A model generated the notes under the pieces. That model worked only from the letters and a program-made list of their open reading frames with translations. It was not told the origin of the DNA and ran no database searches. From the IMG/VR virus record IMGVR_UViG_3300014501_000035, positions 1 to 39,144 of that record: a stretch of DNA of 39,144 nt; one strand, 5' to 3'. This stretch comes from a virus. Of this stretch, positions 1 through 39,144 are shown piece after piece. A program made the position numbers and the translations under genes. How positions within the stretch are numbered: the first letter of the stretch is position 1; the number at the start of each line of letters is the position of its first letter.

Positions 1-191
1 AATCACATATTTGTGGAATTGGGGGGAGGCGAAAACATCGCAGGGGGAAAACCCCCCCCCCCCCCCCCCCCCCCGAGCGCGAACCGCGCCCGGACGAAAA
101 CGGCTTGAAGGAAACGGACGCGGCGGCCCAGAAAACCCTACAGGAGAACCCGGATATCGCCCGGATACTTAAGCATCGCGGTGAGCGGTAG
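1..191 (+). CDS. C-terminal end of an unidentified gene, interrupted by a 23-C run
   Basis: An open frame enters from the left edge. Before the C run the most protein-like reading is frame 1 (NHIFVELGGGENIAGGKP). After it the protein-like reading is frame 3, from 75 to the TAG at 189 (residues such as DENGLKETDAAAQKTLQENP, ending in KHRGER). The two frames join only if the run holds 21 or 24 C instead of 23. The joined protein would have a proline stretch of 7-8 residues followed by a charged helical C-terminus. The family is not recognised. Either the run length is a sequencing error, or the gene is off by a slipped-strand event. Confidence 0.45.
   Translation, partial: SHICGIGGRRKHRRGKTPPPPPPPEREPRPDENGLKETDAAAQKTLQENPDIARILKHRGER
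52..74. repeat. Homopolymer run of 23 C
   Basis: Twenty-three consecutive C on the plus strand lie inside a probable coding region. One C more or two fewer would restore the reading frame. Such runs are unstable in replication and are also error-prone in sequencing. Confidence 0.9.
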
Positions 192-224
192 CCCACGGGT
201 CAGGCCGTCGCCGCGTAGGACATG

Positions 225-275
225 AAAAAGCCTCCGACTCTCCCTCTTTCGAGGTCTCCTGAGTCGGGGGCTTTT
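225..275 (+). terminator. Palindromic repeat copy 1, likely bidirectional terminator
   Basis: Left arm AAAAGCCTCCGACTC (226-240) pairs with right arm GAGTCGGGGGCTTTT (261-275) with one G-U wobble. The loop holds a smaller hairpin (CCTC-TTTC-GAGG). The A tract before and T tract after the stem would allow termination on both strands: of the gene ending at 191 and of the minus-strand genes ending at 395. A second copy lies at 4517-4560. The rest of 192-394 shows no gene I can support. Confidence 0.75.
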
Positions 276-394
276 GCTGCTATGGAGAAAGGCGATCCCG
301 GAAATGGCTGTAACCGGGCCGCTACTAAAGGGTTGGTAAGACGAAAAAGCCTGACTCCACCGCGACCGGGTCGCATTTTGCGGCTTGACTGTGG

Positions 395-970
395 TCACAC
401 GGCAGGCGTGTCTAGTGTGCTGAGCTTCAATGCTCCGATACCGAAGTTAAACGAACCGAGCGTGAGAACGTAAGAAGTGAAAAGGAGGAACTGAGCAACG
501 TGAATCGACCAGGGCTCCCACACTGTTTCGATAGCTTCTTCTTCTGTTCCCACAACCTTAATTGCCTGAGCAGCCGGTGCGTTCTTCAAGTCCCGGTCGC
601 TCCTTCCCAGTTGAGTTCGTTGGAACCCTATTGAACGATACTGGTATGTGCCGTCCGGAAAGCCTATTCGAACAACCAGAGATAGCACGAGAATCGTGTA
701 GAGTACGAAGCCAGCAATAGCTACGAAAAAACCGCGTCGGAACTTCGTACTCGGACTCCGTCTTTTCCTCAGATTAACGGCATAGATGCCAGACGCTGCA
801 ATCAGTAAACTTGCAAATGGCTCCAGAAGGTGATTCATCCCCCCCAGTGGTGGAAACACGAGAATGGTTTGCCAGTTTCTAGGGATTGCCGAACCAACCA
901 GCGGAAACCCCGTCACGACAACCATACCGGAGTAGCGGCCAAATTGTTTCAGGCCGGAAATCAGTGGCAT
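395..970 (-). CDS. Hypothetical multi-pass membrane protein
   Basis: A 191-residue protein of unrecognised family. Hydrophobic stretches are visible around residues 15-28, 48-66, 80-102 (FFVAIAGFVLYTILVLSLVV) and 155-178, so it is probably an inner-membrane protein with about four passes and a soluble loop around residues 105-155. Its ATG (968-970) overlaps the end of the upstream gene in ATGCCACTGA, so the two are translationally coupled and probably function together. It ends before the palindromic terminator at 225-275. Function unknown. Confidence 0.65.
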   Translation of the reverse strand: MPLISGLKQFGRYSGMVVVTGFPLVGSAIPRNWQTILVFPPLGGMNHLLEPFASLLIAASGIYAVNLRKRRSPSTKFRRGFFVAIAGFVLYTILVLSLVVRIGFPDGTYQYRSIGFQRTQLGRSDRDLKNAPAAQAIKVVGTEEEAIETVWEPWSIHVAQFLLFTSYVLTLGSFNFGIGALKLSTLDTPAV

Positions 971-2088
971 TTTGTGAACTCCACCTTGATTGTTGCGTTC
1001 GGATTGTCCCAGGGGTCAATTCGCAAGAACTGATCGTCGCCGCAGTTCTCTTTGTGGAACCTGAACAGCAGGTATGCCATAGGGAACGTGGCAATGGTCA
1101 CGTCCGTTGGAGTGGGATAGTCCGCGAAATCCGGCTGTGTTGTCCTGCGATAGGCTACCCGTGCTCCGGGTGGAATACTCATCAATGCGGTGGTGAACGT
1201 AGCACCACCAGTCTCCTCAACGTATCTATACGCCTTCGCATTGTCATCCACGAGATGCGATACAGCAGCGGCATCAGGGCTGAGGGTAGTTGATGGCTTC
1301 GCTGGTGATTGTGGCTTGGAACGCTTCTTCAGTTGTGCCAGTTCCAGATGGGGAGCAATACCTTGCTCGACTATCTTGCGAGCCTTGATGTCTGTTTCAA
1401 GGTCGCTATAGTTCTCACGGAAATCCTCGAAGAACACGGGGATAGTCTGATCCTGTTTGAGGATTTGCTTCTTGTATTCCCTTTCAGAATCGTTGAGTGC
1501 CAACTGGGCCGATTCGATGATTGAAACAAGGAATTGCTTCTGATCTTCCGTAGTGTTGGGATACTGCTCGATGCCGTTGGCAAACCGAATCTGCAATCTG
1601 TCTAATTCCTCTGCCTTGGTCTCAAGGAATTGCTTCTGGGAAACAGTGAGTTCGACCTTCGCCTGCGTTGGATAAACGTTGGTATCCGGAACAGGAACGA
1701 GTGTGAAGTGAACCTTGTTCGAAAGCGTAATCGGACGCATTTTCTGATATCCATTGCACCTGAAGCTGGCGGAAACGGACGTAAAATCGCCACCGGCATC
1801 ATCGAACGCCGTCTGCGTACCAACTGCAATCGTCTGGCCTCCTTTTGCCGGGTTTCCGGTAATATCCATTTCGACCCGTTCGGGACCTGAATCTCGCAAG
1901 GCTACGATCCAGAAACCTGCATCGCATGGCGATGGAATATCGAACGTCACGGTTCCTTTTACCGCTTCTCCAGCCTTGAACACCGCCCGTTCGAGCGAAA
2001 CAGTCGCCGATGTTTGCGACAGAGATTCGGCGGAGAGAGCAGAGAGGATGAACATTAAGACGGCGGACCGGGCCAGAATGCGAAGCAT
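961..2088 (-). CDS. Hypothetical exported protein
   Basis: A 375-residue protein with a signal peptide at residues 1-24 (hydrophobic AVLMFILSALSA, then SLSQ before probable cleavage). Residues 28-135 read as a beta-rich domain, residues 150-245 as helical and charged (KAEELDRLQIRF region), and residues 285-375 as a second beta domain with a conserved-looking C-terminus. I do not recognise the family. A GGAG at suitable spacing precedes the ATG at 2086-2088. It overlaps the downstream membrane protein by 10 nt, so the pair forms a short operon, possibly a secreted protein and its membrane partner. Confidence 0.7.
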   Translation of the reverse strand: MLRILARSAVLMFILSALSAESLSQTSATVSLERAVFKAGEAVKGTVTFDIPSPCDAGFWIVALRDSGPERVEMDITGNPAKGGQTIAVGTQTAFDDAGGDFTSVSASFRCNGYQKMRPITLSNKVHFTLVPVPDTNVYPTQAKVELTVSQKQFLETKAEELDRLQIRFANGIEQYPNTTEDQKQFLVSIIESAQLALNDSEREYKKQILKQDQTIPVFFEDFRENYSDLETDIKARKIVEQGIAPHLELAQLKKRSKPQSPAKPSTTLSPDAAAVSHLVDDNAKAYRYVEETGGATFTTALMSIPPGARVAYRRTTQPDFADYPTPTDVTIATFPMAYLLFRFHKENCGDDQFLRIDPWDNPNATIKVEFTKCH

Positions 2089-2238
2089 CGGGATAGACTC
2101 CAGGCTCTTTGAAGCTTGGCATTCATCTTACCTGAATGCGGAGCGATGTACCTGTTGAGGTTCCCGGACGGCCATCCTGTGCGAATCGGGGTGAGACCGA
2201 CTGTGAAAGTCATGCATCCGGCTCCTTGAAGGCCGGAC

Positions 2239-2244
2239 TATAAT
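2239..2244 (+). promoter_or_regulatory. Consensus -10 box, predicted leaderless start
   Basis: TATAAT at 2239-2244 lies 8 nt before the ATG at 2253, so transcription would begin at or within 2 nt of the start codon. No convincing -35 hexamer is visible. A short hairpin (CCGGC/GCCGG) covers 2217-2235. No Shine-Dalgarno sequence could fit. Confidence 0.55.
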
Positions 2245-2252
2245 TCCGCACT

Positions 2253-2528
2253 ATGCAGGAAATCCTTTCCAAAACCGTCGATCCAAATGTCCCGCTACAG
2301 GGTCAGGAGTTCTATGAGATGCGGTTGTTCGAGGAACCCAACCAACTGGGAACTCGACACTGCGTCCGGCAGATTCACGCTGCGTGGAGCGACAAGAATC
2401 ATGATGTCATTTGGGATAGCGAAGAGGCCGATTACTTCTGGATTCTGGACGAGGCTAAGAAGCGATATGCAGAGCGAAAATCTGCTCTAGCAAAAATGGG
2501 GTTCATCTACTCCGATATGGACTGGTAA
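2253..2528 (+). CDS. Small hypothetical protein
   Basis: A 91-residue soluble protein with no signal peptide or membrane segment. It is acidic and aromatic, with a tryptophan- and tyrosine-rich middle (HAAWSDKNHDVIWDSEEADYFW) followed by a charged helix (LDEAKKRYAERKSALAKMG) and the ending DMDW. Family not recognised. The start is set by the perfect -10 box 8 nt upstream. It is divergent from the exported-protein gene at 961-2088, with about 160 nt between them. Confidence 0.65.
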   Translation: MQEILSKTVDPNVPLQGQEFYEMRLFEEPNQLGTRHCVRQIHAAWSDKNHDVIWDSEEADYFWILDEAKKRYAERKSALAKMGFIYSDMDW

Positions 2529-2670
2529 CGCTCGATTCCCGTCGAGTCGCGGGGCCGGTCTAGTCTTGACGCAACAATGCCCCAGGAGTATCTTCTGTGC
2601 ATCCGGGATTGTCCAAGATGTTCGATAGCTCGTGATTAAGTTGAGCGGTCTGTCGTTGAAAGGATGCAAT

Positions 2671-2859
2671 ATGCCACGTGGCACACATACGTTTTTGTCG
2701 ATGATGCTGGCAATGGCACTCGTATCGGGGATCGTGTCAGTGTCGTCATTCGCAACCTGTACCGGAGCCAATCCGTGCAACGCCTGCAAGAATTGCAAAT
2801 ACTGCAAGCACTGCGCAAAAGAGGGGGGAACATGCGGGGTGTGCAAACCATCCGCCTAG
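2671..2859 (+). CDS. Cys-rich exported small protein
   Basis: A 62-residue protein. Residues 1-28 form a signal peptide (hydrophobic FLSMMLAMALVSGIVSVSSF). The mature part has seven cysteines in CNACKNCKYCKHC followed by GGTCGVCKPSA, a regular CxxC ladder that suggests metal binding or disulfide bonding in the envelope. AAAGGA at 2658-2663 is a good ribosome binding site for this ATG. Similar small CK-CKYCKHC proteins are familiar from acidobacterial genomes, from memory. The end overlaps the start of the Sel1-repeat gene by 28 nt in another frame. Confidence 0.7.
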   Translation: MPRGTHTFLSMMLAMALVSGIVSVSSFATCTGANPCNACKNCKYCKHCAKEGGTCGVCKPSA

Positions 2860-3644
2860 TTGCCGTCACGCTGCTCATTGGCTCTTCCGTCTGTCTAGCC
2901 CAAACATTGACCACCGCTCAAGTCATGCGGTTGCAAGCAAAGATCAAGACACAACCCTTCTTGCTCTCTGTGGCTCTGGGACTGCTTTTGTGCATTCCTG
3001 CATGGGCGCAATCAAGTGATGCGGCATCGACAAAGACCAAAGAGATTAACCCCGCATTGATGGCGAAGGCGAAGGCGGGGAACGCCGATGCTGAGTTTTA
3101 CATTGGCTTCGCCCACCAAGAGGGAAGAGGGTTTCCCCAGAGCTACTCAGAGGCTGCCGTCTGGTATCGCAAGGCTGCCGAGCAGGGAAATGCAAACGCA
3201 CAGTCGGTCCTCGGCAATCTCTACAGCAAAGGCCAAGGAGTCCCACAAGACTATGCACAGGCTGCAATATGGTGGCTGAAGGCGGCTGCGCAAGGGGAAA
3301 TGTTCGCGCAGGCCAGCCTCGGCAGCGCTTACGCGCGAGGCCGCGGTGTGCCGCAGGATTACACCCAAGCGGCTGTATGGTATCGGAAGGCGGCGGAGCA
3401 AGGTGAGCCCGAAGCGCAAAGTGACCTTGGATTGCTTTATGAAGAAGGCAAGGGCGTCCCCCAAGACTACGCAGAAGCCTATTTTTGGCTGGACCTTGCC
3501 GTTGCCCAGGAGACTCAGGAGGAAAAGGGGACGGACTCGGAATCTCGTGACGACGTTGCCAAGAAACTTACTCCCGAAGAGTTAGTGAAAGTGCAGGAGC
3601 GGGCGCGGAAGTGGTTTGAGGATCACCCCGCGAAGCCGCAATGA
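2832..3644 (+). CDS. Exported Sel1-like repeat protein
   Basis: A 270-residue protein when started at 2832, where GAGGGG gives a strong ribosome binding site. Four Sel1-type repeats occupy roughly residues 80-225. Each follows the pattern AxxxLGxxYxxGxGVPQDYxxAxxWYxKAAEQG, which is the classic helical hairpin repeat used for protein-protein contacts. The N-terminus has two hydrophobic export-like segments in tandem: MRGVQTIRLVAVTLLIGSSV and, after the ATG at 2925, a second one ending in PAWAQ. The true start may therefore be 2925, with the first segment belonging to an older or overlapping gene. The C-terminus is charged. Probably periplasmic; role unknown. Confidence 0.75.
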   Translation: MRGVQTIRLVAVTLLIGSSVCLAQTLTTAQVMRLQAKIKTQPFLLSVALGLLLCIPAWAQSSDAASTKTKEINPALMAKAKAGNADAEFYIGFAHQEGRGFPQSYSEAAVWYRKAAEQGNANAQSVLGNLYSKGQGVPQDYAQAAIWWLKAAAQGEMFAQASLGSAYARGRGVPQDYTQAAVWYRKAAEQGEPEAQSDLGLLYEEGKGVPQDYAEAYFWLDLAVAQETQEEKGTDSESRDDVAKKLTPEELVKVQERARKWFEDHPAKPQ

Positions 3645-3804
3645 CGTAACGCTCTGAATATCCCCGCAATCGTGCTGCCTGCCGCTGGTGAGGCTCCGAC
3701 ACTATCCCTTGGTGACCGCAACTGGAAGGCAGCATAGCCGACCGTAATTATCTTGGTTCGCGTACACTCCACGGTAGCCAAATCCGTGCTACTCTTCCTC
3801 CACT

Positions 3805-3972
3805 ATGGTGACATTCACGGACGTTCAAATGCTTCGCCACGCCCTCGAACTCGACAAGCAGGATCTTCACCGCTTCGAAAATGATCCACAGACAAACGCA
3901 GAGTCAATCGTTACAGTGAAGCGAATCATCAAGGAAAAGGAGGCCACAATCGCCCTGTTTCCACCCGACTGA
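3805..3972 (+). CDS. Small helical hypothetical protein (55 aa)
   Basis: The frame runs from ATG 3805 to TGA 3970-3972. The product begins MVTFTDVQMLRHALELDKQD, continues with a charged heptad-like helix (VKRIIKEKEATIALFP) and ends PPD. Composition and codon use look genuine and the helix is amphipathic. A TACTCT sequence about 8 nt upstream of the ATG could be a -10 box for a leaderless mRNA, as at neighbouring genes. Family not recognised. The 160 nt between 3645 and 3804 contain nothing else I can support. Confidence 0.45.
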   Translation: MVTFTDVQMLRHALELDKQDLHRFENDPQTNAESIVTVKRIIKEKEATIALFPPD

Positions 3973-4064
3973 CTTATCCCCAGTTCCCGCTTGCGCTTTT
4001 CCGCCAGTATGCTTTATGGGGGAAGCCAATTGAAGAGGGCGCTAATCCGAGATGTGCCTAAATG

Positions 4065-4472
4065 TTATTTTTGACCAGCACAAGGAAATGCAGAGGTAAG
4101 AGCTTCGATGACCAATACAACAGCGGACAGATGAAGTTTTTCCGGATGATTATCGCTATACTTCAGGATTATCCTGGCAAATTGTTCCTCGGTGGCCTCT
4201 TTGGGCACACAAAAGAAAACATCATTAGGATGCGCGATCTTATCGGCGCTAATCGCGTCCACGACACCTTCTATATACGAGCCACACGCTTGTAAATCCA
4301 CCATGCCGCTCATGTCCACCGTGTCGTTTTCCAAAAGTCTTACGCTACGGCATTTTTGTACCAATTCGGACGCTTTGGGGCCGAAGAAGTAGACCGGCGC
4401 AGGTGGCGGCGCACTCAGGCCAAAAAACAAAATGGGTATCAACATGGGAAGGATGATATACCAACCGCTCAT
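4065..4472 (-). CDS. Rap1a/Tai-domain protein
   Basis: A 135-residue protein when started at the ATG 4470-4472, which places one hydrophobic export or anchor segment (WYIILPMLIPILFFGLSA) at the N-terminus. The rest fits the Rap1a/Tai fold: a Cys in the first helix (VQKC), ACGSYIEGVVDA, CVPKEATEEQ, a KYSDNHPEKLHL helix and the final ALTSAFPC. Rap1a and Tai proteins are known as periplasmic immunity proteins of type VI secretion effectors, but many domain members have no known partner. No effector gene is adjacent, so immunity is not implied here. Confidence 0.65.
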   Translation of the reverse strand: MSGWYIILPMLIPILFFGLSAPPPAPVYFFGPKASELVQKCRSVRLLENDTVDMSGMVDLQACGSYIEGVVDAISADKIAHPNDVFFCVPKEATEEQFARIILKYSDNHPEKLHLSAVVLVIEALTSAFPCAGQK

Positions 4473-4516
4473 AGTTTTACCCGGCACCCTGTGCGGCCCA
4501 TGCGTGAACAAAAAGA

Positions 4517-4560
4517 AAAGCCCCCGACTCCCCCTCTTGCGAGGTCTCCTGAGTCGGGCT
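4517..4560 (+). repeat. Palindromic repeat copy 2 (imperfect)
   Basis: Nearly the same sequence as 226-271: AAAGCCCCCGACTC, the same inner CCTC-TTGC-GAGG hairpin and GAGTCGGG. The right arm stops after GAGTCGGGCT and lacks the T run. It sits immediately upstream of the -10 box of the gene at 4584, so here it insulates or shapes the promoter instead of forming a classical terminator for plus-strand transcripts. On the minus strand it lies before the Rap1a gene. Confidence 0.7.
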
Positions 4561-4567
4561 GTGAGGG

Positions 4568-4573
4568 CTACAA
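4568..4573 (+). promoter_or_regulatory. Probable -10 box, leaderless start
   Basis: TACAAT at 4568-4573 is 10 nt from the ATG at 4584, so the transcript would have a leader of about 3 nt or none. No Shine-Dalgarno sequence is present. Confidence 0.45.
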
Positions 4574-4583
4574 TTTAGGCACC

Positions 4584-5039
4584 ATGTCAACCAAACCTGA
4601 CTTCAGAAATGAGACTTTGGGCCAAGGACTCCTACGAACGTTGAAGTGGATTGGGAAAGCTGCGGCTTGGGTCGGTGGCTTAACTCTAGCCGCCTCAATT
4701 GCAACAGTCGGATACGAACAGCTTGACTTCAACGGTTATATCTACCACCACCGGACGCTTGACGTGTACATGAGCAACAATTGGCTGGTGGGAGAGAACC
4801 GCGTATGTTCCCTCACGGAATACCCTGACGCTAATGGGAAACCGACTGGGAAGGTTCTCGGCCTGATGTGCCCGGTTGAAGATGAGAAACTCCAACCTCA
4901 CAACCTGTCCGTCACCTTCGAAGGTATTCTTGACCCCCAGGATATGAACGGGAAAGACCGTCCGCTTCCAGACGAATGGAAATGCACGCGGGGAAGCGAC
5001 AGCTTCACCTGTGAGGCGATGGCCGCTAGGCGACCTTAA
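4584..5039 (+). CDS. Membrane-anchored hypothetical protein
   Basis: A 151-residue protein with a short cytoplasmic N-terminus (MSTKPDFRNETLGQGLLRTL), one membrane segment around residues 24-43 (AAAWVGGLTLAASIATVGY) and an extracytoplasmic C-terminal domain containing four cysteines (NRVCSLTEYP, LMCPVEDE, WKCTRG, FTCEAM) that could form two disulfides. The family is not recognised. The open frame extends upstream to 4356, but the -10 box at 4568 and the repeat at 4517-4560 argue for the ATG at 4584. It converges with the gene ending at 5026, overlapping it by 14 nt. Confidence 0.6.
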   Translation: MSTKPDFRNETLGQGLLRTLKWIGKAAAWVGGLTLAASIATVGYEQLDFNGYIYHHRTLDVYMSNNWLVGENRVCSLTEYPDANGKPTGKVLGLMCPVEDEKLQPHNLSVTFEGILDPQDMNGKDRPLPDEWKCTRGSDSFTCEAMAARRP

Positions 5040-5226
5040 AAGCGGAGAAGTCGGAAAATGCGTATTGTTCCGTTCCCGGATTTTCCGAACATCCAAGCGT
5101 TACTTCCCCGAAAGGTATTCGAGTAAGTGTCCCGGCATCTTTCCAGTACGGAGCTACTTCCTCCGGTACTTCATGCTTTTTGCCGCAGAGCTTGCAGGCA
5201 AAAGACCATCCATCAGGGTATTCCAT
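5026..5226 (-). CDS. Small CxxC protein (zinc-ribbon-like half)
   Basis: A 66-residue protein beginning MEYPDGWSFACKLCGKKHEV. The CKLCGKKHEVP stretch is a single zinc-knuckle-like CxxC; another Cys occurs in VTLGCSENPG. The start at 5226 is chosen because the minus strand carries a perfect TATAAT at 5239-5234, leaving 7 nt before the ATG. This is another leaderless arrangement. A longer frame to 5358 exists but would overlap the promoter and start of the divergent gene. Family not recognised. Confidence 0.5.
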   Translation of the reverse strand: MEYPDGWSFACKLCGKKHEVPEEVAPYWKDAGTLTRIPFGEVTLGCSENPGTEQYAFSDFSAFKVA

Positions 5227-5233
5227 GACGCCA

Positions 5234-5239
5234 ATTATA
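5234..5239 (-). promoter_or_regulatory. -10 box of the CxxC protein gene
   Basis: Reads TATAAT on the minus strand, 7 nt upstream of the ATG at 5226. It lies back to back with the plus-strand promoter at 5269-5297, making a compact divergent promoter region. Confidence 0.5.
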
Positions 5240-5268
5240 GCGCCACTGCCACAGATTTGGTAGTGGGA

Positions 5269-5297
5269 TTGATCCAGCCACCGAATCCGGTTATACT
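5269..5297 (+). promoter_or_regulatory. Sigma-70-type promoter for the DUF4365-like gene
   Basis: TTGATC (5269-5274), a 17-nt spacer and TATACT (5292-5297). The ATG at 5306 follows after 8 nt, so the mRNA should start at or next to the initiation codon. This is the best promoter match in the left part of the window. Confidence 0.65.
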
Positions 5298-5305
5298 GCC
5301 GCACC

Positions 5306-5857
5306 ATGAGACCAATGTTTACGATCCATGCCGGGGAATACTTGGTAGGCGAATACATCGAGAGTCACTTCAAAAACTGGAATGTGTGGATTCCGTCGAA
5401 GGACACTGGCATAGACTTGCTAGTCACTGACCAGAAAAACCAGCGAACAATCTCGCTTCAAGTGAAATTCGGCAAAGACTTCCTGCCCGGAAAGTCTGCC
5501 GTGCTGCGGAATTCATTATGCTGCTTGAGTTGGTTCACGTTGAACAGGGCGAAGCTCGACACTTCCCTGGCTGAATTCTGGGTGTTTGTGTTGATGGGAT
5601 TCACCAGCGATAAGCCTGATTTTCTCGTTGTCCCCACGGCAAAACTGCGCAAGCACATGGACGAGATTCACGGTCATCAGGAGAAACTACAGGTCTACCT
5701 CACCTCTACAAAGAGTAAATGTTGGGAGACCAGAAGGCTTGGAAGCGATGCCATGCTCCAGATTGCAAACGGCACCTATAAGAACCCTATGCTTGATCTC
5801 TCAAAATACCTGAATGACGCTGGTTGGGATGCCCTCAAGGCCAAGCTAGACCGTTAA
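5306..5857 (+). CDS. PD-(D/E)XK nuclease-like (DUF4365-like) protein
   Basis: A 183-residue soluble protein. Residues 9-60 carry the layout of a PD-(D/E)XK core: an N-terminal helix with Glu (HAGEYLVGEYIE), then GIDLLVTD (Asp about residue 37) and ISLQVKFG (QxK about residues 52-54). The remaining domain (FWVFVLMGF, PDFLVVPTAKL) matches the style of DUF4365-type proteins, which read a ligand or nucleic acid with this fold. An active nuclease would need the D-QxK set, which is present. It lies next to the terminal end of the phage late operon, so it may be a lysogeny or defence cargo gene. Assignment is from motif reading only. Confidence 0.5.
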   Translation: MRPMFTIHAGEYLVGEYIESHFKNWNVWIPSKDTGIDLLVTDQKNQRTISLQVKFGKDFLPGKSAVLRNSLCCLSWFTLNRAKLDTSLAEFWVFVLMGFTSDKPDFLVVPTAKLRKHMDEIHGHQEKLQVYLTSTKSKCWETRRLGSDAMLQIANGTYKNPMLDLSKYLNDAGWDALKAKLDR

Positions 5858-5930
5858 GAGCTATACGCACTTTTCAGACACTACCCACGGCCTACTACCA
5901 ACGGGTGATTGACCCAAGGCAGTCGGCGCA

Positions 5931-5976
5931 TGGAAAACGAAAGCCCGGCACCACCGCCGAAAGCGATGCCGGGGCC
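5931..5976 (-). terminator. Rho-independent terminator of the phage late operon
   Basis: On the minus strand GCCCCGGCA (5975-5967) pairs with TGCCGGGC (5950-5943), and the stem is followed by TTTCGTTTTCC. It lies about 35 nt beyond the last phage minus-strand gene and so closes the transcript that starts before the terminase genes. The rest of 5858-6010 shows nothing else. Confidence 0.7.
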
Positions 5977-6010
5977 ATTGGGTCGTCACCCAAGTGAAAC
6001 AGAAAGCTCC

Positions 6011-6715
6011 TTAGAAATGCATCATGTGCATGACTACAAAGGTGAGAATGGAACCAACGACCCCGGCTAACGCCATCATGATGGGTTGGGATACACCCTC
6101 TGCACCTTTGGCAGTCCCGATCCCCACGCTGTTAGCGGAAACGGTGTCACTCACCGCCTTCAGTTCCTTAACGATGCCCGCCAGAAGAGAATCGGAGGCA
6201 GCGAATCGTGTGGTTATCGTGACGGTAGCTTCACCGAGACCCTTGAGTTCGTGGAGCATCGACTGCATAAGCGGGTCAACCACTTCCGATTTGCCCCGCC
6301 CTTCGAAGATGGAACGCTCCACCACGGCAAGGCGTTCCGTGAGTGGAGTCAATACCTGCTGCAAGGCGGTGGCACTGGCTTGGGCTGTGGAGGCAACCAA
6401 GTTCCTGAGTGTGTCAGCCGAAGTCGCCACCTGCGCGGCGAGTGTCGCGGCCTGCTGGACTGAACGCTCAGCGGCGATCCCCACAGCGATAGAGTCCACA
6501 GCCCGAATGCTGTCCAGCCTCTTGGCCTCAGCATCCCTGAGTTCTTTTTCGTAAGTGGAGGTCACAGTACGGATGTCATCCAGCCGCTTAGATTCAGCAG
6601 CGGCAAGTTCTCTTGAGTGCGCGATGTTCAACGTCACCAACGCCTTCACATTTTCTGTGGGGTCGATGCCGATGTTTCCGATGATGGCTTTAGTGTTTTG
6701 TTCAGTTGTTGGCAT
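6011..6715 (-). CDS. Phage coiled-coil protein with C-terminal membrane anchor
   Basis: A 234-residue protein. Residues 25-95 are an alanine-rich coiled coil with a duplicated segment (ELAAAESKRLDDIRTV and ELRDAEAKRLDSIRAV). Residues 95-200 are helical, and residues 212-232 (MMALAGVVGSILTFVVMHMM) form a single C-terminal membrane segment. AAGGA precedes the ATG. It is the last gene of the late operon, directly after the gpJ-like gene, a place where lysis or membrane-associated genes often sit. A holin-like, spanin-like or superinfection role is possible but not shown by any motif. Confidence 0.65.
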   Translation of the reverse strand: MPTTEQNTKAIIGNIGIDPTENVKALVTLNIAHSRELAAAESKRLDDIRTVTSTYEKELRDAEAKRLDSIRAVDSIAVGIAAERSVQQAATLAAQVATSADTLRNLVASTAQASATALQQVLTPLTERLAVVERSIFEGRGKSEVVDPLMQSMLHELKGLGEATVTITTRFAASDSLLAGIVKELKAVSDTVSANSVGIGTAKGAEGVSQPIMMALAGVVGSILTFVVMHMMHF

Positions 6716-6747
6716 ATATAGGTTCCTTCTAACTGCTAATACTGTCT

Positions 6748-9700
6748 TTACTGAATGTAGAGCGAGTTAAAACTCATGTTCAGCGTGCCTGTCGCAGAGA
6801 CGCCGCCGTTGACGCCGCACCAAACCTGCACCAGCGCAAGGTTCTGCCCGGAGGGCACGGCGTAGGTGTAGTTCGCCGCAGCGATGGCTCCGGTCTGCGA
6901 GAAGACGTAAGCCCAGGTTGAGCCACCGTCCAGGCTTATCTGCACCGAGGCAGAGCACCCGGTTCCTGATGCGGTTGTAGCAACCTTGACGTTGAACGTG
7001 GCTGCGGCACTGAGGGTGACACTCGGGAACACGTGATAGATGACCGATGAGTTGGTATCGCCGGGGCCAGCGCCGGGGGTGACGGTGTTATCAGCCGGGA
7101 TGCCATCGTAGCAATGAGCGGGAGCGGTGACCGTGGTGTTGCCGCTGGTGACGTAGGCGGTAGGCCGGTAAACAGTTCCGCTGCCTGTGCTCGTCGGCGT
7201 GACTAACGAACCGATGAGGTAGTAGCCGAGCTTGTTCAGGAAGTCCGCCGTGTTCTGCGTTGGGATCGGCGTGATGGCACCCCCGAGGAAGCTCGGGTCA
7301 ATCCAATACACGTACCAAAGCTGGCCTTGAGTGATGCTCAGAGTCGAGCCAACCATCGTGTACGGGCCAGCCGGAAGGCACGATACAGAAACGAATCCGA
7401 CAGTTGCAGTGAATGGTACGCAGACGATATTCGCCCAACCGCCAGTCTCCGCGTAGCCGATGAGGGTACCGACTCCGCCCAGTGGAGTACCGCTGGTTAC
7501 GATGACGGCCAGGGTGATCGAGATGAGCACGTTGTCCACTTCAACCCACACACTCGTGGCTCCAGATGGCCGCACTGACCGGATGCGGAAGTTATAGAGT
7601 TGACCCGCGATGACGTTGCCGACGAAGGCTTGGAAGAGAGCTACATCGACGGTGCCCCCGGCTAACCAAGCCCCCGCACCAACAAGCTGATACTGAATCT
7701 GAATCTCTGTGACCGTGCTATCTTCCGGGGCAGTCCACAATATTTCTGCACGCGGGAACACGTTGCCATCAGCGCCGACAATCGCAGTTGCAGCGGAGGA
7801 CTCTACGGTCATACTTGTGGGCGGTGCCGGTGCCAAAGGAATCTGATTCGGCATCGCCGGTTGGTCGGTAGGCAAAAGCTCCATCGTCTCGTTCCACTCA
7901 TAAACGGATGGGTCGGTCTCATGCACGGTGACGGATGTTGAAATCGACAGGGCTCCCTCGTCACCGCTGGAATTCCGCATAGGCTGGACGATGAGTTGGG
8001 TCTTGTCTACTTCGAGATACTTGTCAGTCCAACCGAACTGGCCCCAGGTGAACTCCATCACGTCGCACGGCTGCATCTGCCAAGCCGCGAGGCTCATGGG
8101 GAATGACCCTTCTCCTTGCTGCCTATTGCGAAGCAAGCCGATCATGGCCACACGCTGCGCTTGAACGATGGAAATGACGCCACGGAAAGTCAGTTCCTGA
8201 GGCAGAGTAATGCCCCCGTCCTCTATCAAGAATTGGTTAGCGGAGAAGCCGTGCAACACGTCTTGTGCCACTTGCGGATAGTTCGTCATGCTCCACGACA
8301 GCGCCCACAGATTGCTTGTGATCCCGTAGTAAAAACCGTTGCGGTCGAAGTAGTTGCCAACCACGTTGTATGGATAATTTGGGGCAAGATAGCAGCCGTT
8401 GACCACATTCACCAGATCGCGCTGCTTGCGGTAGTCCGACCAATCCACGTCGCCGATGAGAGAACTCTCGCCGAAGGAGAATGAAGGTGCCTGCCAGTAA
8501 GCCGGGATGATGTTCCACTCGCCACCGACGCGGGAGAGCTTGCCAGCCGCAGAGGTCATCATCTGCGCGAGGATGTCGCCGGGGCTGGTTGCAGTATCCC
8601 AATGCATGTGCTGTTGATAGTTGGCCTCGTCGCCCTGTGAAGTTGGAATCAATTCATCGCACACATTCGCAGCGGCGATAAGCTGAGCCTGATTCACAGA
8701 GCTATCCCCGAGACCGAAAGACTTGATGGGGTCTGCCGTCAGAATGTCGTTCACTTGTAGAGCCCAGTTCGCGCTGAAGGTGGTCAGGTCGGTGCGAGGA
8801 TCGTAGAGGGGCTTGCCATTGACTGTGATGCGGATTTCAGGCTGCGCCGGAAACTGAGTTGTGTTTGCGCCGACGTTGACGTAGAGGTAGGCGATGCCCT
8901 GTCCGACAGCCGTGATAGGCCATGCAGGGTCGTTGTAGTGAAGCTCCTGACAGTAGTCACCGGGCTGCTGGTCACCGAAGCGGGCCTCGCAGTAAACCAG
9001 CGAATTTCCGCCGCTTGCGAAAGTGTAGTGTTGGCCTCCTGGCCCGATTTGATACGGTGTTCCATAGCCATCAACAAGGCCGTAACCGGGCTGTGTGGGG
9101 TCTTGCACATTTCCCGCTGCCATTCCCCCGAACGTGTACGCGCCCTGAATGTCGGCGTGAGCAACGGTGTAGCCGCTGCCTCCCGTGACCATGGTGACTG
9201 TCCAGACGGGTGAGAGGTAAGAGCCCGAGTTATACGCCCAGGCGGAAGCTCCCTTGCCGTCGCCGACGATACGAACGCGATAGCGTGTGGGTAGCACGAC
9301 TGCGAATCCTTCACCACCACTGGCTGTGATGCCGGTGATTACACCGCCCGCAATGATGCAGACTGTGAGAGGCGGCACAGCCACCGAGCCGCAGCCGATG
9401 TTTGCACCAGCGCCATTCTGCGCCCACGCTACAACCCTGCCATCCAAATAAAGGTTGATGTAGCCGTCTAGTTCATGGTTCGCGATGGCGATGACAAAGT
9501 TGTAAATATAGTTCCCACCCGAGCCACCAGCGCCGGTCGTCGATTGATAGACAATGGCTCCGCCGACTCTTTGCTGACCCATGATGTACTGCCGTGGTTG
9601 AGCGAGGGAGCGGGTGGAGATGTTCATGCCGCGATTGCTTGTGAGCGATTCAGCAATGGAGCCCGCAAGCATTCCAATGCCTGCACCCGCGAGTCCGGTC

Positions 9701-9834
9701 TCAATAGCGCCCAACGCACCGGAAAGAAACAAACCAGCGGGGATGAGTTCGGGCGCAAGGATGGCTGTACCTACGAGTAATGCATCAGCCGCTAGAATTC
9801 CGGCCCCTGCGATTGCTTTGCTCAAATCCGCCAC
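6748..9834 (-). CDS. gpJ-like tail tip / host-specificity protein
   Basis: A 1028-residue protein starting at GTG. Residues 5-65 are hydrophobic and glycine-rich, as in tail-tip proteins of this kind. The middle (about 80-650) contains the tip attachment core, with HELDGYINLYLDGRVV, VCDELIPTSQGDEANY, ILAQMMTSAAGKLSRVGGEW and MLLxNRQQGEGSF-like segments that are typical of gpJ-type baseplate hub proteins. A fibronectin type III domain follows (about 690-790; EILWTAPEDSTVTEIQIQYQ ... YNFRIRSVRPSG). The last 180 residues are beta-rich and may bind the receptor. It overlaps the NlpC/P60-like gene by 13 nt. Role: tail tip assembly and host recognition. Confidence 0.85.
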   Translation of the reverse strand: MADLSKAIAGAGILAADALLVGTAILAPELIPAGLFLSGALGAIETGLAGAGIGMLAGSIAESLTSNRGMNISTRSLAQPRQYIMGQQRVGGAIVYQSTTGAGGSGGNYIYNFVIAIANHELDGYINLYLDGRVVAWAQNGAGANIGCGSVAVPPLTVCIIAGGVITGITASGGEGFAVVLPTRYRVRIVGDGKGASAWAYNSGSYLSPVWTVTMVTGGSGYTVAHADIQGAYTFGGMAAGNVQDPTQPGYGLVDGYGTPYQIGPGGQHYTFASGGNSLVYCEARFGDQQPGDYCQELHYNDPAWPITAVGQGIAYLYVNVGANTTQFPAQPEIRITVNGKPLYDPRTDLTTFSANWALQVNDILTADPIKSFGLGDSSVNQAQLIAAANVCDELIPTSQGDEANYQQHMHWDTATSPGDILAQMMTSAAGKLSRVGGEWNIIPAYWQAPSFSFGESSLIGDVDWSDYRKQRDLVNVVNGCYLAPNYPYNVVGNYFDRNGFYYGITSNLWALSWSMTNYPQVAQDVLHGFSANQFLIEDGGITLPQELTFRGVISIVQAQRVAMIGLLRNRQQGEGSFPMSLAAWQMQPCDVMEFTWGQFGWTDKYLEVDKTQLIVQPMRNSSGDEGALSISTSVTVHETDPSVYEWNETMELLPTDQPAMPNQIPLAPAPPTSMTVESSAATAIVGADGNVFPRAEILWTAPEDSTVTEIQIQYQLVGAGAWLAGGTVDVALFQAFVGNVIAGQLYNFRIRSVRPSGATSVWVEVDNVLISITLAVIVTSGTPLGGVGTLIGYAETGGWANIVCVPFTATVGFVSVSCLPAGPYTMVGSTLSITQGQLWYVYWIDPSFLGGAITPIPTQNTADFLNKLGYYLIGSLVTPTSTGSGTVYRPTAYVTSGNTTVTAPAHCYDGIPADNTVTPGAGPGDTNSSVIYHVFPSVTLSAAATFNVKVATTASGTGCSASVQISLDGGSTWAYVFSQTGAIAAANYTYAVPSGQNLALVQVWCGVNGGVSATGTLNMSFNSLYIQ

Positions 9835-10277
9835 GCCCTTTTGATATTCATGATTGAGATTTTCTTGAGACCTTTTTCACCGGCAGCGACAATCTCCCTG
9901 CCTGACAAATGCACGAGGCCAGCGATGACGCGGCCTGAGTCTTCCAACACCACGAGGTCACCACGCTGTGCTTGCAGCGGGTGAGTTAGTTCCACCAGCC
10001 CATGCTTCTTCGCGCAGTAGGCAGCGGCGTCTTCAACTGTTCCGTTGGCCACGTTTGTGACCTTTTCAATAGCTACCTTCGCGGAAGTTTCATCGGTGTA
10101 GATTCCGCGGAATTCGCTGGCTATGTCTACGCCGGTCATGGCCTCAATTCCATTAGCAGAAAAAAGAGCGCAGTCATGAGAACCCCACGCAAATGGGAGA
10201 GAACGGGCGTTGACCAGAAACTGGTGGTACGCTCTGGTGGCCCAGTGTTTCGATCTGACGGGTTTTATTGGTTCCAT
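9822..10277 (-). CDS. NlpC/P60-like tail protein (DUF6950-like)
   Basis: A 151-residue protein. The motif FAWGSHDCALFSA around residues 29-41 matches the catalytic Cys region of phage DUF6950/NlpC-P60-like proteins (WGxxDC). RGDLVVLEDSG (about 106-116) and VHLSGREIV follow as the beta core; the His at 123 could be the second catalytic residue. Proteins of this group sit between the gpL-like and gpJ-like genes in many siphophages and are thought to cut peptidoglycan during DNA entry or to help tip assembly. It overlaps the genes on both sides by 13 nt, consistent with coupled translation. Confidence 0.75.
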   Translation of the reverse strand: MEPIKPVRSKHWATRAYHQFLVNARSLPFAWGSHDCALFSANGIEAMTGVDIASEFRGIYTDETSAKVAIEKVTNVANGTVEDAAAYCAKKHGLVELTHPLQAQRGDLVVLEDSGRVIAGLVHLSGREIVAAGEKGLKKISIMNIKRAWRI

Positions 10278-10822
10278 AGGAGGGCCTGATCTGCGAGTTG
10301 CTCAACGAAGGAGCAGAAGGTATCGCCGGGGTAGTAGAGTTGCTGGTCGGCGTCCGTATAACGCCGCTGGTTAGCACGCTGTAAGTTAGCCAGCTTGGAT
10401 TCAAGCGAGAGCGTGATGGTCAGTTCCTGTGTGCCGATGCGGAACTTTGGTTGATCCACAACGCCGACGAACAGCGGATAGGGAACTCCGATGATGTTGC
10501 CGGATGGGTCCAGTAGACCGAAGCTGATGGTGACCGGCGCTCCCTGTGAAATCTCTGTCTGGCATGAGGTGAACAACAAAGGGTCGATACCGCTGAGACT
10601 TATCGTGGCTCCATACGCCTGCACGTCAGTGCCTTCGACAATCGGTGAGAACTTGCCGAAGCTGCCAGTCCCTGTGTAGGTGTTGCCGCCATAGACGAGA
10701 TTGCCGACGCCAGTCCAACAGAAAATTGTCGAAGTCACGAACGTAATCGCGGCCATGAAAATTGGTCTGATGGCGTTCGACAGGAGCGGTGCAACCATCG
10801 GTGTTGAAATGTCTCTGGGCAT
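10265..10822 (-). CDS. DUF2163/gpL-like tail hub protein
   Basis: A 185-residue protein. It reads like the N-terminal half of DUF2163-type proteins: STIFCWTGVGNLVYGGNTYT at residues 31-50, then SPIVEGTDVQA, ISLSGIDPLLF, and a beta region ending NIIGVPYPLFVGVVDQPKF. The C-terminal segment RRYTDADQQLYYPGDTFCSF is the usual closing motif of this family. It is part of the baseplate hub between the distal tail protein and the tip. Its start lies 2 nt after the stop of the upstream gene, so the two are coupled. Confidence 0.75.
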   Translation of the reverse strand: MPRDISTPMVAPLLSNAIRPIFMAAITFVTSTIFCWTGVGNLVYGGNTYTGTGSFGKFSPIVEGTDVQAYGATISLSGIDPLLFTSCQTEISQGAPVTISFGLLDPSGNIIGVPYPLFVGVVDQPKFRIGTQELTITLSLESKLANLQRANQRRYTDADQQLYYPGDTFCSFVEQLADQALLWNQ

Positions 10823-10824
10823 CG

Positions 10825-11478
10825 TTACCGCACCTCAACCGCATTGATCGAGATTTGAAGTAGCCTCGTGAAATCCCCATGCCAGCTACGGCTGTTCTTG
10901 GCGAGCTTGAACAGTCCCACTGTGTTCACCAGATTGATTGCGGTTGCGTTGGGCGGTGACTCTCTGAGCGATGGCCAGATGGAAATGGTTGCGTTACCCG
11001 ACGAGTCGCTGTTGACGTTCTCGCAACACATGTGCAGGCGATACCCGATCTGGAGGTAATCGCCGCTGAGGAGTTGGCCGAACACTGAGGGCGTCCAACC
11101 TGACGTGACAAGTAGAGTCGATGAAGTCAGATTGTTCGTTCCCGTTGTGTTGCAGATTGGGGCTCCGTCACCAGCGCCGAGAGGAGTGGTTCCAAATGGA
11201 TCGCCGATTTGAAACACACCGGAGATGCCCCTGAGTTCCGCCATGAAGCCGCGCCAGGGAGCCGCCGTCCACCTGTTCATCTTGGGAAGTGTGAAAGAGA
11301 GCGACCAGTTATCCGCTCCCGGCCAGCTTTGCGTTTGGTTGAACGCAGGCACATACGGCGAGGCGACGTTGGCCACGGTGTCATCAAATGTCACAGACAG
11401 GTCCGAGACGCCCGGATAACTGGGAAGCGTAATCAGCGTGTACTCGTTTCCTGAAGGCAGCGTGATGATTGAAGACAT
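10825..11478 (-). CDS. Phage minor tail protein (distal tail position)
   Basis: A 217-residue beta-rich protein. N-terminal residues SGNEYTLITLPSYPGVSDLS and WSLSFTLPKMNRWTAAPWRG are typical of the short phage tail proteins found just after the tape measure gene, where distal tail (Dit/gpM-type) proteins sit. No catalytic motif. CGGAG precedes the ATG at suitable spacing. Function as tail-tube end or tip adaptor is inferred from position and style, not from a named domain. Confidence 0.65.
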   Translation of the reverse strand: MSSIITLPSGNEYTLITLPSYPGVSDLSVTFDDTVANVASPYVPAFNQTQSWPGADNWSLSFTLPKMNRWTAAPWRGFMAELRGISGVFQIGDPFGTTPLGAGDGAPICNTTGTNNLTSSTLLVTSGWTPSVFGQLLSGDYLQIGYRLHMCCENVNSDSSGNATISIWPSLRESPPNATAINLVNTVGLFKLAKNSRSWHGDFTRLLQISINAVEVR

Positions 11479-11525
11479 GGGGACTCCGTTGTCCTGCGTG
11501 GTGTGTCAAGTTGTGAAAAGAGAAC

Positions 11526-13787
11526 TTACCGGCTGGGGCGACGGCGGGCATCGTCCTTCTGCATCTGGTGAGTCGCAGAGACGAGGTGCGGAGCAGCCGC
11601 GTAGATAGCCCGCTGCGCGGCTTGATACACCGCAGCCGGGTCTGTAGCTCCGCGTGCATCAATCGACCAACTGTGGTTGGTGACTGACCCACCAGAGCCG
11701 CTCATGATGCTGGCTGTGTCGCGTGCATTATTTATCTTCGATGTGGACCCGACCTGCATGAGTTCGGGGCCTTGTTCGCCGGTCATGTAGAAATCGCCGG
11801 GAGATAGAACTCCACCACCGGCCATGTGTGTTAGAGCCGAGAGCGCTGTGCTCCATATACTGCCTGACGCACCTCCGCCAGCGGTGCCAGCGGACAACTT
11901 ACCGCCGCCCGTGATACGCACCCACATGGCGCTGGCTTCACTTGCGCCTAGTTTGCCCGCTTTGAAAAAAGCACCCTCGGCATCATCCAGACCAGTTTTG
12001 GCCACGCCCGTAAATATCGCTTTGCCCGCCTCTTTGAACGGGTGGTCGCCAGCCTGCGGCTTGGTGGTCAGAACATGAATGATGGCGTTGTTCACATCAC
12101 CAAGAGCACCCTCAACGGTTGACTTGAATTGCGCTCCCCAGTCTTCAGCCCGGTTGATGATGCTGTTGAAAGCCTCGTCCACTTGCCCGGTAAAACTGGT
12201 TTTGAATTCTTCCGCACCGAGCGCCACTTGCTGAAACTGGAACTTGTAATTAACCTGACTGATCTGATTGCCGACCGCCATCATCTCCGCTTGACGAGCA
12301 TCGGTATCCGGTTCCTTCTTGAGTTTGTCTAGCTGCTCATTCAGAGGCTTCAGTTCAGCAGCGTAGGCTTTCGCAGCAGCGGCTGACTCTGCCAAAGCTG
12401 CCCCATGTGGAGTAAGAGCACCAGTGGATTGGGCAACCTTCAGCTTTATAGCGTCGAGTTCCGCCCCGAACTTAGCGTAGGCTTCGTATCCTTTTGCCAG
12501 TTCCGCTGCGATCTTGTCCCCGCCCTCGTGAGGCTCCATGTTGATAGAGGCACTGACATCATCGGGAATGTTCCCAGGAAGTTTTACGCTTCTCTTGATT
12601 TCCTCAAACTGCTTTGACCGTGCTTCATAGTCGGCGTAGAGCTTGTCTTGAATGGCTTTGTACTGTTCTGAACCTTTGGAGAATGCTGATAGTCTGTCAG
12701 ACCAAAACTTAATCTCACCCTCGACAGACATCCCCCAGTAAGCCTTCTGCTTCTTGAAGGATTCCTCCATGCCCTTGAGAGCTTCTGCATTGGCAGTGTT
12801 ACTGTCCCCCATCTTCTGGTTGCGAATTACCTTGCCAGAGTTGGCGATCTGTTGATTGAAAATGTCCCCGGAGTTCTCGAAGATGTCCTTACCTCCGGCC
12901 AGCATCGCATTGTTTTTGTTCTGATTGCCGTACACGTTCGCGTAGGGAGTGGGGATTCCCAAGTAGGACACGTTCCCGTTAATCTCCTTGCTCCTCTTGT
13001 CAATAGCGTCGAGAGCTTCTTTGACGATGCCATCGACTTCAGCTTGACCGACGTTCTGTGCGGACTGCGCCCCTTCGGGAGTCGTTGCGCCACGGACTGC
13101 TTCCCTGGCGGATCGCTCCGCGTTGTTCATTCTGGTTCTGTAGCCTTCCAGCATCGTGTGGGTGTCGTCTGTATTCCCACCGTCGCCGTATTGTCCGAGC
13201 AGTACCTGCCACTTACTCACGCTCTGGTCCGCGAACACCTTGTCCATCAGGCTCAAGTCTGTCTTCAAGGAATCTGCGAGCGTGTCAGCAGTTACTCTGG
13301 CATCATCCAGCGCGAGGGCCAGAGCATTGCTCGGCTTCTTCGCCATCTTGTCGTAGGCTTCGTCCAGCTTTGCGCCGGTCAGTGTGAGGCTGTCCAGTTC
13401 CTTTTCCAGCTTGCCGTGTGACTCTTCCCACGCAGCGGCGTTTTTCTTGGCTGCTTCTTCGGACTTGTGAACGAACTCAACGATCTTTTCGCCGACTTCG
13501 TAAATGGTCTTTGCCAAAGCAAAAACCACCACCGCATCGAAGGCCGCGTTCATCGCCGTCGTAATTCCCGGCAGTTTGCTGATGATCCCCTGTAAACCTC
13601 TCGGTATTCCAAGGTGCAGTTCTTCGGAGAGCAACCGGACGCTCTCGCGGCTGTGCTCCATCTCCTCCCGTATCTGCGCGGTCATCTGCTTCGTGACAGT
13701 TTCGGCCTCGCGACAACTCTGCTTGAACTGTGCAAGCTCAAGCGTCATGTCAACCGAAACGCCCGCTACTCTTTTGCCGTTGGCCAT
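11526..13787 (-). CDS. Tape measure protein
   Basis: A 753-residue protein, mostly alpha-helical and charged. Residues 65-95 are hydrophobic (AFDAVVVFALAKTIYEVGEK). Long coiled coils follow. The C-terminal part holds the glycine-rich hallmark of tape measures, AGGGVLSPGDFYMTGEQGPE, about residues 670-690. It sets tail length and sits in the tail lumen; at about 1.5 Angstrom per residue the tail would be near 110 nm. AGGGG lies 9 nt before the ATG. The neighbours are unusual: two secreted collagen-like proteins separate it from the tail assembly chaperone genes. Confidence 0.88.
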   Translation of the reverse strand: MANGKRVAGVSVDMTLELAQFKQSCREAETVTKQMTAQIREEMEHSRESVRLLSEELHLGIPRGLQGIISKLPGITTAMNAAFDAVVVFALAKTIYEVGEKIVEFVHKSEEAAKKNAAAWEESHGKLEKELDSLTLTGAKLDEAYDKMAKKPSNALALALDDARVTADTLADSLKTDLSLMDKVFADQSVSKWQVLLGQYGDGGNTDDTHTMLEGYRTRMNNAERSAREAVRGATTPEGAQSAQNVGQAEVDGIVKEALDAIDKRSKEINGNVSYLGIPTPYANVYGNQNKNNAMLAGGKDIFENSGDIFNQQIANSGKVIRNQKMGDSNTANAEALKGMEESFKKQKAYWGMSVEGEIKFWSDRLSAFSKGSEQYKAIQDKLYADYEARSKQFEEIKRSVKLPGNIPDDVSASINMEPHEGGDKIAAELAKGYEAYAKFGAELDAIKLKVAQSTGALTPHGAALAESAAAAKAYAAELKPLNEQLDKLKKEPDTDARQAEMMAVGNQISQVNYKFQFQQVALGAEEFKTSFTGQVDEAFNSIINRAEDWGAQFKSTVEGALGDVNNAIIHVLTTKPQAGDHPFKEAGKAIFTGVAKTGLDDAEGAFFKAGKLGASEASAMWVRITGGGKLSAGTAGGGASGSIWSTALSALTHMAGGGVLSPGDFYMTGEQGPELMQVGSTSKINNARDTASIMSGSGGSVTNHSWSIDARGATDPAAVYQAAQRAIYAAAPHLVSATHQMQKDDARRRPSR

Positions 13788-13799
13788 CTGAGTTACCCC

Positions 13800-15278
13800 T
13801 TAGTAGTTCGCGTTCTGATAGAAGCCGTAGAACCCGTTCATCTCAAAATGCTTCAACGTCGTGTTCTCCGTCGTGTTATAAAAAACGTCGTATAGAAGCG
13901 TCGTGGATGCGGGCAGCGTGGTCGTGTTGGTGACCGTGGTGCCGTTGACCGTGCATGTCGCTGAACTGGCATTGACGGTGACATTCATGACAGCCGGTGT
14001 GGTGGATGGAGCCACGCCAATGGAAGTCACCGTCTGCGATGAGCCGTTGGCCGTCACGCATTCGTAGTTGGTATCGGAGGCCACGGTCGAGAATCGGATG
14101 AGCACGTAAGAGCAAGCCGGGTTATCGGACGCGATGAGTGTGTTGACCGAGCATGAGTTTCCGAGGAGTCCCATCCACTGCCGAACCGTGGCATAGTCAC
14201 CCGCTGCGGCGTAGGCAATGATCCATGTGAGTGTGGGTTGCTTGCTGTCGAGATACGGAGCACTGAATCCGTACCACCCGGCAGAAGACCCACTGGAAGC
14301 AGCCGAGCTTGCTTCCAGCAGCATCGGCGTGGTCGTAGTAGAAGAGGCCAGAGCAGGCGTACCGTTCGCCGAGGTCATGTAATCGCCACGGCAAGCCCAC
14401 GCCGGGGTGGGAGACGCGAAGGTGCCTACGACGCCTATCTCGCACTCCTCAACGAATCCGTGGTTGAAGCCCAAGTCAAAGCCGGAACCCGTCGCACCCG
14501 TTGGACCTGTCGCGCCAGTTGGGCCGGTCGGGCCTGTGGAACCTGTGGGGCCAGTTGAGCCAGTGGAGCCCGTAGCACCAGCCGCCCCGTTTGTGCCATT
14601 CGTGCCAGCCGATCCTGTTGGGCCGGTGAGCCCGGTTGGGCCTGTAGCGCCAGCGGCTCCTGTTGCTCCGCCCGCGCCAGTTGGGCCTGTTGGGCCAGTC
14701 AAGCCGGTGCCGCCCATTGGACCCGTTGACCCAGTTGGGCCAGTTGAACCTGTCGCGCCAGTCGGTCCCGCTGGACCTACGGCCAGTCCAACGACCATCA
14801 AGGCCGCTTCATTCGGCGTATACAAGTCAAGATTGCAAGAGCCACCAACAGAGAGCGTGGCAGCGGTACAGAAAGCACCACCGCCCGTGACAGCCGTTCC
14901 CGATCCCGCTGGCTGAACGCATCCATAGCCGATGCCGAGAAGTTGCTTGCCATTGATGTTGCTTACCACCGTGACGTTGAAACAAACGTTCTGCGGATTC
15001 GTCAACGCGGTGTCGGCAAGCTGGAGAGAGAATGCGCCGCTCGTGACTTGCGCGGAGACGGGGCTGTCGATGACCTGACCAAGCCCATTGACCCGATAGC
15101 TAATGGCAGCGCCTGAACTGTTAGTTGGGGCGAAGTAGATGGTCGCGTTCGTGATGAGCGTTCCTGTGCTGTCTTGAAGATATGTTCCACTCATCTGGAC
15201 ATAACCCAGCGGCGTGGTCGCGGAGAGGGGGACGGCGAACGCGAACGCAGCCAGGAGTGTGAATAGGAACTTCTTCAT
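13800..15278 (-). CDS. Secreted collagen-like phage tail-module protein
   Basis: A 492-residue protein. The ATG at 15276-15278 is set by AAAGGA 7 nt upstream. Residues 1-21 are a clear signal peptide ([20 protein letters not shown]). Residues 22-160 form a beta-rich domain shared with the next gene ([50 protein letters not shown]). Residues 167-266 are about 33 collagen-type GXY triplets, mostly GPT, GAT and GST. Residues 270-492 form a C-terminal beta domain with several Cys and a Tyr/Phe-rich end, perhaps receptor-binding. The architecture suits an adhesin or tail-fibre trimer, but a signal peptide is not expected of a virion protein assembled in the cytoplasm. Confidence 0.75.
14481..14780 (-). 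repeat. GXY-coding tandem repeat
   Basis: About 300 nt of degenerate 9-nt units coding GPT/GAT/GST triplets; on the plus strand the unit looks like GTTGGGCCAGTT. Such DNA can lengthen or shorten by recombination and so change fibre length. Confidence 0.8.
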
Positions 15279-15289
15279 ATAGGATTCCT

Positions 15290-17299
15290 TTAGATAAACG
15301 TGACCTTGTAACACTGGACGTAGCCATCGACCGTGGTCACCACGATTTCATTCTGGCCGTCAACGATGTGTCCAATGAGAGCCGTGCCCTCGCCGCCGCC
15401 TTGAATGTTGAACTGGCCGTAGGGAACGCCGGTCGTCGGATTGGCGATGGTCACTGTCCCGGACATATCGACAATCACAAGCTCAACGCCACCGTTGTTG
15501 AACACGTCGCCGATCTGGATAGAGGAGTTGATGGTGACGCCGTAATAGGCTTTCCACTGCGTCTGCCCGAGGTAATTGGAATTGACGACGAAGCCAGCGT
15601 GGTCTGCGTATGTGAAGGTGGAGTAACCGCCGACAGGAGGTGTGATGGCAGCGCCGTTGTCTACGCCCGCGTATGTGTCGCCGTAATTTCCGGCCGTAAT
15701 CGCCATGACCACGCCGGTCGTGCCGTTGATGACGAAGAAGTGAGATGACCTACAGCCGACCAGCACCTGAATGGTGCCGCTGTTATTTATGTCCGCTGCT
15801 TCGATGTATCCGTCCAACTGGTTCGTGCCTGAAACCTGCTCAGGCATCACAGACCATTCAACCGCGCCCGTCAGATAGTTCAGGGCGTAGACGTAGCCGT
15901 TGACCGACTCGACAACGATGTCCCTCCACCCGGAAGTCACGTTGCCGGTGACGTTCATGACTAACGGGAAGGGCTCCATGTTTTCGGAGACTTCATACTT
16001 CCAAACAATCGCGCCGGTTACCGCGTTCAATTTCAACACTTCGCCGTCGAAGCCGACGCAGTATAGGTACCAAGTCAAACCTTCGAGCGAAAGCGTTCCA
16101 GCGTGTTGGTAGTCGATGTCTGAGGAGTAAAGCGGAGTGATGGCATAGTGGCTCGTGGTGTTGGGAACAGTCGCCAGAGGCGCAGTCAACGTGACAGCGT
16201 GAGCACTGACGCTGGCAACTGTTCCGGTTTCACCGACGCCTGTTCCGCTGGTGATGGTGAAGACGGCACCGTAAGTCGGGCCTTCGATGCGCGGCGACAA
16301 GAACTCGCCGACTGCCCAGTTTTGAGTCGCGTCAGTAATCACCGTTGAAGTGGCGCTGGTGACCGTGCCGGTACCTTCGCGGGTGAAAGAGTTGTTGACC
16401 TGCCAGTTGTTCGCACCGAGATAATTCAGGCTGTGAATCTGCCCATCGTGGGATGCGCCAAAAAAGGTTGTGTTGCCGCTGCCGTCAACGTCCCATGCCT
16501 GTGCGCGGCCATAGTTCTGGTCACCGAATGCTTTGCGCCACATCAGAGTTCCGTTGCTTGCCTGCAACACATAGAAGTACCAATCCATGCCTTGAAAAGC
16601 GATGGCCGGAATGCCTTGGTCAGTGGTGAGGATCGGCGTCGAATAAGTCTGTCCACCCGCTGGCATTTGATAGCTCCACTCTTGCACGACGCTGATGGAG
16701 CCGGTCGATGTGACAGGGATGGAAGATGCTGCGGGGCCTTGGGCTCCTGTGGCACCTGTTACGCCTGGGTTTCCCTGCGGCCCTTGCGGACCCACGGGAG
16801 ATGTCAGGTTCAGAGCGACCATATTCGGGGTGTATGTGTCGAAGTTGCAGGAGCCGCCTACAGTAAGAGTGGCGGCGCTGCACCATGCGAACGACCCTGT
16901 AACAGCAGGCCCACTGCCCGCTGGCTGAACGCAGCTATAGCCGGGTCCAAGTAAGTGTTTGCCAGTCACGTTGTCCGTGACGGACACCACAAAGCACACG
17001 TTTGGAGCCAAGGTCAGGGCTGTGTCTGCGAGTTGAATCGAGAACGCACCAGCGGTGACCAGTGTCGTGACCGGGCGCATCGTGGCCTGCCCGAGCCCAT
17101 TGACCTTATAGGAGATTGGCACTCCGGAGTTATTGGCCGGTTGGAAGCTGATCGTCGCATTCGCAACCACTGTCCCAGTCGAGTCCGTGAGATGGGACGC
17201 ACTCACAGCCACGTACCCAAGCGGCGTGGTAGCGAACGCCGGGATGGTGAGGCCGAGGCACGCGAATGCGACCGCGCAGGCTGCACGAATGAGGTTCAT
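15290..17299 (-). CDS. Secreted collagen / PQQ-propeller protein of the tail module
   Basis: A 669-residue protein; the ATG at 17299 is set by CGGAG 7 nt upstream. Residues 1-23 are a signal peptide (ending PAFA). Residues 24-165 form the same domain as in the neighbour at 13800 ([50 protein letters not shown]). Residues 169-190 are a short collagen-like stretch ([20 protein letters not shown]). Residues 205-669 resemble a PQQ-like or FG-GAP beta-propeller, with repeated blades such as [25 protein letters not shown] and [12 protein letters not shown]. The two genes are a tandem duplication of the N-terminal domain with different heads. Role in adhesion or receptor binding is inferred. Confidence 0.75.
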
Positions 17300-17318
17300 G
17301 GGAGAACTCCGATGTTGG

Positions 17319-17669
17319 TTACTGAATGGGAACGCCGGGGCGAACAGCGATGAGAGCAAACTTGGCCGCGAAGTCCTCCGCGATTTCGTCGTCGGTGGGC
17401 TCCGGTGCGGCCTTGCGACCTAACATGAAATCGCTTGCGCTGAGCGGCGGTGTGGGGTGCGCCATACTGAAGTTGGCGTTGACTGAGGCGAGTATGCCGA
17501 AGAGATAGTTGGTGCGGTCGAGGCTCTGCTTGTGGCGGCTGTACAAGAGGTGTATCAGACGGTGTGACGAGTGCAGAAACTCGGTCTCAGACATGTGCAG
17601 GTCGTATCGAGCGAGTGACCAGAGAGCATCCCAACGTTGCTGGTTGGCTATTTCTGGTCCTGTGTAGGG
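17319..17669 (-). CDS. Tail assembly chaperone frameshift extension (GT-like)
   Basis: The -1 frame is open from the A-rich slip site at 17667-17677 to the TAA at 17319. It codes PYTGPEIANQQRWDALWSLA, RYDLHMSETE and onward to VRPGVPIQ, 116 residues. Part of it could be read from an internal ATG at 17594, but the 25 residues before this ATG are protein-like (two Trp, no stop), which supports a fusion with the upstream chaperone. In siphophages the longer G-T form guides the tape measure into the tail tube. The extension is helical and charged, as expected. Confidence 0.7.
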   Translation of the reverse strand, partial: PYTGPEIANQQRWDALWSLARYDLHMSETEFLHSSHRLIHLLYSRHKQSLDRTNYLFGILASVNANFSMAHPTPPLSASDFMLGRKAAPEPTDDEIAEDFAAKFALIAVRPGVPIQ

Positions 17670-18004
17670 TTTTTCTCAACCTCATCGTCAGGGTCAGCCT
17701 CCGCGAAGAAGGCCATATAAGCTGCCATAACAGCCGTCCAAACCCTGTTGCGATTTTTGGCCGTGATGAGGGTCTCAACCACGTCGAATTTGAGTTCTGG
17801 ATGGTTAATGCGAGTGCAGGCATATAACATTCCATGCATCAACTCGATAGTTGGCGCGGAGAAGTCATCCCCGCGTAAGCCCATCAACAGCGGTCGCTTG
17901 ATTAACTTCTCAGCAAGTCCAAGAGACTGAACATCGAACAAGAGTTCGTAATTCACGCCCTTGATAATCAGAGATGTGGATGGTGCAACGGGATTGTGTT
18001 TCAT
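17648..18004 (-). CDS. Tail assembly chaperone (G-like)
   Basis: A 118-residue protein from the ATG at 18002-18004: MKHNPVAPSTSLIIKGVNYE, then a mostly helical body (SLGLAEKLIKR, TIELMHGMLYACTRI, VVETLITAKNRNRVW, AVMAAYMAFFAEADPDDEVE). Size, acidic end and position between the major tail protein and the tape measure fit the G-type chaperone that pairs with a frameshift product. The last codons GAG AAA AAC CCT lie on a run of A where a -1 shift gives a 228-residue fusion. It is preceded by a hairpin at 18075-18092. Confidence 0.7.
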   Translation of the reverse strand: MKHNPVAPSTSLIIKGVNYELLFDVQSLGLAEKLIKRPLLMGLRGDDFSAPTIELMHGMLYACTRINHPELKFDVVETLITAKNRNRVWTAVMAAYMAFFAEADPDDEVEKNPTQDQK

Positions 18005-18074
18005 AGTCCTCACTCGCCTGAGTTCAGATTCGGGCGTATCGAGCAAGCGACGCGCCCTGGCTCTGTAAGCCAAG

Positions 18075-18092
18075 CCGCAACTGCCGTTGCGG
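18075..18092 (-). terminator. Intra-operon hairpin after the major tail gene
   Basis: CCGCAAC-GGCA-GTTGCGG forms a perfect 7-bp stem on the minus strand between the major tail protein stop (18108) and the chaperone start (18004). It is preceded on this strand by three CCCACAA-type repeats (18086-18107). There is no T run, so it more likely stabilises or attenuates the abundant tail-tube mRNA than ends it completely. Confidence 0.45.
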
Positions 18093-18107
18093 GTTGTGGG
18101 TTGTGGG

Positions 18108-18647
18108 TTAGCTGCCGGTCAATACCGTCATGACACTATCGAGCTTCAGTGAAATCTTCACGGTAATGGCCTTGGTGGCGTCGATGTTCGACGGGACTGG
18201 ATTCTTGCTCACGTATGCGTTGAATGCGTACACGTTTCCTGACGTACTTTGCCCAGAGATTGGCTTCAGTTGAAGTTGGAATGAGTTAGCAAGGCCGGTG
18301 CCGAAGGCCGTCTGGAGTGCGATAATGCCGGGGTCGGAGGGCAGGAAGATTCCCGTGGCGGAGAACTCGCCGGGATCGACCGTTGTCGCAAGAGACTCTT
18401 TGAGCACACCAACGCCGACTGCGGGGGAGCCTGTGTTCGTGATGTCGTCGAAACTCCAAGCCTGTTCTGGGACCGTAAATTCCTTGAGTTGGAGGATGGC
18501 GATGCCGGTCGGTGTGGTAGCTGGTGCAAGAGTGAGAGCGACGGGCGGCTGCGTAGGAGTAGCGGCTGGTGCCGCGAGAGTTGCAGGGGTGGCTGAGATG
18601 ACGAGGAAACTCGCCGCACCAGTGCCGGATTTGGTTGCAGTGGACAT
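18108..18647 (-). CDS. Major tail (tube) protein
   Basis: A 179-residue protein starting at the ATG 18645-18647, which has AAAGG 11 nt upstream (a GTG 12 nt earlier would overlap that site). It is rich in Thr, Ala and Ser, with beta segments such as IAILQLKEFTVPEQAWSFDD and ITVKISLKLDSVMTVLTGS at the C-terminus. Position between the tail-completion protein and the chaperone pair, length and composition indicate the tail tube subunit. A proline-rich stretch (residues 24-42) may be a flexible arm. Confidence 0.75.
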   Translation of the reverse strand: MSTATKSGTGAASFLVISATPATLAAPAATPTQPPVALTLAPATTPTGIAILQLKEFTVPEQAWSFDDITNTGSPAVGVGVLKESLATTVDPGEFSATGIFLPSDPGIIALQTAFGTGLANSFQLQLKPISGQSTSGNVYAFNAYVSKNPVPSNIDATKAITVKISLKLDSVMTVLTGS

Positions 18648-18700
18648 ATAATTGGTCACCTTTCATTGGTGGGGTTGAGGCTCGTTATCTATCTATCCAT

Positions 18701-19117
18701 CTACGATTGATATGAGAAGAGAACGGAGACGTTTGACGTGCTCAATAGTGCTTGACTTTGAAATAGATCGGTTACACTTGCTACTTCCGCGAAGAAGACT
18801 TGAGGGCCACTTGGGAGAAACCCTTGGTAGCCATTGAGAGCCGCTTTGAGGGCTACGGCGAGACTGTGCGCAACTAAGTAACTGCCGGGACCGAACGATG
18901 CGTGGCAACTAAACAACACGCGCGCGTGACCTACTCCAGAGGAGCCGGTGAGCGTCATCTCGTCCGAGTCGCTGACCAACTGATAAACAATCGCCGGAAA
19001 GAGAGAGGCTTCGACCGGGGCCGGGATCGGCTGGATGGAGTTACCGCCAGCAATGACCGATGTGATGGCTGTCTCGGTCAGAAGCAACGCAACGATTCCT
19101 TCTATAAGATCGGCCAT
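18701..19117 (-). CDS. Tail completion protein (DUF3168-like)
   Basis: A 138-residue protein with the DUF3168/gp17 style: an N-terminal helix (DLIEGIVALLLTETAITSVI), then IQPIPAPVEASLFPAIVYQL, a central beta sheet with Ser-Asp-rich loops (SDSDEMTLTG, ARVLFSCHAS), the helix AHSLAVALKAALNGYQG, and the strand SNVSVLFSYQS. This family caps the tail at the head-proximal end. AGAGGT precedes the ATG. The gene lies in the usual order after the HK97 gp10-like protein. Confidence 0.75.
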   Translation of the reverse strand: MADLIEGIVALLLTETAITSVIAGGNSIQPIPAPVEASLFPAIVYQLVSDSDEMTLTGSSGVGHARVLFSCHASFGPGSYLVAHSLAVALKAALNGYQGFLPSGPQVFFAEVASVTDLFQSQALLSTSNVSVLFSYQS

Positions 19118-19127
19118 CTAATTACCT

Positions 19128-19664
19128 CTAACTATTCCAGGCTTCCAGGTCAGCAGCGCCGTAGCTGTCATCGCCGCCCGATGAGGTCTCGCTGGTCAAG
19201 TCCTCTTCGAGTGAACCGGACAAGCTGGTAATCATTGCATCGACCGCGCTCTCAATCGAGCTATCAAATGCCCGCTGCATGAACGGGTTCGCGTCGATGA
19301 GTTTTGTCGCCTTGCCGCCCTTGCGTTTTCTGCCGCCTTCGACGTGATCAAAGCCGTTCTCAATCCACCATGCGACGTGTGCGGTATCTCTCGAAGGACC
19401 GACTCGCACGATAGGATCGTCTTTGGTTCCGACCGTGACTTGCACGGACAGGTCAGCTTTCAAGATGCCCGGTGGTAGAGCGTCTGAGCCGGGTGTTGCC
19501 GCGTCAGTGCGCTGCGGAGCCTCTGCAACCATGGCCTCTTGAATCACATCGCCGCCTGCTTGCAGCGCCTGACGAACTGCGCGCCGGGCGACACGTTGAG
19601 GCATGGCCTTCAACAGAGCTTTGAACTTGGTAGTGTCGATCTTGAGTGAAAGCCCGTCAGCCAT
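19128..19664 (-). CDS. HK97 gp10-like head-tail joining protein
   Basis: A 178-residue protein. The first 60 residues match HK97 gp10-type proteins: LKIDTTKFKALLKAMPQRVA, then RRAVRQALQAGGDVIQEAMV, followed by the TDAATPGSDALPPGILKADL loop. GPSRDTAHVAWWIENGFDHV is the family's central sheet, and NPFMQRAFDSSIESAVDAM its C-terminal helix. An additional acidic, Ser/Gly-rich tail (about residues 150-178) extends past the usual end. It starts 1 nt after the stop of the preceding gene and is therefore coupled to it. Confidence 0.78.
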   Translation of the reverse strand: MADGLSLKIDTTKFKALLKAMPQRVARRAVRQALQAGGDVIQEAMVAEAPQRTDAATPGSDALPPGILKADLSVQVTVGTKDDPIVRVGPSRDTAHVAWWIENGFDHVEGGRKRKGGKATKLIDANPFMQRAFDSSIESAVDAMITSLSGSLEEDLTSETSSGGDDSYGAADLEAWNS

Positions 19665-19665
19665 G

Positions 19666-20025
19666 TTATGAACTCGCTATGTCTACGCCGACGCAGGCGA
19701 GAACCAGAACACGATGACGACGTTGAATGTCATCTACGTCTTGCACCAGATAGAGTTCATCGCCCCAGACAACCTGGAAGCCAGGAGCCACCAAGACCGA
19801 GGGGTAACGAATCGTGATGCAGTCCGTTGCGTTCGCGGCCAATGTGGAGTTCTGGAATGACCACTTGAAAGTCAAGCTGGCGGTGGACTCAATCTTTGCC
19901 CGCGTCGTGAGCACCGCTGCCCAAGTGGAGCCTATCTGGCCTGAGGCATCACGGGCATTGCTCGGTGCATTGATGGTGATGGCGTGTTTTAACTCCCCAG
20001 GCTGGAGAATGCAAGGATCGACCAT
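19666..20025 (-). CDS. Head closure / head-tail adaptor protein
   Basis: A 119-residue beta-barrel-like protein: LQPGELKHAITINAPSNARD, then SGQIGSTWAAVLTTRAKIES and ITIRYPSVLVAPGFQVVWGD. This is the usual layout of the SPP1 gp16-type stopper, found in phage databases as the head-tail adaptor. It closes the connector after DNA packaging. The ATG lies 2 nt after the stop of the preceding connector gene. Confidence 0.75.
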   Translation of the reverse strand: MVDPCILQPGELKHAITINAPSNARDASGQIGSTWAAVLTTRAKIESTASLTFKWSFQNSTLAANATDCITIRYPSVLVAPGFQVVWGDELYLVQDVDDIQRRHRVLVLACVGVDIASS

Positions 20026-20027
20026 GA

Positions 20028-20702
20028 TTATCCCTCCGCGTAGAAGCTGTCAAAGGTCTCACCGAGAAGAAGCGCATCCACGCCCATCTCAATACCTTTC
20101 GGAACGCTGGTAGCTGTTGCATCCCTGTTCGAGTACCAGTGGGACACCAAAAGTAAGATCGCTTGAATAATTGTCTGCGGGCATGTGTTGACTTCAACGC
20201 CGTCGCCGTAGGTGCCAGCGACCCATTTCACGATCACATTTCCAGGCATGAAATTCTGACACCAAGGCCAATACAACAGGCTCGTCGGGAAGATACGTGC
20301 AGGCTCTGAGTTCAAATCCACTGTGTAGGTCGTAGGATCGAGAGTTTGTGTCGCGCCGTTCTGGTCGAAATAGGTGATGGAGGTGACGGACGCACAGCCA
20401 GGGAGTGGTAGCTTGATGGCGAGTTCTTCCCAATAACGAGAGAAGAACGGGAATGCGCGGTGACCGCCGACCGTGGAACTGAAATTGAAGTATGGAAAAT
20501 AATCCATCGTGAGTTGCATAGAACGATTGAAAATCGCCCGTTGCATTTTCTTTTCGCAGAATTGCCTTGCTCCAACAATGAGGCCGCTGATGAGGCTGTC
20601 GTCTGCTGTCATGCCGGTGTCAACGACGCACTGAAGTTTCGCCTGAGCCAAAGTGATAGGCTCGACAACTGGCTGCGTCAATGTTTTGTAGCTGAAGGGC
20701 AT
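20028..20702 (-). CDS. Head-tail connector protein (gp6/phiE125 gp8-like)
   Basis: A 224-residue protein. The N-terminal half is the helical connector fold: TLTQPVVEPITLAQAKLQCV, then DDSLISGLIVGARQFCEKKM (residues 36-55). A beta domain follows (LPLPGCASVTSITYFDQNGA, TYTVDLNSEPARIFPTSL), with a final helix (CPQTIIQAILLLVSHWYSNR). It binds under the portal as the first ring of the neck. It follows the capsid gene after a 66-nt gap that holds a hairpin. Confidence 0.8.
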   Translation of the reverse strand: MPFSYKTLTQPVVEPITLAQAKLQCVVDTGMTADDSLISGLIVGARQFCEKKMQRAIFNRSMQLTMDYFPYFNFSSTVGGHRAFPFFSRYWEELAIKLPLPGCASVTSITYFDQNGATQTLDPTTYTVDLNSEPARIFPTSLLYWPWCQNFMPGNVIVKWVAGTYGDGVEVNTCPQTIIQAILLLVSHWYSNRDATATSVPKGIEMGVDALLLGETFDSFYAEG

Positions 20703-20735
20703 GAGTTAGTACCTGATAACTGTGTGAGCCTCGAC

Positions 20736-20759
20736 GGGGCTCCCATTTCTGAGAGCCCC
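20736..20759 (-). terminator. Hairpin between capsid and connector genes
   Basis: GGGGCTC (20736-20742) pairs with GAGCCCC (20753-20759). It lies between the capsid stop (20769) and the connector start (20702) and lacks a T run. Probably an mRNA-stabilising or partial-termination element that keeps capsid expression higher than that of the downstream genes. Confidence 0.45.
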
Positions 20760-20768
20760 ATCAATTGG

Positions 20769-21995
20769 TTAGGCGTGGACGAGCAAACCCTTGATGATGC
20801 CAGGACCACCGGGGGAAATGAATGCCGAACCTGCACGAGCGAACGGAATGAACCCCGTGGCAAACTGAGCCGCGTAGAGTTCCTTCAGCACGTTGACGCT
20901 GAGGCCCGGGTTAACCGTCTTGAGCAGGTAGCCAGCCGAGAAATCTCCGAAGAGAATCGGGTAGTTACCGGCTGCAATGTTAGGCAGAGCCTGAACAAGC
21001 TTGACCGGACGGCCAAGCAGAGTCCCGAACACGCCTGCCGAAGGGCTGGAGACGAAGATCGGGTTGCCGAGCGTGTTGACTTCACCAAGCAGAGCAGCAC
21101 GAGTTGTGCTGTTCATGGCGAAGGTGCTGTTGGGTTCGTATGCGGGATCAATCGAGCCGTAGAGCGCAGCGATGTCCACATAACTCACGGTGCCCGAAAC
21201 AGCGGACGTGACGTGAGGGTTAGCCGCGACACCAGTGAGGATCGACGCAATGTTGCCAGAGGTCGAACCATTCACCATCATCGAAGACAGAGAGCGGAAG
21301 TAACGCTTGCCCAAAATGTCTTTCACAAACGCGGTGATGTCGAACGCGCTGTCCTGAAGCTCAGCCCACCCAACCAGAATCGGAGGGCAAGAAAGCAAGC
21401 TGGTCGTGATGATGGCACCAGTAAGCACTGGGTCTTCTGCGGCGTTGGCATCGGCAGTTCCTTCTGTCTCTTCGTACATGACAGCGGAAGTGTCGTTGGA
21501 CATTGCGTACTTCGTCGGGCGACCGTCGTCAGAACGAATCTGGCGAACAATCGTCAACAGATCGCCCCACGCCTTCTCAGCTTCGAGAAGCTCAGGGAAG
21601 AAAGCCTGAGGGATGAGGGTGCCGCCTGTGGATGCTTCGATGATGTCACGATGCTCAACAGCGGCGAAACGCTCACGAGTTTCTGCGTTCAGCCCTTGCA
21701 GTCCACCCCGGACAATCTTGTCAAAGGCATTCTTCTGACGTTCGTTGCGTGCCTCCACGGTGTCATCGGAGCGGGCTCCAGGGACAGCGCGTGGGGTGTT
21801 GCGTGCGGAGCGGTTCTCGGCGTCAACTACGCTGGAACGCTCGGTGCGAGTGATGTCCAGTTCAAGCACATCAACGTCGGCAAGCATCGCGTCAACTGAG
21901 GCGCGGTTCTCTGCCGTAACTGTTTCCTGTAGCATGATGACTTGTGCGTCATGCAACAGCTTCGTGCGCTTTTCGCGCATTTCCTGAATGGTCAT
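20769..21995 (-). CDS. HK97-fold major capsid protein
   Basis: A 408-residue protein from the ATG at 21993-21995, chosen because AAGGA precedes it and the N-terminus (MTIQEMREKRTKLLHDAQVI) is the classic start of this family. Residues 1-115 are a charged coiled coil, the delta scaffold domain, normally removed by the protease encoded just upstream. The mature shell domain follows: IIEASTGGTLIPQAFFPELL, DDGRPTKYAMSNDTS, ILVGWAELQDSAFDITAFVK, and SAGVFGTLLGRPVKLVQALP near the C-terminus. It builds the icosahedral head. A longer open frame to 22271 is not needed. Confidence 0.9.
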   Translation of the reverse strand: MTIQEMREKRTKLLHDAQVIMLQETVTAENRASVDAMLADVDVLELDITRTERSSVVDAENRSARNTPRAVPGARSDDTVEARNERQKNAFDKIVRGGLQGLNAETRERFAAVEHRDIIEASTGGTLIPQAFFPELLEAEKAWGDLLTIVRQIRSDDGRPTKYAMSNDTSAVMYEETEGTADANAAEDPVLTGAIITTSLLSCPPILVGWAELQDSAFDITAFVKDILGKRYFRSLSSMMVNGSTSGNIASILTGVAANPHVTSAVSGTVSYVDIAALYGSIDPAYEPNSTFAMNSTTRAALLGEVNTLGNPIFVSSPSAGVFGTLLGRPVKLVQALPNIAAGNYPILFGDFSAGYLLKTVNPGLSVNVLKELYAAQFATGFIPFARAGSAFISPGGPGIIKGLLVHA

Positions 21996-22085
21996 GGTGT
22001 TCCTTCTGTTGCGATTTGTGTTACTTGTGCGGGACACCATGCGTTTCGAGGCATGACTCTTCGCATCAGACGGACGACTGCAAAT

Positions 22086-22112
22086 GAATGCGGCCATCAA
22101 GTGGCGGCATCC
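22086..22112 (-). promoter_or_regulatory. Hairpin in the capsid mRNA leader region
   Basis: GAATGCGGCCA and TGGCGGCATCC pair with two mismatches around a short loop. It lies in the 140-nt gap between the protease stop (22136) and the capsid start (21995), the longest gap in the structural operon. It may protect the 5' end of a processed capsid mRNA. A promoter in this gap is possible but I see no strong match. Confidence 0.35.
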
Positions 22113-22135
22113 GTTCTGACTGAAACTAAACTTGG

Positions 22136-22891
22136 TTACTTCGCGTGCTTCGCGAGGGCAATCCTGATAGATCGCTTGTGGTTCTCGCTGGCGGCGTGTG
22201 CTGCTCGTGAAGCTATACATTCGTCTGAGCAGTTCTCGTCGGTGCAATCTTCGTTGCTGCATAGACCGCAACTACCGGCTTCGCATTGCGCGCAATCGCA
22301 CTCACAATCCTTCGGGTCTTCGGTCGGGTCGTCACGCTTCTCAGCAGGCTTTGCAGAGAGCTTGGTGCGAACTTCGATTGGCATGTCGGTCGGCAGTGAA
22401 CGAACGCCGCTGGTTGCCTCTGAATAAGCGGGATACGTCACGGGGCTCACATCAAATAGATCGGCGGACTTCACCGTTCTGATGTCCATGCCGGTGAGTG
22501 CGTCGTAAGCCCAGGCCGCGTCGGTGCAAATAAGTCCGAAGCTCGACTGAGTGACATCGCCCCTGCTCATCGAGACCATCAAGTCACGAGCGCATGTAGT
22601 ATCCGGTGGGGACACTTCATACGCGAGACCAACCTTGTCCGAGGTCAGCTTGAGCGTGCCAGCCGTGGTGCGTCCGAGAATCGCACTCGCCTCGTGGTTG
22701 AACAAAGCCCTTACGTCAGGATTGGTTGCGAGGTTCGCGTCGAAGCAATCGGCGGCAAGGATTTCAACCCATCCGCCAAGGTCTTCGCTGCGAACGCCGT
22801 ACTTGGCGGCGTAGCCGAAGATGGTGGGCTTGTCGTCTTTGGAGACGCGGAACTCACACGGGATCGTCCTATGCTCAAGCTGCTTCGTCAT
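22136..22891 (-). CDS. Prohead protease with Cys-rich tail
   Basis: A 251-residue HK97-type (U35) maturation protease, started at the ATG 22889-22891, which overlaps the portal end by 17 nt. The catalytic His is in ALFNHE (about 66) and the catalytic Ser in TQSSFG (about 117); LFDVSPVTYPAY (about 145-156) is the family's conserved strand. It cuts the capsid scaffold domain inside the prohead. After residue 185 a tail not usual for the family contains nine cysteines in about 30 residues (DCECDCAQC ... SCGLCSNEDC), followed by a His/Lys end. This tail may bind metal or form disulfides. Confidence 0.82.
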   Translation of the reverse strand: MTKQLEHRTIPCEFRVSKDDKPTIFGYAAKYGVRSEDLGGWVEILAADCFDANLATNPDVRALFNHEASAILGRTTAGTLKLTSDKVGLAYEVSPPDTTCARDLMVSMSRGDVTQSSFGLICTDAAWAYDALTGMDIRTVKSADLFDVSPVTYPAYSEATSGVRSLPTDMPIEVRTKLSAKPAEKRDDPTEDPKDCECDCAQCEAGSCGLCSNEDCTDENCSDECIASRAAHAASENHKRSIRIALAKHAK

Positions 22892-24596
22892 CTGTATCCT
22901 CTTCTTCGTCCTCAGGTGCTTGTAGCTGCGCCACGGCGACTGCTGCGGCTGTGTTGCGTGACACGGATATGTGGATCGAACGCACAGCCCGTGTGAATTC
23001 CTGGGTCGCCATCGCCGCCATATCTTCAGGCGCGATAACTTCAGGCCACTTAGCAGCACGCTTCGCCATCGCCTTGCAGGCGTCGTCAACCACGCTGGCA
23101 AAATCCGGATCACCTCCAGAAATTGGAAGCCCGTTGCGGTTGCTTGAGGCGTCTGCAATCGACGTAAGAACAGGTGAGAACAGAGCTTTAATGGTCTCGA
23201 AACTACGCTGTTTACGCTTTGAAAGAGTCGTAAAGGCCGCTGAATAGATCGTTATGTATGCCCTTGTGAAGTGACCGAGCATATTCTTCTCTGCTGCGGT
23301 TGGAGCCACGGAATCGGCGTCCACTGGTTGATCCTGAAGGCTCTCTGTATCCAGTAGGCGTGCAGCGTTCTGATAGTTAACCGGCATCCAGAAACAATCC
23401 ATTCCTGTGGATGCGTCGGCGGGATTCATGCCGAGCTTGCGACGGCAATCATTGCCCGTCAGATAACCACCGATGCGCCCGAGTTGAAGGGATTCATTGG
23501 TCGTCTTAACATCACAGCGGAGGAGGGCATCGACACTGAACTCTATGAAAAACTTGTTCGCCTTGCGGCCTTGCGTCGGGGTCAGTTTGCGAATCAACTC
23601 TTGTTCAATGCGACTCAACCAGGGCTGCAAACAGAACGTAACGAACTGTAGCGCCATCTGTTCAGCGCCGGAACCCGGCATCTTGGTCTCGCTGCCGACC
23701 ATGTGCGGAGGCACGCGGAAGATACCCATCGCAATATCTGCACGAGTAAAGGCGCGGGATTGAATCCACTGACTGTTTTCGTTGCTAAGTCCTAACTGCT
23801 GGTATGTCCACTCTGAACCGAAAACGAAAGCGGTCTTGCCTTGATTTACGCCGCCTTGTTGTGCATTCCACGACTCACGCATTTCTACCTGAGCCTTGGG
23901 GTCCAGCTTATTCTTGTTCAGCAAAATTCCACCGGGATTACTCCCGTTGCCAAAGTGACGAGCGCCGGATTTTTCCATGGCCATTGCGAGGCCGAGAGTT
24001 TGACGGCACATCTCAACTGGACTTATCCCACTAAGTCCGTCCAGTGAGAACAGCTTGAGGTGAATCATATCCTCTTCGAGGATTTTGCGCGTCTGATTCA
24101 AAGGCATCCCGTCTGAGGTCTCGTAATAGATGAGATGAGTATTGGGATCACGCTTCGCCATCGTCTTAAACGGATGGAGGGGCCATAAACTTACCGGCTG
24201 CTTGGTGTTCGGATTTCTTTCAATCTCGCTGTAACCGTTGCCGGTAAGAGCAGCGGAGCCTATAAGGGTTTCCAGCCACGTATAGGCACTCATCTCAGGG
24301 TTTGCTTCAATGCTGAGAAGATAGTGCAGGTTCTGGTCAACCGCTTCTTGATGTCCGCCTGCCGTCACCTCCATCAACTTCAATGGCATACTGGCGATAG
24401 ACTCTGCGATAACTCTCACGCTGCCGTAGACAGTGGTAATCTTCAGCGCGTTCGACTCGTTAACAATCTCGCCCGCAGCGGTCGATTCACCGGAATGCAG
24501 CCACTGGAAAATGGCGGTTGGACTCAGAGAACCGGAGCGGATTGCTTTGCCGATGCCACGGAAATAATTCGTTAGTTTTGTTGCGAAGTTGGGCAT
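22875..24596 (-). CDS. HK97-family portal protein
   Basis: A 573-residue protein. The core (residues 45-400) has the family's sequence style: ALKITTVYGSVRVIAESIAS, LTGNGYSEIERN, GLSGISPVEMCRQTLGLAMA, the clip and stem part around RADIAMGIFRVPPHMVG, and IGGYLTGNDCRRKLGMNPA. It forms the dodecameric DNA channel and docks the terminase. The protein is longer than the usual 400-430 residues. The added C-terminal 140 residues are helical and end in an acidic run (EDEEEDTDDEAA), overlapping the protease start. The extra part may be a crown domain or scaffolding contact. Confidence 0.88.
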   Translation of the reverse strand: MPNFATKLTNYFRGIGKAIRSGSLSPTAIFQWLHSGESTAAGEIVNESNALKITTVYGSVRVIAESIASMPLKLMEVTAGGHQEAVDQNLHYLLSIEANPEMSAYTWLETLIGSAALTGNGYSEIERNPNTKQPVSLWPLHPFKTMAKRDPNTHLIYYETSDGMPLNQTRKILEEDMIHLKLFSLDGLSGISPVEMCRQTLGLAMAMEKSGARHFGNGSNPGGILLNKNKLDPKAQVEMRESWNAQQGGVNQGKTAFVFGSEWTYQQLGLSNENSQWIQSRAFTRADIAMGIFRVPPHMVGSETKMPGSGAEQMALQFVTFCLQPWLSRIEQELIRKLTPTQGRKANKFFIEFSVDALLRCDVKTTNESLQLGRIGGYLTGNDCRRKLGMNPADASTGMDCFWMPVNYQNAARLLDTESLQDQPVDADSVAPTAAEKNMLGHFTRAYITIYSAAFTTLSKRKQRSFETIKALFSPVLTSIADASSNRNGLPISGGDPDFASVVDDACKAMAKRAAKWPEVIAPEDMAAMATQEFTRAVRSIHISVSRNTAAAVAVAQLQAPEDEEEDTDDEAA

Positions 24597-24599
24597 CAG

Positions 24600-26273
24600 T
24601 TATCCGATAAAAAAGCCGAACGCAATACCGTTCATGGTTGAGTCGCATGTGATGGCCTGCCGCATCGCAGTTATCAGGGCCACCGCCCCGTCGATTTTCG
24701 CAGCCGGTTTCAGTTTGTCGGGATATACATCCTCGTTCGGGCCGCGCGGCTTTGAGACGACGTTGCTCATGCACCAAGAAAGAACCGGGTCGCCGGTGTG
24801 GTGAACCCTGCCCTCTTGAATCGCCGCGTCCAATGCCTTCATTGGCAGTGATAGGTATTCGACCTTCTGCGGAACCTCAACCACGGTCACGCCGGTCGAG
24901 TAATTCAATTCCTGCATACACTGGTCGGCGTAACGCTTGTCATAGCAAACCCCGATTACGTTGCGCCCTTCAATGTCCGCCGTGAGGTCCGCTTTCAACT
25001 GGGCATAATCCAACGACGCGCCTTCGCACGGAGTCAGATAGCCCTCCGCATCCCACTTCTGGTACATCTGGTTTGCGTGATCGGTGATGCGGTCTTCCGG
25101 TAGGTAGTGCCTTGAAAATATGTAGTAGTGCAAGCGTCCTTCGAGGGTACGAACGTAAACGCGGATTACAGCCGACAAATCTAAAACCGATGCAAGGTCT
25201 ACGCCGATGTACAACGGGTCGTTTATGAAGTCGGCCTCGTTCAATGTAGCGTCGAGGCACCGTGCCCAGTCCACCATGTTGAAATACGCGCTGGCTGCTG
25301 TCATCCAGATGCAAAGGTGCTTGGTAGAAAACACGCCGCGCTTGCTGGCGTTCTGCACAGCCTGCGCTTGATCGTGAAGCAGTGTAGAAAGCTGGACACT
25401 GACGCCAAGATTTGGATTTGCCATCCAGAGTGCGGCTTCGCTGGACCAATCCACGTCCTTGTCGATTGTGTAGATGACTGTGAACAACGCCTCATCAATC
25501 AACGTGCCTTCAAGAACCTGCTGCGCCGTAGCCTGAAGATCGTGGCACGGACTCGCAGTGTTGTAACCCGCCGTCGTTATGGTCAACAGGAGTGGTTGCT
25601 CTCTGCCGACCATGCCTGTCTTCAACGTGTCGTATAAATCGGCGGTATCCGCTTCGTGGAACTCATCGCAGATGCCGCATGAGATCGAAGCGCCGTCGCC
25701 GGGCTTGCCGATGACGGGTAGAAAACTGCTGCCTGTCGCATCGACGGTTAGTGAACGTGCATTGGCCGTGATGCCTAGAACCTTGCTCAAATCCGGTGTT
25801 TTTTGCACCATGATTTTTGCGGGCTTGAAAACTTCGAAAGCCTGTTTCTCACTCGTTGCGCCGCAGACTACTTCCGCGCCCGCTTCGCCATCACAGGCCA
25901 ACATATAAAGTCCGATGCCTGCTGCAAGTGGTGATTTACCCTGCTTCCTCGGACAGCAGATATATGCCTCACGGAAACGTCTGAATCCGTCTGTCTTGCT
26001 CAACCAACCGAAGATGGAACCGATGATGAAACACTGAAATGGCTCCAGCTTCAGCTTTTCTCTCCGTGCTGCCCATCTGCCTTTGGTATGGGGAAGAAGT
26101 TCGATGAACTCACATGCGCGGTTCGCTGCTGCGTCATCGAAGATGTAATCAAAATCTGGTCGTTCTAAATTCTCGATATGTCTAGCCGCTGCCAACTTTA
26201 TCCAGTGACAAGCCGGGAGGGTGCCGGTGAGTATGTCAACCGCGTACTGTGTTGCCTTTTGTGCATAACTCAC
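24600..26273 (-). CDS. terL: Terminase large subunit
   Basis: A 557-residue protein of the HK97/Terminase_1 type. The Walker A-like motif CCPRKQGKS is at about 106-114, the Walker B region SCGICDEF at about 198-205, and the C-motif area LTITTAGYN at about 230-238. The nuclease domain begins with YIGVDLASVLD, whose first Asp (about 359) is a metal ligand. It cuts concatemers and pumps DNA into the prohead through the portal. It stands 11 nt after the small subunit and is followed by the portal after only 3 nt. Confidence 0.92.
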   Translation of the reverse strand: MSYAQKATQYAVDILTGTLPACHWIKLAAARHIENLERPDFDYIFDDAAANRACEFIELLPHTKGRWAARREKLKLEPFQCFIIGSIFGWLSKTDGFRRFREAYICCPRKQGKSPLAAGIGLYMLACDGEAGAEVVCGATSEKQAFEVFKPAKIMVQKTPDLSKVLGITANARSLTVDATGSSFLPVIGKPGDGASISCGICDEFHEADTADLYDTLKTGMVGREQPLLLTITTAGYNTASPCHDLQATAQQVLEGTLIDEALFTVIYTIDKDVDWSSEAALWMANPNLGVSVQLSTLLHDQAQAVQNASKRGVFSTKHLCIWMTAASAYFNMVDWARCLDATLNEADFINDPLYIGVDLASVLDLSAVIRVYVRTLEGRLHYYIFSRHYLPEDRITDHANQMYQKWDAEGYLTPCEGASLDYAQLKADLTADIEGRNVIGVCYDKRYADQCMQELNYSTGVTVVEVPQKVEYLSLPMKALDAAIQEGRVHHTGDPVLSWCMSNVVSKPRGPNEDVYPDKLKPAAKIDGAVALITAMRQAITCDSTMNGIAFGFFIG

Positions 26274-26284
26274 TCATGGCCGTC

Positions 26285-26749
26285 CTAGCTTGCAAACTTC
26301 GCGAACGGGGACTTCACAAGTCCAATGCCGTGTGGAGAGGTTCCCTGGACCTTAGAGCGACTTGCGGGCGTCAACCCAAACTCGATTGAGAACTTACGCA
26401 TGTGATCCATCGCGACGTTAGCGATCCCGACGTAGGGACTCGGAATTGGAAAGCCAGACTTCGGGGACTTGATGACCGTTCCGAACTTTTGAATCTGTAA
26501 CTCGGCTGCTATCCATCGCGACCACGCCACGCAATACCCGGCGAGTGCCGCACGATCCACGCTCGTGAGCAGGCCAAGCGTGATGAGTTCAGCAGAGATG
26601 CGTTTCCATTCCTTTTTCGCGTCGTCGTCAAGATGCCGAGGGCAGGTGGGGACGCCGGTCGGCTTAGGTTCGCTCACGTTCAGCGGGCGGTGACCGGGAT
26701 TACCCGCAATCAATTTCAGTGCGGTCGGTTTTGGGCGTCTGCCTGCCAT
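26285..26749 (-). CDS. terS: Terminase small subunit (P27-like)
   Basis: A 154-residue protein when started at the ATG 26747-26749 (GGA 7 nt upstream); a TTG four codons earlier is the alternative. It begins MAGRRPKPTALKLIAGNPGH, the typical P27-family start, then PTCPRHLDDDAKKEWKRISA and a helix-turn-helix-like part (LLTSVDRAALAGYCVAWSRW). GIGLVKSPFAKFAS closes it. It recognises viral DNA and loads the large subunit. It overlaps the end of the ABC-GNAT gene by 50 nt. Confidence 0.87.
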   Translation of the reverse strand: MAGRRPKPTALKLIAGNPGHRPLNVSEPKPTGVPTCPRHLDDDAKKEWKRISAELITLGLLTSVDRAALAGYCVAWSRWIAAELQIQKFGTVIKSPKSGFPIPSPYVGIANVAMDHMRKFSIEFGLTPASRSKVQGTSPHGIGLVKSPFAKFAS

Positions 26750-27860
26750 ATATGAGTCCAAACTTTATTGCATCCTCGACTCGTGCTGCACCTTTGTAAT
26801 CGAATGAGGCGGTCAATCTGCTGGTGGCTGAGGTCATACCTTTTACAGAGGTTGTCTTGCCAATCACCGGCTGTAACTTCGGTCTTTCCCTCATGTCCCA
26901 CAACTTGCTTTTCGCCCGATGCCGAATCATGGCCGGGTTAGAAGTCACTGAGCTATACGGCTTGCCGGTCGCCCGGAACAACGAGGCTACATAATCACTC
27001 ATGGCGTTTCCTATGCCCACGCCTTGAAAATCTGGCAGGCAAACTGTCCGGTGTTCTCTCCAGCGGGGGGCTATTGCGTGCGGGAAGTGAAGTACAGCGG
27101 TGAACGCGACGGGCTGACCGTTGTACAACGCGGCGAAACACTTCGACGCTGGGTGTAGCTTCGTGTCTAAATAATGATGCTTGTGGAATAATCCCCAAGC
27201 CGCTTTATCACACCTGACGATTTCCAGTTCGATGGATGGGCGGCATCGAAGCTCCCTCCACTGAAACCGATTTGTATGTGGCTCATATATCCAATCCGGC
27301 TGGAGCCACGGCTCCACGTCATAGTGGACGCCCACCGCAATCATGCGGCGGTCTGACGCGCGTATTGCTTTTGCCAGTGCCGCGCTTCCAATTTGTGCAA
27401 CCGTTCGGTCAACAACCGAGGTAAATTCATCCATTACGAACAGGTCTGTGTTCTCAGCCATCGCCCGAGCGAGAGTGACACGGAACTGCTCCCCGTTCGA
27501 AAGGACGCGGTATGGACGCAGCCACGAGGGCGGCGAACTGAATCCCACCTGAGACAGCAGAGCGGTAATCTGCTTGATGCCCATCGACGCTGGAAAGTCA
27601 TCCACAATCGAACGGTCGGGGCTCCAGTCGTATCCGCTGATGAGCTTGTCTCCGAACATCTCACGGGTGAGAGTGGACTTCCCCGACCCTGACGGGCCGA
27701 CAATCATGCCGATTGACCAGGGGCGAGATTCGATGGGAAGCTCTCCAGTCCAACGAAGCTCAGATTTGAGCGTCGGTGGAAGCTCGAACATCCCCTCTAA
27801 CTGCATGACGCGGGGTGTCCGGGTCACAGGACTTGAAATCACGCAATCAAAGATCGGCAT
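26700..27860 (-). CDS. ABC ATPase fused to GNAT (Mom-like) acyltransferase
   Basis: A 386-residue two-domain protein. The ABC ATPase domain (residues 10-200) has Walker A GPSGSGKS (55-62), signature LSNGEQFRVTLARA (120-133), Walker B LFVMDEFTS (140-148) and an H-loop His (179). No membrane segment is present, so it is a soluble DNA-associated type rather than a transporter. Residues 210-340 form a GNAT-like domain: KAAWGLFHKHHYL, then PVAFTAVLHFP and the CoA-loop motif LPDFQGVGIGNAMSDYV (275-291). The HHY-containing helix is like that of phage Mom-type enzymes. It starts 22 nt inside the end of the ParB-like gene (AAGGA upstream) and runs into terS. A role in DNA modification or packaging is inferred. 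Confidence 0.75.
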   Translation of the reverse strand: MPIFDCVISSPVTRTPRVMQLEGMFELPPTLKSELRWTGELPIESRPWSIGMIVGPSGSGKSTLTREMFGDKLISGYDWSPDRSIVDDFPASMGIKQITALLSQVGFSSPPSWLRPYRVLSNGEQFRVTLARAMAENTDLFVMDEFTSVVDRTVAQIGSAALAKAIRASDRRMIAVGVHYDVEPWLQPDWIYEPHTNRFQWRELRCRPSIELEIVRCDKAAWGLFHKHHYLDTKLHPASKCFAALYNGQPVAFTAVLHFPHAIAPRWREHRTVCLPDFQGVGIGNAMSDYVASLFRATGKPYSSVTSNPAMIRHRAKSKLWDMRERPKLQPVIGKTTSVKGMTSATSRLTASFDYKGAARVEDAIKFGLIYGRQTPKTDRTEIDCG

Positions 27861-28402
27861 TCATATCCTTCGCCCGTCAGCCGCTGCAAGAGGGCAAGCT
27901 GTGAGGCTTCGTCGCTACAAGCGGCCAAGACGCTGTAGGTGCTCTCCAGAGCGTTTGACTGGTCAGGGGCGTCAGAATCGTTTACGGGCAGCACCTTGAG
28001 CTTCCCTAGCTCCTCCGCAGTGAAGTAGGGGAGCAGGTCGAAGTCAGCGGACCCGAGAATGTCAGCATCCCAGTCGAGGCCAAGCTCAGCAGTGCGATTG
28101 TCAGCGACAGCCAGCCCGCGCGCCTTTGGGTCGTCTATAGACAAGTCGGTGCGTTGCACAGCCACAAGCTGTGTGCCGTCAGTCTGCACAACGATGACAT
28201 CCTGAATCCCTGCGGCGACTGCTTGCTTCACTGTCGTATTACCAGCGAGGATGTTCCCATTTTTGTCAATGAGAACGGAACGGCCAGCCCCGAACTGCTG
28301 AAGAGACTTGGCGACTGTCTCACGCCCGCGTTTGGTCCCGCGATTCGCGTTTTTCGTGTCGGGTTTGAGTTCGGAAAGCTTCAAAGATACCCCACTGACC
28401 AA
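27839..28402 (-). CDS. ParB-like nuclease-domain protein
   Basis: A 187-residue protein. Residues 7-105 are a ParB/Srx-type domain: LKLSELKPDTKNANRGTKRG, then the binding-site region FGAGRSVLIDKNGNILAGN, TTVKQAVAAGIQDVIVVQTD, and the PKARGLAVADNRTAELGLDW strand-helix. It starts at TTG 28402; a TTG at 28384 has a better ribosome binding site and is an alternative. No C-terminal dimer domain of chromosomal ParB exists, so partition is unlikely. Phage ParB-fold proteins near terminases often accompany DNA methyltransferases or modification enzymes; here the partner is the ABC-GNAT protein. Confidence 0.8.
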   Translation of the reverse strand: MVSGVSLKLSELKPDTKNANRGTKRGRETVAKSLQQFGAGRSVLIDKNGNILAGNTTVKQAVAAGIQDVIVVQTDGTQLVAVQRTDLSIDDPKARGLAVADNRTAELGLDWDADILGSADFDLLPYFTAEELGKLKVLPVNDSDAPDQSNALESTYSVLAACSDEASQLALLQRLTGEGYECRSLIA

Positions 28403-28526
28403 TTCGCGACCGTAAAAATTGACTTGGGGTCTACGTTCCGAGCGATCAAGAAATGTTTTCGACCCCCCTACCCATAACTACTTCTCGGAGTGCCGCTTAT
28501 GAACATTCGTGCCATCAAACTAGCTG

Positions 28527-28853
28527 CTAATAGCCCATGACCGTTTCGTGTGTATGGCATGACTTACACAACGGAACTATATTCGTTTCATCGTATTGCA
28601 AGTGTGGAAACGACAACACTTTTTTCGGGTGATGCAGATCAGTAGCCAGCACAACCAATCCATGCGCCAGACAATGCGTGCAGAGCGGTTTGCGTGATAG
28701 CACTTCCAACCTGTACGCCTGCCATTTGCGGCCATATCCACGTCGTGATGCTGATGGCCGCGACCACGCCGTCTTATGTGTTGGGCAAAAGTTGTCCAGC
28801 GTCAACGCTGGACAGCCAGGAGCTTGGCACGGACGTTTTGGTTGCGGTGGCAT
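28527..28853 (-). CDS. HNH endonuclease
   Basis: A 108-residue protein. N-terminal zinc ligands CQAPGCPALTLDNFCPTH, then the HNH core: CTHCLAHGLVVLATDLHHPK, DETNIVPLCKSCHTH. The His-His of DLHH and the final Cys-His pair are the expected catalytic and metal residues. HNH proteins next to the terminase are common in HK97-type phages and help cut cos or pac sites together with the terminase. It follows the upstream gene directly (stop TAG, then ATG). The 125 nt between 28403 and 28526 hold no gene. Confidence 0.87.
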   Translation of the reverse strand: MPPQPKRPCQAPGCPALTLDNFCPTHKTAWSRPSASRRGYGRKWQAYRLEVLSRKPLCTHCLAHGLVVLATDLHHPKKVLSFPHLQYDETNIVPLCKSCHTHETVMGY

Positions 28854-29060
28854 CTATTTAGCGGCGTCTGCTTTTGACGCCTTCGCCATCACGTTGGTGT
28901 GGTCACGTTCGATCTGACGCAACAGCAACGCTTCAATGCGCTGCATCGCCGCTAACATGTCTTGTGCAACACTGAACGGCGTCTGTTGTGGCACACCAGC
29001 CGTCGTCTCGTAACGTGGCACTGTACGGTCGATGTAGCGTGGTCCCTTGGGCTGCGGCAT
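28854..29060 (-). CDS. Small phage hypothetical protein
   Basis: A 68-residue protein: MPQPKGPRYIDRTVPRYETT, a short loop, then an amphipathic helix (VAQDMLAAMQRIEALLLRQI) and a charged, alanine-rich end. It has no recognised family. It is placed between the HNH gene and another small gene with 0-3 nt spacings, so it is certainly part of the same transcript. A small helical dimer is plausible. Confidence 0.55.
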   Translation of the reverse strand: MPQPKGPRYIDRTVPRYETTAGVPQQTPFSVAQDMLAAMQRIEALLLRQIERDHTNVMAKASKADAAK

Positions 29061-29062
29061 TG

Positions 29063-29440
29063 TTACTTCTTTGCCTCATCGGGAACAGCGACGACATCGC
29101 GATGCACAACAACATTGTCGTTGTTGACGTTGTGGCTGGCCCCGGTTGCAGGAATGCCAACAACATCACGCTCACGCACATGTGCCGCGTCACATGCGTT
29201 GGCGTGTGCCTTGGCAGCGATGTCCGCGTTCTTCTTTTTCAGATCGTTCTGCTTGCCCTCGGATTCACGAGCGCCGGCTTCTGCGGCGGCGTTGGCTTTT
29301 ACGCCGCGAACATAAGTGGCTGCGGCAAGAGCGCGTTCGGCGTCCTGTACGGCCAAATCCGCTGCACTGAATTCGACGCGAGAGTCCGCGTAAGAAATTT
29401 GCTTGGTTTCTGGCTTTGGTGCAACGTATGTATCAGTCAT
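29063..29440 (-). CDS. Phage hypothetical protein, alanine-rich
   Basis: A 125-residue protein rich in Ala, Asp and Val. Residues 25-90 form a long charged helix (DLAVQDAERALAAATYVRGV, ESEGKQNDLKKKNADIAAK). The C-terminal part is Val/Asn-rich (HNVNNDNVVVHRDVVAVPDE). AAGGAG lies at good distance before the ATG. Family not recognised; it could be a scaffold or structural accessory, but no motif says so. The 111 nt between this and the next gene are empty. Confidence 0.55.
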   Translation of the reverse strand: MTDTYVAPKPETKQISYADSRVEFSAADLAVQDAERALAAATYVRGVKANAAAEAGARESEGKQNDLKKKNADIAAKAHANACDAAHVRERDVVGIPATGASHNVNNDNVVVHRDVVAVPDEAKK

Positions 29441-29551
29441 GTGAAACTCCTTGTGGTGTAGTGTGAATCAAAAATGTGTCGGGTGGACGCTACTGACGTA
29501 GCGCCTCGGCCCCCGACTGGTGAAGCTTGTACTTTGCCGGTTGGAGTTATG

Positions 29552-29761
29552 TTATGTCTCCGCTGGTTTTGGGCAACTGCCCGCCTCGTCCACCGGCATG
29601 ACGATAGGGATACAAGTCAACTCATGCCGTTCTTGCTGAAGTTCGACGTGCTCAAGTAAGTCATGTGCAGTCATCCGGCCAGTCAATCTAAACCGCATTG
29701 GAATTTCGATTGCGAGGCGGCATTCGTCGCAACGCAAGACAAACTGTTCTATCCGGAGCAT
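29552..29761 (-). CDS. Small CxxC protein after the sigma factor
   Basis: A 69-residue protein whose ATG follows the sigma factor stop directly (TAGATG), indicating translational coupling. It has CDEC at residues 10-13, IEIPMRFRLTGRMTAHDLLE in the middle and a lone Cys (HELTC). The Cys pair is a half zinc knuckle. Family not recognised. It may be an accessory or anti-sigma protein by position, but this is only an inference. Confidence 0.5.
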   Translation of the reverse strand: MLRIEQFVLRCDECRLAIEIPMRFRLTGRMTAHDLLEHVELQQERHELTCIPIVMPVDEAGSCPKPAET

Positions 29762-30292
29762 CTACTTACACAAACGGCGATTTCGAGAAAAATCCCCGGT
29801 TTTATTTTTAATTCTGTCGAATCTGTTGCGAACAGCCTTGAGAGTTATGCCCAGCGAAACCGCGATGTCGCGAATATCGGCACCATCAGCCAGCGCGCGT
29901 ACCAGGGTTTGTTGGTTCGCCGTCAGCGGTGTTTTCAGTTCGTCCAAGGTGTGAAATTGCACATCCGCAGAATCGTCATACTCCGATTCCTGCTCAGGCA
30001 GTCCAACAATCCTGAACTCGGCTTGAATTGAACGGACATGACTAACTCGGTCGCGTATGTTGTGACGGATAATCCTGCGAATCCAAGTTGGATAACTCGC
30101 TGTAAGTCCATCAAAGCTATCCACACGTTTCCAGATCGCCATGCAGACCGCCTGGGCCAAGTCCTCAGCGTCCTCGCGGCCTTCCAGGCGAGCTATCCCC
30201 ACCGCGAACGCCCGCGATGCCAGCAGCAGATCGTCCAGGCTCAACGTGCCAGCTTTATACGCGGTGAACGACTGTTGAAGTGAGCTTGTCAT
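29762..30292 (-). CDS. Phage ECF-like sigma-70 factor
   Basis: A 176-residue protein from the ATG 30290-30292. Region 2: LASRAFAVGIARLEGREDAE, then DLAQAVCMAIWKRVDSFDGL and YPTWIRRIIRHNIRDRV, typical of sigma-70 region 2. Region 4: LTANQQTLVRALADGADIRD, IAVSLGITLKAVRNRFDRIK, an HTH for -35 contact. No region 1 or 3, as in group 4 factors. The gene is coupled on both sides (ATGA overlap upstream, TAGATG downstream). It may turn on the late operon. The family is certain; its target promoters are not. Confidence 0.85.
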   Translation of the reverse strand: MTSSLQQSFTAYKAGTLSLDDLLLASRAFAVGIARLEGREDAEDLAQAVCMAIWKRVDSFDGLTASYPTWIRRIIRHNIRDRVSHVRSIQAEFRIVGLPEQESEYDDSADVQFHTLDELKTPLTANQQTLVRALADGADIRDIAVSLGITLKAVRNRFDRIKNKTGDFSRNRRLCK

Positions 30293-30405
30293 TTTGTTAA
30301 CGGCCAGCACAACGGGCAGCAACAGGCCGCATGACCGCAATTCCGGCAGACGGCGTGTTGCAGGAGCGTACCGTATTTGCAGCAATGCTTGAATTCCTTA
30401 GACAT
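30289..30405 (-). CDS. 38-residue Cys-rich microprotein
   Basis: The frame starts in the overlap ATGTCTAAG of the previous gene and ends in TGA that overlaps the sigma factor ATG (AAAATGACA). Product: MSKEFKHCCKYGTLLQHAVC, then RNCGHAACCCPLCW, with eight cysteines and three histidines. It looks like a zinc-binding ribbon. Because both ends overlap the neighbours, it is very likely translated. It is a candidate metal- or redox-sensing partner of the sigma factor. Confidence 0.55.
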   Translation of the reverse strand: MSKEFKHCCKYGTLLQHAVCRNCGHAACCCPLCWPLTK

Positions 30406-30637
30406 ACTCGACCCTGATAAATTGCACCAGAAACAGTTTCGGGTTCCATGCGGCTGCGATTTCGCGGGCGACGGAGCTACCCTCGACCAGCGCCGTCATC
30501 AGCGCCAACCCAGGTCTCAACGACGGCGCGCACGGCAGCGAAGTAAGTGGACGATGACCGCTGTCAGGAAAATTACGCCAGTGCGGCTTCGCTGGAGTTG
30601 CCGTGGCACGTTTGCGAGGTTTGACTGACTTAGGCAT
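30398..30637 (-). CDS. Small basic phage protein
   Basis: A 79-residue protein. Very basic N-terminus (MPKSVKPRKRATATPAKPH), then a helical part (GLALMTALVEGSSVAREIAA) and the end LFLVQFIRVEYV. The ATG overlaps the stop of the 54-residue gene (ATGCCTAA). The end overlaps the Cys-rich microprotein start. The basic tail could contact nucleic acid. Family not recognised. Confidence 0.5.
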   Translation of the reverse strand: MPKSVKPRKRATATPAKPHWRNFPDSGHRPLTSLPCAPSLRPGLALMTALVEGSSVAREIAAAWNPKLFLVQFIRVEYV

Positions 30638-30794
30638 TCAGTTGAGCAATCCAAAATTCGATTTCGTCAATCGCCGCACCTAGTTGGATCGTCTGTGCGG
30701 CAAGTTCGGCGCGCTTGACTTGAATTTCCGCGACCTCGGCTACCTTGGCGGCTAGGCGTGTGTTCAATGCTTCGGCGGTGATATGTGTTGCCAT
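30630..30794 (-). CDS. 54-residue helical microprotein
   Basis: ATG at 30792-30794 with AAAGGA upstream at good spacing; stop TAA at 30632-30630. Product: MATHITAEALNTRLAAKVAE, VAEIQVKRAELAAQTIQLGA, AIDEIEFWIAQLNA. One continuous alanine-rich amphipathic helix, a probable coiled coil. It starts the chain of overlapping small genes that leads into the sigma factor. No family recognised. Confidence 0.55.
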   Translation of the reverse strand: MATHITAEALNTRLAAKVAEVAEIQVKRAELAAQTIQLGAAIDEIEFWIAQLNA

Positions 30795-30805
30795 GTTGTT
30801 CCTTT

Positions 30806-31030
30806 CTACGTTGTTGACGCAGGCAAAAGTAATGGTTCAGGGAATATGTCGTCGTAATCCTCGCAAAGCTCACGGGCCTCGTTGCAAACTCGATAATCGT
30901 CAAGCTCACACTCTACGAAGCGAAAGTCCGGATCGTAAGTCACGAATGACCCGGCGACCTCGCGGTCGCTAACCACGGAAAAGATACCGTACTTCACGTC
31001 GTAGAGTACGAAGACAGGCATTCCTTGCAT
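30806..31030 (-). CDS. Small acidic phage protein
   Basis: A 74-residue protein if begun at the ATG 31028-31030 (a TTG three codons upstream is also possible). MPVFVLYDVKYGIFSVVSDR and FVTYDPDFRFVECELDDYRV form a beta part. The C-terminus is acidic (EARELCEDYDDIFPEPLLLP). It is the first minus-strand gene next to the inverted repeat at 31038-31061, so its expression is likely controlled there. No recognised family. Confidence 0.5.
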   Translation of the reverse strand: MQGMPVFVLYDVKYGIFSVVSDREVAGSFVTYDPDFRFVECELDDYRVCNEARELCEDYDDIFPEPLLLPASTT

Positions 31031-31037
31031 GTAGTTC

Positions 31038-31061
31038 AATACCGGCTTGAGAAGCGGTATT
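31038..31061. promoter_or_regulatory. Inverted repeat, candidate operator between divergent genes
   Basis: AATACCG (31038-31044) and CGGTATT (31055-31061) are perfect inverted arms around a 10-nt centre in which CTT and AAG also pair. It lies in the 52-nt gap between the divergent genes at 31030 and 31083. A repressor or activator bound here would act on both. Confidence 0.5.
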
Positions 31062-31082
31062 AGTGGACATAGGAAATAAAAT

Positions 31083-31841
31083 ATGAATGACGACCAACAA
31101 GAAGACGCTTTTGCCTACATAAATTCGATGATGGATCGGAGGTCGCTGATGGTGGCCCCTGAAGATGCGGCCGGCACGCTAATTTCGATGGAAGCTCAGA
31201 ACCAGGGCGACGACGACATAACTTCATACATCGAGAACAACTTCAAGGAATTCTTGGAATATCTGAAATTCATCAGAGGGATTGACCGACATTTGCTTTT
31301 GTCGTACTATCTCTGCGGCGTGACCCAAGCGCGCCTCGGGCCGATTTACGGCTACACACAAACTGTTACAAGCACTCGGTTGCGAAATGCGGTGAAACTT
31401 TTGACAGCGTTCATGGTCTGGGAAGGCGAACCTTCAGACATACTTGTTCGGCTGAGTTGCGACGAACGAAAAATCGCAGACTGGACAATCGAATTCCGCG
31501 GAAATGGTGGACATTTGGATGTGGTTGCGAAGAAATTCAAAGTTCACAGGCCAGAGCTTCGCCGGGAACTGGCTCGTGCTGTCGATGAGATGCAGTTGGC
31601 GTCGGAGCAGGACACGCAGCTAATGGCGGCGTACGTCAACATGCTGATGTTGGACGGCAAGAGCCGCATCACAGGGGAAGAAACCGAACACACAAAATCA
31701 CGGCGAACCGAAACGATCTACCGGCACGATCCCGATTGCCTGGGGCAGTTCTGCGTCAGCATCAGCGATGATCCTGACTGGGACTCACTGTTTGTCCCGC
31801 GAAACGAGCATCACGCGGGCGGCGTCGATGACGGCGAGTAA
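31083..31841 (+). CDS. Phage regulator with two HTH-like segments
   Basis: A 252-residue acidic protein preceded by AGGA. Around residues 65-105 a sigma region 4-like or HTH segment is visible (DRHLLLSYYLCGVTQARLGP, IYGYTQTVTSTRLRNAVKLL). A second HTH-like part is at about 150-170 (HLDVVAKKFKVHRPELRREL). The C-terminus is acidic and His-rich, with a possible Cys pair (CLGQFC). It is the only plus-strand gene in the middle of the phage, opposite the sigma-factor operon, with an operator-like repeat between them. Therefore a control function is plausible. Family not certain. Confidence 0.6.
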   Translation: MNDDQQEDAFAYINSMMDRRSLMVAPEDAAGTLISMEAQNQGDDDITSYIENNFKEFLEYLKFIRGIDRHLLLSYYLCGVTQARLGPIYGYTQTVTSTRLRNAVKLLTAFMVWEGEPSDILVRLSCDERKIADWTIEFRGNGGHLDVVAKKFKVHRPELRRELARAVDEMQLASEQDTQLMAAYVNMLMLDGKSRITGEETEHTKSRRTETIYRHDPDCLGQFCVSISDDPDWDSLFVPRNEHHAGGVDDGE

Positions 31842-31934
31842 TGTCCGTGCATCGGGCAAGGCGTTAGCGGATGTCACTAGGTCGGGGCGGACCACGCGGG
31901 TCAACCACAGAATTGGCTGGGAGGAGAGACTTAA

Positions 31935-32291
31935 ATGTTTCCATCGGCGAACCCGGTTGTACTGTCTCGGGTATTGGTTCCGTTGTTGGGGTTGGCAGTG
32001 TGGGTGTTTTTCTATCTGAATGCTCGGTGCGCTTTCAGACTTCAAAGAGGAGGAAGGAAGACCGTCTTTCAACTCTTACTTGTGTTGGGATCTGGAGCCA
32101 TTTTTGTCTTGCAAGTGAATATGATGGAGCGCTTGACATCTGGAGACGCCTACGGGAACTACTTTTTCGGGTTCGTCTTGATCGAGTGTGGTGGGGCACT
32201 GGTGGTGTTGTTTACCACGCTTCTTCGCGAAAGAACGCGGAGCATGAAACAAACATCACGTACCGCGAACACTTCAGAAAAGGGGCGCTGA
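31935..32291 (+). CDS. Small multi-pass membrane protein
   Basis: A 118-residue protein with a strong ribosome binding site (GGAGGAGAG, then ATG after 7 nt). Three hydrophobic segments: residues 9-28 (VLSRVLVPLLGLAVWVFFYL), 43-62 (TVFQLLLVLGSGAIFVLQV) and 76-96 (NYFFGFVLIECGGALVVLFT). The C-terminus is basic. Family not recognised. It could be cargo that travelled together with the RHS remnant just downstream, or a holin-like protein; neither is shown by a motif. Confidence 0.6.
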   Translation: MFPSANPVVLSRVLVPLLGLAVWVFFYLNARCAFRLQRGGRKTVFQLLLVLGSGAIFVLQVNMMERLTSGDAYGNYFFGFVLIECGGALVVLFTTLLRERTRSMKQTSRTANTSEKGR

Positions 32292-32297
32292 GATTAG

Positions 32298-32644
32298 CGG
32301 GCCAGATATTACAGCCCGAATACTGCGAGATTCCTCAGCGAGGACCCACTGGGCTTCGCAGGTGGAATCAACGAATATGCTTATGTGGGCGGGAATCCAC
32401 TTAGCTATCGAGATCCTTCGGATTGAGTCCTTTCAATTTTGGTGCTGCGAGTAATTGCTTTTTGAAAGGCGCTGGAATGGGCGCGCTCGGGGCTCTGGCA
32501 GTTGGCGGTCTCGCCGTGGGAGTGGCGACTCTAGGAGCGCCCGTTGCTGCTGTGACATTGGGCGTGGGTCTGCTGGCAGCCGACCGACACAGATTAACCA
32601 AGTCCGGATCAAGCACCGACCTTGACCCCCACACGCGCAATTGA
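32298..32644 (+). pseudogene. RHS repeat-core C-terminal fragment, frameshifted
   Basis: The frame 32298-32423 codes RARYYSPNTARFLSEDPLGF, then AGGINEYAYVGGNPLSYRDP, which is the signature end of the RHS-repeat associated core (RYYSPxxGRFLSEDP, YAYVxxNP). It then meets a TGA at 32424. In the next frame the text goes on as LSPFNFGAASNCFLKGAGMG and a hydrophobic Gly/Ala segment to 32644, so an intact gene would read DPSG-LSPFN: one base is missing. No start exists, as two stops lie just upstream. It is debris of an RHS toxin-type gene, not a phage gene. Confidence 0.75.
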
Positions 32645-32675
32645 GTTCCGGTAACCAACCAATGTACGCCAAAGG

Positions 32676-33260
32676 TTACAGTAACTTTGCCCAACGCTGT
32701 TTTTTCTCGAATGTGATGGGAGTTACTTCGTGCCCGTTGGGGCGATTGGTTCTCATTCCTTGCGGGGTACCCCCACACCCGGTTTTCTCACAAACCCACC
32801 CGGCGGCCTTGAGGCTGGTTCCGGGCTCGGAATCTAAGATATAAGTTTGGATACGTGCGTACCCCATCAGCTTGGCAATCTTGGCACAGGTTGAATACAG
32901 GAGACTACAAGCATTGTCTGTACCATCGGTGACCAGTCGGCATACTTCGACTACAGTACCATCGTCCAGAGAGGGGCAAGCGGGGCGCATACAAATTGCC
33001 GCACCGACCATAACTCCATCTTTGGATGCTCCAATGGAAAACTTGGCAACTCGAATAGGGGAATGATGCCTGTGCCACTGGGCAACCAGTTCGTTTGCTT
33101 GTCTAAGATGGAGCGGTACTACCTTAAGTTGACCGGCCTGTCGCAAAGCTCGGGCGGCTTTTACCTTTAACCGTTGCTTGTATGCTCGTTGTGCAGCGGC
33201 GTGGTTCTTGTGAATCTTGGGACGACCGGGCTTGCGTATGGATGATTCAATAGGTTTCAT
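32676..33260 (-). CDS. XF1762-family (GNAT-like) phage protein
   Basis: A 194-residue protein. Residues 45-190 match the XF1762 family: LHLRQANELVAQWHRHHSPI, then AKFSIGASKDGVMVGAAICM, VEVCRLVTDGTDNACSLLYS, MGYARIQTYILDSEPGTSLK and AAGWVCEK. The family is widespread in phages and has an acyltransferase-like fold; its substrate is unknown. The basic N-terminus contains RKPGRPK, an AT-hook-like DNA contact, plus an AAAQRAYKQR segment. It is encoded with the early genes, 5 kb from the other GNAT-type gene of this phage. Confidence 0.78.
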   Translation of the reverse strand: MKPIESSIRKPGRPKIHKNHAAAQRAYKQRLKVKAARALRQAGQLKVVPLHLRQANELVAQWHRHHSPIRVAKFSIGASKDGVMVGAAICMRPACPSLDDGTVVEVCRLVTDGTDNACSLLYSTCAKIAKLMGYARIQTYILDSEPGTSLKAAGWVCEKTGCGGTPQGMRTNRPNGHEVTPITFEKKQRWAKLL

Positions 33261-33367
33261 CAGTAGCTAATACTCAATTTTTGAGCTTGGCCTCGGTATC
33301 GTTCCCAAGGTTGTGAAACCGAATGGGGGGTGGGCGCGTGTGGGGGGCGATCTTTCGGCGGGGCGGG

Positions 33368-34045
33368 TTACGCCAACTCGTCATCCGGATCGAACGCGGT
33401 CGAGACGGGTGCTTCTGGAGCGAGGGAGGGACGGGAATTCTGTCGTGAGACAGACGGGCTTGTAGGGTCTTGCGTAGCTTGCGTGGCTTGCGTAGCTGCT
33501 TGTACTGCACCAACACCAACACCAACAACAACACCTACACCTACACCATGTTCGTTTTGTTCAACAGCTATCTTTTTGTTCCGTCTTGCTCCCCCTGAGG
33601 CTACCCCCGCCGCCGACCGTTTCTCCGAGATACTCTGCTGATACCCGGCTATGTCGTACTCCGGCCAGTCGTCCCCATGCAAAGATCGGAGCCAATCCCT
33701 GTAGACGGTATCCGGTGGTGCAGGGGTCTTGTTATCCTCCGCCGATGGGAAATCCCTCCGCATGGAGACTAAAGTATCGAACTGCGCCCACCGCGACCCA
33801 CGGGCTTTGTACACCAGACATAGCCCCACCCTCTCGTAGGCGGCGAAGTAGCTCTCCACTTCCGCATCGCACAGGTTGGGGTCGTTGAGCAGCGACAGAT
33901 CGGCGGCGATAACCTCGGGGTCGAGTTCGATACGGGCGTAGAAGTTGGTGTGACCCAACAGGAACGGGTAATAGAGCCTCGCCATGATGGGAAGCTTGCG
34001 GAGCCGCTTGCCCCGGAGCAGTCCTTTAGAGTCGAGGAGAATCAT
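33368..34045 (-). CDS. Phage early protein, possible replication factor
   Basis: A 225-residue protein. Residues 1-95 look like a phage helical/winged-helix replication-type domain: LLRGKRLRKLPIMARLYYPF, LLGHTNFYARIELDPEVIAA, VESYFAAYERVGLCLVYKAR and SRWAQFDT. A linker with DTVYRDWLRSLHG follows. The last 80 residues are low-complexity: GVGVGVVVGVGVGA, then QAATQATQATQ, coded by short tandem repeats at about 33470-33550. GGAGGT precedes the ATG, only 3 nt after the previous stop. No helicase, primase or polymerase motif is visible. Confidence 0.55.
   Translation of the reverse strand: MILLDSKGLLRGKRLRKLPIMARLYYPFLLGHTNFYARIELDPEVIAADLSLLNDPNLCDAEVESYFAAYERVGLCLVYKARGSRWAQFDTLVSMRRDFPSAEDNKTPAPPDTVYRDWLRSLHGDDWPEYDIAGYQQSISEKRSAAGVASGGARRNKKIAVEQNEHGVGVGVVVGVGVGAVQAATQATQATQDPTSPSVSRQNSRPSLAPEAPVSTAFDPDDELA
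33470..33550. repeat. Short tandem repeats inside the early gene
   Basis: The plus strand shows GCTTGCGTAG-type units followed by AACACCAACACCAACACC and CACCTACACCTACACC. They code QAT and GV repeats on the minus strand. Length changes in multiples of 3 or 6 would keep the frame. Confidence 0.7.
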
Positions 34046-34048
34046 TAC

Positions 34049-34288
34049 TTACCTCCACTCTGCGATCTGTCGGCAGACGGTGAGATACGCCGCTTGCAAC
34101 TCCGCAATCTCTTCCGGGGTGTGAGCCTGCGTGATGGTCAAGTAGCCTTTGCACATGAGGGCGGTCTCCCGCATGATCTGCCGGGTGGTGGAGACGGACT
34201 CCAGGCTTTCCGCGTTTCCGCCCACCAAATCCATCAACAAATCCATGTTGGCGGTGTACCGCTCGACCGGGGTGAGTTTGTCTATCAT
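34049..34288 (-). CDS. Small helical phage protein
   Basis: A 79-residue protein started at the ATG 34286-34288, which has a perfect AAAGGAGG site. MIDKLTPVERYTANMDLLMD, then LVGGNAESLESVSTTRQIMR and a C-terminal helix (PEEIAELQAAYLTVCRQIAE). All-helical, no family recognised. It belongs to the early minus-strand operon, between the CxxC protein and the possible replication gene. Confidence 0.6.
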   Translation of the reverse strand: MIDKLTPVERYTANMDLLMDLVGGNAESLESVSTTRQIMRETALMCKGYLTITQAHTPEEIAELQAAYLTVCRQIAEWR

Positions 34289-34298
34289 GGTGCCTCCT

Positions 34299-34502
34299 TT
34301 AGTTGTGCCCTTGAGGACATTTAGAGTCATGCCATCCACGATTGCGAAGGGCTGCGAAGACCTCTTCGTCGTCGGCTTTGCGGTCAACATCATTGATGCA
34401 AACCATGAGCCTCTCGCCGGTGGAATGGATAAACAACCGTGTCCCATCCTTCATGGCGAATTCATCCTCACAACTGCTGCCGCAAACCAAACAAAAAATC
34501 AT
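34299..34502 (-). CDS. Small zinc-ribbon-like phage protein
   Basis: A 67-residue protein with MIFCLVCGSSCEDEF at the start (three Cys) and HDSKCPQGHN at the end (Cys and His), a possible zinc site joining both ends. The middle is beta/helical (RLFIHSTGERLMVCINDVDR). The ATG overlaps the stop of the previous gene in ATGA. No family recognised. Confidence 0.55.
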   Translation of the reverse strand: MIFCLVCGSSCEDEFAMKDGTRLFIHSTGERLMVCINDVDRKADDEEVFAALRNRGWHDSKCPQGHN

Positions 34503-35191
34503 ATGTCGAGACCCTCCTCCGCCAGATCGGCCTCCAGTTCGTCCTCCATCTCGTCCTGACTCATGGGGGCGAGAGCGAGGGCGTCCTTCTCCTTCTCCTC
34601 ACGAACTCGCGCCTCCGACTCCTCGCCGCTGACCCACCCGCCATGCTCAAAATACCGGGGTTGCCGCGCCTCAACCTCAATCGCCTTTTCGACCTGCTTG
34701 TCCGTCAGCAATCCTTCCTCACGATCTTCGCGAAGGGATAGCTCAATATCCTCCGCATCCGACTGGGGGATGAGAAATTCACGACCGCCGTCGAAACAAG
34801 GTACGGTTTTCGGCTCGTCCATAATCGAAGTGTGCTGTGCTGCGTTGTCCGCGAGTACCTTGTTGAATTTCCCTTCCATTTCAGATTCCAAATCGTCCTG
34901 ACTCATGGCATTTTGTCGAGCGGTCTCGGCGGGGTCGGGGGCGTCGGGTGCGTCGAAGCCGAAACTTGCGATCTGTGTCATAGTTCCTTTGTTGGACTCC
35001 CTCACGCTTATCGAGCCGCCCCCCTCCGTATCCAAATAGATGACGCCGCGCTCCTGCATTGCGTAGATCGTGCTAATCGTTTTAGTTTCCGGCCACGCGA
35101 TGGTATCGCAGATGTAGCCAATCGTGGGGTTGGTTTTCTCGCGGACGATTCGAAGAATCTCGTCCTCGACTTTTGTTTGGATTGTTGCCAT
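34499..35191 (-). CDS. Acidic phage early protein with winged-helix start
   Basis: A 230-residue protein. Residues 1-65 have the pattern of a small winged helix: KVEDEILRIVREKTNPTIGY, ICDTIAWPETKTISTIYAMQ, ERGVIYLDTEGGG. The rest is very acidic, with repeated MSQDDLESEMEG and MSQDEMEDELEADLAEEG. GGGGAGG precedes the ATG. Together with the broken gene upstream it makes two small DNA-binding-type proteins in a row; function unknown, perhaps early transcription control or DNA mimicry. Confidence 0.6.
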   Translation of the reverse strand: MATIQTKVEDEILRIVREKTNPTIGYICDTIAWPETKTISTIYAMQERGVIYLDTEGGGSISVRESNKGTMTQIASFGFDAPDAPDPAETARQNAMSQDDLESEMEGKFNKVLADNAAQHTSIMDEPKTVPCFDGGREFLIPQSDAEDIELSLREDREEGLLTDKQVEKAIEVEARQPRYFEHGGWVSGEESEARVREEKEKDALALAPMSQDEMEDELEADLAEEGLDI

Positions 35192-35280
35192 GGTTACCTC
35201 CCCAAACTGTTAAAGTTCCTTGGGTTGAATCGCTTCCGCAGATCGCCGCCACCGACCGCGGATTTTGGGCGGTGCCCCCG

Positions 35281-35575
35281 TCAGTCCTCCTCCCAGATCG
35301 GCGGCTCCCACTTGCGCTTTTTGTCCAACTTGATGGATGCCGGGTCGATGTTCTCGGTTCCAGGGACGCATTCCCAAACGCGCTGCATTCGGTTACTGCA
35401 ACCAGGACGCCGTTTTCCCGTCCAACGCAAGAGTCCTTTTTCACGCAGGGGTTTGACGCGGGGGGAAATGCTGCCCACTTGTTGGTTCGCTGTGGCGAAC
35501 CCCACCTTCTTCGGGTTCATCAAAGTCAGTAGCGTCCACGGGGGTTGGAATTGTCTTGAGTAGTTCGGTTGGCAT
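35281..35575 (-). CDS. Winged-helix phage protein, frame interrupted at five G/C
   Basis: A GGAGG site and ATG at 35573-35575 begin a frame MPTELLKTIPTP. The conserved part, however, is in the +1 frame: WTLLTLMNPKKVGFATANQQ, then VGSISPRVKPLREKGLLRWT, GKRRPGCSNRMQRVWECV, a winged-helix motif common in phage proteins. The frames join at CCCCC (35544-35540 on the minus strand) if one C is removed, giving about 97 residues. Otherwise translation would have to start inside, near 35520, without a ribosome site. It is either a sequencing error, a mutation or a +1 frameshift. Confidence 0.5.
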
Positions 35576-35727
35576 TAGTGCCTCCTATCATCTAATACCG
35601 AAGAAGAAGCGGGAGAGAGGACGCCCCCGCTTCCAATTCGACCCGGCGCACCCGCCGCATCTGGCTTCGATCTTGCTGCGAAGTTGGGGCCAGATTACCA
35701 GCGCACTTACACCGTGTATGAGCAATC
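35576..35727. other. Intergenic stretch, early control region
   Basis: Lies between the minus-strand early operon and a weak plus-strand frame. It contains no gene I can support. Short C-rich and CG-rich tracts occur (35620-35660), but no convincing promoter pair was found. Early promoters would be expected here. Confidence 0.3.
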
Positions 35728-35940
35728 TTGAGCACTAACTCGCGTGCAGAAATCTGTCAGAATCTTGACAAGAAAATGGCAGAAATACACGGTATATTGG
35801 CGACACCGAAGTTATGCCGCGAATTTGAGGAAATAATTTTCCAGCCGCTGAATACGTGGGGTTTAGATAACTGGTGGGTTTGGAAGCGGGTCATCGTAGG
35901 TATATCAGGATGTAACGGTCTCACCCATCAAATAAAGTAA
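35728..35940 (+). CDS. Doubtful small open frame
   Basis: A 70-residue frame starting at TTG (35728), or 54 residues from the ATG at 35776. It contains WGLDNWWVWKRVIVGISGC, aromatic and not very typical. No ribosome binding site is evident. Composition is not impossible for a small phage protein, but there is little support beyond the open frame. Confidence 0.25.
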   Translation: MSTNSRAEICQNLDKKMAEIHGILATPKLCREFEEIIFQPLNTWGLDNWWVWKRVIVGISGCNGLTHQIK

Positions 35941-35944
35941 ATCT

Positions 35945-36184
35945 TTATGTTGTTGTAATCCACCGTTCCCGAACTGGCAAGGCAGGGCAGGGCGGAGCAA
36001 AGCTTGGGCAACGCTGAGCACAGCATGGCACTGTTCCGCAGCGGCAACGTTATGGGAAGCGTCTTCAAGCGATCCAAGGGCAATGCCTATCGTAGCTGAG
36101 GCAAAGCAACGCTCGACGCCGCTTAGTGGTGGCTAAGTCCGCCCCCATTTGCGCGCAAGAATTCGGGGGCGCTTTCTTTTTTTT
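35945..36184 (+). ncRNA. Candidate small RNA with terminal hairpins
   Basis: A 370-nt region without a credible gene ends in a strong terminator on the plus strand. Before it are a hairpin CTTAG-TGGTGG-CTAAG (36122-36136) and several imperfect copies of GCAACG(C/T). No protein-coding start with a ribosome site exists; a 24-codon frame at 36026 is too weak. A short RNA transcribed toward 36184 is the simplest reading. No promoter was recognised, so the 5' end is unknown. Confidence 0.3.
36140..36184 (+). terminator. Rho-independent terminator
   Basis: CGCCCCC (36140-36146) pairs with GGGGGCG (36165-36171), followed by CTTTCTTTTTTTT. This separates the region on the left from the plus-strand operon that starts at 36309. 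Confidence 0.8.
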
Positions 36185-36186
36185 GC

Positions 36187-36222
36187 GTTTGTCAAGCGGC
36201 ATACGAGTATGCCGAGACAAAC
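36187..36222. promoter_or_regulatory. Long nested palindrome, candidate operator
   Basis: CGGCATACGAGTATGCCG (36197-36214) is a perfect inverted repeat of 8 bp arms. It is enclosed by GTTTGTC (36187-36193) and GACAAAC (36216-36222), also perfectly inverted. A TATACT at 36232-36237 could be the -10 box of the operon at 36309, so a protein on this site would cover the -35 region. Confidence 0.6.
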
Positions 36223-36308
36223 ACGAATAACTATACTTTTTGAGAAATTTTTTCTAAGGAAAATTGGGTGTATGGTTGTGTAAGTCAACCGCCTGAGGAG
36301 GCAGCAAC

Positions 36309-36596
36309 ATGTCCAATACTTACAGTGTAGTGGCATTTAACCAAAGCACATGGAGTTATCGCAACGGCATACAAATCTTTGATGAAACCGCCCACTGTGG
36401 GCACAACCACAAGACTATCGCCGCAGCCGAGGCTTGCATGGCTAATCTTACTGAGTGGCGTTGCCTCTGTGGACACACCACTAGCCACCGCGCAACCTGT
36501 TGTGGTACGCCTCGCAATTCCACTTCCGCACGGTGGTACCACTCGGAGATTCGCGATTCTGACGGCATCCCCGTGGTCTTTGAGGAGATGTCATGA
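36309..36596 (+). CDS. Small phage protein with Cys/His pattern
   Basis: A 95-residue protein with GGAGG 7 nt before the ATG. Cys and His are spread in a possible zinc pattern: HCGHNHKTIAAAEACMANLT, then WRCLCGHTTSHRATCCGTPR. The start TYSVVAFNQSTWSYRNGIQI looks like a beta hairpin. First gene of a four-gene plus-strand operon whose members overlap by about 4 nt. Family not recognised. Confidence 0.6.
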   Translation: MSNTYSVVAFNQSTWSYRNGIQIFDETAHCGHNHKTIAAAEACMANLTEWRCLCGHTTSHRATCCGTPRNSTSARWYHSEIRDSDGIPVVFEEMS

Positions 36597-36889
36597 AACC
36601 AAAAATCACAATCGAAGCGGATGCCCTCACAGGCTATATCGACATTTACGGTCCTGCCAGTGACGTGCTGCCGGTTATTGATCCGGACGCCGGATTAAAT
36701 ACGGCGTTGGTGTCCATCACGCTTGCCTACGTTCGGTCCCACGACCTCGCGCCGGGTGATTATGTGCTTTGGTCGATACTGCACTCGACCCCGCCCCTGC
36801 AACCCATGATGATGCGTGTGACTGACATCTTGGACGAGTACGTGCCGAAAGAGGATGGACAGACGCGGATGGCGGGTCTCAGGCGATGA
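36593..36889 (+). CDS. Small phage hypothetical protein
   Basis: A 98-residue soluble protein. MKPKITIEADALTGYIDIYG and LNTALVSITLAYVRSHDLAP suggest an alpha/beta fold. No recognised domain. The ATG overlaps the stop of the previous gene (ATGTCATGA region), so translation is coupled. Confidence 0.55.
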   Translation: MKPKITIEADALTGYIDIYGPASDVLPVIDPDAGLNTALVSITLAYVRSHDLAPGDYVLWSILHSTPPLQPMMMRVTDILDEYVPKEDGQTRMAGLRR

Positions 36890-37149
36890 AGCCATTCAAC
36901 TGTACTTCAGAAATCCGAAAACAGAAGCTGGAGGAGTTTGAAAACAACCCCTCCGTTTGCCCCTTGTGCCACCAACCTTATATCCGACTGATCCGTGTGT
37001 CCAGCCACACAGGATGGGTTCACGGGGAGGCGGAATGGCCTGATGGAACCTGCACTCTCATGAAACCCGATTTTTCCTGCATAGATGACGAAGACGAGAA
37101 GACTCAAAGGGAGTTCGCGAAGATGCACAAGATTAGGGTGCAAGCATGA
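36886..37149 (+). CDS. Small zinc-finger-like phage protein
   Basis: An 87-residue protein. CPLCHQPYIRLIRVSSHTGW gives a CxxC plus His, with later Cys at GTCTLM and FSCIDD, which could complete a zinc site. The ends are charged helices (SEIRKQKLEEFENN; KTQREFAKMHKIRVQ). ATGA overlap with the gene before. No family recognised. Confidence 0.55.
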   Translation: MKPFNCTSEIRKQKLEEFENNPSVCPLCHQPYIRLIRVSSHTGWVHGEAEWPDGTCTLMKPDFSCIDDEDEKTQREFAKMHKIRVQA

Positions 37150-37427
37150 CAAGCACACCGTTGTTCCTCCCGGTGAAGGCCGCGTATTTCGAAGCCTTTC
37201 GCACTGGCATGAAGACCATTGAGTATCGACGCGGCTCCAGGTGGAACGCGCGAACGTGTTTCATCGGCAGGGAGGTCGTGCTCAGTTGCGGCTATGGCAC
37301 ACAACGTCGGCTCCGGGGACGCATCACGCACTTTGAACTGAGCGCGCAGCCGCCCGCAGAGTGGACGAAAATCTATGACACGGGCGGGATCGCAGCGTGC
37401 ATCACAATTGAACTCGACGGGAACTGA
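37146..37427 (+). CDS. ASCH-like domain protein
   Basis: A 93-residue protein that reads as a compact ASCH/PUA-like fold: LFLPVKAAYFEAFRTGMKTI-EYR at the start (the family pattern is LPLKgxYFdaIxxGxKtxEYR), then WNARTCFIGREVVLSCGYGT and RRLRGRITHFELSA. ASCH proteins bind RNA or modified nucleosides and are frequent in phages. It closes the plus-strand operon (ATGA overlap with the previous gene). After it, 114 nt contain an inverted repeat GTCGGGG/CCCCGAC (37459-37465 and 37499-37505). Confidence 0.65.
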   Translation: MTSTPLFLPVKAAYFEAFRTGMKTIEYRRGSRWNARTCFIGREVVLSCGYGTQRRLRGRITHFELSAQPPAEWTKIYDTGGIAACITIELDGN

Positions 37428-37541
37428 CTCACCAAGCTCACCAGAGACGCGCCAGCGGGTCGGGGGCGCTTCAAACGCGCTACCGAGTCAAAGCAAAGCC
37501 CCGACCGCTTAGGGACAGATTTTCACAGTATTAGGATATAG

Positions 37542-37736
37542 ATGGATACCATAGAGACAATCGCGACCTGGGGTAATCTTCTTACCGTACCCGAATTGGC
37601 AGGGCTGACTTCGATTTCCCCAAAGACATTGTACAGATACGCCAAGCTGCGAAAGCTCCCCACAATAAAAATCGGCAATTGCATTCGATTGAATCCGAAG
37701 GCAATTGCCGAATGGTTGAGAGCACGTCAGGCTTAG
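37542..37736 (+). CDS. Excisionase-like HTH protein
   Basis: A 64-residue protein with a MerR/excisionase helix-turn-helix: LLTVPELAGLTSISPKTLYR, then YAKLRKLPTIKIGNCIRLNP and KAIAEWLRARQ. Size and layout fit the DNA-bending excisionase (Xis) that directs the integrase in prophage excision. It converges with the integrase and overlaps its end by 4 nt. In many phages the xis gene lies beside int in this way. Confidence 0.7.
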   Translation: MDTIETIATWGNLLTVPELAGLTSISPKTLYRYAKLRKLPTIKIGNCIRLNPKAIAEWLRARQA

Positions 37737-38914
37737 GCCCATGCCGCGTTTGCCGCTTGCTGCATCACTGGCATCGCTGACGGACGAAGGTACCGCTCGG
37801 TGATGACCATGCTTGAGTGGCCTGCCAGGACTTGTACATTACGTGAATTTGTAAAGTCCAACATCCTTGTAAGATAAGTGGCTCTGAACTTGTGGAGCCA
37901 AGCATTCTCACACTCGCGGCGCGAGACGCAACCATCACACCGTCCACAATTAAAACCAGCATCGCGCCAATCGTCTTTCAGTGCCTTGAGCAGCCGCTGA
38001 TCCGGCGTGCCGTTGCGCGTTGCCAGTATGTAGCGTGAGCATGGGTTCTGCTTACGCCACTCAACCAGCTTAGTGAGTAGCGAGTCCGGGATCGGGACAG
38101 CGCGTTCCTGTCGGCTCTTTGGAGCGAAACCTACCTTGAATTTGATGATTGCGGTTTTTGCTTCCCAGTCGATGTTCGTCCATTCAAGATAAGTCAATTC
38201 CGTTTCACGAAACCCGAGTTTCAGGAACATCTCCCACGCCAGCGCATGACGCGGTGTGGCCACGGCAAGGAGTTTAGCGACTTCAGCCTCGGTGTATGTT
38301 TCTGCGGTCGTCGTGGGCTTGTACCGCAGCTTCGTGTGTTCCCCCGCATCAATGACTGCACCGGGGTCGATCTTGCAATGGCGAAGGAAGCAACGGAGCA
38401 TCCCGTAGCGATTCGCACGGCTCACCGCCGCCAGCCCCTGTGCCTCCCACACGCGGGACAGCGTGAGGATGTCCGACTCCTCGATTTGGCTGGGGAGTGT
38501 CTTGTTTTGCCCCGCCAGCACCTTGCAAAAGTCATCAACCGTCAGCCTGTAGCGGACGATGCTCTCGTGTTTCAAAAGGAACGTCTTTTTCAATTCGTCG
38601 ATTGTCTTGTTGTCCTTCGACCGCTGACCGATGCCTAGCTTGTCATTCAAGTGGGCGAGTTGCAGCTTGTCAGTGAGTTCGCCGAGTGCCGTCTGTGCTT
38701 GGTCAAGATCGGCTCCAACGGTGGTGTAGACGCAACGTTCGCCCTCGTAATGCCTGATTTGATATGTGCCGTTAGGCGCTGCATGTTCTTGTTTGTTGAA
38801 CCACATCGCGTCGGGCTTGATGCGGCCATTCCTCCCTTTGATTAGAGTCCCACGTCTCCAACCCAAGCCATCTAGTCGGGCGTACCTTACTATTGTTGCT
38901 ACTCTGTTCGCCAT
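37733..38914 (-). CDS. int: Tyrosine site-specific integrase
   Basis: A 393-residue tyrosine recombinase. An N-terminal arm-binding part (1-100) is followed by a core-binding SAM-like domain (about 102-190) and the catalytic domain. Catalytic residues: Arg in GFRETELTYLEW (about 236), Lys probably in FAPKSRQERAVPI (266), His-xx-Arg in LHKFRATYLTR (341/344), His in LAGHSS (366) and the nucleophile Tyr in TERYL (375). Between the last beta strand and HxxR lies CGRCDGC ... EC, four cysteines (323, 326, 329, 335) that may bind zinc, unusual for the family. It integrates the phage into the host. The start is 109 nt from the next host gene. Confidence 0.92.
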   Translation of the reverse strand: MANRVATIVRYARLDGLGWRRGTLIKGRNGRIKPDAMWFNKQEHAAPNGTYQIRHYEGERCVYTTVGADLDQAQTALGELTDKLQLAHLNDKLGIGQRSKDNKTIDELKKTFLLKHESIVRYRLTVDDFCKVLAGQNKTLPSQIEESDILTLSRVWEAQGLAAVSRANRYGMLRCFLRHCKIDPGAVIDAGEHTKLRYKPTTTAETYTEAEVAKLLAVATPRHALAWEMFLKLGFRETELTYLEWTNIDWEAKTAIIKFKVGFAPKSRQERAVPIPDSLLTKLVEWRKQNPCSRYILATRNGTPDQRLLKALKDDWRDAGFNCGRCDGCVSRRECENAWLHKFRATYLTRMLDFTNSRNVQVLAGHSSMVITERYLRPSAMPVMQQAANAAWA

Positions 38915-38982
38915 CTTCGCTCCCGCTTTCTAATACGCCGTTTTTGCCTCGTTTACGAAAACATAACTACGGTTTCAGTAAG

Positions 38983-39011
38983 TTGCGTAAACTCAGTCGT
39001 TTGCGTAGTAT
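38983..39011 (+). promoter_or_regulatory. Promoter of the flanking host gene
   Basis: TTGCGT (38983-38988), a 17-nt spacer and TAGTAT (39006-39011). GGAG at 39014-39017 is a suitable ribosome site for the ATG at 39023. The phage attachment point on this side should lie between the integrase start (38914) and this promoter, but no repeat could be matched. Confidence 0.5.
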
Positions 39012-39022
39012 GTGGAGCGTAC

Positions 39023-39144
39023 ATGTTCTTCTCCGACAAAACTCTCCGGGCAGCAGCGGGCGCAACCCTTGCCGGCCTCATTCTTGCAGGCGTTCTCCCC
39101 ATCCGCCTGCGCGCCCAGGCCAGCGAAGCCGTTCAGCTCCCTGC
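39023..39144 (+). CDS. Start of an exported host protein, cut by the window end
   Basis: Forty codons are visible: MFFSDKTLRAAAGATLAGLI, then LAGVLPIRLRAQASEAVQLP. The hydrophobic stretch with small residues before RAQA is a signal peptide (cleavage after about residue 32). The family cannot be told from this part. It has its own promoter and ribosome site just after the integrase, and is probably chromosomal. Confidence 0.55.
   Translation, partial: MFFSDKTLRAAAGATLAGLILAGVLPIRLRAQASEAVQLP

Follow-up and report, generated by a model that had tools for sequence, protein, structure and literature searches.

Described acyltransferase and ParB-linked systems

TmcA/NAT10, the RNA cytidine acetyltransferase, couples an ATPase with a GNAT domain for the N-acetylation of a base. 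For phages, PMC7824862 relates a prediction by Iyer et al. 2013 that a GNAT domain coupled with an ABC ATPase places an acyl group of uncharacterised kind on a DNA base, with QAX98348.1 and a pT24 protein named as examples. In phages, ParB folds frequently occur in fusions with N6/N4 methylases, and a bacterial ParB–acetyltransferase fusion binds GTP (PMC12704722).

The ABC ATPase–GNAT fusion described here is a direct homologue of both named examples, namely QAX98348.1, an AsFcp_2 gene product (locus L093; 36.8% identity, E 8e-51, hit H24 of the phage-record search), and the pT24 protein (E 2e-52, hit H41 of the same search). Since QAX98348.1 serves as an exemplar in PMC7824862, DNA modification by ABC-GNAT proteins is a prediction already in print, and is not new here. 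Our literature search found no experimental test of ABC-GNAT function, and neither the literature on donor genes with this family nor the paper on phages LE3/LE4 held evidence on DNA modification. The present survey adds the counts of ParB coupling, the affinity of this ParB to the methylase type, the placement in Mu-like phages and the donor-gene neighbours. For this last pattern, no report was found in the literature searched, Iyer et al. 2013 itself lying outside it.

Organisation of the locus

The window (the whole stretch of DNA analysed, 39,144 nucleotides) carries on its minus strand, in this order, genes for an HNH endonuclease, a ParB-like protein, the ABC-GNAT fusion, terS and terL, and then a 573-aa portal-sized open reading frame. 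The features of interest are the following.

24600..26273, minus strand: terminase large subunit (terL), which served as the TerL seed and was recovered in relatives; context
26285..26749, minus strand: terminase small subunit (terS), P27 family; Pfam Terminase_4, E 8e-29
26700..27860, minus strand: ABC ATPase–GNAT fusion, 386 aa, with Pfam and PHROG matches; proposed ATP-dependent DNA base N-acyltransferase
27839..28402, minus strand: ParB-like protein, ParB/Srx superfamily; phrog_620, E 2e-21, and phrog_498, E 4e-16; proposed DNA-targeting subunit
28527..28853, minus strand: HNH endonuclease, upstream of ParB; Pfam HNH, E 4e-6, and phrog_144, E 6e-26; context
32676..33260, minus strand: XF1762-family protein, a relative of the Mom-family acyltransferases; NCBIfam XF1762, E 4e-44, and phrog_1384 'Mom-like', E 4e-31

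The ParB-like and ABC-GNAT genes share 22 nt, and the overlap of the fusion gene with terS amounts to 50 nt from the likely ATG at 26749, or 62 nt if the TTG at 26761 is used. The coordinates, the five motifs of the fusion and the presence of an overlap on either side, as given in the first-pass annotation, all check out, and both halves of the fusion are supported by profiles. We regard terS as a neighbour that is not thought to be part of the proposed mechanism, and an HNH gene lies upstream in 15 of 249 loci. Elsewhere in the window, a phage-encoded sigma-factor-like protein (29762-30385; phrog_1740, E 1.5e-12), a possible late-gene regulator, lies upstream of the ABC-GNAT operon. An integrase match (37733-38914; phrog_1, E 4e-33) suggests that the phage is probably temperate.

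The ABC-GNAT fusion protein

The fusion consists of a soluble-type ABC ATPase (residues ~1-204) followed by a GNAT domain (~205-360). Both halves exceed the curated Pfam cut-offs (ABC_tran, E 8e-10; Acetyltransf_1, E 7e-6, over residues 222-300), and in the PHROG profile search nearly the full length is covered by phrog_11143 (E 4e-98), a large family annotated there as "unknown function". Profiles and model alike show an ABC ATPase fused to a GNAT domain, which defines the ABC-GNAT family. Searches of the PDB by sequence and by fold returned only generic ABC and GNAT matches, with the RNA enzyme NAT10 among the weak profile hits.

The motifs read GPSGSGKS (Walker A), LSNGEQ (signature), LFVMDE (Walker B), LPDFQGVGIG and HHY. 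In an alignment of 77 homologues, the invariant columns comprise, on the ABC side, G55, S57, G58, G60 and K61 of Walker A, S121 and G123 of the signature, D144 and E145 of Walker B, and the switch histidine H179, and, on the GNAT side, Y230, R271, V273, Q279 and G280; H229, L231, P276, G282 and W321 are conserved in at least 90%. The acyl-CoA pyrophosphate loop of the GNAT superfamily, Q/R-x-x-G-x-G/A, is present in its canonical form as Q279-G-V-G-I-G, and Foldseek recognises the GNAT fold (E 6e-6). The AlphaFold2 model built with the 77 homologues has a pLDDT of 92.1. The dN/dS values, 0.05-0.14 for both domains of the fusion and 0.17-0.25 for ParB, indicate that the two genes are under strong purifying selection. 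With motif residues (near-)invariant, a pLDDT of 92 and such a low dN/dS, the fusion is a genuine gene and not a chance reading frame. Because the catalytic motifs are invariant and the acyl-CoA loop is canonical, both its ATPase and its acyltransferase half appear to be active.

A transporter ATPase was also considered and rejected as unlikely: neither the annotated genes around the family members in phages nor the operon of the window include a membrane-domain partner.

Relation to Mom and to other acetyltransferases

The first-pass annotation had approached the fusion through Mom, the DNA-modifying protein of phage Mu. This link was not borne out. The hhalign probability of the fused GNAT domain was 5.3% against the Mom profile and 8.2% against Mom and XF1762 combined, over 42 columns only, and 0.2% against XF1762, and the PHROG search gave no match of the fusion to phrog_1384. 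With probabilities of 5-8% set against a generic GNAT match at E 7e-6, membership of the Mom family was rejected, and by its sequence the fused domain is a canonical GNAT; it may still work like Mom. The fold search agrees, since generic and protein N-acetyltransferases (E 6e-6, TM ~0.64) rank above LP65 Orf128, a relative of Mu Mom and the Mom-like protein recognised among the matches listed (E 7.5e-4, TM 0.60). Taken by sequence and by fold, the domain comes nearest to generic GNATs and to the protein N-acetyltransferases Naa50 and RimI. Other acetyltransferases thus fit better than Mom-like enzymes, formally the outcome that the first-pass annotation had set against its own proposal, although a TM of ~0.6 is the level of the common GNAT fold and does not identify the substrate. 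H229-Y230 and R271 fall at roughly similar points to the HYS and ELNR motifs of Mom, in an alignment that is not significant.

The Mom relative of this phage is another protein. The profiles of Mu Mom and XF1762 match with a probability of 96.6% (E 7e-10), so that the gene at 32676-33260, whose XF1762 identity stood and for which the mere label "GNAT-like" was too weak, is by profile a Mom-family relative and a separate candidate DNA modifier. The phage would then have two candidates for acyl modification of DNA, a combination also found in Aeromonas phage PX29, which encodes a Mom (H65) and an ABC-GNAT protein (H27).

The ParB partner

A ParB gene is found on the same strand within 1.5 kb upstream in 199 of the 229 loci with room for it (249 loci in total). 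After reduction at 80% identity, 102 of 117 non-redundant loci have ParB directly upstream of ABC-GNAT or fused to it; among loci from the two scans that started from the window family, the figure is 70 of 73. In two planctomycete contigs the ParB, ABC and GNAT parts form a single open reading frame (L115 5269-7110; L166 5293-7128), and the 22-nt junction of the window is shared by 39 of the 150 pairs that could be measured, across several phyla. The loci that lack an upstream ParB are mainly T4-like or jumbo relatives, together with one Porphyromonas phage. The coupling is near-obligate. In a Nonomuraea genome (L131 4603-7008), an opposite-strand pentapeptide-repeat-like gene has apparently been inserted between ParB and ABC-GNAT.

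The N-terminal domain of the window ParB matches the ParB/Srx superfamily (phrog_620) and, at the E-value listed above, the ParB-methyltransferase family phrog_498. Its nearest phage relatives are the ParB domains of DNA methylases, such as that of Aphanizomenon phage CL131 (45.8%, E 5e-30). A ParB gene also adjoins Mom in Microbacterium phage Antuna and stands two genes before Mom in Arthrobacter phage Sonny. A ParB of this type appears to be a shared partner of DNA-modifying enzymes. In tested ParB folds, the Box II arginine is an NTP-binding residue (PMC12704722); in the window, Box II reads GNTT, with Thr in place of the usual Arg, and a motif search across 208 ParB partners gave Arg in 100 and Thr in 66.

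Distribution and genomic placement

The ABC-GNAT family is widespread. One query yielded 202 loci in IMG/VR, the family alignment yielded 452 in GTDB genomes, the best of them mostly in Planctomycetota, and 81 phage records match. Cultured carriers include Gordonia/Rhodococcus phage Jace, Lactococcus phage P335, Pseudoalteromonas phage SL25 and Leptospira biflexa phage LE3. Since the closest genome relatives of the window are Planctomycetota contigs, its host is likely a planctomycete. In streptococcal, lactococcal and oenococcal phages, ABC and GNAT are two adjacent genes behind ParB. Several public records look misannotated: family members in Enterococcus phage 9184 and in Oenococcus and Streptococcus phages are labelled 'DNA polymerase' or 'ABC iron siderophore transporter', and a ParB alone is labelled 'DNA modification methylase'. 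The public record of Pseudoalteromonas phage SL25 shows no annotated gene at the place where ParB and ABC-GNAT are present (L086 4468-6071).

Two Mu-like phages carry the module after their tail genes. In the transposable Porphyromonas phage 008a, which has transposase, Mu B-like and Gam genes, ABC-GNAT and a formyltransferase gene stand at the right genome end, a position matching that of com-mom in Mu; in Komp_PAO1_1, ABC-GNAT follows a tail-fibre assembly gene. No Dam-family protein was found in the 11 carrier phages searched.

Candidate donor genes in relatives

In phage Jace and its relatives, the genes that come after ABC-GNAT encode an aspartate 1-decarboxylase and a short class III CoA-transferase-like protein (Jace L090 6101-7212). 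The decarboxylase is clear (Pfam E 2e-33; E 5e-22 against solved PanD, with the cleavage site kept), whereas the CoA-transferase-like protein matches Pfam only in its N-terminal part (E 2e-8) and weakly in the PDB. One or both genes come after ABC-GNAT in various phages and prophages (L017-L019, L080, L109, L110, L120, L123, L138, L176-L190). On the tree, most of these carriers share one clade; L110, from Gemmataceae, stands apart from it and close to the clade of the window. Another well-supported clade has a formyltransferase-fold gene after ABC-GNAT (L087, L088, L089, L202, L212-L243); this protein is closest to the hydrolase domain of solved 10-formyltetrahydrofolate dehydrogenase, and then to amine formyltransferases. 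An ASCH domain is added in some Gram-positive phages. Two biased queries, Jace and the formyltransferase carrier Ligma, supplied most of these donor-module counts; in the scans begun with the window family, PanD/CoA-transferase genes occur in 5 of 78 non-redundant loci and formyltransferase genes in 0 of 78.

PanD makes beta-alanine, so that beta-alanyl-CoA is a natural guess for the donor in the PanD-carrying relatives, where PanD could instead serve CoA supply. The formyltransferase neighbour suggests that a formyl group is added in its branch. No donor gene of either type was detected in the window, and the donor of this phage is therefore probably a host acyl-CoA, most simply acetyl-CoA. 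The donor genes of the relatives turn an unspecified acyl group into masses that can be sought in cultured phages, and it is this pattern that opens the question to experiment.

Proposed mechanism and alternatives

The genes, their motifs and fold, the purifying selection, the near-obligate ParB coupling and the identity of the family with the published predicted system are established. The reading that we favour, with a probability of about 0.62, is that the pair performs a ParB-targeted, ATP-dependent acylation of phage DNA bases that acts against restriction. ParB would deliver the enzyme to DNA, where the ABC ATPase domain would form a dimer with ATP in the manner of soluble ABC ATPases that act on DNA. 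The dimer would then grip and distort the duplex, exposing a base, and the GNAT domain would move an acyl group from acyl-CoA to an exocyclic amine (adenine N6 or cytosine N4). Virion DNA acylated in this way would be shielded from host nucleases. We infer each of these elements: DNA as the substrate, the identity of the acylated base, the acyl group, the role of the ATPase and the anti-restriction benefit.

Several lines of evidence argue for base acylation. The protein belongs to the family of the printed prediction, its ABC motifs and acyl-CoA loop are (near-)invariant, and no membrane-transport partner appears among the annotated neighbours. ParB is coupled to it almost throughout, even within a single reading frame, and is closest to the ParB domains of methylases; in Antuna and Sonny, a ParB gene lies next to or near Mom. 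The module stands after the tail genes of transposable phages, in 008a at the position of mom, and genes of acyl chemistry come after it in relatives. DNA modification by this pair, as the first-pass annotation had proposed, is thus the best-supported reading on the grounds of family, ParB coupling and context, and not by the route through Mom. Against it stand the Box II threonine, shared by the window and about one third of the family, the absence from the window of the relatives' donor gene types, and the proximity of the GNAT domain to generic and protein N-acetyltransferases, which makes a protein substrate possible.

On that last ground, the fusion could acetylate a host or phage protein (RNA polymerase, a ribosomal protein or terminase) for takeover or late expression, with ParB and the ABC ATPase only placing the enzyme near DNA or transcription complexes. 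The nearness to Naa50 and RimI agrees with such a role, and RNA polymerase is an acetylation target of phage GNATs such as Rac (PMC7824862). The matches to Naa50 and RimI do not go beyond the common fold, however, and the methylase-type ParB link, the mom-like position and the PanD/CoA-transferase and formyltransferase companions would be left unexplained. We hold this protein-directed role to be rather unlikely.

A prophage-borne defence or superinfection exclusion system, modifying or blocking competing phage DNA or host factors, appears improbable. It would suit a phage with an integrase, ParB-like proteins and ABC ATPases do co-occur in Dnd-type systems (PMC10853773), and PADLOC gave a match to mad3 of the MADS system (E 6e-13). 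However, this match is at its best over a stretch of only some 50 residues, which surrounds the ABC signature and Walker B. No nuclease effector recurs regularly next to the module, which is also found in lytic phages such as LE3/LE4 and in T4-like phages. Identity with Mad3 itself was rejected, the match being confined to the ABC motifs (249-299 of 374 profile positions) with no mad1-8 operon seen.

The weakest alternative, also raised in the first-pass annotation, makes the module a mark or organiser of DNA for packaging: at the packaging site, ParB would serve together with the ABC ATPase as a clamp or loader, while the GNAT domain would tune terminase. In its favour are the overlap with terS in the window and the 42 of 124 non-redundant loci that have a TerL no more than 6 kb downstream. 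It is nevertheless very unlikely and found no support, because the ABC-GNAT gene stands apart from the terminase in phages of the T4-like and Mu-like kinds, as seen in Porphyromonas phages, Komp_PAO1_1, pT24 and AsFcp_2, and serves phages with divergent terminases.

Base acylation can tentatively be extended to the whole family, as one scenario among others. ParB/ABC-GNAT might be a general phage platform for aminoacyl/acyl hypermodification of DNA with interchangeable donors: beta-alanyl-CoA, from PanD and the CoA-transferase-like protein, giving a beta-alanyl base amide; a formyl branch; and a donor-less branch, that of the window, drawing on host acyl-CoA. To our knowledge, neither beta-alanyl amide nor formyl-type base modifications have been described in any DNA.

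Comparison with known systems

TmcA/NAT10 differs from the fusion by its helicase-type ATPase and its RNA substrate, and apart from the GNAT fold no homology between them was seen. Dnd and Dpd also associate a ParB-superfamily protein (DndB, DpdB) with DNA modification, Dnd adding an ABC ATPase (PMC10853773, PMC12839542); their chemistry, phosphorothioate and deazaguanine, involves no GNAT step. In phage ParB–DNA methyltransferase fusions, the same ParB type precedes the modifying enzyme (PMC12704722). These use a SAM methylase, whereas here the effector is an acyltransferase with an ATPase, usually encoded by a separate, overlapping gene.

Mom of phage Mu, which gives N6-carbamoylmethyl-adenine, shares the GNAT fold with the fusion; a His-Tyr pair and an invariant Arg, at roughly similar sequence points, may also correspond. 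The module takes the genomic slot of mom in a Mu-like relative, and ParB is found near some Mom genes too. In contrast to the aligned Mom proteins, the fusion keeps the canonical Q-x-x-G-x-G acyl-CoA loop, and it carries an ABC ATPase that Mom lacks. If the proposed acylation is true, there would be two ways for GNAT enzymes to modify DNA: that of Mom, and one in which an ATPase takes part and a methylase-type ParB does the targeting.

The closest system is the GNAT-ABC system of Iyer et al. 2013, which, as reported in PMC7824862, is the same protein family; the chemistry proposed for it is also the same, with an acyl group of uncharacterised kind placed on a nucleobase. The statement on it in PMC7824862 makes no mention of ParB coupling or donor genes. 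Its named members, QAX98348.1 and the pT24 protein, are without a detectable ParB upstream, whereas the window member represents a large ParB-coupled branch, beside the terminase and probably in Planctomycetota hosts.
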